Positions 1 through 55,576 are shown, counted from the stretch's first letter. The stretch is 55,576 nt of DNA from an uncultured Candidatus Saccharibacteria bacterium (GCA_946406315.1 CAMJKD010000008.1:1-55576), one strand, 5' to 3'. Made by a program: numbers and translations. Notes: generated from the sequence alone by a model not told the origin.

Positions 1-97
1 TAGGTTTTTGAGGAACTTTAAGTATGAAACTACCTATTTTTGTTGGCAAGTACTGCCAACTATTTTGTTGCAAAGGTCCTGGACCCTAACGCTGCTC

Positions 98-126
98 TTG
101 ACCTTTTAAAACGTTTATGCTATATA
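98..126 (+). promoter_or_regulatory. Sigma70-type promoter of the first gene
   Basis: A -35 box TTGACC (98-103) is followed by a 17-base spacer and a -10 box TATATA (121-126), which is preceded by TGC as in an extended -10. Transcription would begin near 132. This places the in-frame ATG at 117 upstream of the mRNA and supports the ATG at 177 as the real start. Confidence 0.7.
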
Positions 127-176
127 AGAACAAAGGGTATCGCAAAAATAAAAACTTCAAACGGGGAATTCTTTTT

Positions 177-1352
177 ATGAACGAGTTCGACGATTATCAT
201 GAGCGGATGGTGCGTCGAGAAAATCAAAGAAAAACCGAACTAATGGAGCAATCTGTTCGGGAACACCTCGAACCGTCACTGGAAGATTTTGACGGCTCTC
301 CCGCACATCAATCATTTATAGAAGGTGATAAAAGATACGTCGCAAGACGTCAACGTTCTTTAGAGTCTCGCAAACCATACCAAGCTTTAGCTATCGAGCA
401 TCTTATCCAGTTTGGTATTGGTCGCGGACGCCTTTTAAGCGACCCTAGAGACTACAGATACTATGCCGAACCAATCTGGCCAACTCGCTTCGATGACATC
501 AGCAACCGCGTCGACGCCGCTTTCTTCCTTCATAGCCCAGCCGAAGGCAATGCTTCACACCAAGACTTCAATTGCCCAGTCGCACTAGATATTACTACTA
601 GCCCTGACGAAAATGTTATCCGCGAAAAGATCTTACTCAGCTCTAACGATACCGACTTAGGGTATCACGTTGGCTTTACCGACATTCGCTATTGCCGCGA
701 CACAGCAGGCGATCGTACGCATCAAACATTAGTACCAAAATATTGCATCGGCATGGATAAAACATCCGTCGATAATTTCCTTGAACATACTACCGTGCCA
801 GAAAACGGCACCCCCAACTACGATCGAGGCACCGCCGCTCTTGCTTCATTCAAAATCATCTACGAGATCTCAAAACAAAACGAGCTCTTCATAGCCCCAC
901 TAGCTCACAAATACAACAACGACGAGAACATTAGCAACGAAGAACAGATAATTATGGATCGCCTCGATACCGTAGACGCCATCTACTACGCCGAGTTACA
1001 ACGTCTCACGAAAGAATTACCACCATATATTAAACTTGCACTTGGCAAGCCGGAAAAAGATGGTTCCTACGATATAAACAAAATTGCCGCACTCTTTATG
1101 AAGAAAGGTGGAGATTTTGAAGATAAAACCTTTACAGCTATCGTAAACACTACAGAAAAGCTATATCAAGGCTTCGAAAAGTCTAGCCAGAAGGGGACAT
1201 ATCTTGCTAAACAATCATTCCAAACTGCCTACGACAAAGCTATGTCACATAAAAACAGCAATTCTGGCATCGCTCAACGCACCAGACAGCGCCGCGAAGC
1301 GGCATTCAATCGCCGTTACCCGACCTCTCCCTCTAGTGTCCTAAAACGCTAG
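177..1352 (+). CDS. Hypothetical protein, possibly PD-(D/E)XK nuclease-like
   Basis: I do not recognise this 391-aa protein with certainty. It is soluble, with no signal peptide or membrane segment. The N-terminal 60 residues are highly charged and probably helical, and the C-terminus is basic. In the middle, a stretch with RFDDISNRVDAAF followed about 35 residues later by VALDITTS resembles the spaced acidic residues of PD-(D/E)XK-type folds found in many Patescibacteria proteins; this is a weak inference because a clear catalytic lysine motif is not obvious. The start at 177 is chosen because it lies downstream of the predicted transcription start and has GGGGA just before it, whereas an in-frame ATG at 117 precedes it. 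The end overlaps the convergent HIT gene by 12 bases. Confidence 0.75.
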   Translation: MNEFDDYHERMVRRENQRKTELMEQSVREHLEPSLEDFDGSPAHQSFIEGDKRYVARRQRSLESRKPYQALAIEHLIQFGIGRGRLLSDPRDYRYYAEPIWPTRFDDISNRVDAAFFLHSPAEGNASHQDFNCPVALDITTSPDENVIREKILLSSNDTDLGYHVGFTDIRYCRDTAGDRTHQTLVPKYCIGMDKTSVDNFLEHTTVPENGTPNYDRGTAALASFKIIYEISKQNELFIAPLAHKYNNDENISNEEQIIMDRLDTVDAIYYAELQRLTKELPPYIKLALGKPEKDGSYDINKIAALFMKKGGDFEDKTFTAIVNTTEKLYQGFEKSSQKGTYLAKQSFQTAYDKAMSHKNSNSGIAQRTRQRREAAFNRRYPTSPSSVLKR

Positions 1353-1715
1353 CTTATCTCGAATTTCCTCAAATTCTTCATCGCTCAACTTGAGTGTTCT
1401 TCCGTATTCCCAAGTCTCGTCTAGCGGCATTAAATGAACATGTGCGTGCGGCACATCTGTACCGACCACTTTCATCAATACGCGACGCCCAACCACGTCT
1501 TCCATGTGTTTGGATATCTTTTTCACGCTCGCCCACAGGGCATTCCAATCTTCATCTTCCAGCTCATAAATCTTATCAACTTCAACCTTTGGCACAACAA
1601 GTGTATGACCTTTTGATTCTGGATTTATATCAAGAAAAGCATAAGTTTTATCGTCCTCGTAAATCTTATAAGATGGAATTTCGCCACTAATAATCTTCGT
1701 AAAAATACTCGCCAT
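1341..1715 (-). CDS. HIT family (histidine triad) nucleotide-binding protein
   Basis: A 124-aa cytosolic HIT-family protein, probably a nucleotide hydrolase or transferase acting on adenosine phosphoramidates or dinucleotides. The whole family pattern is present: the N-terminal segment IFTKIISGEIP, the FLDINPESKGHTLVVPK strand region at about residues 27-43, and the catalytic triad HAHVHLMP with histidines at 90, 92 and 94. The middle histidine region forms the nucleotide phosphate pocket in known members. The length matches the Hint branch (110-140 aa). The start ATG has AGGAG ten bases upstream. It is convergent with the preceding gene and overlaps it by 12 bases, leaving no room for a terminator between them. 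The exact substrate cannot be told. Confidence 0.93.
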   Translation of the reverse strand: MASIFTKIISGEIPSYKIYEDDKTYAFLDINPESKGHTLVVPKVEVDKIYELEDEDWNALWASVKKISKHMEDVVGRRVLMKVVGTDVPHAHVHLMPLDETWEYGRTLKLSDEEFEEIRDKLAF

Positions 1716-1798
1716 TACATACTCCTTTTCTTATATTATATCGTAAGAAAAACGCACCCAAAGTCATTCGGCCACCACATTAACCACTATAAGCATCA

Positions 1799-1807
1799 TG
1801 CTACACT
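1799..1807 (+). promoter_or_regulatory. Extended -10 box giving a leaderless start
   Basis: TGCTACACT lies exactly six bases before the ATG at 1814. There is no Shine-Dalgarno sequence. Transcription at the usual distance would start on the A of ATG. Confidence 0.6.
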
Positions 1808-1813
1808 AATATC

Positions 1814-2371
1814 ATGAAAACCCTCGTCTTAGCCGACCGGCGTCCACAAATTAACATTCGTCAAACTATTCTTGATGAAAACATCGAACTCGTGATTAGT
1901 CTTGGTGATTTTGCCAGAGAAGATCTCCTGCCGCTCGCCGATATTACGCATATTCCAAAAATCGGCGTTTATGGCAATCACGATAGCGGGGAATATATGG
2001 AAGAACTCGGCATCATGAATATGCATCAGATGATTTGGCATTTTCAGGGTAAAAGCTTTGCTGGGCTTCAAGGTTGCGTTCGCTACAAATCTAACCCTTA
2101 CGCAGTTATGTATACTCAAGACGAGGTATACGACATCCTTAGCAACTATCCTCAGGTAGATATTTTCGTCACTCATTGTCCGCCACGCGGCATTAATGAT
2201 GAAGACGAAATTGCACACCAAGGCTTTGATGCATTACTCGACTATATCGACAAAAAACCTCCTAAAGTACTCCTTCACGGTCATACATATCCCAATGAAC
2301 AAAACATGGTTCACCAACACGGTCCCACTAAAATCGAATACACTTATGGTTATCGAATTATCGAACTCTAA
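1814..2371 (+). CDS. Metallophosphoesterase (calcineurin-like)
   Basis: A 185-aa protein of the calcineurin-like phosphoesterase superfamily. Visible metal-binding blocks are SLGDFA (about residue 30), GVYGNHDSG (about 51-59), FVTHCPP (about 118) and LLHGHTYPNE (about 153). These correspond to the GD, GNHD, H and GHxH-type motifs that hold two metals. The first motif, normally DxH near the N-terminus, reads ADRRP, so the histidine is missing, and the last block is GHT rather than GHxH. The protein may therefore have altered metal binding. The substrate is unknown. The gene stands alone, preceded by an extended -10 box six bases before its ATG, so its mRNA is probably leaderless. Confidence 0.85.
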   Translation: MKTLVLADRRPQINIRQTILDENIELVISLGDFAREDLLPLADITHIPKIGVYGNHDSGEYMEELGIMNMHQMIWHFQGKSFAGLQGCVRYKSNPYAVMYTQDEVYDILSNYPQVDIFVTHCPPRGINDEDEIAHQGFDALLDYIDKKPPKVLLHGHTYPNEQNMVHQHGPTKIEYTYGYRIIEL

Positions 2372-2428
2372 ATTTTTATGCTAAAATTAAGATAATATAC
2401 ACTAGCAGAATAGGAGCATATCCTCATC

Positions 2429-3526
2429 ATGAATAACGATACTTTCGGTGCCGCAGTTCCTGGAACAACTCCGACACCTCAACCAAACCCAAACCCAACC
2501 CCAATCGCACCAGCCGAGCCTAGCCCAGTTGCACCGACTAGCCCAGCTGCGCCAGTTACAACTCCGGCCGACCCGGGCGTTCCTACGGTTCCAACAGCCG
2601 AACCGCAGCCAATCGCAACTGGACCAGAATCAACCACCATACCAGTAGCTGAGCCAGCAGCTCAATCACTAGATGCAACAGCTTCAACTCCAACCGCCGG
2701 AGCAGTCACTATTCCTGTAGCAGATACTATACCCGAGCCAACTCCTACTGCTGCTGAGGCCGTCGCAGATCCAGCTGCCGCCATTCAGCCAATGGGGCGA
2801 CCAACAGCCGAAGAACTGGCGTCAAATCCATTTGAACGTCCAGGTGCTGATCCGTTCACGCAACCAACTACGGCATTTCCTGCCGAACTGGCCAATACCG
2901 AGCCTGAAGCATCCGAAATACCGAAAACCGAAGAAGAGTCAACAGCAATCGACGTAAAAGATCAGACCACAGCTACTTCCACTATAAGTGAAGCGAGTCC
3001 AACCATCGACGCCGTTAAAACCGCCGCCGCCCCCGTTGACACTCCAGCTGACCCTAATGTGCCTACTGTTCCAACCACCATCGGCAACAATCATGTTCCA
3101 GAAAAAGAACATAAGAAAAAACAAATCATTCTTATTGCTGCGGTAGTTGGCGCTATTGCTGTAATTTCATTAATTATCGTACTCTATTTTTTCGTCTTTA
3201 GCGTAAAGACTCTTAGCTGCGAGAAAACGCAAGGCAATCAAGAAATGAAAGTGACCGTTAATTTTCGAAATAACGAAGCGCAAAGCGCAAAAGTTTTCTA
3301 CACCTATAAATCTGCTTCAAAAATATCAGATCTAGAGTATAACGCTATCAAAGAAAAGGCGAAGTCAGACGAGTCTGTTTATGAAAATGTCAAGGTAGAA
3401 AAACCCAACGACAACACCATTACCATAGAAATGGAAGCTCAGCGCAAACTCTTCGTCGAAAAAGGTAAATCATACGACGAAATCAAGAAATACTACACTA
3501 ACGACTTAAACCTAACCTGCAAATAA
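2429..3526 (+). CDS. Proline/alanine/threonine-rich single-span membrane protein
   Basis: A 365-aa protein with three parts. Residues 1 to about 222 are low-complexity, rich in Pro, Ala, Thr and Glu, with no signal peptide. A lysine-rich stop (KEHKKKQ) leads into one membrane span at about 233-257. The last 108 residues are a small predicted extracytoplasmic domain with cysteines near its start and end (SCEK and LTCK) that could form a disulfide; the pattern recalls small lipoprotein domains such as DUF1307, but this is tentative. The basic residues precede the span, so the N-terminal part should be cytoplasmic. The large vWA protein at 9448 has the same plan of low-complexity cytoplasmic arm, span and ectodomain. 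An AGGAG lies 14 bases before ATG, and a terminator follows. Confidence 0.85.
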   Translation: MNNDTFGAAVPGTTPTPQPNPNPTPIAPAEPSPVAPTSPAAPVTTPADPGVPTVPTAEPQPIATGPESTTIPVAEPAAQSLDATASTPTAGAVTIPVADTIPEPTPTAAEAVADPAAAIQPMGRPTAEELASNPFERPGADPFTQPTTAFPAELANTEPEASEIPKTEEESTAIDVKDQTTATSTISEASPTIDAVKTAAAPVDTPADPNVPTVPTTIGNNHVPEKEHKKKQIILIAAVVGAIAVISLIIVLYFFVFSVKTLSCEKTQGNQEMKVTVNFRNNEAQSAKVFYTYKSASKISDLEYNAIKEKAKSDESVYENVKVEKPNDNTITIEMEAQRKLFVEKGKSYDEIKKYYTNDLNLTCK

Positions 3527-3546
3527 TAAGCAGGGGATAATTAATC

Positions 3547-3577
3547 AAAAAAGAGCTCCGTCAGGAGTTCTTTTTTA
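3547..3577 (+). terminator. Intrinsic terminator
   Basis: An A-rich 11-base-pair stem around GAGCTCC / GGAGTTC with loop GTCA is followed by T6, 20 bases after the stop of the proline-rich protein gene. Confidence 0.9.
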
Positions 3578-3623
3578 ATGCTAATAAAAAACGAGTTCAC
3601 TAAGAACCCTAATATTCATAAAA

Positions 3624-3711
3624 TGGCGGAAGCGAAGGGATTCGAACCCCCGAGACATTGCTGCCCACACGATTTCGAGTCGTGCGCCTTCAACCACTCG
3701 GCCACGCTTCC
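3624..3711 (-). tRNA. tRNA-Ser (anticodon CGA)
   Basis: The minus strand folds as a class II tRNA: acceptor GGAAGCG paired with CGCTTCC, the D arm GCCGAGTGGTTGAAGGC, an anticodon loop CTCGAAA giving CGA (reads UCG), a long variable arm, the T loop TTCGAAT, and an encoded CCA end. The T stem contains two G-U pairs. Confidence 0.96.
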
Positions 3712-3904
3712 ATCTCCTATTTTATCATATTCTTATCTTATTTCTTTGAACTAGGCGCAAACTACACGTGAAAAACGCACTCAAATCTTTTATTATCGCT
3801 CGTTTTAGGCTATTTTCACCGCAAACGATAACATAACCGTTTTACGCCACAAAACGCTCCAGAAAGCCTCAGGAAGCCTCAGGATATCAAAATATTGGGC
3901 AGCT

Positions 3905-4828
3905 CTACTTCAAAAAGCCGTTTATAATTTGCGATTCCGCCTGACGCCGCGAAAGACCCAGCGTCATCAGCTTAATCAATTGTTCACTCGCAATCTTTCC
4001 AATCGCCGCCTCATGAATCAGCTCCGCATCAACATTCTGCGCGTCAAGCGATGGCTCCGCACTTACTTGCGCCTTATGCATAATAATCGCATCACACTCT
4101 GAATGACCGCGACATTTTGCTGCGCCGATTATCTGCGAACAAAACTTCTGCCGAGAATAATCCTGCGCCACCGAACGAGATACAATATCCACCGAAGACC
4201 CGTCACCCTTCAACTCGGCCACAATCTTACTATCTGCCGATTGTTTTCCGTGCGTAAATAAACGCTCCTTAATAACAATTCGCGCATTCTTTGCCAAATC
4301 CGCCTCCGTTAAACGCCTAGTCGAATCGACACCTTTTATCTGTTCTAACAGCAGCTCTGCGCAGCTATTTTCGCTCAAATTTAACCTAGTTGTTGGATTT
4401 AAAATTTTCTTCGCGCCCGGACCAATCCCACAATGTTTCTCAATGTAATAAACTTTCGAATTCTTCCCGACATGAAAAGTATGAATTCCATCATGTATCG
4501 AATCACTTGCGCCACAATTATAGATACCGCACCCTGCAATTATCGTAACCTCACAATTATCACCAATATAAAAGTCGTTATAAACCGCTTCTTCTAATCC
4601 GCTCGCACTGATAATCACTGGAATATGCGCTATTTCGTTCTTGGTACCATCGGCTACATAAATTTCAATTCCACTCTTATCCGTCTTCGGAATAATATCT
4701 ATTTTTTCTGAGCTATGACGCCCAATCGACTTGCCATTTACACGAAAATTATAGGCGCCCTCCGGAATCCCAGTCACCCCAGAGACTTCCTTCATCAAAT
4801 CGCGTTCTATCTTATCTAGGTCCATCAT
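3905..4828 (-). CDS. SufB/SufD-family Fe-S assembly scaffold protein
   Basis: A 307-aa member of the SufB/SufD family, which forms a scaffold with the SufC ATPase for building iron-sulfur clusters. The C-terminal signature is clear: SAEPSLDAQNVDAELIHEAAIG, with His272, then a helical tail SRRQAESQIINGF that matches the family's usual SRGxxxxEAxxLxxxGF. The middle is a right-handed beta-helix type region. At 307 residues it is shorter than E. coli SufB (495) or SufD (423), because the N-terminal extension is missing. It overlaps sufC by four bases (ATGA) and no other suf genes are adjacent, so this looks like a two-component Suf-like module. Whether it acts as SufB, SufD or a common ancestor-like form cannot be decided by eye. 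Confidence 0.9.
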   Translation of the reverse strand: MMDLDKIERDLMKEVSGVTGIPEGAYNFRVNGKSIGRHSSEKIDIIPKTDKSGIEIYVADGTKNEIAHIPVIISASGLEEAVYNDFYIGDNCEVTIIAGCGIYNCGASDSIHDGIHTFHVGKNSKVYYIEKHCGIGPGAKKILNPTTRLNLSENSCAELLLEQIKGVDSTRRLTEADLAKNARIVIKERLFTHGKQSADSKIVAELKGDGSSVDIVSRSVAQDYSRQKFCSQIIGAAKCRGHSECDAIIMHKAQVSAEPSLDAQNVDAELIHEAAIGKIASEQLIKLMTLGLSRRQAESQIINGFLK

Positions 4829-5487
4829 TGCATTTTCTCCAATTGCGGCAAAACCTTATCCGCTGAACCGCTTAGTGCAATCTTACCGTCTTTCAATAAG
4901 ATTATTCGATTTGCGATTTTCATAATGCGCTCTTGGTGCGAAATAATCACGATAGCACTATTAGGCTGCCTCTTACGCATATCTTTAAAGACTTTAATTA
5001 AATTACCAAAACTCCAAATATCAATTCCAGCTTCTGGTTCGTCAAAAATATATAACTCCGCCTTACGTGCAATTACTGAAGCTATTTCTATGCGTTTTAA
5101 CTCACCACCAGATAGGGAACTATTAATTTCGCGATCTAAATACAACTCCGGCTCAAGTCCAACTTTCTTTAAGTACTTATCTACTTTTTCGTTACCAGCC
5201 GCAATCATCAGCAAGTCACGTACAGTAACGCCTTTAAAATGAATCGGTTGCTGAAAAGAATAAGCCAAGCCTAAGCGCGCTCGCTCCGTACAGGATTTTT
5301 CGCGAATATCTTCACCCTTAAAGAGCAGTTCGCCCGAGTCGATTTTTTCAATACCTACAATACATTTTGCCAGAGTAGATTTGCCTGAACCATTTGGCCC
5401 AGTAATCACTATCAAATCACCCGCATTAATCGAAAAAGAAACACCCTTCAGAATACTCTTATAAGATACTCCCTTTATCTGTAACAT
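4825..5487 (-). CDS. sufC: SufC-like ABC ATPase of Fe-S cluster assembly
   Basis: A 220-aa ABC ATPase of the SufC type. The P-loop is GPNGSGKST (residues 30-38), the Q-loop region YSFQQP is at about 76-81, the signature is LSGGELKR (125-132), Walker B is IFDEPEAGID (147-156), and the switch histidine is His184. The EPEAGID form is the SufC signature rather than that of a transport ATPase. There are no membrane partners; the next gene is a SufB/D scaffold translated from an ATGA overlap. SufC drives a conformational change that exposes the cluster-building site of the scaffold. The gene has an extended -10 box six bases before its ATG and no Shine-Dalgarno, so the two-gene operon is probably a leaderless transcript. 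Confidence 0.92.
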   Translation of the reverse strand: MLQIKGVSYKSILKGVSFSINAGDLIVITGPNGSGKSTLAKCIVGIEKIDSGELLFKGEDIREKSCTERARLGLAYSFQQPIHFKGVTVRDLLMIAAGNEKVDKYLKKVGLEPELYLDREINSSLSGGELKRIEIASVIARKAELYIFDEPEAGIDIWSFGNLIKVFKDMRKRQPNSAIVIISHQERIMKIANRIILLKDGKIALSGSADKVLPQLEKMQ

Positions 5488-5493
5488 GCCCAG

Positions 5494-5502
5494 ATTATAG
5501 CA
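5494..5502 (-). promoter_or_regulatory. Extended -10 box of sufC, leaderless
   Basis: On the minus strand TGCTATAAT is followed by CTGGGC and then ATG of sufC: exactly six bases between box and start codon. Confidence 0.65.
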
Positions 5503-5547
5503 TAAAGCATATCTATTTCTTCTCAGTTAATTCATCCCAGCCAGATT

Positions 5548-5600
5548 AAATATTTGCTAGAAAAAATCGCCTAGGTTGGTATTTTCTCTCTTCGAAGCGC
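5548..5600 (-). repeat. 53-bp repeat, type B arm
   Basis: These 53 bases are identical to 7528-7580. Here only one arm of the type B hairpin is present, ending on the minus strand in the same T6 run. The 5488-5832 gap between sufC and the next gene holds only this repeat, the type A hairpin and the sufC promoter; I see no gene in it. Confidence 0.9.
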
Positions 5601-5628
5601 TCGACATTGACAAAAATATTTTGAAATC

Positions 5629-5706
5629 AAAAAACCACAGATTGGTAGTTTCTTCGAGGGAAGCGCGCCTCTTGGGCGAGCAAACGAAAAAACTGCCAAT
5701 ATGCGG
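5629..5706 (-). terminator. Repeat-borne terminator hairpin, type A
   Basis: Arms 5635-5656 and 5685-5706 pair at 19 of 22 positions, with a GC-rich inner loop containing CGCC/GGCG. On the minus strand the hairpin is followed by T6. It lies 127 bases downstream of the 318-aa gene and could end its transcript. It shares sequence with the type A arm at 7479-7520. Confidence 0.75.
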
Positions 5707-5832
5707 CTTTTGGGCTCAAAATAGCGATTGCAAAAATCAAACAGTCAGCAAACATTGACGGTAATTCTCAGCTCATTCAACCAGATTGGATGATTGACGA
5801 GCTAATAGACATAGCTCGCACATGTTGTTAAC

Positions 5833-6789
5833 TTATTTTGGACTAGCTTTATCTTTCGAATATTTTCTAAAACACTCGTGACAAACGACTCTTTTTTGCC
5901 TTGGCTTTCTACTAGTATCTACAAAAAGTTTTTTGCAAATAGAGCATACATCTTCAGGGAAGGCATGAATATGTCTCACATGACCAGCGCAATTAATCCT
6001 ACGCACAAAATCCTCGGCTTGTTTAACATCGGCAAAATGATAGATATTAGTTTCCGGCACATACAAATCATCAGTTATCGGCACCCAATCAGCACGCGTC
6101 CTCCAATCCGTGTAGTTTTTTGTTGACGCATGAGGCTCAAAACCACAGAAAATGATCTTGCGGTCAATATCATCAATACCGACTAACACAAGATTACGGT
6201 CATCCAAAATCGAGTCAATCATCTCTTGCTGCTTCGCAAGTTCGCAACCAGAACAAACATGCTGTCCGGCCTTCTTCTGGGAAAATTCAATACTGAACGG
6301 TTCGTCGCATTCATCGCAAATATTCACTTCGATTACTGCATTGTCATAAGGTAAAGCACCCCTTATTTTATTGATTTCATCCCATCCGCTAAACACTGTG
6401 GCTTTATTAAACTCAACGTTTAAAGTTAAGTCAGCAGTCTTGCTGCCGGTAGATTGAATTTTAGCCGCATAGCACTCGCCTAGTTCCGGATGATTTACGG
6501 CAAGCACATTCAATTCTTTCGCTTCTTTTACCTTACCATTACCTGTAGACGCCGATCGAGTGCTACTAGTTTTAGAACCACCAATCTTTGGTGAACGAAA
6601 CTTTTTTAGTGGGTCGATAGTTACCTTATTGTAGACCTTATTATAGAGCGCACGTTTTGGATGTAGGACGCCCATTCCTTTTTTGCCGTACAAAGGGTTG
6701 ACCGCACTCTTTACTTTGCGTTTAAGTTTACCAGTTGTACGCGCCTTCATACTCTTCTTAAGTGACGGCGCCCTAAAACCAATCTTCAT
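5833..6789 (-). CDS. Basic protein with two identical-spacing zinc ribbons
   Basis: A 318-aa protein with no known function. Residues 1-65 are strongly basic and contain an NPLYGKKGMG...YNKVYNK segment that I recall from phage- or plasmid-associated hypothetical proteins of Firmicutes (from memory, not searched). Two Cys4 motifs have the same spacing C-x2-C-x17-C-x2-C: Cys158/161/179/182 and Cys282/285/303/306, so two zinc ribbons are likely. The segment between them has aromatic and His residues. The protein probably binds nucleic acid or protein, but this is inference. It has AGGGAG before its ATG. It lies in a small island bounded by repeats and a tRNA, which suggests acquired DNA. Confidence 0.75.
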   Translation of the reverse strand: MKIGFRAPSLKKSMKARTTGKLKRKVKSAVNPLYGKKGMGVLHPKRALYNKVYNKVTIDPLKKFRSPKIGGSKTSSTRSASTGNGKVKEAKELNVLAVNHPELGECYAAKIQSTGSKTADLTLNVEFNKATVFSGWDEINKIRGALPYDNAVIEVNICDECDEPFSIEFSQKKAGQHVCSGCELAKQQEMIDSILDDRNLVLVGIDDIDRKIIFCGFEPHASTKNYTDWRTRADWVPITDDLYVPETNIYHFADVKQAEDFVRRINCAGHVRHIHAFPEDVCSICKKLFVDTSRKPRQKRVVCHECFRKYSKDKASPK

Positions 6790-6953
6790 TTTTCTCCCTC
6801 TTTTCTTAGCTTAATTTTAACATCAACACCAATCGCATACATACCTCATTCATATCAGTAGCCTCTGATGGCCCCACAAAGCGTGTTTAGAGCCGAAATG
6901 TTCTGACCCCTGCTACTAGTTCATTCGAGTAGCTTTCAACTAGATGGCAGAAT

Positions 6954-7397
6954 TTGGCGCATTCTATTACATCGACTTCTTATGCCTACAATCTCGACAA
7001 CCACTGCAAGCGCAAAGGGCATAAGTCAATCAATGTCGCAGACGCTCACGCCTTTTTCTCTGATTATCTGCACAAGATTACCCCCAAAACTAATACACTT
7101 ACACTTTACAAGGAGATTATTCGCAAGAAGCCACTGAAGTATGCATCCAATGCTAAGGCCGAGCTGGACGCAGCTAGAAAACTCGAGCAACAAATTAGCA
7201 ACGAAAGAACAAGAATACTAAACATGCTAGCAAGAGGAGACATGAGTTCAGAAGAGAAGGATATTTTGCTAGCCGACAACAAGAAAAGACAAGAAGCTGC
7301 CTTATTAGAGCGTGTACGGTGCGAAAAAGCATTAGGGCAAAACCAACAATCGATTGAGCAAATCTTTGACATCATAGCTAATCCTGCAAAAATGTAG
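6954..7397 (+). CDS. Hypothetical coiled-coil protein, TTG start
   Basis: A 147-aa open frame with no recognised family. It must start at a TTG because a stop codon lies just upstream in frame. Residues 60-110 are rich in Glu, Lys, Arg and Ala with leucines at coiled-coil spacing; the N-terminus has a Cys/His/Arg-rich patch (NHCKRKGHK). A short out-of-frame ATG at 6944 reads 26 codons into the same region, so the gene could be the remnant of a longer frame broken by a frameshift. No clear Shine-Dalgarno is seen. It sits inside the repeat-flanked island between the zinc-ribbon gene and tRNA-Arg. Whether it is expressed is uncertain. Confidence 0.45.
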   Translation: MAHSITSTSYAYNLDNHCKRKGHKSINVADAHAFFSDYLHKITPKTNTLTLYKEIIRKKPLKYASNAKAELDAARKLEQQISNERTRILNMLARGDMSSEEKDILLADNKKRQEAALLERVRCEKALGQNQQSIEQIFDIIANPAKM

Positions 7398-7478
7398 AAC
7401 AGTGCTAACGCTGATAGTAAGAAAAGAATACAACTAACAATATTCCCATATTCCTCCTCTACTAATTAGCATAGCAAA

Positions 7479-7520
7479 AAAGCCGTAGGTTGGTAATTTC
7501 TTCGAGAGAAACGCGCCTCA
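7479..7520 (-). repeat. Type A repeat arm
   Basis: This stretch resembles the left arm and loop of the hairpin at 5635-5706, sharing TTGGTA, TTTCTTCGAG and GCGCGCCTC-like blocks, but lacks the opposite arm. On the minus strand it ends in T6. Confidence 0.7.
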
Positions 7521-7527
7521 TTAACAG

Positions 7528-7580
7528 AAATATTTGCTAGAAAAAATCGCCTAGGTTGGTATTTTCTCTCTTCGAAGCGC
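7528..7580 (-). repeat. 53-bp repeat, second copy
   Basis: Identical to 5548-5600. Here it forms one arm plus the T-run of a complete hairpin. The two copies are direct repeats 1980 bases apart that frame the accessory island. Confidence 0.9.
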
Positions 7581-7624
7581 GACTTTTGGTCGAGCGAGAA
7601 GAGAAAAATGCCAAGATAGACGAT
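7537..7624 (-). terminator. Repeat-borne terminator hairpin, type B
   Basis: The arms 7546-7574 and 7595-7624 pair along nearly 30 positions with a few mismatches and one bulge. On the minus strand the stem is followed by T6. It begins 15 bases downstream of the 3' end of tRNA-Arg and is well placed to terminate it. Confidence 0.75.
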
Positions 7625-7638
7625 TTCTTCTGCAAATA

Positions 7639-7715
7639 TGGTATGCCCGATACGATTCGAACGTACGACCTTCAGCTCCGCAAGCTGACGCTCTATCCAA
7701 CTGAGCTACGGGCAC
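7639..7715 (-). tRNA. tRNA-Arg (anticodon GCG)
   Basis: The minus strand folds as a 77-nt class I tRNA: acceptor GTGCCCG/CGGGCAT, D stem GCTC/GAGC, anticodon stem TCAGC/GCTGA with loop TTGCGGA, T stem with loop TTCGAAT, and an encoded CCA. Positions 34-36 read GCG, which decodes CGC and CGU. Most bacteria use an ACG anticodon edited to inosine for this box, so GCG is unusual. Confidence 0.93.
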
Positions 7716-7834
7716 ATACGTGGATAGTACCCACTTTTGCAAGTACTTGTCCACCGTTCAAAGATTAAAAGATCATCACACGAAAAGCAACTTTTTGCGT
7801 GATAAGCCATATTATAGCACATTTTTATAAGAGA

Positions 7835-7843
7835 TGATATACT
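7835..7843 (+). promoter_or_regulatory. Extended -10 box, leaderless
   Basis: TGATATACT is followed by six bases (ATTTTC) and then ATG at 7850. No Shine-Dalgarno precedes the start. Confidence 0.6.
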
Positions 7844-7849
7844 ATTTTC

Positions 7850-8569
7850 ATGGCAGAGCAAAAGAAGACATCTGGACTCAAACCAAAACTCCAAAGAGCC
7901 AAGGCAAAGTTCCTTGCTACCTACTACAGTAATCCAGGTAAAGACCTTAAAATTATTGCCGTCACCGGCGTAAACGGTCGCGACATTACTGCTCATTACA
8001 TTCACGAAATTATTAAGGCACGCGACGCCAAAACAGGGCTCATCATCGACCCCAAGACTACGTCCGACCTATACAAGCAGATTTATAAAATCTGGAAGAC
8101 CGGTACCGACCATGTCGTTATTTCTGTCGATAGCAGCGCTCTAGCAAACCACGTTTTCTACGGTTTACCGATTTATGCCGCCGTTCTTACCGAAGATGGC
8201 GTTGGCAATCCAGATACTAGCGACCACGACGCGCAAGCAATTCTTTTTAATACCGAACCATATTTCAGTATTATTTGTCGTGACGATAATATCAAATATG
8301 ATATTTATTCCAAATATCCAACTAAAACAGCCACCTTCACTTATGGTCACGATCGTGACTGCGATCTTCACATTAACCGCCAAAAATTCTACAAGATGGG
8401 CACCGAAGCAAACTTTACTTACAGTGGTCATAGCTTCGATGTAGCTACCTATATTACTGACGAAGCTTCCGTTAACTACATGGCTGCCGCTGCACTCGCC
8501 AGCTTCGCCGTTGGAGTCGACGAAGATAATATCGTTGACGGAATTGCTAATTACGAGCCTAAAGTTTAA
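7850..8569 (+). CDS. Degenerate Mur-ligase-like protein lacking the P-loop lysine
   Basis: A 239-aa protein related to the central ATPase domain of MurE/MurC-type ligases. It aligns by eye with MurE at 12520: IIAVTGVNGRDIT (residues 35-47) against VIGVTGTNGKTTT, followed by matching blocks such as DHVVISVDSSALANHVFYGLPIYAAVLTE against EYLVLELTSHAMAQHRSLGIPIDVAVMTN. The catalytic P-loop Lys-Thr is replaced by Arg-Asp, and the C-terminal domain that binds the incoming amino acid is absent. ATP-dependent ligation is therefore unlikely. It may bind a cell-wall nucleotide precursor or regulate another enzyme; that is speculation. It is followed 14 bases later by the DDAH-like gene, so the two probably share an operon. 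Confidence 0.8.
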   Translation: MAEQKKTSGLKPKLQRAKAKFLATYYSNPGKDLKIIAVTGVNGRDITAHYIHEIIKARDAKTGLIIDPKTTSDLYKQIYKIWKTGTDHVVISVDSSALANHVFYGLPIYAAVLTEDGVGNPDTSDHDAQAILFNTEPYFSIICRDDNIKYDIYSKYPTKTATFTYGHDRDCDLHINRQKFYKMGTEANFTYSGHSFDVATYITDEASVNYMAAAALASFAVGVDEDNIVDGIANYEPKV

Positions 8570-8583
8570 ATAAGGAATCATCT

Positions 8584-9432
8584 ATGATCAACCAAAAGCT
8601 CATGGTTTCTGGCGCCGACTATTTTGCGAATACCTACAAAATCAATCCATATTACAATCAGAGTAAAATTAATGTTCAAAAAGCTATAGCTGAACATAAT
8701 CTAATTCTCGACTGTTTCAAGCGAGCTGGCATTGAACTGATAAAAGTTAATCCACCGCAAAACTGCCAAGACGGAGTATATACTGCCAACTGGGCCCTCG
8801 TCAAAGACGGCGTCGCCGTCATGGCTCGTCTTCCTAAGGCTCGCAAAGCTGAAGAATCGTATGCGCGCTCTCGCCTTGAAGAGCAGGGCATCAAAACCGT
8901 TCTCGTACCAGATGGCCTCCTTTTTTCCGGCCAAGGCGACTCGCTCCGTTGCGGTAAATATCTAATTGCCGGCTGCGGCTATCGCTCAGACCCCGAAGCT
9001 CAACAATTCGCCGCCGATACTCTAGGCCTCAAATTAGTGCAGCTACACGCCAAACCTCAACTCAATGAGGACGGCTCCGATCATATTAATCCAGCCACTA
9101 ACCATACCGACAGTTTCTGGTACGACCTCGATCTTGCCATATCTGTCATCGACGAACATACCATCGCCTATTGTCCAGATGCTCTCGACGAAGAATCAAA
9201 CCAGAAACTTGAAGCTCTTGACCTCGACAAAATTTCTGTCGATTACGACGAATGCACTAAAGGTTTTGCTAATAATTTAGTCAGCACTGGCGAATATGTC
9301 ATCATGTCTAACCATGCGCCAAAACTCCAAAGCGAACTCAAAAAACGCGGTCTCATTTGTCTTACTCCAGATGTAACAGAACTCAAAAAGGGCGGGGGAT
9401 ATATCCGTTGCGTCAGCCTCTGGCTCAGCTGA
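8584..9432 (+). CDS. DDAH/amidinotransferase-family hydrolase
   Basis: A 282-aa member of the guanidino-group modifying superfamily (pentein fold: arginine deiminase, dimethylarginine dimethylaminohydrolase, amidinotransferase). Visible motifs are VYTANWALV (about 65-73), FSGQGDSLR (114-122), HTDSFWYDLDLA with His174 (174-185), and the C-terminal GGGYIRC with the catalytic Cys276. The usual acidic residue of FEGGD is not conserved as such; Gln117-Gly-Asp119 takes its place. The length fits DDAH (about 255-285 aa). The reaction probably releases citrulline and an amine or ammonia from an arginine derivative. Oral Saccharibacteria are known to use arginine catabolism, which gives a plausible setting. 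It has AAGGAA before ATG and follows the Mur-like gene. Confidence 0.82.
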   Translation: MINQKLMVSGADYFANTYKINPYYNQSKINVQKAIAEHNLILDCFKRAGIELIKVNPPQNCQDGVYTANWALVKDGVAVMARLPKARKAEESYARSRLEEQGIKTVLVPDGLLFSGQGDSLRCGKYLIAGCGYRSDPEAQQFAADTLGLKLVQLHAKPQLNEDGSDHINPATNHTDSFWYDLDLAISVIDEHTIAYCPDALDEESNQKLEALDLDKISVDYDECTKGFANNLVSTGEYVIMSNHAPKLQSELKKRGLICLTPDVTELKKGGGYIRCVSLWLS

Positions 9433-9447
9433 TTAGCCCCCTCCATA

Positions 9448-12423
9448 TTATTCAAAATGTTTTAAATCCTCCGCCTGCGAAACTGACATCCTAATAACTT
9501 CACCCGACTGATTATAGTAATCATTCGCCTTCGTCGTACAGCTATACTTACTGCACTGCAATTCAAGATAACGCTTTTCGCCAGGATAATTGCTATCATA
9601 GACTCCAATATAATAATGATTAGAATCTTTAGCGTCTTGTATTAAATTAATCGCGTTCATTGCATGTAAGCCGCCGGAAAAATAAGCCAAGATAACTGGC
9701 GCTTCACGCATCCTAATCCTTGATGACAATAATGAAATAAAATCATTTGAGTTTGTCATCCTCTTCATACCGCCAGCATCAACTATCATTGAATTAATGC
9801 TAATTGCGCTACCAGAGCTATACATCTTTACCGATGTTTGACGAATTTGGCTTGCAAATATCGCATTTAATAAACTTCGATCAACGTCATTCATTGTTGC
9901 ACTATCTTGCATCTTCGTCTCGCTTAAACGCGCCTTCTCCATTGAAGTGTACGAAAAACCATACTTCGCAATTTGCGTATCTGATTTAAGTGAAGGCTTA
10001 TCTTTATAAAACTCATACAAACCCGTCGCCTCAATTTCTGCGCGGATACCTTTATCGTAGTTAATCGCACCATCACTCATCGTATAGGTATTTGCCAACC
10101 CTGATTCTCCAAAATATTCATAACCAATTTGTGGCATATATTTCAAAGCGTTCGTCTTTAATTTATAGTCATACAAATTCTGATAATCCCTAAAGTACGA
10201 CCAGTCCAAATTGTAGCTATACGAGCTTAATCCTGCCACATTTATCGCCTCATGACGAAGCGGAATCTTTTTTGCATAGTATAATTGCGCAAAAGTTGCC
10301 ATACCGTAGCAGTGTCCGTTCGGCATAATATTTGAACTATAATTCCTAAACGAAAACCCATCACGCGCCGCGATAAAACCACTATCCGCCATTACGTAGC
10401 CATCCATTTTGCCGTCACCATTAATATCGGCCAATTCATCGTTTAGTAATATTTCTAGATTCTTAAAAACCTCATCAAGCCCAGATACATCCGAGCTTGA
10501 GAAAAACCCACAGCCAGTCCTATTTGTAATTAATGATACATCCTCACTATATGCACCCCCACCAAAACCAAGCACGCAAACACGCACGTTCTTGTTTGTC
10601 ATTTCATCTGCTACGGCATCCGCCTTCGCCGAAAGACCCCGCGTATCTTTACCATCAGTCAAAATTACAACCGTTTTTAATCCCGCACTAGCCGAAAATT
10701 CCTTCGCACCATTTCGAATCGCACTCGCAATATTTGTTCCATCTTCCTTAGTATAAGGATGCTCATTCATGCCATCGAGTGTTTTCTTTATTTCATCAAT
10801 ATTAGAACCAACTTTTTTTACTGTTACATAGTCACCACTAAATTCAGAGATACCAACTTTTACCCCCTTCTTATCAAGCTTTTCAACCAACTCCTTCGTT
10901 AGTGTAAAACGCCTACCTTCCGGGTCATTACCTTCTAATGGGTTTGGATAATCGCGACCGTTCACGCGCTTATATTGTTCATTCGTATACATACTCCAAG
11001 AATTATCAAGCACAAACACAATTTCCGGATCAGCTCTATCTAAGCTTGCTCCTTGCTTTGAACCCACAATATAATAAGAACGCAAATCTTCTAACTTAGC
11101 CGTTACGGTCTTATCTACTTGATTAACCGCCGTTTCTAGCATCTCATATTTATCGTTCTCAAAGTTATAACGATATATAACTAAATTATTCACCGAAATC
11201 TTCGCGTTAGACAATTCCAAATCAGTATAAGAAATCGTTACCGAAACATCATCCACGCTGCCAGCCGCATAAAAACTATATAACCGCGGAATTAATCCAG
11301 TCTTCTTACTCAAAGCCGCACCTTCCGTAATATCCACAGTTACATTCGCAATATCACCCGTACCACTAATCTTGACCATAACGCCATTATCTTTATAGAT
11401 ATAACTATTTTTTCGTGCGCCATCCTTTATGCCGTCACCCTTCGAGTCTATCTTTAACGGATCGCAACCTAGCTTAAGCTCACTTGAATCATTTAAGCCA
11501 TCACCATCCGTATCCGCTTTTAATGGATCGGTTTTCAAAGTATCCACCTCATAACCATCGGTCAAGCTATCACCATCTGTATCCGCTAAGTCAGTCTTCG
11601 TATTAATAGCATTCTCGCGCTCATTAATTAAACCATCACCGTCATCGTCTGAATTTGGATCAATTTTATTTCTATAAATATCCTCCAGACCAAGATTCTC
11701 TCGCTCGACATCCTTTGAAATAATCGTAAATTTCTTCTCAATCGTTCTTAATTGATATTTTGCCTTCAAAGTACACTGACCAACACCCTCACTCAAATCC
11801 CACTTTACATCTTTGCCATCCTTTTCTGGTTGTTTTATGTTCTCATTACGATCACACTTTCCTTCATAGCTCACATTATCCAGAATATTATCACTTACAT
11901 CTAAGCCTAATCTAACAACCGTCTGCGTTACATACTCCAACCCAATATCTCCGTACGCTTCCTTCCACGCAATATTGCTACTATTCATCAAAAATGCAAC
12001 CGCCACACCAGCTACCGCTAAAATAATCACAATTACAGCTAATATAATCGGGATCTTCGATTTTCTTGATTCGCCAGTTTCCGGATTAATTGACTGACGC
12101 GAAAAATGTTTCTTTAATCCTAAGGCCTCATCTCCCATCGCTTTAGCTGGCTGTACTTCCATTGGTTGAAAAGCAGAGGAAGGCGTCACCAACGTAGACG
12201 TAGGCGTAGCTATTGGAGCGGAATTTAGCGCAGAACCGTTCCGCCCATCTATGAATGACGTATCTTTTGCTACAGAATTAAAGCCATCTACTGATTTTAC
12301 CAAATCGTCCGACACCGCCTCTTGCTGTAATTTCTTATCTTTTTTATCAAAAGAATTAGCCGACGCCGTCGTATTTTCCGCCCCAATCTTATCACTATCC
12401 TGACTATTAGCTTCCGGATCCAT
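9448..12423 (-). CDS. Membrane-anchored TSP3-repeat / vWA / papain-like peptidase surface protein
   Basis: A 991-aa multidomain surface protein. Numbered from the ATG at 12423: residues 1-123 are a low-complexity cytoplasmic arm; 124-146 one membrane span; 256-336 a set of calcium-binding DxDxDG thrombospondin type 3 repeats; about 466-663 a von Willebrand A domain with an intact metal site (D473-N-S-W-S, Thr563, TDG with Asp590); 666-675 another DxNxDG calcium loop. The last 290 residues carry GHCYGMA (Cys705), GLHAMNA (His920) and YDSNYPG (Asp943/Asn945), the order of a papain-fold cysteine peptidase or transglutaminase. The C-terminal activity is inferred. GAGGTGGAG precedes this ATG; an in-frame GTG lies two codons upstream. 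The protein is likely an adhesin or surface enzyme facing the host cell. Confidence 0.88.
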   Translation of the reverse strand: MDPEANSQDSDKIGAENTTASANSFDKKDKKLQQEAVSDDLVKSVDGFNSVAKDTSFIDGRNGSALNSAPIATPTSTLVTPSSAFQPMEVQPAKAMGDEALGLKKHFSRQSINPETGESRKSKIPIILAVIVIILAVAGVAVAFLMNSSNIAWKEAYGDIGLEYVTQTVVRLGLDVSDNILDNVSYEGKCDRNENIKQPEKDGKDVKWDLSEGVGQCTLKAKYQLRTIEKKFTIISKDVERENLGLEDIYRNKIDPNSDDDGDGLINERENAINTKTDLADTDGDSLTDGYEVDTLKTDPLKADTDGDGLNDSSELKLGCDPLKIDSKGDGIKDGARKNSYIYKDNGVMVKISGTGDIANVTVDITEGAALSKKTGLIPRLYSFYAAGSVDDVSVTISYTDLELSNAKISVNNLVIYRYNFENDKYEMLETAVNQVDKTVTAKLEDLRSYYIVGSKQGASLDRADPEIVFVLDNSWSMYTNEQYKRVNGRDYPNPLEGNDPEGRRFTLTKELVEKLDKKGVKVGISEFSGDYVTVKKVGSNIDEIKKTLDGMNEHPYTKEDGTNIASAIRNGAKEFSASAGLKTVVILTDGKDTRGLSAKADAVADEMTNKNVRVCVLGFGGGAYSEDVSLITNRTGCGFFSSSDVSGLDEVFKNLEILLNDELADINGDGKMDGYVMADSGFIAARDGFSFRNYSSNIMPNGHCYGMATFAQLYYAKKIPLRHEAINVAGLSSYSYNLDWSYFRDYQNLYDYKLKTNALKYMPQIGYEYFGESGLANTYTMSDGAINYDKGIRAEIEATGLYEFYKDKPSLKSDTQIAKYGFSYTSMEKARLSETKMQDSATMNDVDRSLLNAIFASQIRQTSVKMYSSGSAISINSMIVDAGGMKRMTNSNDFISLLSSRIRMREAPVILAYFSGGLHAMNAINLIQDAKDSNHYYIGVYDSNYPGEKRYLELQCSKYSCTTKANDYYNQSGEVIRMSVSQAEDLKHFE

Positions 12424-12443
12424 CTCCACCTCTTACTGCTATT

Positions 12444-12452
12444 ATTATATCA
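12444..12452 (-). promoter_or_regulatory. Extended -10 box of the vWA gene
   Basis: On the minus strand TGATATAAT ends 20 bases before the ATG at 12423. This gives a short leader that includes the Shine-Dalgarno GAGGTGGAG, in contrast to the leaderless genes nearby. Confidence 0.55.
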
Positions 12453-12483
12453 AATAACCATTATTATTTTGAGATGAAGCTTC

Positions 12484-12514
12484 AAAAAATATTCCGCTTA
12501 TGCGGAATATTTTT
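12484..12514 (-). terminator. Intrinsic terminator after murE
   Basis: A hairpin with stem AAATATTCCGC / GCGGAATATTT and loop TTAT (ATAA on the minus strand) is followed on the minus strand by T6, just downstream of the murE stop. It separates murE from the vWA gene. Confidence 0.85.
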
Positions 12515-12519
12515 ATTAA

Positions 12520-13785
12520 TCACCTTTTCTTCTTTATCTTTTTCAAGGCCTTTTTAATTTCATCTAATTCATAGTACGCATGTACGCCATCCGCACGTTC
12601 TATTGTTTTCTCATTGCCTTTACCAAGAAACAGCACCGTATCACCTCTTTTCGCCATCTTACAGGCTTCCAGAATTGCTGTCGGCCGATCTAAAATCTTA
12701 AACAAATCCTTGTCATCTTTTTTGCCATGCTCGCGTACGCCTTCAGCAATCTGTTCCATAATTTCATCACCCGGCGTATCGCGGTCATCCTCTTCGGTCA
12801 AAATCACAATATCTGCATTTTTCCCAGCAATCTCGCCCATCGGCCTACGCTTCGAAGGATCTCGTCGTCCGCCCGCCGAACCAAATACCACAATCAAACG
12901 CCCAACAGTCGCCTTCTTCATATCTGGTAATAATTTTTCAAAAGCATCCGGCGTATGAGCATAATCCATAATCGCCGTAAAACTTTGCCCCTCATCAATC
13001 TTTACCATCCGCCCCTCAACTTCCGCCAGAGCAAATATTCCATCTTTTATTTCTTTATCCGAAAGACCAAGACGTTTCCCAACCGCTACGCAAGCCAGGG
13101 AATTGTAAACATTAAAATTACCCGCTATCCGCGTCTTAATCTTTAAATCATTTTCCGAAGGAATCACATATTCCACCCCATCTGGCTTCAATTTAATGTT
13201 TTCGGCTTTCATTTCACCATACTGCACACCATAAGTAATATATGTACCCACATCAGACTCAAAATACTCCGCGCTCGGATCGTCGGCATTAATAATCCCA
13301 TATTTCGCTTGCTTAAATAATTTACGTTTTGCGTCACGATATCTTTCAAATGTTTTATGGTAGTCTAAATGCTCATGCGTCACATTCGTCATTACCGCAA
13401 CATCTATCGGAATACCTAGGCTTCTATGCTGCGCCATCGCATGGCTAGTCAATTCTAAAACAAGATATTCGGCACCCGCATCAGAAATCTCCTTAATTCT
13501 CTTATTTAAAACATGCGAATCGACCGTTGTCATGTGTTCCATCTGTTCATTGATTTCATCCACACCCCAACCAACCGTCGTCATCACGCCAGCTCTACGA
13601 CCAGAATTATTTAACATCTTCCAAATCATGAAGGACGTAGTAGTCTTACCATTTGTACCAGTAACACCAATCACCTTCAATTTTCGTCCCGAAAAACCAT
13701 AACGCGCTCCCCAAAAAGCCGCCCTACCTACATGATAGGGAATCACTAAGCTATCATAAAATGGAATTTTCTCTTTAATGCTCAT
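12520..13785 (-). CDS. murE: MurE-type UDP-MurNAc-tripeptide ligase lacking the N-terminal domain
   Basis: A 421-aa Mur ligase that adds the third amino acid to the peptidoglycan precursor. The ATP site GVTGTNGKTTT (residues 40-50), the central-domain motif ELTSHAMAQHR and NVTHEHLDYH (the metal/acylphosphate region), and the C-terminal motifs EVEGRM, DYAHTPDA, GSAGGRRDPSKR and GKGNE are all present. Typical MurE proteins have about 490 residues; here the first UDP-binding domain is missing and the protein begins close to the P-loop. In place of the DNPR loop that marks diaminopimelate enzymes the sequence reads EEDDRDTP, so the amino acid used cannot be assigned. An extended -10 box lies six bases before ATG. 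Confidence 0.9.
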   Translation of the reverse strand: MSIKEKIPFYDSLVIPYHVGRAAFWGARYGFSGRKLKVIGVTGTNGKTTTSFMIWKMLNNSGRRAGVMTTVGWGVDEINEQMEHMTTVDSHVLNKRIKEISDAGAEYLVLELTSHAMAQHRSLGIPIDVAVMTNVTHEHLDYHKTFERYRDAKRKLFKQAKYGIINADDPSAEYFESDVGTYITYGVQYGEMKAENIKLKPDGVEYVIPSENDLKIKTRIAGNFNVYNSLACVAVGKRLGLSDKEIKDGIFALAEVEGRMVKIDEGQSFTAIMDYAHTPDAFEKLLPDMKKATVGRLIVVFGSAGGRRDPSKRRPMGEIAGKNADIVILTEEDDRDTPGDEIMEQIAEGVREHGKKDDKDLFKILDRPTAILEACKMAKRGDTVLFLGKGNEKTIERADGVHAYYELDEIKKALKKIKKKR

Positions 13786-13791
13786 ATAGCC

Positions 13792-13800
13792 ATCATATCA
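13792..13800 (-). promoter_or_regulatory. Extended -10 box of murE, leaderless
   Basis: On the minus strand TGATATGAT is followed by GGCTAT and then ATG of murE: six bases between box and start codon. Confidence 0.6.
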
Positions 13801-13888
13801 CAGCGGCATTATTAACACTCACACATTAAGATACATTGCACAATAATGCCATTCTATTTTTCTGGAACCCTTTATTAACTACTAGCAT

Positions 13889-13915
13889 TTAGCACTCGAC
13901 ACTTGACAGTGCTAA
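13889..13915 (+). promoter_or_regulatory. CIRCE operator of groES-groEL
   Basis: TTAGCACTC, nine bases, then CAGTGCTAA. The left half is the perfect consensus and the right half differs from GAGTGCTAA at one position. CIRCE is the binding site of the HrcA heat-shock repressor. It covers the -35 box of the groES promoter, so bound HrcA would block RNA polymerase. No hrcA gene is in this window. Confidence 0.92.
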
Positions 13916-13931
13916 TTAGCCGCGTTACACT
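13903..13931 (+). promoter_or_regulatory. groES-groEL promoter
   Basis: A consensus TTGACA (13903-13908), a 17-base spacer and TACACT (13926-13931). It overlaps CIRCE. Confidence 0.88.
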
Positions 13932-13962
13932 AAGCACATAATAAAACATTAGGAGGAAATTC

Positions 13963-14217
13963 ATGGCTATTAAACCCCTTGCCGATCGTGTTGTTGCAAA
14001 GAAAGACGCCGCCGTCGAGCAAACCGCCTCTGGCATTCTTCTCGGTGAAGCAAAAGAGAAGCAAAATACCGCAATAGTTGAATCTGTTGGCCCAGACGTA
14101 AAAGCCGTCAAGAAAGGCGATCGCATTCTATATCGCGATTATTCTGCATCTGAAATTAAATACAACAACACCGACTATCTTATCATTAAAGAAGAAGATA
14201 TTTTAGCAACTTTGTAA
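13963..14217 (+). CDS. groES: Co-chaperonin GroES
   Basis: An 84-aa GroES, the heptameric lid of the GroEL folding chamber. It begins with IKPLADRVVAKK and contains the mobile loop (EQTASGILLGE, about 23-33), which contacts GroEL, and ends with the typical TDYLIIKEEDILATL. It is about ten residues shorter than E. coli GroES (97 aa), mostly in the middle of the domain. AGGAGG lies just upstream of the ATG. It heads the groES-groEL operon, controlled by the CIRCE element upstream, and is separated from groEL by 21 bases. Confidence 0.97.
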   Translation: MAIKPLADRVVAKKDAAVEQTASGILLGEAKEKQNTAIVESVGPDVKAVKKGDRILYRDYSASEIKYNNTDYLIIKEEDILATL

Positions 14218-14238
14218 TTTAAGGAGTTATTATAAAAA

Positions 14239-15864
14239 ATGGCAAAAAAAGTATTTTATGACGCTGAAGCTCGCGAGAAAATCCTCGGCGGCGCTAAAGC
14301 TCTCTACGATGCCGTTAAGGTCACTTTTGGTCCTAAAGGGCGTAATGTAATTATCGAAAAAAGCTACGGCGCTCCAACTATCACTCACGATGGCGTAACT
14401 GTAGCAGAAGCAATTGAGTTGCCGAAAGAAGATGACGAAACCCTCGGCTACGAAATGGGCGCTAAACTAATTAAAACCGCTGCTCAAAAACTTAATAAGA
14501 TTGCCGGCGACGGAACAACCACCGTAACCGTACTTACTTACAATATTATCGCCGAAGCTAATAAGCTTATTGCTGCCGGTCATAACCCAATGGATCTCCG
14601 CAAAGGCATTGAAGCCGCTGGCGCCGAAATTATCAAGAGTATCAACAAAACTGCTGAAAAAATCGATGGCGATAGCCAAAAGATTGCCGAAGTCGCCACA
14701 ATCTCCGCGGGTGATGCCGAAATTGGCAAACTCATTGCTGACGTAATTGAGAAAATCGGCAAAGACGGCGTTGTCACCGTAGAGCAGGGGCAAGGCCTCG
14801 AAATGCAATCCGAAATCACCGAAGGCTACACTTATGACAAAGGCTTTGCATCCGCCTTCTTTGTAACCGATGCTAACCGCCAAGAAGCCACCTTCGATAA
14901 GCCAGAAATCCTCATTACAGACAAAAAGATTTCCGCCGTCAACGACATCGTACCGTTCCTCGAAAAAATGGCTCAGACTGGTCGCAAAGATCTCGTTATC
15001 ATTGCCGAAGAAGTCGAAGGCGAAGCTCTCAGCGTACTTGTCCTCAATAAACTCAAAGGTGTCTTTAATACATTGGTTCTCAAAGCTCCAGCCTTCGGCG
15101 ACCGTCGTAAAGAAATTATGGAAGATATCGCTATCCTCACCGGCGCTACCGTCGTCTCTGCCGATAAAGGTATGAGTCTCGAAAATTCTGGCCTCGAAGT
15201 TCTCGGTTCTGCTCATAAGATTATCGCTACTAAAGACGAGACTACTATTATTAAAGGAGCGGGAAAACAAACTGAAGTTAAAGCTCGCATCGCTCAGATT
15301 GAAGCTCAAGCTGAAGCTTCTAATTCCGACTATGAAACCGGCGAATTCAATAAACGCGCCGCCGCCCTCAAAGGACGCGTTGCCGTCATCAAAGTTGGTG
15401 GCGCTACTGAAACCGAAATTGACGAAAAGAAATATCGTGTCGATGACGCCGTTGCTGCCACTAAAGCTGCTCTAGATGAGGGCATCGTTCCAGGCGGCGG
15501 CGTCACACTTGTCAATCTTAGCAAAAAACTTAAAGACGATAGCGCCGGCTCAATTATTCTCAAGAACGCTCTTAAGGCTCCATTTGTTCATATCACGGAA
15601 AATGCCGGCCTTAACAGTCAAGCTCTTCTCGCCGAAGTTGAAGCCGCCAAAGACGGACAAGGCATTAATGTTATGACTCCAGAAAAAGGTCTTATCAACC
15701 TTAAGAAGGCTGGCGTCATCGATCCAGCTCGTGTAACTCGCGAAGCAGTCCAGAACGCCGTCAGTATTGCTGCTACTACTATCACCATGGGTGCCCTCGT
15801 TGTAGAGCTTCCAGAAAAAGATAACGGCACAACCGCTACCGCGGGTATGGGCGGAATGTATTAA
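14239..15864 (+). CDS. groEL: Chaperonin GroEL
   Basis: A 541-aa 60-kDa chaperonin that folds proteins in its ATP-driven chamber with GroES. The ATP-binding region has the family motifs: TFGPKGRNV (about 30-38), GDGTTT (about 86-91) and DEGIVPGGGV near residue 412-420. The apical and intermediate segments are full length. The C-terminus ends in TATAGMGGMY, with only one short GGM unit instead of the repeated tail of E. coli GroEL. AGGAG precedes the ATG. A strong terminator follows. The co-transcription with groES and heat regulation through CIRCE are inferred from the layout. Confidence 0.98.
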   Translation: MAKKVFYDAEAREKILGGAKALYDAVKVTFGPKGRNVIIEKSYGAPTITHDGVTVAEAIELPKEDDETLGYEMGAKLIKTAAQKLNKIAGDGTTTVTVLTYNIIAEANKLIAAGHNPMDLRKGIEAAGAEIIKSINKTAEKIDGDSQKIAEVATISAGDAEIGKLIADVIEKIGKDGVVTVEQGQGLEMQSEITEGYTYDKGFASAFFVTDANRQEATFDKPEILITDKKISAVNDIVPFLEKMAQTGRKDLVIIAEEVEGEALSVLVLNKLKGVFNTLVLKAPAFGDRRKEIMEDIAILTGATVVSADKGMSLENSGLEVLGSAHKIIATKDETTIIKGAGKQTEVKARIAQIEAQAEASNSDYETGEFNKRAAALKGRVAVIKVGGATETEIDEKKYRVDDAVAATKAALDEGIVPGGGVTLVNLSKKLKDDSAGSIILKNALKAPFVHITENAGLNSQALLAEVEAAKDGQGINVMTPEKGLINLKKAGVIDPARVTREAVQNAVSIAATTITMGALVVELPEKDNGTTATAGMGGMY

Positions 15865-15891
15865 TACACATCTCCATAAAAATCCTCACAC

Positions 15892-15920
15892 AAAAATACC
15901 CCCATCGAGGGGTATTTTTT
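15892..15920. terminator. Bidirectional terminator after groEL
   Basis: Stem AAAAATACCCC / GGGGTATTTTT with loop CATCGA, with T6 on the plus strand and T5 on the minus strand. It can end groEL and the convergent gene at 15949. Confidence 0.9.
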
Positions 15921-15948
15921 AGATTAGATAAATGTTCTTGAATTATTA

Positions 15949-16404
15949 TTAACCTTCATTACCAATAGACATTTGGATACCAAGTTTATCAATATATTCA
16001 ATAATAAATACCAATGCCTCGCCCTTGGCTTTCTCATCAATAATCATACGGGCTGCATTATAGGCAGGCTCAATGCAAGCCTTGTCCTCAGTTAGCTCCA
16101 AAATATCCTTATAAATCATAAATTTTTTCTCTGGTGCGACATCAACCTTATCTAAAATCGGTCGAAGATCACTTAACGCCATTGATTTGACTCTATCGAG
16201 ATCGGCATCACCGTATTGCGCCTTCATTGATCCAGCCGGAGCAACCGAAGCCGAAGCAGCTTCCGGTGCTGCGGCACCACCTGCAACTTGGTTTTCTATC
16301 TGAGACACTACGTCCGCAGCATCGCTCGCTGGAGTACTATTATTCGTAATACTATTTATCGCTTGTTGCAACTCATCTGGAGTAGCAGAATTTCCTTGTT
16401 CCAT
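15949..16404 (-). CDS. Hypothetical protein with helical C-terminal domain
   Basis: A 151-aa protein I do not recognise. Residues 1-60 are low-complexity, rich in Ala, Ser, Asn and Gln, and probably disordered. Residues 62-150 (from YGDADLDRVKSMAL to DKLGIQMSIG) look like a compact all-helical domain with regular Leu/Ile spacing and many charged residues. There is no signal peptide or membrane span, so it should be cytosolic. A Shine-Dalgarno (AAAGGTGGG) precedes the ATG. It is convergent with groEL and shares its terminator. I cannot assign a function; the disordered arm followed by a small folded domain could suit a protein-binding adaptor. Confidence 0.75.
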   Translation of the reverse strand: MEQGNSATPDELQQAINSITNNSTPASDAADVVSQIENQVAGGAAAPEAASASVAPAGSMKAQYGDADLDRVKSMALSDLRPILDKVDVAPEKKFMIYKDILELTEDKACIEPAYNAARMIIDEKAKGEALVFIIEYIDKLGIQMSIGNEG

Positions 16405-16478
16405 TTTTGGCCCACCTTTTATCTAATCTTAACCTTAAACACTATAATAACACACTTATATCTACCGCGTAAATTAAA

Positions 16479-16943
16479 CTAAATCCTTAAAAATCGCACA
16501 AGACGATCCAGTAAATCCAGCTTAACCGGCTCCATCGGCAAACGCGCACCAAAGATGTCCACAATCTGTTCGCCCTCCGCCTCTGGGAAGTAAACCGTAA
16601 CGCGCATGCCAAAACGCTTTTTCGGCATTAGAATAATCGAATAGTGGTTATTGTCATTTAAGACACCGAATGACTTAAAATTGCTAAATAAGTATAAATT
16701 ATTACCTTCCGATAATCCTTTATCAGTAAGAGAGTAATGTAACAAACGCGGGCTACGCATCGTATAAACCAATAGGGCAGCTACCGCCACAATAATCAAC
16801 AGAAAAAATGTCCACTGCTGCAACCACACGGCTATACCGCATAGACCGACAGTGATAATTATTAATCCTATATACCACCCGGCATTCTTTTTATATTCAA
16901 TATATTCGCGAGCTTCCCAGTTCACTAAAGTCTTCTTTGCCAT
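16479..16943 (-). CDS. Small two-span membrane protein
   Basis: A 154-aa protein with two closely spaced membrane spans at about residues 23-41 and 43-61, flanked by a short N-terminal cytoplasmic segment and a C-terminal domain of about 90 residues (from RSPRLLHYSLTDKGL onward). The C-terminal part has a beta-rich pattern reminiscent of bacterial PH-like or DUF-type membrane-associated domains, but no family can be named. A YSLTDKGL-to-YLFSNFKSFGVL region followed by a VTVYFP strand is visible. Its promoter has an extended -10 box six bases before ATG, so the mRNA is probably leaderless. Confidence 0.8.
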   Translation of the reverse strand: MAKKTLVNWEAREYIEYKKNAGWYIGLIIITVGLCGIAVWLQQWTFFLLIIVAVAALLVYTMRSPRLLHYSLTDKGLSEGNNLYLFSNFKSFGVLNDNNHYSIILMPKKRFGMRVTVYFPEAEGEQIVDIFGARLPMEPVKLDLLDRLVRFLRI

Positions 16944-16949
16944 ACTGAA

Positions 16950-16958
16950 ATTATACCA
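16950..16958 (-). promoter_or_regulatory. Extended -10 box, leaderless
   Basis: On the minus strand TGGTATAAT is followed by TTCAGT and then ATG at 16943. The -10 hexamer is the perfect consensus. Confidence 0.68.
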
Positions 16959-16981
16959 TAAGAATATTTACAATATTGCAA

Positions 16982-17005
16982 CAAAAAACGCTCAATATCT
17001 TGAGC
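16982..17005 (-). terminator. Terminator of tRNA-Ser
   Basis: Stem GCTCAA/TTGAGC with a four-base loop, followed on the minus strand by GTTTTTTG, seven bases downstream of the tRNA 3' end. Confidence 0.85.
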
Positions 17006-17011
17006 ATCTTT

Positions 17012-17104
17012 TGGCGGAGGGTGAGAGATTCGAACTCTCGCACCAGCTTTCGCCAGTCTAACGATTTAGCAAACCGTCCCCTTCAACCACTTGGGTAACC
17101 CTCC
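17012..17104 (-). tRNA. tRNA-Ser (anticodon GCT)
   Basis: The minus strand gives a 93-nt class II tRNA: acceptor GGAGGGT/ACCCTCC, an anticodon loop TTGCTAA (GCT, reads AGC/AGU), a long variable arm with stem CTGGC...GCTGG, T loop TTCGAAT and an encoded CCA. Confidence 0.96.
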
Positions 17105-17149
17105 AATACACTCCATCTTATCATATTGGCATTATTTTTGCACACATAT

Positions 17150-17178
17150 TTGCCATAAACTAAATAATACTATATAAT
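17150..17178 (+). promoter_or_regulatory. Promoter of the first pilin gene
   Basis: TTGCCA (17150-17155), a 17-base spacer and TATAAT (17173-17178). The leader is about 31 bases; TAAGGA lies 20 bases before the ATG, farther than usual. Confidence 0.75.
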
Positions 17179-17215
17179 TTAACTAACTTTTAAGGATAGA
17201 GCAGAGTATTTAGAA

Positions 17216-17617
17216 ATGAAGAAAATTTTCAAAAAAACAGGGCAAGTATTCACTGGTGCTGCAGCTATGGTTACACTATTTGCGGGTCACGCTATGGCCA
17301 CCACTATGAAATATGAAAACCCGGCCCAAGCCGGAGCTAATGCTGCTCGCGCAAACGGCATGCCGGCCGAGTTAATTGGCGCAACAGGAGTTTTCACTCG
17401 CATTACTAACACTATTCTCTATGCCGTAGGTATTATATCTGTAGTTATGCTTGTTTATGGCGGCCTTCGCTATATTGTCTCTGGCGGCGATAGCAAGAAA
17501 GTCACCGATGCCAAGAATACTATCATGTATGCTATTATTGGTCTTATCATCGCTATCCTATCCTATGCTATTGTCAACTTCGTCATCAGCGCCATCGGCG
17601 GTTCTGCATCTGTCTAA
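17216..17617 (+). CDS. VirB2-like type IV secretion pilin
   Basis: A 133-aa VirB2/TrbC-like pilin. It has a signal peptide (basic MKKIFKKTG, hydrophobic core, AMA-type cleavage near residue 28), a short exported segment, and the family core: a first span (about 62-80), the polar cytoplasmic loop YIVSGGDSKKVTDAKNT (about 83-99), and a second span (100-123). The loop SGGDxxKVxxAKNT with flanking glycines is the hallmark shared with the pilin-like genes at 19023-21608. It lies alone on the plus strand, away from the main pilin operon, with its own promoter. VirB2-type subunits build a pilus or channel; the role in this lineage is not established. Confidence 0.88.
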   Translation: MKKIFKKTGQVFTGAAAMVTLFAGHAMATTMKYENPAQAGANAARANGMPAELIGATGVFTRITNTILYAVGIISVVMLVYGGLRYIVSGGDSKKVTDAKNTIMYAIIGLIIAILSYAIVNFVISAIGGSASV

Positions 17618-17618
17618 T

Positions 17619-18287
17619 TTATTCACTTTTCGCTAATACTATTATTGATATGTCCTTTACTCCCACTTTTTGCAGCTCCATGCACGCAGATGTCATGCTA
17701 CTACCAGTCGTTCAAATATCATCAACTAAGGCATAACTTGCTTCAGTATCTATATCAGAACACGCCGCATAGGCCATTTTTGCCTGTTTCTTACGCAAGT
17801 CCATACTCGCCCCAACCTGCACACTATTATTTTTCCTCTCAATCACTTTCCGAACTTCACCACCACACGCTCGCGATAAATCAACCGCAAGTCGACCCGT
17901 ATGATCAAAACCTCTTTCTCGCACATGTTTCTTGATGGTCGGGAGCGGCACGATTATCTTACCTTGCAAAAAACCGCCAAATAAATCCCCCAACAACTCC
18001 GCAAATACCCAGCTACACGTTCTTATTGATTGATATTTATAACAATTTATTAAATCTTTTAGTAAACCGCAACGACCACCAATATAAAACTGTTCTCGAA
18101 AGGGAAGCGCGCATTTTTCACAAATTCTATTTTTTAACTTGTCCCCACAGCATAAACATTTTCAATTATTTCCGCTTATGATGTATTTTTTACAACAATT
18201 GCATAGTATTCCACCAACTTTTCCACATGATATACAGTAATAAGGGCAGAAAAACTCCCAAATTGACCTAGTTATTGTATTTTTCAC
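17619..18287 (-). pseudogene. comF: comF-like gene with two in-frame UGA codons
   Basis: The minus strand from a GTG at 18287 (AGGAG eight bases upstream) to TAA at 17619 makes one 223-codon frame, the length of ComF, which takes part in DNA uptake. It has two N-terminal CxxC pairs (CISCG...CNCC) and a second set (CLCCG...CEKC), then the phosphoribosyltransferase core VRERGFDHTGRLA, ERKNNSVQVG and LVDDI-stop-TTGSSM, ending in VLAKSE. TGA interrupts the frame at codon 42 (18162-18164) and codon 192 (17712-17714). Apart from these the frame is intact with no indels. UGA is a normal stop in neighbouring genes, so the gene is probably a recent pseudogene; readthrough is the alternative. The second TGA sits in the substrate motif, where Trp is common. 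Confidence 0.85.
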
Positions 18288-18307
18288 AACAAAAACTCCT
18301 TTTTTTC

Positions 18308-18336
18308 TTGATTTTATAGATGGACATCAATATAAT
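18308..18336 (+). promoter_or_regulatory. hsp20 promoter
   Basis: TTGATT (18308-18313), a 17-base spacer and TATAAT (18331-18336). No CIRCE element is seen here, so regulation differs from groESL. Confidence 0.78.
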
Positions 18337-18379
18337 AAAGCTTAAGAGTGTAAATTAGTGGAGGATTTTAAAAAATACT

Positions 18380-18898
18380 ATGGCTCGTAAACAAGACGAA
18401 ATGAGCTTAGATGATGAGCTCACAGCTGCCTTTTTAGAGGGCGACAACTCTGGACTAGTTGCAGAAGAGGAACCGGTGGAAACTCCAGTCAACACTCCAG
18501 CTGAAGAAACTACAGTAGTCGAAGAAGATTTTGTCGATGACGGCGAAGGTTGGGATGACGGTGCTGACGATATTCCTGGTCAGCTCGCAGTAGATGTCTA
18601 TGAGACTAACGACAAGCTTATTATTAAAGCTCGTACCGCAGGCATCGAACGCAAAGATCTCGATGTGTCTATTTCAGACAATATCTTAACCATTTCTGGC
18701 GTCCTTAATGGCGGCGAAGATGACAAAGCAACTCAATGGCACATCCAAGAGTGTTACTGGGGCGAATTTAGTCGAACTATCGCCCTTCCAGTACAGGTCA
18801 AAGAAGATGGCGTCGAAGCTGTTCTAAAAGATGGCGTTCTTACTATCTCATTCGAGAAAGAGAAGACCGAAGCGCCAAAACGTATTACAATTAACTAA
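18380..18898 (+). CDS. Small heat shock protein Hsp20
   Basis: A 172-aa alpha-crystallin-type small heat shock protein, an ATP-independent holdase. Residues 1-68 form an unusually acidic N-terminal arm (long runs of Glu and Asp with Pro/Thr). The alpha-crystallin domain covers about 69-165: VDVYETNDKLIIKA at its start, ISDNILTISG, WGEFSRTIALP, and the conserved AVLKDGVLTISF. The C-terminus ends in an IxI motif (ITIN), used for oligomer assembly. The arm has no aromatic or hydrophobic patches typical of model members, which may change oligomerisation. GTGGAGG lies 15 bases before ATG. It lies divergent to the comF remnant and ends at a strong terminator. Confidence 0.94.
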   Translation: MARKQDEMSLDDELTAAFLEGDNSGLVAEEEPVETPVNTPAEETTVVEEDFVDDGEGWDDGADDIPGQLAVDVYETNDKLIIKARTAGIERKDLDVSISDNILTISGVLNGGEDDKATQWHIQECYWGEFSRTIALPVQVKEDGVEAVLKDGVLTISFEKEKTEAPKRITIN

Positions 18899-18920
18899 TC
18901 ATTATACTCGCAAAAATCAC

Positions 18921-18948
18921 AAAATCCCCGGCTTAGCCGGGGATTTTA
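18921..18948 (+). terminator. Terminator of hsp20
   Basis: A perfect 12-base stem around TCCCCGGC / GCCGGGGA with loop TTA and a following T-rich stretch. Confidence 0.88.
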
Positions 18949-18978
18949 GTTGGAGATAAAGCATCTATCCACAACATC

Positions 18979-19010
18979 AAAATACCCCTCGTCATTAACA
19001 AGGGGTATTT
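18979..19010 (-). terminator. Hairpin after the pilin at 19023
   Basis: Stem AAATACCCCT / AGGGGTATTT with a loop of about 11 bases, directly downstream of the pilin stop on the minus strand. The T-run is short, so termination may be partial. Confidence 0.65.
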
Positions 19011-19022
19011 AAAACCTTTTGA

Positions 19023-19424
19023 TTACTCGCCCGCGAGACCATTGAGCACGAAGGTCACAATTGCAAAGGAAAGCAACACCACAACAAGGCCGATGACACC
19101 ATATAAAATCGTATTCTTAGCCTTCTGAACCTTATTTGTATCACCTTGCGACGTCGCATAATTAATGCCACCAATAATTATCATAATCACCGCAACAATA
19201 CCAATGGAACCAAATACTAAATTGATAATCGTAGCAATCAAACCATTCAAATCCGTCTCCGCACCAGGGTTTACTGCATTCACACCATCTTGCGCATCTA
19301 CACCGGCTTGACCAGCTGATTTCCCATTAGCATAGACACTCGTAGTAGAAGCCATAGCAACAGTCAGCGCCGCTACAGTTAAAGTAGCACCTAGTTCTTT
19401 CGTAATGCCTTTAATTCTGCTCAT
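19023..19424 (-). CDS. VirB2-like type IV secretion pilin
   Basis: A 133-aa VirB2-like subunit. A signal-peptide-like segment (residues 8-32, ending near VYANG) leads to a short mature N-terminus with GQAGVDAQDGVNAV, then span one (about 68-88), the loop YATSQGDTNKVQKAKNT (about 88-104) and span two (105-128), ending FVLNGLAGE. The core is very similar to the 19528 and 20119 genes, sharing SQGD and AKNT/GKDT, so these arose by duplication. It is the last gene of the leftward pilin series (21608 to 19023) with a terminator on either side, so it may also be expressed alone. Confidence 0.9.
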   Translation of the reverse strand: MSRIKGITKELGATLTVAALTVAMASTTSVYANGKSAGQAGVDAQDGVNAVNPGAETDLNGLIATIINLVFGSIGIVAVIMIIIGGINYATSQGDTNKVQKAKNTILYGVIGLVVVLLSFAIVTFVLNGLAGE

Positions 19425-19473
19425 CCTTTTTCATCTTCTCCTTATCTATTGGATATAATAGCATAAACTATAT

Positions 19474-19505
19474 AAAAAAGCATCCCCAGCAAGGGGAAGC
19501 TTTTT
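19474..19505 (-). terminator. Terminator between pilin genes
   Basis: Stem AAAGCATCCCC / GGGGAAGCTTT with a short loop AGCA and a T6 run on the minus strand, just after the stop of the 19528 gene. Confidence 0.85.
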
Positions 19506-19527
19506 ATAAGAAACGTTTTTTCGTCTT

Positions 19528-20022
19528 TTACTCACCAGCAAGAGCACTGAGTACGAAGTTTACAATTGCGTAAGCAAGAATCGCAATTACAAGACCAATA
19601 ATACCGTAAAGAATTGTATCTTTGCCTTTCTTAACCTTAGTTGTGTCACCTTGAGAAGTAGCATAGCTGACACCGCCGAGAATAATCATAATAACGGCAA
19701 CCATACCTACCACAAAAATAATAGAATTGATGATAGTTTTAATAACATCATTAAGATCGCTATCATTACATTGGTCAGGATTATTAGCCAAAGTACCAGC
19801 CTGAGCACAATCTGAAGAGGTCTTACCGTAAATCGCCACATAAGAGTCATTCACCTTTACGCGCTGACAGTAAACATAGCCATCGCTTGCATCCAAAGCA
19901 AGATTTGGATATTTATTTCCTTCGCCAACACAGCTATCTAGAGCAAGAATTGGACCACCAAGCAATACGACCGCAAAGGTCGCCAATACAGCTACCTTTA
20001 TTAGTTTATTAATTGTTTTCAT
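19528..20022 (-). CDS. VirB2-like pilin with a cysteine-rich exported N-terminus
   Basis: A 164-aa VirB2-like protein. After a signal peptide (residues 1-28) there is an extra exported segment of about 70 residues with four cysteines (DSCVG, VYCQR, SSDCAQ, DQCND), then the shared pilin core: span one, loop YATSQGDTTKVKKGKDT and span two, ending FVLSALAGE. The cysteines would be free to form disulfides outside the membrane, unlike in the sister pilins. AAGGAG precedes the ATG. It lies between two transcript-ending hairpins or spacers and is highly similar in its core to 19023 and 20119. It may be a specialised minor or tip subunit; that is inference. Confidence 0.88.
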   Translation of the reverse strand: MKTINKLIKVAVLATFAVVLLGGPILALDSCVGEGNKYPNLALDASDGYVYCQRVKVNDSYVAIYGKTSSDCAQAGTLANNPDQCNDSDLNDVIKTIINSIIFVVGMVAVIMIILGGVSYATSQGDTTKVKKGKDTILYGIIGLVIAILAYAIVNFVLSALAGE

Positions 20023-20118
20023 TCGTATTTTCTCCTTATTGTTAAACGAAAAAACTTTAGTCTAATTTTATCACACCATCATGCTTATTTGTATAGAAAA
20101 ATCATAATGTTTTTCCTA

Positions 20119-20433
20119 TCAACCACCATTCATGCCCGTAAGTACGAAGCTTACAATCGCAAAAGCCAATAACGAGATAACTAAACCAATCACCCCAAAC
20201 AATACCGTATTCTTCGCCTTCTTTATTTTCTCCGCATCACCTTGCGACGTCATAAAACTAACGCCGCCTATAATAACCATAATAACAGCTACAATACCAA
20301 CCATCGCAAACACTACACTAAGAATATTTTTTATAGTTACCTGCAGGTCAGTATCGCCGCCATCAACATTAACGACCTGTTCCGAAGGTTTAGTCGTTGC
20401 TTCGGCTAAATAATAAAAAAATGTTTCCTTCAT
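20119..20433 (-). CDS. Short VirB2-like pilin without a clear signal peptide
   Basis: A 104-aa protein made almost only of the VirB2-like core: span one (about 38-60), loop FMTSQGDAEKIKKAKNT (60-76) and span two (77-100), ending LTGMNGG. The N-terminus (KETFFYYLAEATTKPSEQVV) is not a convincing signal peptide, so its membrane insertion may rely on its two spans. AGGAG lies nine bases upstream of the start, which supports this start. It sits 15 bases downstream of the tandem pilin gene, so the two are probably co-transcribed. Confidence 0.87.
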   Translation of the reverse strand: MKETFFYYLAEATTKPSEQVVNVDGGDTDLQVTIKNILSVVFAMVGIVAVIMVIIGGVSFMTSQGDAEKIKKAKNTVLFGVIGLVISLLAFAIVSFVLTGMNGG

Positions 20434-20448
20434 TTTTTGTTCTCCTTT

Positions 20449-21099
20449 TTATCCACCAACTGCCGTCAATACTAAGTTCACAATAGCTGCAGCTACCAAA
20501 GTAATAATCAAACCAACCGCCGCAGATGTAATAGTATTCTTAGCTTTTGACACCTTTTGCGAATCACCGACACTTGTCACATATGCTACACCACCAATAA
20601 CCATCATTATCACGCATACAATTCCCGCCCACATGAATGCGTGATTGAATATATTGGCAAAAAAGTTACCAGTAACCGATGTTTCAGTTATATCTACTAT
20701 TGCACCAGATATTAAAGATGCTGTCACGCAAAGCGAGACACCGATCAAAGCGCGCGTAATCGTCTTCTTACCATTAGCGACCTTACCTGGATCGCCGTTC
20801 GATAACATATATAGATAACCGCCCCAAATTACAAACCCTACACTAACGTAGCCGGCAATCTGAAGAATCATCGTGACTATATTAAGAGTTATTTTCCATA
20901 TCATTTCACGAATTTCTTCAGGTTTACTAGGTTGCGTACCATCGCAAACCGCATCGACGCCGTCATACCAAGCACGTAAACCCATAAAATGTTCCTCGCC
21001 GCACTGATCGGCAGCCGCATATACATCAGTATTCAAAAGCGTAAATTGCGAAAAAAGAAGTCCAACCCCAATCATTAACACTGCAAACACTTTTCTCAT
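20449..21099 (-). CDS. Tandem double VirB2-like protein
   Basis: A 216-aa protein containing two consecutive VirB2-like cores after a signal peptide (residues 1-29, YA-A cleavage). The first core covers about 68-132 (loop YMLSNGDPGKVANGKKT) and the second about 145-215 (loop YVTSVGDSQKVSKAKNT). Each has the two-span, polar-loop layout of the single pilins, so the protein has four spans in addition to its signal peptide. The two halves have diverged, the second being closer to the sister genes. The start codon overlaps the previous stop by four bases (ATGA). A covalent pilin dimer could act as a fixed subunit pair, for example at the base of the structure; this is inference. Confidence 0.87.
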   Translation of the reverse strand: MRKVFAVLMIGVGLLFSQFTLLNTDVYAAADQCGEEHFMGLRAWYDGVDAVCDGTQPSKPEEIREMIWKITLNIVTMILQIAGYVSVGFVIWGGYLYMLSNGDPGKVANGKKTITRALIGVSLCVTASLISGAIVDITETSVTGNFFANIFNHAFMWAGIVCVIMMVIGGVAYVTSVGDSQKVSKAKNTITSAAVGLIITLVAAAIVNLVLTAVGG

Positions 21100-21608
21100 C
21101 CTATCTCCTTTTCTTGCCCCTTTACTTGAACCGACGACGACTCTGCGCCGTCATGTACATGCTCCGCCGCTTCACTATCCGGAATTATCAACAACAACGC
21201 TAAAGCCCCAAGAGCCCATAATACTATACCGATTACAATCTCTACCATTCGTTTCTTCGCCTTTTGAACCTGCGCCTCATTATCTCGTGCCGACATTATT
21301 AAATAGCCACATATAATAAGACCAATTGTCGCCAGCACGCCAATACCAATCGAGAGAACCGAAATTGTAAACTTAATCATATCCATCAATGCTTTTTCGC
21401 CATCAGTTTCTGCCGTATTACACCAATCCCTTAAGATTGTCGCACATTGATTTTCCTTCTCCGGATCCAGCTTTACTTTTCCGCCATCCGTCCCATCAGT
21501 GGTATTATTACTGTCAGCCCAAGCTAAATCGCCTCCAATAAAAACCAGACTCATTATCGCAGCAACTACAATAACTCCAATTTTTCTCACCAAATGACTA
21601 TTTTTCAT
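21096..21608 (-). CDS. Divergent VirB2-like membrane protein
   Basis: A 170-aa protein heading the leftward pilin operon. It has a signal peptide (1-31, LAWA cleavage), an exported part with two cysteines (QCATIL and DWCNTA), then two spans around a polar loop with MSARDNEAQVQKAKKRM instead of the sGD...AKNT loop. This is a distant version of the pilin core. A C-terminal tail of about 30 residues rich in Glu, His and Ser follows the second span, which sister genes lack. The promoter is an extended -10 box at 21652. AGAGGTAA precedes the ATG. It probably belongs to the same pilus or channel set. Confidence 0.8.
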   Translation of the reverse strand: MKNSHLVRKIGVIVVAAIMSLVFIGGDLAWADSNNTTDGTDGGKVKLDPEKENQCATILRDWCNTAETDGEKALMDMIKFTISVLSIGIGVLATIGLIICGYLIMSARDNEAQVQKAKKRMVEIVIGIVLWALGALALLLIIPDSEAAEHVHDGAESSSVQVKGQEKEIG

Positions 21609-21651
21609 CGAAACATTACCTCTTTCGATCTGAATGTGTTAATATGTCTCA

Positions 21652-21660
21652 ATTATAACA
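21652..21660 (-). promoter_or_regulatory. Extended -10 box of the leftward pilin operon
   Basis: On the minus strand TGTTATAAT stands about 44 bases before the first ATG. It lies divergent to the promoter at 21728. Confidence 0.6.
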
Positions 21661-21727
21661 TAAGCACTCGTGTATTTTTACAGCGTAGTGTATAATTGGC
21701 ATTCCGGTCTATAAGGCTGCATACTAC

Positions 21728-21756
21728 TTGACTAAAAAGCTTATGTGTGATATAAT
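21728..21756 (+). promoter_or_regulatory. Promoter of the type IV secretion operon
   Basis: TTGACT (21728-21733), a 17-base spacer and TATAAT (21751-21756). The ATG at 21766 lies nine bases after the -10 box, so the leader is only about three bases long. Confidence 0.78.
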
Positions 21757-21765
21757 AAAGAGGCT

Positions 21766-24582
21766 ATGGGTAGGTGGTTAAAAAACATTACCATATCTAT
21801 TATTACGACCGCGATAAGCTTAGCGGCTTTATCTGGTCCAGTTTTTGCTGCACCTACAACCTCAACTCCTAACACCGATACTACAACTACCGCCCCAGCC
21901 AATCCCACAACTCCCGCAAATCCTACAAATCCCGATAACTCAACCACCCCAGCTAACCCTACCGATAACGACGAAGACGATAATGAAGAAGAGGAGAGCG
22001 AAACTCCAACCTGCTACGACCAAGTCGGCGGCGTTGGTTGGCTCATCTGTCCTGGTACTGTTTTTCTAGCAAACGTCATAGACGGTGCCTACGGTATATT
22101 AGACAATCTTTTACGCGTTAATCCAATCCCTAGCGACACAAATTCACCAATCCATATTGTTTGGGATTACATCAGAGGTATTACAAACCTCATTTTCGTC
22201 ATCTTCTTCCTCGTCATCATCTTTTCTCAATTAACTGGTCTCGGTATCACTAATTATGGCATTAAACGCGCATTACCACGCCTAATCGTAGCCGCCATCC
22301 TTATCAACCTAAGCTATATCATCTGTACATTAGCGGTCGATTTAAGTAACGTTGTCGGCATCGCCTTGCGTAGTGTATTTCAAAATATTCAAGATATCGC
22401 CATTGCGAACGGCACCATCAATAAAATCGCTTCCGGCACCTCATCTGCCGGCATCGTTGCCACTATCTTAGGCATCGGCACCATCGGTACCGTCACTACT
22501 CTCTCATTCGCCGGCGGTCTGACTGGTATTATTTGGCTACTTCTCCCAGTAATATTATCCGGCGCCATTGCTATCATCTCTGCCGTTATTACTATGGCCG
22601 CTCGCCAAGCCCTCATCTTCCTTCTTGTCATGGTTGCACCGCTGGCTTTTGTCTGTTATCTCCTTCCAAACACCGAAAAATGGTTCCGTACCTGGTACCA
22701 AATGTTCTTCCGCATGATTTTCTTTTACCCATTATTCAGCATTCTCTATGGCGCCTCTCAGCTTGCTGGCTATATCACTATCACTTCGGCTACCAGCTGG
22801 CTAAGCGTCGTATTAGGTATCGCCATCCAAGTCTTACCATTATTCCTCACGTTTCCACTCATGCGCATGTCTGGCACCGTCCTCGGCGGTATCAGCAGCC
22901 TTATTCATCGCGCCACCGACCCAGCAGCCGGCTTATTGCGCCGTCGCGCCGCAGAAGGTCAGGCTCTCGCTCGCGCTCGACAACTAAACAGTACTAACAA
23001 TATCCCGCACAACCGTCTCGCACGCTGGCTCGAACAACGACGCACTAATCGTGAATTCGATCTTCAGCAAACCGTTGCTAATAATAAAGACACTTACATG
23101 ACCAATGCTGCCACCAGTATGGTTCGCGGTCGTAACCGCAAGAGTCTCAATGGTCGCGGTGTCCGTTATTATAATATGCAGGCTCGCAAGATGCAGAACC
23201 AAATCGCTCGTACTCAGTTTGAAACCGATATGGATGAAGGCTTCGACGACGGCGTAGCAGTAGGTACACCAATCGTTCGCAGTATGCGTAATGCACAGAT
23301 TGCTCGCACTAACCGCGCCTTCCAAGATGCCATTATTGATGACCATGTTGCCAAGACTCGTCAACACAGCGTCGCACGTACAAATATGGAAAATCGCGCT
23401 ATCCGCATTCGTAAAGCTCTTAGCGATGAGAATGATCGCGCTAACAGTCAAATCTATCGACAAGTTACCTCCGCTTTCCGTCAAAGCAACGCTCCAGTTG
23501 CTGGCAGTGCAGAAGAGCTCGCCGTCAAACGCTCCGTTAATGATGTTCTTGCCGACGCCATCGCTCAGAAACGCCGTGTCGACTCCGATATGAAGAGTAG
23601 TTATCTCGAACTCTATGATGACTCTCCAGCTGGCAAATACATTAATAACCAGCTCATTGAAGCTCTCAATACTAACGACTACAACTCCGCATCCGCCGCT
23701 ATGATTACTATGGCAAAGCGTGGCGACCACGGTGATCTACTTCGCACTATGGTCGAGCATTCCGATCAAATCTCCAACAACTTCGCAATGCAAAAGAACC
23801 TTGCCGATACCGGCCTTGGCCTCAAGAAAGAGAACCTCTACCTCTGGGCCTGGTCTAAGGCTAATATGATTCGTCGCGGTATGAGCGACAGTAATGATCC
23901 GGCACATCCAGAAGAAAACGTCGCATCCTATATTGATATGGAAACCTTCCTTCGTGGTGGCACTATGCCGGGTGATGGCGCTAATGCCAGCGATAAGCTT
24001 AGGAAGGCATCACTCAAACAAATCTTCAGCGACCTTAATGGCTGGTCTGCTGTTGCTACTCAGGACCGCACGGTCTTCAAAGAAATGTTTAAGCTCATTC
24101 AAGACGGCACCATTCCAATACCTACCAACGCCGCCGGGGAAGAACAGTTCCCACTTATCTTTCCAGAAAAATACATCCGTTCTGCTGCAGTATCTGGCCT
24201 CATGGATGGTGAACAACTTAGCACACTCAATACGCTTCTTACTGGCGGCTACAAGTCCGGCGCCGCTCAACAGAGTCAATGGTTCTATGACCATCAGGGC
24301 ATGATCGAGAATCAGCTCATGAGCTACGTAAATAATATGGTCGCTAGCCAGCTCGTCAGCTCCAAGAGCTCTACGATTAAAGATATTAACGGTGCATTAC
24401 TCGAAATTCATCCAAACGATTATGTCGAAAAGACTGTTAACGGCCAAATTATGCGTGTCAGCACTCAGCTCTATAACGCATTCGACGCCGAACGCGCCGC
24501 TCTTAATAAACCAAGCGCCATTAACCAACGCAACTCGATGAATAAAGAGATTCGCGAGATGTTCGATATTAGCCTAAATTAA
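21766..24582 (+). CDS. TrbL/VirB6-like inner-membrane channel protein
   Basis: A 938-aa polytopic protein. Residues 1-27 are a signal peptide (GPVFA-A). A linker rich in Thr, Pro and Asn followed by an acidic run covers about 28-85. About seven to eight membrane spans occupy 105-375, with alternating long spans such as the LIFVIFFLVIIFSQL and FPLMRMSGTVLGG regions; this is the TrbL/VirB6-type core expected to form the inner-membrane part of the secretion channel. The remaining 550 residues are a long, charged, helical cytoplasmic tail rich in Arg and Asn, including many MRRR/RARQ-type patches at its start. It is followed by PrgI- and VirB4-like genes, as expected of a type IV secretion system. 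Confidence 0.85.
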   Translation: MGRWLKNITISIITTAISLAALSGPVFAAPTTSTPNTDTTTTAPANPTTPANPTNPDNSTTPANPTDNDEDDNEEEESETPTCYDQVGGVGWLICPGTVFLANVIDGAYGILDNLLRVNPIPSDTNSPIHIVWDYIRGITNLIFVIFFLVIIFSQLTGLGITNYGIKRALPRLIVAAILINLSYIICTLAVDLSNVVGIALRSVFQNIQDIAIANGTINKIASGTSSAGIVATILGIGTIGTVTTLSFAGGLTGIIWLLLPVILSGAIAIISAVITMAARQALIFLLVMVAPLAFVCYLLPNTEKWFRTWYQMFFRMIFFYPLFSILYGASQLAGYITITSATSWLSVVLGIAIQVLPLFLTFPLMRMSGTVLGGISSLIHRATDPAAGLLRRRAAEGQALARARQLNSTNNIPHNRLARWLEQRRTNREFDLQQTVANNKDTYMTNAATSMVRGRNRKSLNGRGVRYYNMQARKMQNQIARTQFETDMDEGFDDGVAVGTPIVRSMRNAQIARTNRAFQDAIIDDHVAKTRQHSVARTNMENRAIRIRKALSDENDRANSQIYRQVTSAFRQSNAPVAGSAEELAVKRSVNDVLADAIAQKRRVDSDMKSSYLELYDDSPAGKYINNQLIEALNTNDYNSASAAMITMAKRGDHGDLLRTMVEHSDQISNNFAMQKNLADTGLGLKKENLYLWAWSKANMIRRGMSDSNDPAHPEENVASYIDMETFLRGGTMPGDGANASDKLRKASLKQIFSDLNGWSAVATQDRTVFKEMFKLIQDGTIPIPTNAAGEEQFPLIFPEKYIRSAAVSGLMDGEQLSTLNTLLTGGYKSGAAQQSQWFYDHQGMIENQLMSYVNNMVASQLVSSKSSTIKDINGALLEIHPNDYVEKTVNGQIMRVSTQLYNAFDAERAALNKPSAINQRNSMNKEIREMFDISLN

Positions 24583-24624
24583 TCTAGAAATGGACCTTAT
24601 GCTGACAATTATTATTAACGATTA

Positions 24625-24633
24625 TGCTAAAAT
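24625..24633 (+). promoter_or_regulatory. Extended -10 box of prgI gene, leaderless
   Basis: TGCTAAAAT is followed by six bases (ATAATC) and then ATG at 24640. It may add transcription for the prgI/virB4 genes. Confidence 0.55.
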
Positions 24634-24639
24634 ATAATC

Positions 24640-25746
24640 ATGGCGCAGTATAAGGTCCCTCAGGATGTAGAGGCCGAAGATAAACTTCTCGGACCTTTTA
24701 CCTTTCGCCAATTTGTCTACCTCATGATTATAGGTGGCTTAATTGGCTTAGGTATTTTATTTTGGCAGTTTTTTCCACCCTTAATAATCGTGCTCATTCC
24801 ACCAATCCTCCTTCTTGGCGCTCTCGCTTTGCCGCTCAAGAAAGATCAGCCTATGGAAACATATCTTTCCGCCGTTGTCTCCTTTTATCTGAAACCGCAC
24901 ATTCGCACCTGGGAGCCGGGCGAACCCGAATCTACTATTATCATTACAGCGCCCAAAAAAAAGGAAGAACAACGCACTAAAGATCTTGATCAAGATGAGG
25001 CTATGCATCGCCTATCTTTCCTTGCCGACATTATCGATACTGAAGGCTATGCCATTAAAGGTGTCATGCCAAATACCGGTATTAAAGACGAAGTCTACGC
25101 TGAAGCAAGTGATACCCTCGATATGTTCGAAGATTCAACCGCTAGTAGCACTTCTATAAATCAGACTCTTCAGAACGACGCATCCGAGCGTCGCAGTCAA
25201 GCAATTAATCAAATGCGTGCCGCTATTGAAAATAATGCTAATCAAGCAAAAAATACTACCATAACTCATAATAATCGACAGATCCAGCCGACCATAGCGC
25301 CTATCGCCAATACCACTCAACAGCCGCAAACTATTCCGCAACCACCAGCCCTCCCTCAAAGCGAAACCGCCAATATGCCTATCCCTAATCAAGAAGTCCA
25401 GGCAACACCAGAAGCTACAACCATACCTCAGGCTATCGAATTTGAAGACCCTCTCAGTGATGAGATTGTTAAAAACAATGATACAATCATAAAGCCAGAC
25501 TCTATGATTGCGGAAATTGAATCCGAAAAAGCCGAAGAAGCCGAACGCCAAGCTAAGGAAGAAGAGCAACGCAAAGCCGAAGCCGAAGCTAAACGTCAAG
25601 CCGAAATGAAAGAGGTTAAAGAGCAAACCGACCCCAACATTATCAATCTTGCAAATAATACCGACTTCTCCATTGAGACCATCGCTAATCAAGCAAAACG
25701 CATAAAAGAGAAGAAAGACGACGAAGTTTATATTTCATTACACTAA
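24640..25746 (+). CDS. PrgI family type IV secretion protein with long tail
   Basis: A 368-aa protein. The first 100 residues match the PrgI family of Gram-positive conjugation systems: YKVPQDVEAEDKLLGPFTFRQF, then two adjacent spans (about 27-48 and 50-66) separated by a short turn, and YLKPHIRTWEPG after them. PrgI proteins act next to VirB4 and the VirB6-like channel. The rest (100-368) is soluble and low-complexity: Asn/Gln-rich, then a Glu/Lys/Ala-rich segment about 300-335 likely to be a coiled coil. The long tail is not part of classical PrgI. It is followed nine bases later by the VirB4 N-terminal-like gene. The start is set by an extended -10 box six bases upstream. Confidence 0.87.
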   Translation: MAQYKVPQDVEAEDKLLGPFTFRQFVYLMIIGGLIGLGILFWQFFPPLIIVLIPPILLLGALALPLKKDQPMETYLSAVVSFYLKPHIRTWEPGEPESTIIITAPKKKEEQRTKDLDQDEAMHRLSFLADIIDTEGYAIKGVMPNTGIKDEVYAEASDTLDMFEDSTASSTSINQTLQNDASERRSQAINQMRAAIENNANQAKNTTITHNNRQIQPTIAPIANTTQQPQTIPQPPALPQSETANMPIPNQEVQATPEATTIPQAIEFEDPLSDEIVKNNDTIIKPDSMIAEIESEKAEEAERQAKEEEQRKAEAEAKRQAEMKEVKEQTDPNIINLANNTDFSIETIANQAKRIKEKKDDEVYISLH

Positions 25747-25755
25747 GGAGTTAAC

Positions 25756-26634
25756 GTGCAACCACAACAACCACAGACAATACCAAATCAAAACCCACAA
25801 CAACCCGGCGCCACTCCACAACAAGGAGCTATTATGAGTCAACCCGGCACCGCACCTCAGCAAGGAACCACCACAAACCAGCCTGGTGCCACTCCCGGAC
25901 AACCAGCTCCAGCTACTCCGCGAAAAGAAAATCCAACCTCAACGCAAGCCTCTCTGATTATTTCTGAGTTGCGCGACTCGATGGTTATTATGAAAGATGG
26001 CTCCTTCAGGGCTGTGGTTGCCTGTAAGTCCATCAACTTCGACCTTATGTCTGAAACCGAGCGCGAAGCAGTTGAATATTCTTATCAAAACTTCCTAAAC
26101 TCCCTAAATTTTACAATTCAAGTCCTCATTCGCTCCCAACGCGTCGATATTGGACCATATCTTGATCGCCTTACCGAGCTTCGTCGCAATAACGACAACA
26201 TGCTTCTCGGTATCCTTATGGACGACTATATCGACTTTATCGATGAACTGTCTCAAGAAGCAAACATTATGGATAAATCATTCTTTATTGTTATTCCATA
26301 TTACACTTCATCTGAAGCCGAAAAAGCCGTTACTCAAACTAAAAACTTCTTTAAGTCATTCAGTAATACCAAAAGAGCAACTGTCACGCGTATAGATCGC
26401 GCCACCTACGACAAAGCGGCCACGGAAATCAATAACCGCGTTGAAGCCGTCATATCTGGTCTTTTCCAAATCGGCGTCCATTCTGTTCGCCTGAACACCA
26501 AAGAACTCGGTCAACTTTACTATAACTTTAATAATCCAGATACTGCCGTCCGCGAACCGCTCGGCGACTTTAGTAAACTAGCACACTTATACGTTAAAAA
26601 GGGTGAGCCCGGTACAGAAGGGAGTCAAAAATAA
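25756..26634 (+). CDS. VirB4/TraC N-terminal-domain-like protein
   Basis: A 292-aa protein with a GTG start preceded by AAGGAG. Residues 1-60 are Gln/Pro/Gly-rich and repetitive. The folded part (about 65-285) has the pattern of the N-terminal domain of VirB4/TraC ATPases: SELRDSMVIMKDGSFRAVV, the FNSLNFTIQVLIRSQRVDI region, and the KAVTQTKNFFKSFS segment. It carries no ATP-binding motif. Its TAA stop overlaps the ATG of the next gene (TAATG), which supplies the ATPase, so together they look like a split VirB4. In known systems this domain mediates contacts with the membrane channel. Confidence 0.8.
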   Translation: MQPQQPQTIPNQNPQQPGATPQQGAIMSQPGTAPQQGTTTNQPGATPGQPAPATPRKENPTSTQASLIISELRDSMVIMKDGSFRAVVACKSINFDLMSETEREAVEYSYQNFLNSLNFTIQVLIRSQRVDIGPYLDRLTELRRNNDNMLLGILMDDYIDFIDELSQEANIMDKSFFIVIPYYTSSEAEKAVTQTKNFFKSFSNTKRATVTRIDRATYDKAATEINNRVEAVISGLFQIGVHSVRLNTKELGQLYYNFNNPDTAVREPLGDFSKLAHLYVKKGEPGTEGSQK

Positions 26635-28430
26635 TGGCAAAGAAAAAACAGCTCAGCGCCGCCGACATTGCCGCGCAAGCACAACTCCAAGAAGAAGTTG
26701 AGATTCAAAAAGCATTTGAAACCGGCATTACTACGCTTCGTGATCTTATTTCGCCATCCAGTATTGAAATTCATTCCGATTATTTCCGTCTTGGCACTAA
26801 ATATGGTCGCACTATCTACATCTATGGCTATCCTCGTATGCTTTATACTGGATGGCTTAGCTCTATTATTAATATCGACGAAGTTATCGACGTTTCCATG
26901 TTTATTTACCCAGTCGATACCAGCGTTATCATGAAAAACCTTACTAAAAAAGTAACCCAGCTCGAAGCTAGTATGAATATTAATAGCGAGAAGGGGAAAG
27001 TACGCGACCCAGAGCTCGAAGCCGCCATCTCAGACGCCGAAGATCTTCGCGACCAACTTCAAGTTGGTGCCGAGAAATTCTTCCGCTATGGCCTATATGT
27101 TACTATTTACGCCGACTCTCTCGACGAACTTCAATTTGTCCAGCATAAAATCGAAAATATCTTAGGTCAACAAATGGTTTTCAGCAAAGTTGCCAGCTCT
27201 CAGCAAGAGCAGGGCATGAATAGCACTATGCCTCAATGTTCCGACCAACTCCAGATTCGCCGCAACATGAACACTGGCGCTATTTCCACTAGCTTCCCGT
27301 TCACGTCCGCCGACCTAACCCAGGAAAAAGGCATTCTTTATGGCGTCAATATGCACAACAACGGTCTTGTCATTTTTGACCGATTTACTCTCGAAAACGC
27401 CAACATGGTCGTCTTTGCTAAGTCCGGTGCCGGTAAATCATTTACCGTCAAGCTCGAAGCCCTACGTTCCATGATGGTTGGTACTGAAATTATCATTATC
27501 GACCCAGAAAACGAGTATCAAAAGCTTTGCGATGCCGTAGGCGGCGCCTATGTTCGCTTAAGCCTCAACTCCGACGTTCGTATTAATCCGTTCGATCTCC
27601 CAAAAATCGTCGATACCGAAGACGCCAACGATGCACTTCGCGCCAACCTTGTCACACTCCATGGTCTATTTCGCCTTATGCTCGGCAATGGTGTCGGTCT
27701 CTCCCCGACCGAGGAAGCCGACCTCGACCAAGCTCTAATTGATACCTACGCGCGCGCTGGTATTACTAATGATCCATTAACCCATACCGCTATTCCACCA
27801 ACAATCATGAACCTGTTTGACACCTTACTCCATATGGGTGGTTCTGGTCCTAGTCTCGCTCAACGTTTACGCAAATATACCACCGGTAGCTTTGCCGGTA
27901 TCTTCTCACAACAGTCAAACATCGATATTAATAATCAAATGGCCGTCTTTAATATTCGCGACCTCGAAGATGAGCTACGTCCAGTAGCTATGTACATCGT
28001 CCTATCGCATATTTGGAACATTGTTCGCGCCCAGCAAAAACGCCGTCTCCTCCTCGTAGATGAGGCTTGGCAGTTAATGAAATATGAAGATTCCGCCAAC
28101 TTCCTCTTTAGTCTCGCTAAGCGTGCTCGCAAGTACTATCTTGGACTTACAACTATTACACAAGACGTCGAGGACTTTATGTCGTCAAAAATGGGACGCG
28201 CTATTGTCGCAAACTCATCCATGCAGCTTCTCCTTAAGCAATCCGCCTCTGCAGTCGATGTTCTCTCTGATGTATTTAAGCTTACCGACGAAGAGCGCAA
28301 GCGTCTCTCTAACTTTCCAGTCGGACAAGGTCTATTCTTCGCCGGTCAAAATCACGTTCACGTTCAAATTGTCGCATCCAACACCGAAGAAGACCTCATT
28401 ACAACTAACCCAGTTGAAGCTAAAAAATAA
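26634..28430 (+). CDS. VirB4-like conjugation ATPase
   Basis: A 598-aa ATPase that powers type IV secretion and pilus biogenesis. An N-terminal alpha/beta region (1-210) is followed by the RecA-like ATPase domain: Walker A AKSGAGKS (262-269) in the strand VVFAKSGAGKSFTVK, the family motif IIIDPENEYQKL (287-298), Walker B LLLVDEAW with Asp476-Glu477, and the C-terminal motif GLTTITQDVEDF. The length is shorter than full VirB4 (about 800) because part of the N-terminal region is in the preceding gene. The two genes overlap by one base. No VirD4 coupling protein or relaxase is seen within this window, so transport of DNA cannot be assumed. Confidence 0.93.
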   Translation: MAKKKQLSAADIAAQAQLQEEVEIQKAFETGITTLRDLISPSSIEIHSDYFRLGTKYGRTIYIYGYPRMLYTGWLSSIINIDEVIDVSMFIYPVDTSVIMKNLTKKVTQLEASMNINSEKGKVRDPELEAAISDAEDLRDQLQVGAEKFFRYGLYVTIYADSLDELQFVQHKIENILGQQMVFSKVASSQQEQGMNSTMPQCSDQLQIRRNMNTGAISTSFPFTSADLTQEKGILYGVNMHNNGLVIFDRFTLENANMVVFAKSGAGKSFTVKLEALRSMMVGTEIIIIDPENEYQKLCDAVGGAYVRLSLNSDVRINPFDLPKIVDTEDANDALRANLVTLHGLFRLMLGNGVGLSPTEEADLDQALIDTYARAGITNDPLTHTAIPPTIMNLFDTLLHMGGSGPSLAQRLRKYTTGSFAGIFSQQSNIDINNQMAVFNIRDLEDELRPVAMYIVLSHIWNIVRAQQKRRLLLVDEAWQLMKYEDSANFLFSLAKRARKYYLGLTTITQDVEDFMSSKMGRAIVANSSMQLLLKQSASAVDVLSDVFKLTDEERKRLSNFPVGQGLFFAGQNHVHVQIVASNTEEDLITTNPVEAKK

Positions 28431-28452
28431 TACATTTTTATCTAGTTTATAT

Positions 28453-28486
28453 TCGACATTTTTATAAAAATATTGTACAATATAAT
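28453..28486 (+). promoter_or_regulatory. Promoter before the 1146-aa protein gene
   Basis: TCGACA (28453-28458), a 17-base spacer and TACAAT (28476-28481), overlapping TATAAT (28481-28486). The ATG at 28492 lies within a few bases of the expected start site, and no Shine-Dalgarno is present, so the mRNA may be leaderless. Confidence 0.6.
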
Positions 28487-28491
28487 TATCT

Positions 28492-31400
28492 ATGGTCTCC
28501 ACACCACGTAGCAGGCATTATCGTAGAAAAAACGATCCATACAATGCTATGGAAGAGGCGATTATTCGCCCATCAAATATTTCTAAACAGCAGCTTTCTG
28601 ATGCTGAAAAAACTGCTACAGTCATACCAGAAGACAATCTCAATATCGAAGACCCTTCCTACACTGGACGAAATCGCCGCGAAAGCAACTCTGATGCACT
28701 CCGTCGTCGCGAACGTAATCAACGCAGCAATTCAACAACCCAATTAACGACCAACTTTCGTAATTCCGTCCAAGGGCGTAATCCAAAAACCAGCAAAAAA
28801 AGCAAAGGCAAAGGCAATCTCTTTAAGAAAATTGGACCAATCGGCGCTATTACTGGCATCCTTTTTGGTGGAGGCTTTTTCTTCTATGCATCTCAATCCA
28901 TGTTAGCACCGCATATTTCCGCACTTTATACTCAAGCAACCGACCTTCAATATACTTCATATAATATGCGCAACGCACGTATTATGTCCTATATGATCGA
29001 TGGCGGCAGTCAAATTAAAATCAGTAATTTTACTAAAAAATATACTTTTTTTACTCCATATCTTCAAAAACGTCTTACTAATAACGGTATTGAAGTTGGA
29101 CATCTAAACACCGATGGCAATTTCGAAGCCGGTCAAGCAATTATCGGTGGCAAAACCGTGCTAAAATACGGCGACAAAGTAATTGACGCTAATCATTTCC
29201 AAGACGAATTCGCTTCTAACGCAAACTTTCGCGACGCCTATTACAACGCAAAACGTGGTCGAATTGCTGGCTTCTTTGATAAATCATCGGAAGCCTATTA
29301 TAAGAAAAAGGGTGCAACCCGCGATATTTTTAATGAATATAAATCTACCGGCGATGAAGATGCCGATATGGAAAATTTCAAAGAAACTGTATCTGATCGT
29401 GTAGTAGGCAGCGACGGGTCTATCAATACTGTCCGAACCGAAACAGACGAAGAAACCGGCGAAGATACCGTTCGCGAAAATGGCGAAGATATTACCACTC
29501 GCAATATTGACGGCGCCACCCCAGAAACCAAAGCTCGTGCCATGGTTAATAATATCGCCGGCAAAGTTTCAACGGTCGGCGTACCAGTCTGTTCAGCCTT
29601 ACGCATCGCCAACATCGCTGCCGTCGCTGTATCCTCTTACCAAATTTATCAATCAATCGCATATTTTCTTAGTTTCATGGAACCAATTAGCAAAATGATG
29701 GCAGGGGAAGGTACAGCATCTGGCATCAACGAAACTCTCAACTTCATGACCCAACAAACCACTAACGATATTTCATATGTCAATAATAATGGCGAAACCA
29801 CCACTAAGACACTTACCGGATCAATGCTAGAATCATCTGGCACTAAACTCATAATGGGTAATACTATTTCACCAGAATCCGCCGTTCAACCATTTTCCTT
29901 TGATAATATCACCAAAGCCGCCACCCGTATCGCTATTAGTGCAGGCGCTACCACCACAGTCTGTTCTGGCGTTCAAGCCGCCTCCGCAATCGTGTCTCTA
30001 GCTTCCAATGCTATCCCGGGCGGCAAACTAGCCACTTTTGTAGTTGGCGCAATCGCTCAAACCGTTGGCGGTATTGTTATGACCGGTATTATATCTGCCA
30101 TCATAAATGCTATCATGCCATATGTTGCAAAAATGTTTGCTAGCAATATTTTCGAGACTTACACTGGCATCCCAGCTGGCGAGCTATTCTCTCAAGGTGC
30201 CGCGACGGCGAACTTTTCTCTCGCATCTCAAAGTAGCGCCTTTATGCCATCCTCGGAGGATGCCATAAAAACCCAAAATAAACACACTAGCCGCGCTATT
30301 GCTCAAGAGGCTGAAATTGATCGACTTCATCGTAGTCCGCTTGATGCGTCAAGCCCTAACACCTTCCTCGGCTCTATTATGGCAAAATTTTCATATTCAT
30401 CATTCTCAAACCCATTCACTGGCAGTTTGGCTAATATTACACGCGTAGTTGGTAGCTCAATTAATAAACTAAATCCTGTCGTTGCTGCAACAGATGACGT
30501 TAATCTCGAAGTCGACTACACTACTCAATACTCAGAATGCAATAACCTCAAAGGTACTATATGCGATATGTACGGTTACCCAATTCCAAGTTCCGATTAC
30601 TCAACCATCGACATCGCGCCAGATGATCCAACTTATCAAGCCGTCATTGAACCAAATATCGAATACACCACCGGCAACTCATCTACTAGCTCATCGACTG
30701 GCAGCGCCTATAGCGGCAAGGTATATTCTGGCCAAAAATATAATCTCACCGATGCACAAATCTCTGGCTTAATCGCAATGGTTAAACATGAAAACGGCGG
30801 TAGCCTTGAAGCTATGCAAACCGAAGCAACCCAAATGGTAAATCTATTTGAATATAAGAAAAAAGATACCCCACATACAGCCGACAACTTTATTGATTAT
30901 ATCGTTAATAGCGGTTGGTATGCGACAAGTGGCTACTACAATACTAGCAATAATGACTATACTCAGACCGAATTCAACGCTATGAAAGATATTTGGGTAA
31001 ACGGCAAACGCATCATGCCACCACAAATCGTCGAGCATGACTGTATAAAGTGTGGAAATACCTATGATATCGTCTGGGCAAAAAATGATGGCGTATCGTT
31101 CAATGTCGATGATCGCGAAAAATATATTTCCGGCAAAACTCTACTACACAACCGCTACGGTTCGACATATGTCTTCTATAAATTCGCAACCAACTCTACC
31201 CGCGAAGGCGATCCATTTGGTTATTTTCAAGATAATCCACCTACCGAAAGCGGATCATCCTCATCAAATAATTCAAGTTCATCAAATCCATCAAATGCTG
31301 GCTCAACAGAAAGAATTAAAGATAATTCCGAACTCGCTAAATTCATTAACTTCTGCGTCAATCGCGAATCTCCATGGGGCGTAACCGACGCAAACATTCT

Positions 31401-31932
31401 CAACGCTCTCCAAACCGACGGCGGAATTATTGTTAATAACTTACCATTCGTAAATGATATTATCGACGTCGCAAATGCTATCGAAGACACCGCAAATCAA
31501 AAATGGGCCACCGGCGAAATCTGTATTAATTCAAGCGACAACCCACGTTGGAATTCGGAATTTAAATATTATCAACGCTATATCGAGGATATGCGTATCG
31601 TTTACGGTATGAACAATCCGGAATCTGGCGAAAAGAGCCCCGTCGTAGCTTATCAAGAACGCTACGAAGCCACTCATCCAGTCGATCGCAGTTTTAAGGG
31701 AACTCTATCGCGTATTTCCGGTCTCAGCATGGACGACGTCGCACTTCTAATTGAATTTATAGATTACTCCACTCAAATTGCCAACTATGACCCTTCTACT
31801 CGTGACAAATTTGGAGATTATAAAGAAGCAGAAGTTAAACCAGGATTTACCCAAACCGATACCCCATCCATTAATATTCTTTCTATTATTTCCGAACCAT
31901 TCTTTATTGATCGAAGGAATTATATCGTATGA
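28492..31932 (+). CDS. Large membrane protein of the secretion locus, SleB-like C-terminal segment
   Basis: A 1146-aa protein of the secretion locus. Residues 1-105 are polar, basic and cytoplasmic. A span at about 115-140 (IGAITGILFGGGFFFYASQSML) anchors it; two further hydrophobic regions lie near 365-395 and 480-555, containing Gly/Ala-rich helices. The C-terminal third is extracytoplasmic. There, from about residue 755, SGLIAMVKHENGGSLEAMQ with Glu767 and a following PHTADNFIDYIV resemble the start of SleB-type wall hydrolases, but the match is partial. Ser-rich linkers separate the parts. The stop overlaps the next ATG (ATGA). The gene may help span and locally open the wall. Confidence 0.78.
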   Translation: MVSTPRSRHYRRKNDPYNAMEEAIIRPSNISKQQLSDAEKTATVIPEDNLNIEDPSYTGRNRRESNSDALRRRERNQRSNSTTQLTTNFRNSVQGRNPKTSKKSKGKGNLFKKIGPIGAITGILFGGGFFFYASQSMLAPHISALYTQATDLQYTSYNMRNARIMSYMIDGGSQIKISNFTKKYTFFTPYLQKRLTNNGIEVGHLNTDGNFEAGQAIIGGKTVLKYGDKVIDANHFQDEFASNANFRDAYYNAKRGRIAGFFDKSSEAYYKKKGATRDIFNEYKSTGDEDADMENFKETVSDRVVGSDGSINTVRTETDEETGEDTVRENGEDITTRNIDGATPETKARAMVNNIAGKVSTVGVPVCSALRIANIAAVAVSSYQIYQSIAYFLSFMEPISKMMAGEGTASGINETLNFMTQQTTNDISYVNNNGETTTKTLTGSMLESSGTKLIMGNTISPESAVQPFSFDNITKAATRIAISAGATTTVCSGVQAASAIVSLASNAIPGGKLATFVVGAIAQTVGGIVMTGIISAIINAIMPYVAKMFASNIFETYTGIPAGELFSQGAATANFSLASQSSAFMPSSEDAIKTQNKHTSRAIAQEAEIDRLHRSPLDASSPNTFLGSIMAKFSYSSFSNPFTGSLANITRVVGSSINKLNPVVAATDDVNLEVDYTTQYSECNNLKGTICDMYGYPIPSSDYSTIDIAPDDPTYQAVIEPNIEYTTGNSSTSSSTGSAYSGKVYSGQKYNLTDAQISGLIAMVKHENGGSLEAMQTEATQMVNLFEYKKKDTPHTADNFIDYIVNSGWYATSGYYNTSNNDYTQTEFNAMKDIWVNGKRIMPPQIVEHDCIKCGNTYDIVWAKNDGVSFNVDDREKYISGKTLLHNRYGSTYVFYKFATNSTREGDPFGYFQDNPPTESGSSSSNNSSSSNPSNAGSTERIKDNSELAKFINFCVNRESPWGVTDANILNALQTDGGIIVNNLPFVNDIIDVANAIEDTANQKWATGEICINSSDNPRWNSEFKYYQRYIEDMRIVYGMNNPESGEKSPVVAYQERYEATHPVDRSFKGTLSRISGLSMDDVALLIEFIDYSTQIANYDPSTRDKFGDYKEAEVKPGFTQTDTPSINILSIISEPFFIDRRNYIV

Positions 31933-34133
31933 AAAAAATAATAAGATTTCTCAAATCGAGCTTCCTTATTGCTGTAGCTATTATAACTACTCCAACTTAC
32001 GCCGCCTTGCCAAGCGATGATGTCCTAGACATGTTTAACAAAAATGGCATTTATTATTACAATCCAGGAGGAAATGAAGACGATTGCAATACTAGCTCAA
32101 CTACGCTTTCTGGCAGCGATACTGCTGAAAAAATCTGGAACTTCTTTATTCAACAAGGCTTTAACGATGCTCAAGTCGCCGGTCTACTTGGCAATGCGAT
32201 GGCAGAATCTAGTCTTATTGCAACCGCATCAAGAAACGGCTCTTATTTTGGGCTTTTTCAATGGGGTGGCGGACGCAAAGATAAATTATTTAAAAAACTT
32301 CAAGAAGCTGGTCTTAGCAAATATACTTCATTAGAATATTGGGGTCATGATGCCGATAAAAAAATACCAGCCGCAGATTACGATAAGATCATTCAGTTAG
32401 AACTAGAACAAACCATAGAGGAAAAAGATCTTAATTGGCAAGAAGAAATCAAAAAAGCCAATAATCCAGAATTAGCTGCAGAAATATTCCTAACCCTATT
32501 TGAACGCGCCGTCGGCGGCGACTCTGAAGTTTTATATTACGCGCCATATGCCGGTAGGCTATATCAGGGCACTAAAGCACGTCGCGATTATGCCAAGGAA
32601 TTTTATAACAAATATGCCGGCAAAGGGATTCAAAGTTCCGGCAAAGCAAATGGTAATGCAGAAAATGGTAAGAATATCACCATCATCGGCGATTCAATTA
32701 CTGTTGATTCTAAAAATGCTTTAATGAAAAAATTCTCAGATATTTCCGAATCAGATATTAACGGTCGCGTCAGTCGTCCATGGGGAGAAGGCAATACTGT
32801 CGCAAAATCAATGACTTTAAAAGATATTGTCGTTTTTGCACTTGGAACAAATTCGGCTGGACTCACTAAAGCACAAGTTGAAGAAACCATATCCACTCTC
32901 GGTGCTAATCGCACAATCGTATTCGTCACGAACTATGATGGAAATAATCAAAATCAATTCACTTCAAATAATAATCTTTTCAAAGAACTTGCCAAATCTA
33001 ATTCAAATATCATAGTCGCCGATTGGGCGGAGACGGTTGCCCAAAACCCCGAAACATATCTTTATGGCGACAAAGTTCATCCAAATTCAGCCGGTGCAGA
33101 ATTATTTGCGGAAACTATTTGGAAAGCTATCAATGCTAATACTAACGAAAACGGCTGTAGCGTAAATGGCGAATTTCAGGCACTTGTTTTGGGATATGCT
33201 TGGCCAGAATATCACGCACCGCCTTGGCATGATCGAATGCCAGCCTACGCCGAAGCAGTAACTCAATCTATTAGCGAAGGTCGCTACGTCGGCGGCTCCG
33301 TTGCTGGCGTTCCCGGTATCGACTGCGGAGGTTTTGTTACTATTCTTGTCCAAAATTCCGGTCTCGAACCAAATTACAATGACACTAAAGGCGCCACGGA
33401 CACCCAGGAAGCATGGGTAAAGTCTCATAACTGGCAGCTAATTAATAGTTCAGCCAGCACAAGAGTTGACACTAGCCTACTTCAGCCAGGCGATGTCGCC
33501 TTCTCAAGCGGCCATACCTTTATTTACGTTGGCGAAATACCAGGTTTCGATAGCGTTATCGCCTCCGCATCGTATTCAACCCACGGCTCCGGTCGTGCTC
33601 CGATGGCCGGAAGGGAAGATTTAACCTTCGGTAATGGCGTCATCGTTCGCTGGTATCGTAACCCTAATTTCCATCCAGGTGAAACCCCTTCTTCTATCGC
33701 CAATCATGCCGCTGGCAACGTCTCTAATAGTGCACCATCTGGCGCGACCCTACTCGATAACCACCACATTACTTTCTACGGCGCTGGCGCTTCCGAAAAC
33801 GGCGGCAACACTGGCCGTAACGCTAGTTCACAATACAACAACGGCAACCTCGCACCAGGACAAGCTGCCAGTAATTATCTGCCACTCGGCACCGTCGTAT
33901 ATGTTAAAACTCAACCTAGCGGCGAAGCAAGTTACGCAAACGGAAAATATTTCCTCATCACAGACCGCGGAGCAGGGAAGATTGATGGTGATTATAACCT
34001 CGATATTTTCCATGACGTCGCACAACCATCCGACAATAATTATCCTCCATACGGCTCATCGTCTACCGCAGAAATCTATAAAGTCGCTGAAAACGTTTCA
34101 TGGGATACATTTAAAGCAAAATATGGGTGGTAA
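31929..34133 (+). CDS. Four-domain secreted wall hydrolase (lysozyme, SGNH, NlpC/P60-like, 3D)
   Basis: A 734-aa secreted protein with a signal peptide (1-25, TYA-A). Domains in order: a phage tail lysozyme-like domain (about 65-230) with GLLGNAMAESS and catalytic Glu93; an SGNH esterase/lipase domain (249-400) with GDSI (Asp255-Ser256), GTN (306-308) and DKVH (Asp381, His384); an NlpC/P60- or CHAP-like peptidase (about 420-580) with DCGGF (Cys466) and SGHT (His529); and a 3D double-psi domain (610-715) with YLPLGTVVYV and ITDRG (Asp679). All four active-site sets look intact. Such a combination could cut glycan strands, remove acyl groups and cleave peptides. It overlaps both neighbours. Likely host- or self-wall directed, like VirB1-type proteins. 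Confidence 0.85.
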   Translation: MKKIIRFLKSSFLIAVAIITTPTYAALPSDDVLDMFNKNGIYYYNPGGNEDDCNTSSTTLSGSDTAEKIWNFFIQQGFNDAQVAGLLGNAMAESSLIATASRNGSYFGLFQWGGGRKDKLFKKLQEAGLSKYTSLEYWGHDADKKIPAADYDKIIQLELEQTIEEKDLNWQEEIKKANNPELAAEIFLTLFERAVGGDSEVLYYAPYAGRLYQGTKARRDYAKEFYNKYAGKGIQSSGKANGNAENGKNITIIGDSITVDSKNALMKKFSDISESDINGRVSRPWGEGNTVAKSMTLKDIVVFALGTNSAGLTKAQVEETISTLGANRTIVFVTNYDGNNQNQFTSNNNLFKELAKSNSNIIVADWAETVAQNPETYLYGDKVHPNSAGAELFAETIWKAINANTNENGCSVNGEFQALVLGYAWPEYHAPPWHDRMPAYAEAVTQSISEGRYVGGSVAGVPGIDCGGFVTILVQNSGLEPNYNDTKGATDTQEAWVKSHNWQLINSSASTRVDTSLLQPGDVAFSSGHTFIYVGEIPGFDSVIASASYSTHGSGRAPMAGREDLTFGNGVIVRWYRNPNFHPGETPSSIANHAAGNVSNSAPSGATLLDNHHITFYGAGASENGGNTGRNASSQYNNGNLAPGQAASNYLPLGTVVYVKTQPSGEASYANGKYFLITDRGAGKIDGDYNLDIFHDVAQPSDNNYPPYGSSSTAEIYKVAENVSWDTFKAKYGW

Positions 34134-35047
34134 AAATGGAATTTTTTAAGAATCTCAATCAAAAACAACGCTTAATATTTATTATTTTTTCAATCCTTAT
34201 ATTAATTGGCACTGTAACGTTTATCATCATCTTCGCAATGCGAATTGGCAAGGTAGAAGTTACCATTCAATACGCTCCATATAGTGCAAAAATTACCCTT
34301 AATGGCACAACTGTAAATAACAAGTCAAAAATATGGCTTGAGCCAGGAAAATATACCGCCAAAATCGAATGCGAACATTTCGAAAGCATTGAACGCACAG
34401 TAGATATAAACAAAGATTATAAATACCTCGTCGGAACCCTTCATGCTATCGATAATGAAGCTGAAGAATATATCAATTCGCACAAGCAAGAATTTGTTGA
34501 AGTTGAAGGTTTAGTTGGACGTGCATTAACCGAAGAGGGAATTGCAGTTAAAAAACAATATCCAATCCTAAACTATCTCCCAATAAACAATCAACTCTTT
34601 TCGATTAGTTATGCCTATACGGATGAAAACGAACCAATTATTACCGTAAAAACTAGTCCAGAGTTTCTCGATGATGCTGTCGCTAAAATGAAAACTCTCA
34701 AAAACGTTGATCTTACAGCCTATCAAATTAACTTTACCCCGAGTAATCCTTTCGCTATTTATAAGGAATCCGCCCAATCTAAACCAGAAGACACCATCAA
34801 ATCTACTTTTAATTTAGATAAATATAAATTATCTAAAGGCCAAAATATTGCTGAAGAATATTATGCTGCCACAATCTATACCTACGATTACGACCGAGAC
34901 CTAACCTATAATCACTACCGCGTATTGCTCAAAAAACAAGATGATAAATGGCATCTCGTTACCACACCGCAACCACTGCTCACTAAACAAAATACACCCG
35001 ATATCGCCGTGGACATTCTCAATTCAGTCAATTCGCTCGCGCCCTAA
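34127..35047 (+). CDS. Single-span membrane protein with PEGA-like domain
   Basis: A 306-aa protein with a cytoplasmic N-terminus of about 12 residues, one span (about 14-36) and an extracytoplasmic rest. Right after the span, YAPYSAKITLNGTTVNNKSKIWLEPGKYTAKIECEHFES (quoted in parts: PYSAKITLNG, WLEPGKYTAKIEC) fits a PEGA-type beta domain, used for surface attachment or protein contacts. The C-terminal 190 residues have no recognised family but contain repeated alpha/beta elements ending in a DDKWHLVTTPQPLL strand. The gene overlaps the wall hydrolase by seven bases, so the two are translationally linked and belong to one secretion operon. It ends one base before the convergent recF stop. Confidence 0.8.
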   Translation: MVKMEFFKNLNQKQRLIFIIFSILILIGTVTFIIIFAMRIGKVEVTIQYAPYSAKITLNGTTVNNKSKIWLEPGKYTAKIECEHFESIERTVDINKDYKYLVGTLHAIDNEAEEYINSHKQEFVEVEGLVGRALTEEGIAVKKQYPILNYLPINNQLFSISYAYTDENEPIITVKTSPEFLDDAVAKMKTLKNVDLTAYQINFTPSNPFAIYKESAQSKPEDTIKSTFNLDKYKLSKGQNIAEEYYAATIYTYDYDRDLTYNHYRVLLKKQDDKWHLVTTPQPLLTKQNTPDIAVDILNSVNSLAP

Positions 35048-36067
35048 TTATAACTTTTTATCCACGCGCATTTCACTCGGTACTGCCGTACTGGTAATTA
35101 CCATCTGATAATCTTTAAAATTATCAATTAAATGTTTTTGACGCACCTCATCAAGTTCCGAAAAAATGTCGTCTAATAACACAACTGGTTTTTTCCCAAC
35201 TTCACGTTCTAAAATTTGTGCTTCAATAAATTTTAACGCTAAAATCATACTTCTATTTTCGCCCCGCGAAGCCGAACCGTCTGCTTTTTTATTATTAAAC
35301 ATGAATTCATAATCATCACGATGAACGCCAAAAGTGGTATAACCTAATATTCTGTCTTTATCATAGTTCTTTTCTAAATTCTGCAAATATTCATTTTCAT
35401 CTACTTTAGTACCAAGATATTTAATTGTGCAAATGTCTTCATTTTTTGCTATATTTCGATAAGTGTCTGTTAACTTTTCATTTATTTTTTCTAGATTATT
35501 AATTCGCTGCCTTATTAATTCTGTCCCATAATTAGCACACATTACATTCCAAGAAAACAAATCATCTTTATTAACTATTTCTTCCTTCAATAAATCATTT
35601 CTTTGTTTTAAAGCTTTATTATATTTACCTAAAATTACACCGTAATTTTCATTTATTTGTTTAAATAATTCATCAAAATAATCACGTCTCCGCGATGGGG
35701 AAGATCCAATTAAATAAATATCATTCGGCTCAAACAAAACTACTGGATAACGATCGCTTTTTGATAATCGTGAACTTTTCTTACCGTCAATTTCAAATTC
35801 TTTTTTAGTTCCATCAAAACGAATTATTATTTTCTTCGCATCAACCAAATCTATCTCCGCCCGATAATAATCAACATCACGTTTCAATATATCCTTGTCG
35901 GTACCTTTAAAACTTTTTCCGCGCAAAGCCAAATAAATCGCTTCTAAAATAGAAGTCTTGCCGCTGCCATTTTCACCAATTATTAAAGTTGTCGACTCAT
36001 CGCAATTCAAGTCAAACTCACCATGGCAGCGAAAGTTTTTTAAACTAACTCTTTTTACAATATTCAT
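35048..36067 (-). CDS. recF: DNA replication/repair protein RecF
   Basis: A 339-aa SMC-like ATPase that helps load RecA at gapped DNA. It begins with the family's KNFRCHGEFDL; Walker A is GENGSGKTS (about 32-40); the middle is a helical region; the signature ASRGENRSMILALKF (about 268-282) and Walker B VVLLDDIFSELD (about 298-309) follow. Length fits RecF (about 360). The ATG overlaps the dnaN stop by one base (TAATG). The order dnaA-dnaN-recF is the classic origin arrangement. It ends directly next to the convergent secretion operon, with no terminator visible between. Confidence 0.95.
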   Translation of the reverse strand: MNIVKRVSLKNFRCHGEFDLNCDESTTLIIGENGSGKTSILEAIYLALRGKSFKGTDKDILKRDVDYYRAEIDLVDAKKIIIRFDGTKKEFEIDGKKSSRLSKSDRYPVVLFEPNDIYLIGSSPSRRRDYFDELFKQINENYGVILGKYNKALKQRNDLLKEEIVNKDDLFSWNVMCANYGTELIRQRINNLEKINEKLTDTYRNIAKNEDICTIKYLGTKVDENEYLQNLEKNYDKDRILGYTTFGVHRDDYEFMFNNKKADGSASRGENRSMILALKFIEAQILEREVGKKPVVLLDDIFSELDEVRQKHLIDNFKDYQMVITSTAVPSEMRVDKKL

Positions 36068-37173
36068 TAGCTTTTGAGTGGCATAATTATATGCGTATAA
36101 TCATCACTTTTAGCATTTTTTATCGTAACCGGCGCCAGTTTTCCACTTAAACCAAAAGTAATTTTACCTTCAATTGTAGAATTTAAAGCATCCAATAAAT
36201 AACGAGAGTTCAATATAACCTTTCCATCTTCGGAAACCCTCGCTTCCATTGCGGCTGTATTTTCGCCAAGTTCCGATGCTACTGCGCTAACCGAAAAAGT
36301 ACCTTCATCTTTTTTCGCTTCACAGACAATTGAACCACCACTCTCTCGCGCGAACAATGATGCTACTTTTGTCATCCTAATTAATTCCGCCTTATCGAGT
36401 TCAATTACACTCGTGCAATTCTTTGGTATTAATTGACGATAATCTGGAAAACTAGCATCAATTAATTTTGAAGTAATCTCTATTTCGCCCATTCTAAAAC
36501 GAATTTGACTGTCGGTTATTAATACTTCTATTTCATCCATATTATCTGAGATTGAGCGAATAACTTCTTGCAGCGCATTCGTTGGTACAATTGCTTTTAT
36601 TTCGCTCTTTACTTTTTCCACAAATTTTTTATCTGCCAAACGATAGCCATCTGTTGCGGCTATATATAAGGACTCATCAAATGAATTGAAATATACACCC
36701 GTTAACGCCGGACGAGTCGTATCGTTACTAGCCGCAATTATTACTTCATTAACGGCTTCTTTAAAAATATCTACATTAATCTTAAAAGTTACTGCTTCTT
36801 TTTCATCTATTTTTGGCAATTCCGGAAAATCATCTGCCAAAATACCGTTAATAATAGATTTATACTTACCAGCCGAAATTGTTAATTTCTCATCCTTCGT
36901 TTTAATTAAAACTTCTTCTTTCGGTAAATTTGCCACAAATTCTGCTAATAATTTAGCTGGCACTGTAATTGTTCCGTTTTTTACAGCTTTTGCATTAACA
37001 TATTGCACCATCGCCATTTCCATATTTGTGGCCGTTAACGTTAATTGATTATCCTTAGCCCTCAATAAAACATTACTTAAAATTGGCAACCCTGCTTTTG
37101 TACTAGCAGCCACTCTACTTACAGCGTTTAATGCTTTTGCAAGTCTATCCTGTAATACATTTACTTCCATCAT
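36067..37173 (-). CDS. dnaN: DNA polymerase III sliding clamp (beta)
   Basis: A 368-aa sliding clamp. Three topologically similar domains are recognisable: the N-terminal ALNAVSRVAASTKAGLPILSNVLL, the middle FDESLYIAATDGYRLADKK, and the C-terminal LSGKLAPVTIKNAKSDDYTHIIMPL, where the final M-P-L is typical of the clamp's partner-binding end. It holds the replicative polymerase on DNA. Two ATG codons in a row open the frame; GGAGGA lies just before them. It lies between dnaA and recF, in the usual order, and its stop overlaps the recF start. Confidence 0.97.
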   Translation of the reverse strand: MMEVNVLQDRLAKALNAVSRVAASTKAGLPILSNVLLRAKDNQLTLTATNMEMAMVQYVNAKAVKNGTITVPAKLLAEFVANLPKEEVLIKTKDEKLTISAGKYKSIINGILADDFPELPKIDEKEAVTFKINVDIFKEAVNEVIIAASNDTTRPALTGVYFNSFDESLYIAATDGYRLADKKFVEKVKSEIKAIVPTNALQEVIRSISDNMDEIEVLITDSQIRFRMGEIEITSKLIDASFPDYRQLIPKNCTSVIELDKAELIRMTKVASLFARESGGSIVCEAKKDEGTFSVSAVASELGENTAAMEARVSEDGKVILNSRYLLDALNSTIEGKITFGLSGKLAPVTIKNAKSDDYTHIIMPLKS

Positions 37174-37464
37174 CTTCCTCCACTAAAAGTTTATTTCCTT
37201 ATTATTTAAAAGAGTAGTAGTATTAGTAGTTCTATGTGCAAAAAGTGTAAAACTTGTATTTAACAGATTAAAAATAGTATTTTTTAGTGTGCAAAACCTG
37301 TCTATAAGTTTTTGTATAAAACGTTTATAACTCGATTTTTGTGTAAAAAACATCAGTAAAGTATAAATAGAATTCCACATTTTCATTTTATCCACATTTA
37401 GCATCCACATTTTTTCAACTAACTTTTCTACATTTTTATTCACCATTTTTTCCACATTTAGATG
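37174..37464. other. Candidate oriC: DnaA-box array between dnaA and dnaN
   Basis: This 291-base AT-rich gap has an array of DnaA-box-like 9-mers in one orientation: TTATCCACA (37388-37396, perfect), GCATCCACA (37401-37409), TTTTCTACA (37424-37432), TTATTCACC (37437-37445) and TTTTCCACA (37448-37456), spaced 13, 23, 13 and 11 bases apart. Further TGTGTAAA-type sites and very AT-rich stretches lie toward dnaN. The position between dnaA and dnaN is a common location of bacterial origins. An open frame here on the minus strand is a by-product of the repeats. Confidence 0.65.
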
Positions 37465-38862
37465 TCAACTTGTGTAAATCTTTTGTCTTAAATCGGTTAT
37501 CTGTTCGCGTAAATTAAAATCGGTCTTTAGATTTTCTTTTATCACTTTAATACCGTGCATAATCGTAGTATGATCTTTGCTTAATTCTCTCCCAATCTCC
37601 ACCGTACTTAAACCTAATTCTTCCTTCATGAGATACATGCCGATTTGGCGCGCAGTCTTAATATTTTTAACGCGACTCTTTCCGAGCAAGTCTTTTGCAT
37701 TCAAATCGTAATATTTTGCTACCTTATCTATCAATTGTTTAGTAGATATTGTCTTACGTTTTGCCTGAGTGCTTGTTTGAGCAATATAGCTGTCGTCTAT
37801 TAGTTCGTATGTCGGTACGCCGCGTAACTCTGCCAAGGCTAGTATTTGGTTTAATTTACCTTCAAGATCTCTAATATTACTTCGTATATTTTCTGCAATA
37901 AATTCTACAGTCTTATCGTCAATTTCCGCACCGAGTAACTCCGCTTTTGATTTTAGAATTGCGCAACGTGTTTCGAAATCTGGCATCTGTATATCAATCG
38001 GCACACCCATCATTAAGCGAGAAGCTAAGCGCTCATCTATGGTTGCAATTTGGGCCGGCAATCTATCACTACCAATAATAATTTGTTTATCGTGTTGCTG
38101 TAACTCATTGAAGGTGTGAAAGAATTCTTCCTGGGATTTTTCCTTATTTACAATAAATTGAAAATCATCCACAATTAGGACATCGACTTTTCGGTATTTT
38201 TCCGCAAAACCATCTATCTTCTTGCGCATTGCTTCGACAAACTCATGATAAAACTGCTCAATCGTTACATATAGTACACGCATATCCGGATTGCGTTCTA
38301 ATATTTCGTTTCCGATTGCCTGTATTAAATGTGTTTTTCCGAGACCTGGTCCACCATAAATGAAATACGGATTATAACGCAACCCAGGATTTTCAATTAC
38401 AGCCTGAGCAGCGCTCACGGCTAAGTCGTTATTGCTGCCAACTACATAATTGCTTAATCGATATTTAGGATTTAAACCATTATTATCAATCGAAAAACGT
38501 TTATGATCGCCATAATTCACAATCGGATTAACATCTGCGCGCGAAAAATGATTGCGTACTGTACTAATTGGCTTATTGTTATCTAGTATTTCCACGGCGC
38601 GCTTTGCAGTAGTTTTATTTTCATTACCATCGATAATAACTTTTAAATTTGTAAAATTCATACCAGCATTCTTTAGCGCATCTAATACAGTATTATGGTA
38701 TTTGCCTTCAATCTGGGTTTTTATAAATACATTCGGCACCGAAGTGGTCAAAATACCATCTTCGTTAGAAACGAAGAAGAAACGAACGAAGTATGCCTTA
38801 TAGGCCATTTCGGAGACGTTATTTTTTATCTCATCCAACACAGTCTGCCATTCGTTCGGCAT
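37465..38862 (-). CDS. dnaA: Chromosomal replication initiator DnaA
   Basis: A 465-aa initiator that opens the origin. Starting at the ATG at 38862: domain I about 1-75 (WQTVLDEIKNNVSEMAYKAYF), a linker, the AAA+ domain with Walker A GGPGLGKT (170-177) and Walker B IVDDF (Asp232-233), the LASRLMMGVP arginine-finger region, and the DNA-binding domain IV with the GRELSKDHTTIMHGI signature. An upstream in-frame ATG at 38910 would add 16 basic residues, but AAGGAGGTCAGAGG lies just before 38862, so that start is preferred. A DnaA-box-like sequence lies inside its promoter, suggesting autoregulation. The gene ends in TGA, confirming UGA as a stop. Confidence 0.97.
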   Translation of the reverse strand: MPNEWQTVLDEIKNNVSEMAYKAYFVRFFFVSNEDGILTTSVPNVFIKTQIEGKYHNTVLDALKNAGMNFTNLKVIIDGNENKTTAKRAVEILDNNKPISTVRNHFSRADVNPIVNYGDHKRFSIDNNGLNPKYRLSNYVVGSNNDLAVSAAQAVIENPGLRYNPYFIYGGPGLGKTHLIQAIGNEILERNPDMRVLYVTIEQFYHEFVEAMRKKIDGFAEKYRKVDVLIVDDFQFIVNKEKSQEEFFHTFNELQQHDKQIIIGSDRLPAQIATIDERLASRLMMGVPIDIQMPDFETRCAILKSKAELLGAEIDDKTVEFIAENIRSNIRDLEGKLNQILALAELRGVPTYELIDDSYIAQTSTQAKRKTISTKQLIDKVAKYYDLNAKDLLGKSRVKNIKTARQIGMYLMKEELGLSTVEIGRELSKDHTTIMHGIKVIKENLKTDFNLREQITDLRQKIYTS

Positions 38863-38892
38863 TTTACCTCTGACCTCCTTCCTATAGGAACA

Positions 38893-38921
38893 ATTATACG
38901 ACTTTTCCACAGGTTTTTACA
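38893..38921 (-). promoter_or_regulatory. dnaA promoter with embedded DnaA box
   Basis: On the minus strand a weak -35 TGTAAA (38916-38921), a 17-base spacer and TATAAT (38893-38898). TGTGGAAAA, a DnaA-box-like 9-mer, occupies 38903-38911 in the spacer, so DnaA binding would block transcription. Confidence 0.6.
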
Positions 38922-39017
38922 GGTCGAAATAATATTTTTTAATATAGTTTACGACTAACAGATTAGAATTTTCCCCATTTTTAACTAAAACAGGGAAGCA
39001 GCCATGTGGAAAAACCC

Positions 39018-39046
39018 TTGAAAAAAGTGTAAAAAATCAGTATAAT
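39018..39046 (+). promoter_or_regulatory. rpmH-rnpA promoter
   Basis: TTGAAA (39018-39023), a 17-base spacer and TATAAT (39041-39046). Another TGTGGAAAA lies just upstream at 39005-39013. Confidence 0.78.
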
Positions 39047-39096
39047 AGACACAATTCTTTTAATAAAACAATAATTATAAAGTCAGGAATAGATTC

Positions 39097-39234
39097 ATGC
39101 CAAAACGAACTTACCAACCACATAAACGTCAACGCAAAGTTGAACATGGTTTTCGCAAACGCAACGCTACTGTTAATGGTCGCAAAGTTCTTGCTCGCCG
39201 TCGTATTAAAGGTCGTGCTCGCCTAAGCGCTTAA
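39097..39234 (+). CDS. rpmH: Ribosomal protein bL34
   Basis: A 45-aa protein of the large ribosomal subunit. The sequence starts [13 protein letters not shown], continues with HGFRKRN, and ends [12 protein letters not shown]: the standard L34 pattern of a short basic helix-rich protein. It is the first gene of the rpmH-rnpA-yidC-jag block opposite dnaA. Its stop is five bases before the rnpA start. It has its own consensus promoter with a leader of about 45 bases. Confidence 0.98.
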
Positions 39235-39238
39235 GTAG

Positions 39239-39580
39239 ATGTTATCTAAAAAATATCGTTTTCATTCTAGGGGTGGGGTGCGATATACCTACCAAAATGG
39301 TAAAACAATCCGGGGATCTAAAATATCCCTGGTTTTTGCGGATAATAGTAGAAATAAACAACGTTACGCCGTTGTTGTTAGTAAGAAGATTCTAAAATCT
39401 GCGGTTGGGCGAAATCGGATTCGCCGTCGTGTTTATGAAGTAATTCGTCTCGAGCTGCCAAAGATTCAAAAACCAGTTGATTGTATTTTCATTATTTATT
39501 CTAAAGAAATTCTTAGTATCGATTTTAAAGAAATCCAAAAAAACATCAGAGATTTACTTAAAGAGGCAAATATCTTATAA
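39239..39580 (+). CDS. rnpA: RNase P protein subunit
   Basis: A 113-aa protein subunit of RNase P, which matures tRNA 5' ends together with the catalytic RNA. The N-terminal KKYRFHSRGG, the substrate-contact strand RYAVVVSKKILKSAVGRNRIRRRVYE (shown in part: AVGRNRIRRRVYE, the RNR signature) and the C-terminal helices are typical. Length matches the family. The start ATG follows rpmH by four bases, so the two are translated together. It lies just upstream of yidC. Confidence 0.97.
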   Translation: MLSKKYRFHSRGGVRYTYQNGKTIRGSKISLVFADNSRNKQRYAVVVSKKILKSAVGRNRIRRRVYEVIRLELPKIQKPVDCIFIIYSKEILSIDFKEIQKNIRDLLKEANIL

Positions 39581-39602
39581 TTAAGAGTATCAAAGGAGTT
39601 AT

Positions 39603-40670
39603 ATGTTTGCTTTTCTAGATATGATTATCGTCCGCCCAATCGTTAATATCCTTTTTGTAATCTATTCTCTTGTTGGCGACTTTGGTCTCGCCATTATTTT
39701 ATTTACGATTATTGTTAAATTACTTACTTGGCCACTCATGAAGCGTCAGCTTCATCAAACTAAGGCGATGCGCGAGCTTCAACCAGAACTTGCCGAGATT
39801 AAGAAGAACTGCAAGGGCAATCGTCAGCTTGAATCTATACAAATGATGGATCTCTATAAACGTAAAAACGTTAAACCGTTCCGTTCTATGTTGATGCTCC
39901 TTATTCAATTTCCAATCTTTATTGGTCTCTTTACGGCTATTAATGTTGCGGTTCGCCCTCGTATAACTAATAATGATGAATATACCGTTCAACACTCTGC
40001 CTATTTCTTCGTTGAGCCGATGAATCATATCAATGACCTTATTACTCAGCAAAACACCTATCTCGCCCAGGTTAAATCTGGCGTAAAAGATGCTACCCTT
40101 GAGTTTAAGCCTAAACTATTCGGCGTCATAGATCTGTCGGTTACTGCTGGTTTCGATAATCTTAGTACTACTATTATCTTCTTCTTTACCGTACTGTCTG
40201 CCGTTATGCAATTTGTAATGGCTCGCCAACAAAATCCGACGTACAAGAAGGATAATAAAAGTCGTACATTCCGCTCGCTCATGAAGGATGCTGCGGATGG
40301 TAAAGAGGCTAGCCAAGATGAAATTAATGCTGTAGCGCAAGGTCAGATGACTTGGATGATGCCGCTCATGATGTTTATGATTATGGTTAATCTTCCAGGT
40401 GCACTTGTATTCTATTATCTCTTAAATAATATAACCACCATCGTTCAACAAAAAATAATCCTCAATAGTAATTATACCGAGATGGAAGCCGCTGCTGATA
40501 AGCAGATTCTCAAAGAGCTAAAAGAGGCGCAGGAGGCTGTTATCGTCGACGATCGTACTACTAAGAAAGAAGTTAAAACTACGCATTACGCGTCGGATAA
40601 TAGACAAAATAAAAACGAAAAAGTACACATCACACGAATAAAAGCATCGGATAAAAAGAAAAGGAGATAA
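39603..40670 (+). CDS. yidC: YidC/Oxa1 membrane protein insertase
   Basis: A 355-aa insertase of the YidC/Oxa1 family with about five spans. The conserved core is LAIILFTIIVKLLTWPLMKRQ (residues 29-49), a helical hairpin with EIKKNCKGNRQLESIQMMDLYKRKNVKP in the cytoplasm, and the later spans starting at MLMLLIQFPIFIGLF and GQMTWMMPLMMFMIMVNLPGAL. There is no large periplasmic domain, as in the Gram-positive-like form. The C-terminal 60 residues are strongly basic, as in ribosome-binding YidC tails. It inserts proteins into the membrane, with or without SecYEG. Co-transcribed with rnpA and jag. Confidence 0.96.
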   Translation: MFAFLDMIIVRPIVNILFVIYSLVGDFGLAIILFTIIVKLLTWPLMKRQLHQTKAMRELQPELAEIKKNCKGNRQLESIQMMDLYKRKNVKPFRSMLMLLIQFPIFIGLFTAINVAVRPRITNNDEYTVQHSAYFFVEPMNHINDLITQQNTYLAQVKSGVKDATLEFKPKLFGVIDLSVTAGFDNLSTTIIFFFTVLSAVMQFVMARQQNPTYKKDNKSRTFRSLMKDAADGKEASQDEINAVAQGQMTWMMPLMMFMIMVNLPGALVFYYLLNNITTIVQQKIILNSNYTEMEAAADKQILKELKEAQEAVIVDDRTTKKEVKTTHYASDNRQNKNEKVHITRIKASDKKKRR

Positions 40671-40672
40671 TT

Positions 40673-41134
40673 ATGAACACCGATGAATCAATTCGTTTTG
40701 CTACGAAATACCTTGAGGACCTCTTATCCTTCTTCGGTATCAATGTAGCGGTTTATTCAACTATAGAAGACGATGTAATTCAGTTATCTATACCGTCGAC
40801 GAGTATGAACTCGCTCCTAATTGGTAAGAATGCTAACAATCTTCGTGCACTTCAGCATATTCTCATGATGACCTTAATCGCTCGCAATGCTGAAGTTACT
40901 CGCGTCAATATTGATATTGCCGATTATAAGCGTCAACGCGCCGACAAAATTGAACATCAAGCAGAGAAGTGGATTGACGAAGTGCGCCGTACTGGTCGCG
41001 AAAAAATTCTTGATCTAAATGCTGCTGATCGTCGCGTAGTTCATCGCTATGCTAGCGACTATTCCGACATTGAAACCTTCAGCACCGGCGAAGGCCGCGA
41101 ACGTCGTCTTCATATTGCGAAAAAAGACGCCTAA
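40673..41134 (+). CDS. jag: Jag/KhpB-like KH-R3H RNA-binding protein
   Basis: A 153-aa protein in the usual place after yidC. It has a KH domain with the GxxG loop LIGKNANNLRALQHIL (about 52-67) and an R3H domain at the end (RRVVHRYASDYSDIETFSTGEG, with Arg and His three residues apart). The N-terminal Jag-N domain of the full-length protein is missing, so it is a short KhpB. In other bacteria such proteins bind RNA and affect cell division and elongation. It follows yidC by two bases, so they are co-transcribed. A terminator follows. Confidence 0.94.
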   Translation: MNTDESIRFATKYLEDLLSFFGINVAVYSTIEDDVIQLSIPSTSMNSLLIGKNANNLRALQHILMMTLIARNAEVTRVNIDIADYKRQRADKIEHQAEKWIDEVRRTGREKILDLNAADRRVVHRYASDYSDIETFSTGEGRERRLHIAKKDA

Positions 41135-41156
41135 TTAATTAGATACCCAAATACAT

Positions 41157-41183
41157 ACTCCGTATTATGCGGAGTATTTTTTA
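41157..41183 (+). terminator. Terminator of the rpmH-jag operon
   Basis: Stem ATACTCCG / CGGAGTAT with loop TATTATG, followed by T6. Confidence 0.92.
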
Positions 41184-41431
41184 TGGCAAGAATAGGGCAG
41201 TTATCCACAGGATTTAGATAAAAAACGCAAAGTCAACTACGGACTAACAGATATGTATAATATTTTCACGCTTTGTCAATTATTACACATCACCAAGTAT
41301 GTTGAAAACTATTAGGCTATTGTGTGTAACTAATTATTATCGTCAAGTAATCCTTACCAAAATAGCGATATCTGCTAAAACCATAGGACGAGCATCTGTC
41401 AGCTTGGTTAGTGGTTCCCAGATAAACAAAA
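41184..41431. other. Gene-free stretch with a perfect DnaA box
   Basis: The 41135-41477 gap is free of convincing genes. It holds the operon terminator at one end, a perfect DnaA box TTATCCACA at 41201-41209, a lone TATAAT at 41256-41261, and the LytR terminator at the other end. I do not see an RNA gene that I recognise. Confidence 0.6.
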
Positions 41432-41458
41432 ACCCTCCGCCGTAGAAGGTGGAGGGTT
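41432..41458 (-). terminator. Terminator of the LytR-CpsA-Psr gene
   Basis: Stem AAACCCTCC / GGAGGGTTT with a 10-base loop; on the minus strand it is followed by TTG-TTT. It ends the gene at 41478. Confidence 0.8.
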
Positions 41459-41477
41459 TAAGTCGCTACGCTATTAA

Positions 41478-43145
41478 CTACTTATTACCGATTATTACAA
41501 TAAAGTCCGCCTCGTATGTCTCCAATTCGTCAGGTATTTTTGTTTGAAGATCGACATTATAATGCTTTTTAAGCGCCTTAGCGGTCTTTGTTTTATTATC
41601 ACTAATTTGGTACACTTTCACGCCATCGAAGCCACTCTGACTCTTTGGTGCATTTGTAGTGTCTATTACTTTATAGCCTAGGTCTTCAAGGTTTGTCTTT
41701 TCGCTCGCGGCTACACCGTTCGCTTCCGTGCCATTCATAATGATAATAGTTGCTTCCTCGGATATAAAATCATCACCCCTCATTACATTCTTTAAATAGG
41801 TATTAATGGCTCCATATTCATAAGTGCCGCCTATCGGAACAACATAGGATATACCGTTAATATACGCAGTGGTTAACAGATTCGCCTTCGTTAAGGAAAT
41901 GGTCTCGAGATTTCCCGTATCTAAAGTAGTAGCTAACTTAAGAAGTGTTTTTATTTCTGTATCTTTAAAGTTTGTTCGAACGTTATCGCCTAAGGCTTCT
42001 TTTAGCTTTAGAACAGTTACAAGATCTATATTCCTTTCTTTAGCTTTCTTCGCGATTGCTTCTATGATGCGTTGCTGGAAATATTCGCGACTAAAGTTAC
42101 CTCCAGAGGCGCCGTATCCACCATGTGCATTCCTAGCGCGAGCTACCTGTAAAGCCTGATAGCCAACTAGGTGATACTTAGTATTAGTTTCATAGGCAAA
42201 ATAAGTCTTCCCAACGCTATAATCATATTCCGAAAGACCTTGAGGGTCGGAGACTTCTATGCTAGTCGTATCACTGGAGCAACCATTCTCTTTGTAGTAG
42301 AAACAGACATCGATACCATCGAGCGCGTCTACAACTCTAATTAGCACCTTCCAGTTCACGTGTACACGATAATGAACTTTTAATCCAGTTACCTCTTCGA
42401 ATTTAGCGGCGAGCTTTTCTCCACCTGCTTTTTCCGTCTCTTTTTGTAACTCGGGAGTCTTATCGTTACTATTTAAATAATTAATATACTCACACCAATA
42501 GATTTCATTCATCTTTGATGTAGATGTACATGTTTGCTCAGTTTTAAGGTCGCGCGGTAGGCTTACGGCTTTTATGTCGCCTTTATCTTGATCGATACTT
42601 AATATCATCATAGCATCAGTTAGCCAGCCACCATCATATTGCGGGTCGTCCATGACATATCCTTCGGTGCCAAAGATGAGAATATTTGTACGGCCATTTT
42701 CATCTTTCTCTAATGGTGTGTCTGGGTCGGAAAATAGGACGTTTAGGATATTGCCATTGTCGGTAACCGTAGAGATGAAGTTGTTCAAGTAAAGAAACGC
42801 TCCGCCGCCAGCTAAGACTAATAAAATAACGACAGCAATAACAACTCTTTTTAACACTTTATGCTTCTTTTTTGTCCGTTTCTTTGACTTTTTCTTTTGT
42901 GGAACCTCGACTAAATTCGTCGGATTTACATCTTGAATTTCCGATAAATACTCCGTTACTAATTTATCGCGTTTTTCTTCTTTGACAGGTACAACTTTAC
43001 GCTTAGGTGCCTTCTTACGATCTAAGCCAAGCGTCCTGCTTTCATTATTAACAGTTTTCGAAGCTCGTGTCATCGAAACTGCTGCTTTATTTGTTTTATT
43101 ACTCCCACTTCTCCGTTGAAGTCCATCTATAGACTTATTACTCAT
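41478..43145 (-). CDS. LytR-CpsA-Psr family protein with LytR_C domain
   Basis: A 555-aa membrane-anchored protein. A basic cytoplasmic N-terminus (1-100) precedes one span (about 101-120). The LCP catalytic domain covers about 150-430: TNILIFGTEGY, DAMMILSIDQDKGDIKAVSLPRDL (in part: DAMMILSIDQDKG, SLPRDL), and RARNAHGGYG, the core Asp/Arg pattern that binds polyprenyl phosphates. The C-terminal 90 residues match the LytR_C domain (IIIMNGTEANGVAASEKTNL). Such enzymes transfer glycopolymers from lipid carriers to the wall, in line with the glycan cluster that starts beside it. Its promoter has an extended -10 box six bases from ATG, back to back with that of galE. Confidence 0.93.
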   Translation of the reverse strand: MSNKSIDGLQRRSGSNKTNKAAVSMTRASKTVNNESRTLGLDRKKAPKRKVVPVKEEKRDKLVTEYLSEIQDVNPTNLVEVPQKKKSKKRTKKKHKVLKRVVIAVVILLVLAGGGAFLYLNNFISTVTDNGNILNVLFSDPDTPLEKDENGRTNILIFGTEGYVMDDPQYDGGWLTDAMMILSIDQDKGDIKAVSLPRDLKTEQTCTSTSKMNEIYWCEYINYLNSNDKTPELQKETEKAGGEKLAAKFEEVTGLKVHYRVHVNWKVLIRVVDALDGIDVCFYYKENGCSSDTTSIEVSDPQGLSEYDYSVGKTYFAYETNTKYHLVGYQALQVARARNAHGGYGASGGNFSREYFQQRIIEAIAKKAKERNIDLVTVLKLKEALGDNVRTNFKDTEIKTLLKLATTLDTGNLETISLTKANLLTTAYINGISYVVPIGGTYEYGAINTYLKNVMRGDDFISEEATIIIMNGTEANGVAASEKTNLEDLGYKVIDTTNAPKSQSGFDGVKVYQISDNKTKTAKALKKHYNVDLQTKIPDELETYEADFIVIIGNK

Positions 43146-43151
43146 TACATT

Positions 43152-43160
43152 ATTTTATCA
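43152..43160 (-). promoter_or_regulatory. Extended -10 box of the LytR-CpsA-Psr gene
   Basis: On the minus strand TGATAAAAT is followed by AATGTA and then ATG at 43145: a six-base gap. Confidence 0.6.
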
Positions 43161-43169
43161 TATCTTATA

Positions 43170-43178
43170 TGGTAAAAT
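43170..43178 (+). promoter_or_regulatory. Extended -10 box of galE, leaderless
   Basis: TGGTAAAAT is followed by ATATGC and then ATG at 43185. It lies nine bases from the oppositely oriented box for the LytR gene, so the two promoters are compact and divergent. Confidence 0.65.
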
Positions 43179-43184
43179 ATATGC

Positions 43185-44192
43185 ATGAAGAAAATCTTAG
43201 CTACGGGTGGTACAGGGTATATCGGCTCCCATACTGTTGTTGAGTTAATTCAATCTGGATATGAGGTAGATATTGTTGATAATCTTTTCAATAGTAAAGC
43301 TACAGTCATTGATGAGATTTTTAAAATAACGGGAAAGAAACCAAAATTTTTTAAGGCCGATTTACTAAATAAAGAAGAGATATCGGAAATTTTCGCTAAC
43401 AATCATTACGATACTGTGCTTCATTTTGCAGGCCTTAAAGCGGTTGGCGAATCGGTTGAAAAACCATTATTATATTATCGCAACAATATTGAGGGTACAG
43501 TTAATTTATTAGAAATAATGCAGGCGCACGACGTTAACGAAATTATTTTTTCTTCGTCGGCTACCGTATATGGCGTACAAGAATCTCCGGAATATATCGA
43601 GACAATGCAAACTGGAGTCGGTATTTCAAACCCATATGGTCGCACTAAGTATTTCATTGAAGAAATCATTAAGGATCAGGCAATTGCAAACGATAACTTC
43701 AAGGCTATATTATTACGATACTTCAATCCAGTTGGTGCGCATCCGTCTGGTTTAATTGGTGAAGACCCGAATGGTATTCCGAATAATCTTATGCCAATCA
43801 TCATGCGCGTTTCAGACGGCAGAATTCCTGAGTTATCGGTCTATGGCAACGATTATCCGACTGAAGACGGCACGTGTCGCCGTGACTATATTCATGTTGT
43901 AGATTTAGCAAAGGGCCACACAGTTTGTCTCAATCATCTTGAAAAAGGAGTAAAAATCTACAATCTAGGTTCTGGTGCTCCGAATTCTGTTATGGAAATA
44001 ATTGCCGCTTTTGAAAAAGCAAGCGGAGAAAAACTTCCATATAAAATCGTTGGGCGTAGAGCGGGTGATTTAGCGGAATTCTGGGCAAATGCAAATAAAG
44101 CCAATAAAGAACTGAATTGGTCAACAGAACTATCAATCGACGACGCTATGCGCGACACTATTAATTTTTTAAAAAATAATAAAGGTAAATAA
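43185..44192 (+). CDS. galE: UDP-glucose 4-epimerase
   Basis: A 335-aa short-chain dehydrogenase-type epimerase interconverting UDP-glucose and UDP-galactose. The NAD-binding TGGTGYIGSH (residues 7-16) opens the protein; SSSATVYG (123-130) supplies the catalytic Ser, and YGRTK provides Tyr151 and Lys155. The substrate region RYFNPVGAHPSG and the C-terminal RRAGDLAE are standard. It probably supplies UDP-Gal for the glycan cluster and, through UDP-galactopyranose mutase at 49751, for galactofuranose. It is followed one base later by the chain-length-type gene. Leaderless promoter. Confidence 0.95.
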   Translation: MKKILATGGTGYIGSHTVVELIQSGYEVDIVDNLFNSKATVIDEIFKITGKKPKFFKADLLNKEEISEIFANNHYDTVLHFAGLKAVGESVEKPLLYYRNNIEGTVNLLEIMQAHDVNEIIFSSSATVYGVQESPEYIETMQTGVGISNPYGRTKYFIEEIIKDQAIANDNFKAILLRYFNPVGAHPSGLIGEDPNGIPNNLMPIIMRVSDGRIPELSVYGNDYPTEDGTCRRDYIHVVDLAKGHTVCLNHLEKGVKIYNLGSGAPNSVMEIIAAFEKASGEKLPYKIVGRRAGDLAEFWANANKANKELNWSTELSIDDAMRDTINFLKNNKGK

Positions 44193-44193
44193 T

Positions 44194-44772
44194 ATGAGTA
44201 CAAAAAAGAATAATTATTCATTCACTATTAAAGACTATTTCAAATACCTAAAAGTTTATCGTCTATTTATTATCATTTTTGCATTAATTGGCATAATTGG
44301 TGGTCTTATATATATAAGCATTAATAAGGCAACTTATTCTGCAACCGCAAAAATAATCGTCTATAACGCTGAAATTGACCAGGGTAGCCCCGCTTCGCCA
44401 TATATGCAATTTAGGGACATATTTATGAGTGATATAATTCTCGAAGAAAAAATCGGTATCAGTGATGCTTCGACTCATCTGGATGTCAAAGAGCTAACTC
44501 GCGGCGTTTTTGTTATTACTGACACGGAGTCGAGTGCCGATGAGGCAGTAAATAATATTAAGAAAATTAGTGACAATATCGGCGTTCTAATCCAAGAGGT
44601 CTATAGTGATTATGAGGCATATGAAATATCAATCTTATCACTAGACGATCAAGCCACTCCAAGTACTTCTGTTAAAAAGAATATCTTCACATGCATAGCT
44701 GCAACTTTAGGAATGGTATTCTTGGCTGCGATTATCCTCTTTATTAAATTTGATTTTGCCGTGGAGAAATAA
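44194..44772 (+). CDS. Wzz/YveK-type polysaccharide chain-length protein
   Basis: A 192-aa protein with two spans (about 28-47 and 167-186) and an extracellular loop between, the plan of capsule chain-length regulators (Wzz, YveK). The N-terminal KDYFKYLKVYRLFIIIF and the paired repeated SATAKI strand match the family. No tyrosine kinase domain is fused; the C-terminus ends with a short basic tail. It lies directly after galE and overlaps the next glycosyltransferase by one base (TAATG), so it belongs to the polymer operon. It would control polymer length at the flippase/polymerase stage. Confidence 0.85.
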   Translation: MSTKKNNYSFTIKDYFKYLKVYRLFIIIFALIGIIGGLIYISINKATYSATAKIIVYNAEIDQGSPASPYMQFRDIFMSDIILEEKIGISDASTHLDVKELTRGVFVITDTESSADEAVNNIKKISDNIGVLIQEVYSDYEAYEISILSLDDQATPSTSVKKNIFTCIAATLGMVFLAAIILFIKFDFAVEK

Positions 44773-45770
44773 TGTCTGAGAAAATTCTTTCAATTTCTGT
44801 AGCAGCCTATAATCTCGGAGAGATGATAGAAGATAATCTGAAATCATTTTGCGATTCCGGCGTAATTGATGACATCGAGGTTTTAGTTATTAATGATGAA
44901 TCGACGGATGATACGGTTAAACGTGCCGAAAAATATGCTAAAAAATACCCAAAATCAATCAAAGTAATTACGCAGAAAAACGCTGGCCCCGGCGCTACGG
45001 TTAATAATGGTATTAAAAATGCCACCGGTAAGTATTTTAGAATGGTGGATGGCGATGACTGGGTTAATCCAAAAGATTTTGCAAAGCTGATTGAGAAACT
45101 TAAAAAACTAGACGTCGACGCAGTGTTCACGAACTACACGCCATTCCATCAACGTAAGCAAAAATACCTTCCCACTGTTAAGACGGATAATATGATACCT
45201 AATGTGGTTTTTGATTTTAAGGATTATGAATACCATTGGAATCCGCCTCTTCGTATGCATCACTCAATTTTTCGTACTGATATTATGAAAAAACACGTCA
45301 AACTTGATAACGGTTTTTATACTGACACCGAATATATGTTTTATCCTACGCCGTACTTAAAGAAGGTGATTTACCTTGATTTGGATATCTACCAATATCG
45401 TGTTGGTATGCCGGGGCAGAGTACCAGTCCAGAAAAAATGCGCAAAAATCGCGCCAATCATCGCAAAATTCTTGACAAGGTCTTGCAGTTCTACGAAGAT
45501 GTTAGCGATAAATTGGAGCCAAAAGTTGACTACTATTTAGCGCGTCAAGTTGCTGGTCTTATTATTAATCATTTAGACATATTGTTACTTATTCACGATA
45601 AAACCATGACGCAAGATATCAAGTACCTTTATGCGGAAATTGAAAAAGCACATCCAGAAATCTACAAAGTTTTACGAAAAGACATTAAGTCCCGCATTAT
45701 TGCTGGAAGCGGATATTTATTAACGCAGCCATTCTCATTCTATCTAAGAGAAAGATATAAACATATCTAA
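44772..45770 (+). CDS. Family 2 glycosyltransferase
   Basis: A 332-aa GT-A fold glycosyltransferase. The N-terminal ISVAAYNLGEMIEDNL, the nucleotide motif INDESTDDT (about 36-44), and the metal-binding DGDD at about 95-98 are the GT2 hallmarks. The C-terminal part has a conserved WNPPLRMHHSIFRTD segment and many Tyr residues, and no membrane span. It transfers a sugar from a nucleotide donor to the growing lipid-linked repeat unit. The donor and acceptor are unknown. It is coupled to the Wzz-like gene by a one-base overlap and to the flippase by a two-base gap. Confidence 0.9.
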   Translation: MSEKILSISVAAYNLGEMIEDNLKSFCDSGVIDDIEVLVINDESTDDTVKRAEKYAKKYPKSIKVITQKNAGPGATVNNGIKNATGKYFRMVDGDDWVNPKDFAKLIEKLKKLDVDAVFTNYTPFHQRKQKYLPTVKTDNMIPNVVFDFKDYEYHWNPPLRMHHSIFRTDIMKKHVKLDNGFYTDTEYMFYPTPYLKKVIYLDLDIYQYRVGMPGQSTSPEKMRKNRANHRKILDKVLQFYEDVSDKLEPKVDYYLARQVAGLIINHLDILLLIHDKTMTQDIKYLYAEIEKAHPEIYKVLRKDIKSRIIAGSGYLLTQPFSFYLRERYKHI

Positions 45771-45772
45771 TT

Positions 45773-47221
45773 ATGACCAAGAAAAGCGTCAAGAAAAACT
45801 ACATCTACAACCTTGCTTATCAAATTTTATTGGTAATTGTACCTTTTGCTACTATTCCGTATTTGTCACGTATTCTTGGCGTTGAAAATATAGGTATAAA
45901 TAGTTTCACTCTATCGATCGTGTCTTATTTTGTTATGCTTGCAAATATCGGCGTATGGAGCTTGGGACAACGCGAAATTGCACTTCATCAAGACGACCGT
46001 AAAACATACTCGAAAATCTTTTGGGATCTATTTTCCTTCCAGACTATTGTAGGTATAATATCAATCTTAACTTATGCCATTTATGTTACGTTCTTTGGTA
46101 GCTACCCGAACGTGCAGTGGATTATGATTATTAATATCATTGCTGCTGTGGTCGATATGGCTTGGTTCTATTGCGGTCTTGAAGAATATCGCTATATATC
46201 TATTCGTAATATTTTCATTAAGCTATCTAGCGTAGTAGCAATCTTTGCCTTCGTTCATACGAAAGACGATTTACCTATTTACGTGTTAATCAATAGTCTT
46301 TCTTTACTTATCTCGTCGGCTCTGTTATGGATTAAATTCCCTAAGGTTGCCGATAAGCCAGTCTTGAAAGAAATCCGCATTTTTAAGTATTGGAAAGACT
46401 CAATTATTTATTTCTTACCACAAGTGGCTACATCTATTTATACTGTTCTAGATAAAACTATGCTTGGTTTTATTACTAACTCGGAAACGGAAAACGGCTA
46501 CTATGAACAAACCTATAAAATCATCCAATTATGCCTCATTTTAATTACGTCACTTAATGCCGTAATTGCTCCGCGCATGGCCTTTCTCTATGGCAAAGGA
46601 AAGAAAAAGGAGATGCAAGATCGTATGAAAACATCATTTCACTTTATTTACCTAATTGCGTTCCCAATCGTCTTTGGATTGATTGCTATTGGACCCGCAT
46701 TTTCGGCAGTATTCTTCGGTGATGGCTATGAAAAAGTTCAGACTCTCTTACCGTTATTTGCGCCAATAGTATTAATAATATCCGTTAGCAACTGTATTGG
46801 CGGCCAGTTCCTTGTTCCGATTGGTAAACGGGTTCAGACCGCAGCCTATCTATGGCTTGGGGCGGGCGTTAATATTGTTTGTAACCTTATTTTTATACCT
46901 ATGTATGCTAGCTATGGTGCGGCGATTGGGTCGATTATCGCGGAATTGGTTATAACTATTTGCTATATTAATATGCTTAAAAAGTATATGCCATTAAATA
47001 ATGTTTTCAAGCCGATGCTGAACTATTTCTTGTCCGGTGTATTTATGTTTATTGTCTTAATGCTCATTAATCATTTCTGGCCTGATGGTAGTTTATTAGT
47101 GGTTATTTTAAAGATTGCTTGTGGTGCTGTGGTATATTTTGCGGTCTTATTATTAATATTGAGGGACGGTTTTCTTATTAGTGAAGCTGAGAAGACTCTT
47201 GGTAAAATAGTCCGTCGCTAA
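45773..47221 (+). CDS. Wzx/MATE-type polysaccharide flippase
   Basis: A 482-aa polytopic protein with about twelve to fourteen spans and a basic N-terminus. The first segment, NLAYQILLVIVPFATIPYLSRILG, and the repeated bundles of aromatic-rich helices match the Wzx/RfbX flippase branch of the MOP exporters. It would move undecaprenyl-linked repeat units across the membrane. It sits after a glycosyltransferase in the same operon and before the LicD genes; the run ends just before a new leaderless promoter at 47233. Confidence 0.92.
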   Translation: MTKKSVKKNYIYNLAYQILLVIVPFATIPYLSRILGVENIGINSFTLSIVSYFVMLANIGVWSLGQREIALHQDDRKTYSKIFWDLFSFQTIVGIISILTYAIYVTFFGSYPNVQWIMIINIIAAVVDMAWFYCGLEEYRYISIRNIFIKLSSVVAIFAFVHTKDDLPIYVLINSLSLLISSALLWIKFPKVADKPVLKEIRIFKYWKDSIIYFLPQVATSIYTVLDKTMLGFITNSETENGYYEQTYKIIQLCLILITSLNAVIAPRMAFLYGKGKKKEMQDRMKTSFHFIYLIAFPIVFGLIAIGPAFSAVFFGDGYEKVQTLLPLFAPIVLIISVSNCIGGQFLVPIGKRVQTAAYLWLGAGVNIVCNLIFIPMYASYGAAIGSIIAELVITICYINMLKKYMPLNNVFKPMLNYFLSGVFMFIVLMLINHFWPDGSLLVVILKIACGAVVYFAVLLLILRDGFLISEAEKTLGKIVRR

Positions 47222-47232
47222 ATACCTCTCTT

Positions 47233-47241
47233 TGCTATAAT
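47233..47241 (+). promoter_or_regulatory. Extended -10 box of the first LicD gene, leaderless
   Basis: TGCTATAAT, the perfect -10 consensus with TG extension, is followed by ATTCCT and then ATG at 47248. Confidence 0.7.
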
Positions 47242-47247
47242 ATTCCT

Positions 47248-48153
47248 ATGAGTGTGAAGGGAGAAAAGAGAGCTAAAAAACTCTCTTTAGAGACTGAGAC
47301 TAGAGATGGCTACCGCATATCAAAGGAAATGAAGGGAATCTGGCAGGTTCAGCTCGACCTACTCGAGAAATTCATCGATATTTGCAACAGGCATAATCTT
47401 GACTACTCATTGTACGCCGGGACTGCTATCGGTGCAGTGCGTCATAAGGGCTATATACCTTGGGATGACGATATTGATGTTGTTATGATGCGCGACCAAT
47501 ATAATAAGTTTTTGCAATATGCAAAAACAGAACTTAAAGAACCATACTTTATTGAAAACGAGGAATCTGAACCAGATTTCTATCGTCAATATACTCAATT
47601 GCGCCGTTCGGATACTACTGCCATTATAGATATCGACCTGGAGTATAACTATAACTGCGGTATCTCAATAGATATCTTCGTAATGGATAAGGTTCCGAAC
47701 GATCTTAAAAAACGAGAAAGATTTATTAGAAATATTGACTTCATGCGTAAATTGTTCCTTTTTCATCGTGGCAATAAAGTAAAAAAACTGATTCAGGCCG
47801 TTATAAAACCTCGCTATGTAATCAAGAAGTGTGCGAAATATATTCAAAAATATAAAGACGACCCTAACGCTGAAAGGTGTGGTATTATTGGTTTTCGTCC
47901 GCACGATAGATATAGAAAAACCGCTTGGTTTAGAAAAGGTAATTTTAAAGAAGTACCATTTGAATATCTGACTGCTAAAATAACTAAGGACTATGACGAA
48001 TATCTTACTTTTGTGTATGGTGATTATATGAAGCCGCCAAAAGAAAAAATGAGTGGCGTCGGCTACGAGCGTAGTAAAACATTTTTTGATACTAAAAGAA
48101 GTTATCTTTACTATCGAGATAAAAAAGAGGAAGTGCGCAAGTTATTATCATGA
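47248..48153 (+). CDS. LicD family phosphotransferase (first copy)
   Basis: A 301-aa member of the LicD family, which attaches phosphorylated groups such as phosphocholine to teichoic acids or capsules. The core nucleotidyltransferase motif is intact: GTAIGAVRHKGYIPWDDDID (about 58-77). An upstream conserved KGIWQVQLDLLEKFIDIC helix leads to it. It is translationally coupled to the next LicD gene by an ATGA overlap. No choline-uptake or LicC gene is visible, so the moiety may be different. The promoter is leaderless. Confidence 0.9.
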   Translation: MSVKGEKRAKKLSLETETRDGYRISKEMKGIWQVQLDLLEKFIDICNRHNLDYSLYAGTAIGAVRHKGYIPWDDDIDVVMMRDQYNKFLQYAKTELKEPYFIENEESEPDFYRQYTQLRRSDTTAIIDIDLEYNYNCGISIDIFVMDKVPNDLKKRERFIRNIDFMRKLFLFHRGNKVKKLIQAVIKPRYVIKKCAKYIQKYKDDPNAERCGIIGFRPHDRYRKTAWFRKGNFKEVPFEYLTAKITKDYDEYLTFVYGDYMKPPKEKMSGVGYERSKTFFDTKRSYLYYRDKKEEVRKLLS

Positions 48154-49037
48154 CCAAAACTCCCATCGATTTTAAAGTAACTAAACAACGTCGTGCTGTC
48201 TGGCGTACTGAGCTCGAAATGCTCGAGGAATTCAAACGAGTCTGCAAAAAGCATCACTTGCGGTATTTTGCTTTTGGCGGCACTATGCTTGGCGCCATTC
48301 GTCATAAAGGTTTTATTCCGTGGGATGACGATATTGACTTAGCTATGTTGCGTTCGGATTATGATAAATTACGCACGGTTGCTAATAAAGAGTTTAAGAA
48401 GCCGTATTTCTTTCAAACCGATTATAATGATAGACTTTTCCGCGGTCACGCTCAGCTTCGTAAATCCGACACTACTGGCATTATGATTGAAGAGATGAAT
48501 TGCAAATATAATCAAGGTATTTTTATTGATATCTTTCCGCTAGACGAGTATCCAGCCGATGACGTATTGCGTAAAAAACAACAAACGCGACTATTCTTTA
48601 TTGGCGGTACGCTTCGCAATTATTATCGAAATACTGGCAAGTTTTTCGAAAAAATCGACCATATTTTAGCAGGCATAATCGTTTGGCTACATGGTGGCCC
48701 GGCAAAATTCTTTGCTATATATGAAAAAATTGCCCGCCAATATAATGACAAAGGAAATGGCATTGTTGGTGCATTAAGTGTCAATTATGGTAAAGAAGTA
48801 GATTATATGAGGATCGAAGACCTGCAAAAGTTTAAAGATATGCCTTTTGAAGATACGAATATTAGTATGCCGCTTACATACGACGAAATTCTCACTCAGC
48901 ACTTTGGCGACTACATGAAACCAGCCCAGGTGCCAAATACGCATGGTGATGTTTATTTCTCAACAAATATCCCATACGAAACATTTATCGAAAAAGTTAA
49001 GAATAGAGAAATAGAAGCGGAAGATTATTTACTGTAA
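48150..49037 (+). CDS. LicD family phosphotransferase (second copy)
   Basis: A 295-aa paralog of the preceding protein, with the same core GTMLGAIRHKGFIPWDDDID (about 47-66) and the same WRTELEMLEEFKRVC helix before it. The remainder has diverged. Two LicD proteins in a row suggest two positions or moieties on one polymer. The start overlaps the upstream stop (ATGA). It is followed nine bases later by the IspD/TarI-like gene, whose CDP-activated product could be one donor. Confidence 0.9.
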   Translation: MTKTPIDFKVTKQRRAVWRTELEMLEEFKRVCKKHHLRYFAFGGTMLGAIRHKGFIPWDDDIDLAMLRSDYDKLRTVANKEFKKPYFFQTDYNDRLFRGHAQLRKSDTTGIMIEEMNCKYNQGIFIDIFPLDEYPADDVLRKKQQTRLFFIGGTLRNYYRNTGKFFEKIDHILAGIIVWLHGGPAKFFAIYEKIARQYNDKGNGIVGALSVNYGKEVDYMRIEDLQKFKDMPFEDTNISMPLTYDEILTQHFGDYMKPAQVPNTHGDVYFSTNIPYETFIEKVKNREIEAEDYLL

Positions 49038-49046
49038 AGGAGTAGA

Positions 49047-49751
49047 ATGCTGTATACGTTATTGTTAGCCGGTGGAAAAGGAACACGTATAGGAAACACG
49101 GGTGTTCCAAAACAATTTATGAACATTAAAGGTCAACCAATTATTGTCCGTACGCTCAAGAAGCTCTTAAAGCAACCTAAGATTAATAAAATCGTGATAG
49201 TCTGCAATAAGAGCTATTGCGCCTATTTGACAGATTTGTTGCAAGAATATAGTTTCAATAAGGATATTTATGTTACCGAGGGCGGCGAAAATCGTTTTGA
49301 TTCAATCTTTTCTGGTATTAAATATATCAATAAAACCTTTCATCCAAATTCTTCCGATAGTTTTATGATTCACGATTCGGTTCGTCCATTCATAGACGAT
49401 GAAGTTCTAAGCAAAGCGATTGACTCGTCTGAGAAGTATCCAGCCATTTCCGTCGCAAATCCCCTCGCTATTAATATTATCTCTTCTGACAATAAAGGTA
49501 ATATAGTAAAAATCTTTCCGCGCGAAAACCTATATACCGATGAATCTCCGCAAATCTTCAATATCCATACATTTATGGAGTATATTAAAAAATATACACC
49601 AGAAGAATTAGCAGAAGTCTCCGATCTCTCGTCTATATTTGTAGATAATCAACATCCAGTACATATAGTTGAGGGTAATACGGACAATATTAAAATTACT
49701 ACCAGCAAGGATATTGCCATAGCTGAAAAATTAATAAGTGAGGAGGATTAA
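49047..49751 (+). CDS. IspD/TarI-family cytidylyltransferase
   Basis: A 234-aa CTP-dependent nucleotidyltransferase. The N-terminal LLAGGKGTRIGNTGVPKQFMNI (in part: LAGGKGTRIG, PKQFM) and the HDSVRPFI motif are family hallmarks. IspD makes CDP-methylerythritol and TarI makes CDP-ribitol; the motifs do not separate them well. Its position between LicD genes and UDP-galactopyranose mutase favours an activated polyol or related head group for the surface polymer rather than isoprenoid synthesis, but no TarJ reductase lies nearby. AGGAG precedes ATG, and its stop overlaps the next ATG (TAATG). Confidence 0.88.
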   Translation: MLYTLLLAGGKGTRIGNTGVPKQFMNIKGQPIIVRTLKKLLKQPKINKIVIVCNKSYCAYLTDLLQEYSFNKDIYVTEGGENRFDSIFSGIKYINKTFHPNSSDSFMIHDSVRPFIDDEVLSKAIDSSEKYPAISVANPLAINIISSDNKGNIVKIFPRENLYTDESPQIFNIHTFMEYIKKYTPEELAEVSDLSSIFVDNQHPVHIVEGNTDNIKITTSKDIAIAEKLISEED

Positions 49752-50851
49752 TGGCGCAAGAATACGATTATTTAATTGTTGGCGCTGGTCTATTTGGTGC
49801 AACTATTGCTCATCGTGCGAAAAAGCAAGGCAAAAAAGTTCTCGTTATAGACAAGCGTAATCATATTGCGGGAAACGTATACACCGAAGAAATTGAGGGC
49901 ATTAATGTGCATAAATACGGAGCACATATTTTTCATACCGACTATAAAGATGTCTGGGATTTTGTAAATTCATTTGTAGAGTTTAATCGTTATACAAATT
50001 CCCCAGTTGCGCGTATTGGCAATGAAATCTACAATATGCCATTCAATATGAATACCTTTGCAAAAATTTGGGACGATGTCTTTACGCCGGAAGACGCTAA
50101 ACGCCGCATTGAGGAGGAGCGTCAAGAAATGGCCGGTAAAGAACCCAAAAACCTTGAAGAACAGGCGATTTCTTTGGTCGGACGTAGTATCTATGAAAAA
50201 CTCATCAAAGGCTACACTGAGAAACAATGGCATCGCGATTGTACTGAATTACCCGCCGATATTATTAAACGCCTTCCGGTACGTTTTATTTACGATAATA
50301 ATTACTTCAATGATCGCTATCAGGGCATCCCGATTGGCGGCTACACGAAGCTAGTCGAAGGCATGTTGGATGGCGTAGAAGTACGACTTAATACTAACTT
50401 TTTCGATAACAAAGAAGAATATCAAAAGATGGCTAAAAAGATTGTCTATACCGGCATGATTGATGAGTACTTTGGTTTCAAACTTGGCCATCTCGAATAT
50501 CGCTCTTTGCGTTTTGACACGCAAGTACTGGATGAAGAGAATCATCAAGGCAGTGCGGTCGTAAATTATACGGGCAGAGAAGTAGACTATACGCGCGTTA
50601 TCGAGCATAAACATTTCGAATCTGTCGAAACGCCAAAAACCGTCATTACCTATGAATATCCGGATGATTGGGATGACCCGAAAAAAGAAGCCTACTATGT
50701 CATAAATGACGAAAAAAATAATGTGCTTGCTGATAAATATCGCGCCTTAGCAAAGAAAGAAAAAAATGTTATATTTGGCGGACGTCTCGCCGAATATAAG
50801 TATTACGACATGGACGATGTTATCAAAAAAGCTTTAGACATAGAAATCTAA
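49751..50851 (+). CDS. glf: UDP-galactopyranose mutase
   Basis: A 366-aa FAD-dependent mutase converting UDP-galactopyranose to UDP-galactofuranose. The dinucleotide motif VGAGLFGATIA (about 9-19), KRNHIAGNVYTEE (about 35-47) and HKYGAHIFHTDYKDVW (in part: YGAHIFHT) are highly characteristic, and the later MPFNMNTF and EKQWHRDCTELP fit too. It is coupled to the upstream cytidylyltransferase gene. With galE at the head of the cluster it completes a route to UDP-Galf. The neighbouring convergent gene has a GlfT-like sequence, so a galactofuranose-containing surface polymer is likely. Confidence 0.96.
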   Translation: MAQEYDYLIVGAGLFGATIAHRAKKQGKKVLVIDKRNHIAGNVYTEEIEGINVHKYGAHIFHTDYKDVWDFVNSFVEFNRYTNSPVARIGNEIYNMPFNMNTFAKIWDDVFTPEDAKRRIEEERQEMAGKEPKNLEEQAISLVGRSIYEKLIKGYTEKQWHRDCTELPADIIKRLPVRFIYDNNYFNDRYQGIPIGGYTKLVEGMLDGVEVRLNTNFFDNKEEYQKMAKKIVYTGMIDEYFGFKLGHLEYRSLRFDTQVLDEENHQGSAVVNYTGREVDYTRVIEHKHFESVETPKTVITYEYPDDWDDPKKEAYYVINDEKNNVLADKYRALAKKEKNVIFGGRLAEYKYYDMDDVIKKALDIEI

Positions 50852-50854
50852 AAT

Positions 50855-50882
50855 AATAACCCCGTCAATTACGGGGTTATTT
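50855..50882. terminator. Bidirectional terminator between glf and the glycosyltransferase operon
   Basis: A perfect 11-base stem AATAACCCCGT / ACGGGGTTATT with loop CAATT. It lies between the two convergent stops and may serve both. Confidence 0.88.
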
Positions 50883-51785
50883 CTATTCCATTTCAACTTT
50901 CGGATTGAAGAATCTTCCAGCAACTTTTCCTTTAGTGTAATTCCAAATTCTTTTCGCTTTATGGTCCTTTGAGAATCTTAATACTCCAATTACATTTAGG
51001 ATGTAGTTATAGCGGAAATTAAAATGATCGCGCATTGGTATATGTTTACGTAGAATATATCCCTCATTCCGATACTGCATATATAGGCGTTCGATTTTAT
51101 TTTTATCACAATAAATCACCGAAGACCCCTGGTTAGTAGGTGATTTATGTGTCATGACACTGTCGACATCAATGTAGGATGGTTTGATTTTGTTTAGACG
51201 TAGAGAGTATTCATTATCATCGAAATAAATAAAAAAATCTTTAATTGGTAAGCCGACTTGCTTTACAACTTTCAGATTTGCGAAAAATGAGACGAATGAT
51301 GCTGTTTTTACTGGGACTAGTCCGTGGTTTATTTTTTCGAAATTTTTATCCCAATTTTCATCCAAAGTCTGTTTGTTTAATTGGCAAATTTTTCCATCCG
51401 TCCATTTTACAATACTAGAAAGAAAAGAAAAATCATCTTTCAGAAATGCCGCTTTGTCTACCAATGATTTCAGGGCATTCTTATCCTCCGCAATTGAGTC
51501 GTCATCCATTAGCCAAGCGTAGTCGACTTTGCGTTTTAAAGCTTCGCGTACGCCATAATTAAACCCGCCAGCACCGCCAAGGTTCTTGCCAGTATTAAAA
51601 TAGAACACCTTCTTATTATCTACTAAGTCTTTGATGTGCTTTTTTGTACCGTCCGTACTAGCATTATCAATCACATAGATTTCATTATTTTTATAGTTTT
51701 GTTTTAGGAGTGCATTTATGCATTCTTTTAGCATTTCCTTGCGATTATAAGTTACCACGATGGTTGCTACAGTCTTTTGGCTCAT
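50883..51785 (-). CDS. Family 2 glycosyltransferase, GlfT-like
   Basis: A 300-aa GT2. Motifs are TIVVTYNRKEMLKECI (in part: VVTYNRKEML), VIDNASTDGT (about 37-46), the loop NLGGAGGFNYG (about 68-78) and WLMDDDS (about 94-100). The GGAGGFxxG loop is typical of galactofuranosyltransferases such as GlfT, so transfer of Galf is a reasonable guess supported by glf opposite it. It is the last gene of the leftward four-gene operon, with GGAGGG before its ATG. Confidence 0.88.
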   Translation of the reverse strand: MSQKTVATIVVTYNRKEMLKECINALLKQNYKNNEIYVIDNASTDGTKKHIKDLVDNKKVFYFNTGKNLGGAGGFNYGVREALKRKVDYAWLMDDDSIAEDKNALKSLVDKAAFLKDDFSFLSSIVKWTDGKICQLNKQTLDENWDKNFEKINHGLVPVKTASFVSFFANLKVVKQVGLPIKDFFIYFDDNEYSLRLNKIKPSYIDVDSVMTHKSPTNQGSSVIYCDKNKIERLYMQYRNEGYILRKHIPMRDHFNFRYNYILNVIGVLRFSKDHKAKRIWNYTKGKVAGRFFNPKVEME

Positions 51786-51786
51786 T

Positions 51787-52896
51787 CTACCCTCCTATAA
51801 TATCGTAAGGTATTAATTGATTTGTCCCCATTATGACAAAAGCCAAAATAAAATACGCTATTGCAACCGCATACATAATTGCTACTTTTTTCAGTGGTGT
51901 TTCTTTTGTTTCGGATATTAGTTGCCACAACATTAAGATTGCAAAAGGCCAAAAGAAATCCGCTAAGCGACCAAGATAGCCAGAGTAGAAGCCAATTGCC
52001 GAGTATGCCACGCCGACCATTAAAATAATCAAATTATGTTTATTTAAATGATTATTATTCCTATGATTTCGATAATGTAAAGCACTAATAAAAGCTAAAA
52101 AGCCACAAATTAAGAAGTTAAAGTTTAACAGTGAGCCTTCAGTGTTAATAAAAGTCGCAAAATGTTTTGGCGATAGTACTCCAGCGGACGATAATATCTG
52201 CAGAGCAGGCTTATAGAGTGTAACGATTAATATTGTCAAAAAACCAATTATGTAAAATGTTTTATGATATCCGAATCTCCTTGTAATATATGGGACTAAT
52301 AGAATTGGTAGTAGTGCTATGGAAGAATAATGTAGCGATATGGCGAATAGGGATAATAACATAATTTTTACAGCACCGACGCGCCGTCCGTCTATTACGG
52401 ATCGAATAATTACGCTTAATACGTATGACAGGACGCTCATGGCGGCCATTTGGCGCATTGTATTGAAGCTATTTGGGTAGACCATTAATAGACATACGCC
52501 ATACAAAACCCAGTAGTACTTTTCATCAAGCTTTCGTGTTGTCTTATATAGGAAATAGACTGTTATTAATGCAAATACCGCAAACATAAACCAGTCGCCG
52601 ACACCAATAAAACCACCAAACATTGCCGTAAAGATAATGAATGGCTCCATTTCGCCGCTTTTGAGACGATCGACGCTGCGCTGGACAGTCGAAGTGCTAA
52701 CTTCTTCGTAAAAAGTTCTATATGTTGCCGTATCGGTGCCAGCATTTAGTCGAAAAGCAGAGAATAGCACTACGATCAATAAACCCAGCATAGTAAGCGA
52801 CTTTAGTTTCTTCTTGTCGCCCAAGTGCAACAGCACGGCCGATAGTGCAAATACTATAAAGTATAATAATACACTTGTAAAACCATCAAATATCAT
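51787..52896 (-). CDS. EpsG-like polysaccharide polymerase
   Basis: A 369-aa polytopic protein with about ten spans. It resembles EpsG-family polymerases (Wzy-like) that join repeat units outside the membrane: an extracytoplasmic RLNAGTDTATYRTFYEEV segment after the second span (in part: AGTDTATYRTFY) is the family signature. It lies between two glycosyltransferases in an overlapping operon, consistent with polymer assembly with the Wzx-like flippase and the Wzz-like regulator of the rightward operon. It overlaps the upstream gene by 11 bases. Confidence 0.87.
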   Translation of the reverse strand: MIFDGFTSVLLYFIVFALSAVLLHLGDKKKLKSLTMLGLLIVVLFSAFRLNAGTDTATYRTFYEEVSTSTVQRSVDRLKSGEMEPFIIFTAMFGGFIGVGDWFMFAVFALITVYFLYKTTRKLDEKYYWVLYGVCLLMVYPNSFNTMRQMAAMSVLSYVLSVIIRSVIDGRRVGAVKIMLLSLFAISLHYSSIALLPILLVPYITRRFGYHKTFYIIGFLTILIVTLYKPALQILSSAGVLSPKHFATFINTEGSLLNFNFLICGFLAFISALHYRNHRNNNHLNKHNLIILMVGVAYSAIGFYSGYLGRLADFFWPFAILMLWQLISETKETPLKKVAIMYAVAIAYFILAFVIMGTNQLIPYDIIGG

Positions 52897-53983
52897 ATAT
52901 TTCTTCCAGCTTCTTCACGGTCTTTTTAATATTATATACTTGTACTGATTTGTCTTGAAGATGCTTTAAGCGGTCATTAGTTGATGCTTGTTCTTTCAAT
53001 AAATCAACCCACTTATTGATTTCGTCTAACGGCAGAAATACGCTGTCGTCTAGCATTTTTACTTCGGTCGAAACCTTATCGCTAAACAGGCACTTCAAAC
53101 CGTTTGCCTGCGCCTCAATTCCAACCGTCGGTACGCCTTCAAAGAATGACGGTAGAACGAAGAAATCCGCCAATGAGTAGTATTCATTTATATCGTCACG
53201 CGCCGATAATAGATGTATTTTATTTTTTAGATTCAGTGTTATTATTTGCTTTTCTAAGTCATCGTGTAAAGATCCGTTGCCAAGAATAAATAAATGCGTG
53301 TCAGAGTCGGCAAAAAAATCATGCAATAAGTCAATCAAAAACTTATGGTTCTTAACCTCTTCTAATCTACCGACCGAAATCCATACAGTGGCAGAACTTT
53401 TAATTTTATATTTATCACGCAGTTTTTTGCGAATTGTTTTATCGAACTTAAATTTGTCTATATCTATACCGTTTGATACTACCGTAAAAGGCTTATTGCC
53501 GAACAGAAATTCCCCAGCCGCTTGACCACACCCAATTCTATGTGTAGCCAACTTATTTAGGCGCCTTTTTAGGAATATCGATACCGCACGTTTGATGGGC
53601 GACTTCAGGTTTGCGTTGTTTGTATTATGGCTGTGCGCTATACGTTTTTCTGCGCCACCATTTTTTGCTCCCGCCAAAGAAAGCGCCGACATAAAATCAA
53701 TATGACTATGTACGATATCTACGCCACGCCTTCGCACTATATTTTCAATTTGTTTTTCAAAATCGCGCGGTTTTGAAAAACGCGTATCGCGCAGGCGTAT
53801 CAGCTCTACGTCTAACGTATTTAATTCATCCTCGAATACGTATTTTTTGCCGTCTGCTGGCTCAATAAATGTAGCAATAATAAAATGATATTTACTGCGA
53901 TCAATATTACGCAGAGTATTCATGATGTAGGATTCTGCACCGCCACGATCCATTCCGCCTACTATATGTAAGACAGTTTTCAT
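52886..53983 (-). CDS. Family 4 glycosyltransferase
   Basis: A 365-aa GT-B fold glycosyltransferase. The N-terminal HIVGGMDRGGAESYIMNTLR (in part: GGMDRGGAES) is the acceptor-side signature, the middle VVSNGIDIDKF, and the C-terminal FFVLPSFFEGVPTVGIEAQANGL carries the retaining E-x7-E donor motif (Glu at FFEG and Glu at GIEAQ). It overlaps the upstream GT4 by four bases and the downstream polymerase by 11. It adds a sugar to the lipid-linked unit; the linkage is unknown. Confidence 0.93.
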   Translation of the reverse strand: MKTVLHIVGGMDRGGAESYIMNTLRNIDRSKYHFIIATFIEPADGKKYVFEDELNTLDVELIRLRDTRFSKPRDFEKQIENIVRRRGVDIVHSHIDFMSALSLAGAKNGGAEKRIAHSHNTNNANLKSPIKRAVSIFLKRRLNKLATHRIGCGQAAGEFLFGNKPFTVVSNGIDIDKFKFDKTIRKKLRDKYKIKSSATVWISVGRLEEVKNHKFLIDLLHDFFADSDTHLFILGNGSLHDDLEKQIITLNLKNKIHLLSARDDINEYYSLADFFVLPSFFEGVPTVGIEAQANGLKCLFSDKVSTEVKMLDDSVFLPLDEINKWVDLLKEQASTNDRLKHLQDKSVQVYNIKKTVKKLEEIYDI

Positions 53984-55122
53984 TTTAAAAACTCCTCATA
54001 AATGTCCTTCATTTCAGTCAACGATGAACGTAACGAATATCTCTCCGGAAATTCTAAACGGTATTTCTCCAGATTCTTTATTGCGTCTCGTATTTTTTTC
54101 TCCAATTCGGAATTATCGCCGAGCTTAAATAGGTATTTTTTATTATCATCAACTATGTCGCGATGACCGCGGTTATCAGATATTAATATGCTACAACCGC
54201 AAAGTGCAGCCTCTAATACTCCAAGACCAAGACCTTCACTTTTGCTCGTTGAAACGCATAGATTACAACATTGCAAAACGTTATATACGTCGTGGCGATA
54301 ACCTAAGAACAAAACCTGATTTGCAATTCCCAAGTCTTCAGCCAGCTTCTTTATTTTTTCTTCCAAGACGCCCATACCAAGCAGCACTAGCTTGATTTTG
54401 CTATTTTCGCATAAGATTCCGGCAACGCTTTCGAATAGCATTTGATGATTTTTGCGATCGATAAATTCTGCAACATAAACAATTGCAAAATCGTCTTTTT
54501 CTAGACCGATTTCCTTCTTGAGCTTTAGTTTGTCTGTCTTATTTAATTTAGTATTAAATTTAGTCGTATCAATTCCAACCCCGTCAATCATTTTAACTGG
54601 GCATGGGAAGTTCTCGTCGGCGCGCTTAAAATCCTCACGATTTATTGTTATTAGCAGGTCTGTATATTTAGACATTATTTTTTCCGCTCGGTAATATAGT
54701 AGCCAATTAATCTTCGCGGCGCCATCGTAAAAATGAAAACCATGACAAGTATAAATAACTTTTAAGCCGTTCTTTTTTCGGAAGGATTTTGTCGCCATTC
54801 GCGTAATTATTGAGCCAACTGGCGTATGTGTATGCACAACGTCGTAATGATTGCTTCGTAGGATTCTCTTCAGCTGTCGATAAGCTTTTATATGTTTATC
54901 GATTCGGAAGGGGCTGCGCGCAAAATCTACCGTAAAGACACGGTCGGCGTCATATACTTTTTCTTCATTTGCGCATGCATAATCTACCTCCCAGTTGCCG
55001 ATATTTAAATCTGCATAGGGTTCTTCTAATTTACCACGCCACATACGCATTAAGGGGCGGTTGAATTTATGAAAATTAGCCGTGTGTGAGGTAAATAATA
55101 TCTTACGCTTTGTCTTAGCCAT
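53980..55122 (-). CDS. Family 4 glycosyltransferase, first gene of the leftward operon
   Basis: A 380-aa GT-B fold glycosyltransferase of the capsule initiator-like group. The N-terminal KRKILFTSHTANFHKFN and HTHTPVGSIITRMATK (in part: VHTHTPVGS) are typical of GT4 enzymes such as EpsD/CapM; the later GVGIDTTKFN and the C-terminal VSTSKSEGLGLGVLEAALCG contain the donor E-x7-E motif. The ATG sits about nine bases downstream of a TGTTAAAAT box, so this mRNA has almost no leader. It starts a four-gene operon running left (GT4, GT4, EpsG, GT2). Confidence 0.93.
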   Translation of the reverse strand: MAKTKRKILFTSHTANFHKFNRPLMRMWRGKLEEPYADLNIGNWEVDYACANEEKVYDADRVFTVDFARSPFRIDKHIKAYRQLKRILRSNHYDVVHTHTPVGSIITRMATKSFRKKNGLKVIYTCHGFHFYDGAAKINWLLYYRAEKIMSKYTDLLITINREDFKRADENFPCPVKMIDGVGIDTTKFNTKLNKTDKLKLKKEIGLEKDDFAIVYVAEFIDRKNHQMLFESVAGILCENSKIKLVLLGMGVLEEKIKKLAEDLGIANQVLFLGYRHDVYNVLQCCNLCVSTSKSEGLGLGVLEAALCGCSILISDNRGHRDIVDDNKKYLFKLGDNSELEKKIRDAIKNLEKYRLEFPERYSLRSSLTEMKDIYEEFLK

Positions 55123-55131
55123 TATGTCTAT

Positions 55132-55140
55132 ATTTTAACA
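55132..55140 (-). promoter_or_regulatory. Extended -10 box of the leftward glycan operon
   Basis: On the minus strand TGTTAAAAT lies nine bases before the ATG at 55122. The leader would be two or three bases, and no Shine-Dalgarno is seen. Confidence 0.5.
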
Positions 55141-55205
55141 GATGTAGGCTATTTATTTTATCTTTTGATAAGGTTATATGGATAAGTATTAATAAAACGA
55201 TATAA

Positions 55206-55576
55206 TCACCAAGAATATTTATTTGTTTTAGTGTTGTAGTAAAGAACACCATTTTGATATTTCTGATAAATGTAATTATCAGAAGTCTTTACATTGCTAA
55301 GTGGAAAGCCTAGCCTGCCGCTTTCGTGACCAGTCTTACTCCAATATTCGCGCAATTTTCCAGTTGATTCATAATAACCATATTTATCATTTCCAACAAT
55401 ATAGCCATTCTGGAATTGCTGCCAGTAGATGCCGGTATTCGTATTTGTCTCAATATTACCAATCGGAAAACCTAACTTGCCACCCTCGAAGCCAAAGCTG
55501 TGCCATACTTCGCGTATTTTGCCAGTTGATTCATAATAACCATATTTATCATTTCCAACAATATAGCCATTCTGGA
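55206..55576 (-). CDS. LGFP-repeat surface protein, partial (N-terminus outside window)
   Basis: The minus strand is open from the window edge to a TGA at 55206 (about 123 codons). It encodes LGFP repeats of 54 residues, each with a KLGFPIGN- or RLGFPLSN-type motif and a conserved YIVGNDKYGYYESTGK segment (first 16 residues). Two repeats are nearly identical in DNA over 55 bases (55360-55414 and 55522-55576; period 162), and a third partial, shorter repeat ends the protein with KYQNGVLYYNTKTNKYSW. LGFP repeats occur in surface proteins of wall-rich actinobacteria and their epibionts and may bind wall polymers. The upstream part cannot be seen. Confidence 0.87.
   Translation of the reverse strand, partial: QNGYIVGNDKYGYYESTGKIREVWHSFGFEGGKLGFPIGNIETNTNTGIYWQQFQNGYIVGNDKYGYYESTGKLREYWSKTGHESGRLGFPLSNVKTSDNYIYQKYQNGVLYYNTKTNKYSW

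Follow-up and report, generated by a model that had tools for sequence, protein, structure and literature searches.

A predicted multi-domain wall enzyme in a variable slot of the Saccharibacterial T4SS operon

What would a secreted protein with four wall-active modules do in a T4SS operon, and whose wall would it open? The question is raised by a locus from Candidatus Saccharibacteria, which are tiny parasitic bacteria, and it bears on how Saccharibacteria and Patescibacteria pass host walls and on what limits their hosts. The window (the whole 55,576-nucleotide stretch of DNA that was analysed) is contig C8 of a nearly complete 1.07-Mb genome from a rumen-type Saccharibacteria genus. Among named relatives, Candidatus Saccharibacteria MAGs are nearest, and several of these come from rumen or ruminant gut. 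The gene is a 734-aa ORF spanning exactly 31929-34133 (+). Its ATG overlaps the stop of an upstream 1146-aa ORF, and an ORF for a PEGA-domain protein starts at its own stop. The two large genes are referred to here as slot 1 and slot 2. Judged from the ORF, Pfam and genus relatives, the slot-2 product appears to be a secreted multi-domain wall enzyme. The reading favored here, held with moderate confidence, is that it is a T4SS wall-opening enzyme of the VirB1/PrgK type, built from exchangeable modules and probably aimed partly at the host wall.

Modules of the slot-2 protein

The first-pass annotation had described a signal peptide followed by four wall-active modules, with Glu93, Ser256 and Cys466 as active-site residues. 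This description held up: all three residues were numbered correctly, profiles strongly back the lysozyme and SGNH domains, and the NlpC/P60-like and 3D-like modules score under the Pfam cut-offs. The predicted signal peptide (residues 1-25; 31929-32003, +) reads MKKIIRFLKSSFLIAVAIITTPTYA, with cleavage after TYA and before an A, and is accompanied by no obvious anchor. Catalytic residues are invariant or nearly so in the genus: E93, S256, R283, C466 and H529 are kept in 29/29 relatives, N308 and H384 in 28/29, and D381 in 27/29. The whole-protein model has a mean pLDDT of 73 and a low pTM of 0.38, and is therefore trustworthy domain by domain only.

The first module (residues 64-229; 32118-32615, +) is a phage tail lysozyme or gp13-type muramidase domain. 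It matches PF18013 (Phage_lysozyme2) with E=1e-21 and 78 bits, well past the curated cut-off of 28.2, and a profile built from the genus recovers phi29 gp13 from the PDB (3csr, E=1.5e-7). The predicted catalytic Glu93 (32205-32207, +) aligns with gp13 E45. Phage tail lysins cover residues 38-229 of the protein. A phage origin of the whole protein was nevertheless rejected, as phage records match the lysozyme part or the SGNH part only. A plasmid origin was likewise rejected, as a search of 72,556 plasmid records gave no match.

The second module (residues 248-404; 32670-33140, +) had been labelled an SGNH esterase. The SGNH assignment stands; the esterase label is unproven, as profile and predicted fold both place the domain closest to the catalytic domain of the peptidoglycan O-acetyltransferase OatA and not to a generic esterase. 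The Pfam GDSL_2 match is under its cut-off (E=1e-4), while the genus profile finds the OatA catalytic domains of S. pneumoniae (5ufy, 9e-18) and S. aureus (9e-14) in the PDB. An AlphaFold2 model of the domain gives Z 22.6 against S. aureus OatA (148 residues at rmsd 1.6 A, 30% identity) and Z 21.7 against S. pneumoniae OatA; esterases all score 17.5 or lower. OatA is marked by four sequence blocks, GDS(V), (V/I)(G/S)(R/V), G(T/V)N and Dx(I/V)H (PMC5697884), and all four are present here as GDSI, VSR, GTN and DKVH. The key residues are Ser256 (32694), V281-S282-R283 of block II, Asn308, Asp381 and His384 (33078), all on the + strand. The further proposal that mycolyl-type or lipid groups are targeted through this domain found no support and was set aside, because the best matches are OatA domains and not lipid esterases.

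These results raise the alternative that the SGNH domain adds acetyl groups, with a separate acyltransferase-3 (AT3) protein serving as donor, and so shields the cell's own wall while the remainder of the protein cuts a foreign one. The closeness to OatA transferase domains points this way. Moreover, a block II of VSR is transferase-like rather than esterase-like, and its Val favors transfer over hydrolysis in OatA (PMC5697884). A possible partner is encoded in the same genome, namely an AT3 protein with an OatA-like SGNH tail (L005:154-2010, contig C6). However, a Pfam search of the slot-2 ORF found no AT3 membrane domain, so the protein is not a whole OatA, and the transferase-promoting Val is missing in about half of the relatives (Val or Ile in 15/29; Ser, Asn or Ala in 14/29). 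Given this drift, the reaction of the SGNH domain is unreadable from sequence, and acetyl addition is considered unlikely. The AT3 protein also hints at possible O-acetylation of the cell's own wall, a point that bears on a second alternative discussed below.

The third module is an NlpC/P60-like cysteine peptidase domain (residues 414-580; 33168-33668, +). The isolated window domain matches PF00877 with E=0.0017, and its best score of 18.8 bits stays under the cut-off of 23; a match was obtained for 27/29 genus relatives, with a best E of 3.5e-4. The Cys and His expected of such a peptidase are present as Cys466 (33324, +) and His529 (33513, +). The fourth module, of the double-psi barrel type (3D-like; residues 603-734; 33735-34130, +), also falls short of its Pfam cut-off when searched as an isolated domain (PF06725, E=2.7e-4, 21.5 bits against 23.8). 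It occurs in only 6/29 genus relatives, and on the tree it was gained or lost at least four times.

The T4SS operon and the slot-1 protein

The coupling of the gene to a secretion operon, as first proposed, is borne out by the overlapping start, by the run of + strand genes with PrgI and VirB4 among them, and by a gene order kept across loci. All genes from 21766 to 35047 are on the + strand. The run begins with a 938-aa multi-TM protein (21766-24582), which may be VirB6-like judged by anatomy only, and continues with PrgI (VirB3-like; 24640-25746; PF12666, 1e-11), an ORF of its own that weakly resembles VirB4 N-terminal and TrsD proteins (25756-26634), and the ATPase part of VirB4 (26634-28430; NF045971, 2e-116). 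VirB4 is thus represented by two ORFs here. In relatives from the order, the match is to an ORF of ~600-690 aa with the ATPase part only, and the split may be general. On the - strand, 19528-21608 encodes small multi-TM proteins with signal peptides, whose anatomy may resemble VirB2-like pilins (compare PMC12102498). Beyond the operon, also on the opposite strand, translations read as recF-, dnaN- and dnaA-like genes, in agreement with the dnaA-proximal T4SS known in some Patescibacteria (PMC12102498).

Directly after the enzyme comes its conserved partner, a membrane-anchored PEGA-domain protein (34127-35047, +; alternative ATG 34136). An N-terminal TM helix precedes the PEGA domain, and the C-terminal region is conserved. 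This protein could hold the enzyme at the T4SS in a VirB8-like role; a PDB sequence search gave no support for it as a VirB8/NTF2-like targeting factor. The pairing recurs outside the T4SS. A 1055-aa paralog of the enzyme on contig C2 (82437-85604; L045:4438-7605), distant from the T4SS locus, contains the lysozyme domain (1.9e-22) as well as SGNH, SleB-like and NlpC-like parts recognised by homology and reading, and it is preceded by a small 224-aa PEGA protein. An Amidase_2-like module seen by eye in this paralog was dropped, as Pfam gave it no support.

It could be argued that the slot-2 protein is no machine part but an effector, freed to the medium or passed into the host, that lyses the host or competitors. 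A signal peptide without an obvious anchor would suit this, and putative T4SS effector genes of TM7x shift their expression with infection stage (PMC10768705). Nevertheless, a start that overlaps the preceding gene and a conserved position among the T4SS genes look machine-like, and no immunity-type gene was identified beside the slot-2 gene. Release as an effector is therefore regarded as quite improbable, and the reading as a wall-opening part of the T4SS is carried forward.

The slot-1 gene (28492-31932, +) encodes the 1146-aa T4SS-operon protein, which has no Pfam match. Comparison within the genus revealed a scaffold with module insertion sites: residues 1-724 and 942-1146 are conserved, and the stretch between 724 and 942 was found, among the relatives fetched, in the window and one further genome only. 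Within this stretch lies the SleB-like module (residues ~748-911; 30733-31224, +), with a putative catalytic Glu767 (30790-30792, +) that is nearly invariant in 11 copies. When the insert was modelled alone with AF2 from an 11-row alignment (pLDDT 86, pTM 0.81), the model matched SleB of B. anthracis with Z 9.7 (117/122 residues) and of B. cereus with Z 9.2 (117/128), whereas the next unrelated chain scored Z 2.9. Foldseek also ranked SleB on top, with a weak E of 1.2. Sequence searches against Pfam, NCBIfam and the PDB, and of the genome with PF07486, returned nothing. The SleB-like segment first noticed in this protein is thus backed by predicted fold and not by sequence profiles. A second insertion site lies at ~1041-1050, where other genus members have a CHAP domain (2.5e-6) or, in L049, a 3D-like module. 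In other families the large upstream proteins contain VanY (9/32), M23 (3/32) or SGNH (2/32) domains.

Slot content across the order

Further genomic analysis covered the order to which the genus belongs. VirB4 was found in 54/60 genomes and is mostly ~70-85% identical. The gene order VirB4, large protein, slot-2 protein, PEGA-type or other small protein recurs in nearly all of the 40 loci compared (~29 family-level groups), which places the slot-2 gene in the T4SS cluster with VirB4. In L076, L080 and L086 an extra ORF of ~190 aa separates the slot-2 gene from that of the large protein. Pfam scans of 39 slot-2 proteins (38 and that of the window; 27 family-level groups) detected wall-active domains in 37. 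The domains are highly diverse and include gp13-type lysozyme, SLT, glucosaminidase, M23, CHAP, C39, VanY/M15, amidase 2 and 3, SGNH, GH3, NlpC/P60 and 3D. A manual count gave ~29 distinct line-ups among the 37 proteins; one from another family (L065) also has four domains, namely lysozyme, SGNH, GH3 and amidase 3. The VirB4 tree requires at least 17 changes of the glycan-cutting class and at least 21 of the peptide-cutting class. Any overlooked domains would inflate both the line-up and the change counts, so that the trend is clear and the numbers are inexact. The slot is refilled wholesale between lineages while VirB4 stays conserved.

This turnover bears on the second alternative, that the enzyme clears only the epibiont's own peptidoglycan for T4SS assembly, with the SGNH domain acting on an O-acetylated wall of its own. 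VirB1 and PrgK provide a precedent in donors (PMC11323569, PMC12857230), and the AT3 protein described above agrees with an own wall that is O-acetylated. For an enzyme of this kind, however, a conservation like that of VirB4 would be expected, and the many line-ups, together with the extra wall modules inserted into slot 1, speak against it. Module turnover beside a conserved VirB4 speaks for a substrate that varies (the host wall) rather than one that stays the same (the own wall); this is an argument and not a proof, and it leaves an enzyme restricted to the own wall somewhat unlikely.

On the favored reading of a T4SS wall-opening enzyme, Sec would export the slot-2 protein, which would then be retained at the T4SS, with the co-encoded PEGA protein as a possible tether, and would open peptidoglycan at the site where the machine passes through. 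The gp13-type domain would cut glycan, the OatA-type SGNH domain would act on the O-acetyl groups that hinder muramidases, with removal as the simplest case, and the NlpC/P60-like domain would cut peptides, presumably in this order. The 3D-like module may be an optional addition, and the SleB-like module of the upstream operon protein would provide a second glycan cutter. Slot refilling in relatives would be consistent with tuning to whichever wall has to be passed, probably the bacterial host's.

A wall enzyme thus occupies the same position in nearly every Saccharibacterial T4SS locus examined, and its domain content varies between families. From this, it can be proposed more tentatively that slot 2 and the slot-1 inserts form an exchangeable wall-piercing cassette matched to host wall chemistry and acting as a main determinant of host range, an extension that seems possible but falls short of probable. 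The slot content provides a defined list of enzymes for host-wall assays and makes a link between domain content and host type testable. Moreover, the fusion of an OatA-type domain to a muramidase suggests a way in which lysozyme-blocking O-acetylation could be dealt with during contact.

Comparison with known systems

A wall enzyme at such a T4SS position is already known in kind. A survey reported that in most classes VirB1 homologues show no high association with VirB4 (PMC12102498). In the open-access literature searched, no description was found of the four-module line-up with an OatA-type domain, of the SleB-like insert, or of module swapping at a single fixed slot across the order. Individual modules can be related to known proteins. 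Phi29 gp13 and the Bacillus phage 'tail lysin 2' resemble the lysozyme domain and differ in the remaining domains, and the slot-2 gene has no phage context. OatA of S. aureus and S. pneumoniae shares the SGNH fold and the four blocks; it has an AT3 membrane domain, whereas the slot-2 SGNH domain is joined to lytic domains instead. The catalytic domain of Bacillus SleB resembles the slot-1 module in predicted fold, at ~14% identity, and the slot-1 module differs in lacking a Pfam match and in being inserted in a T4SS protein.

Within Saccharibacteria, the closest comparison is Southlakia epibionticum, whose T4SS (SEML1_0006-0019) is essential for epibiotic growth (PMC10633639). Peptidase and lysozyme homologues are encoded directly downstream (3') of virB4 in this species (PMC10633639, PMC12102498) and were reported to be essential (PMC12102498).

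Among Gram-positive systems, PrgK (pCF10), TraG (pIP501) and Orf14 (Tn916) are likewise T4SS operon partners with several extracellular wall modules (PMC11323569, PMC12857230). A VirB1-like role, as suggested in the first-pass annotation, is supported by the place in the T4SS operon and by a predicted exported gp13-type domain, with a signal peptide ahead of it and its catalytic Glu kept throughout the genus. The added claim of a far greater scope than VirB1 stands only in part, since PrgK already combines three wall domains, a gp13-like muramidase, LytM and CHAP (PMC11323569). In vitro, the muramidase of PrgK alone was active, the other two domains were damping or regulatory, and a VirB8-like protein bound PrgK (PMC11323569). 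By this example, it may be wrong to count four active enzymes in the slot-2 protein. O-acetylation of the sugars is often inhibitory to muramidases (PMC11323569), which gives the SGNH domain an obvious job. PrgK-type VirB1 proteins and the slot-2 protein share a gp13-type muramidase and a cysteine peptidase-like domain. The slot-2 protein differs in that no LytM domain or internal TM anchor was seen, and in the addition of an OatA-type SGNH domain and sometimes a 3D-like module. A further difference from PrgK-type VirB1 is that the line-up varies widely among slot-2 counterparts in related families.
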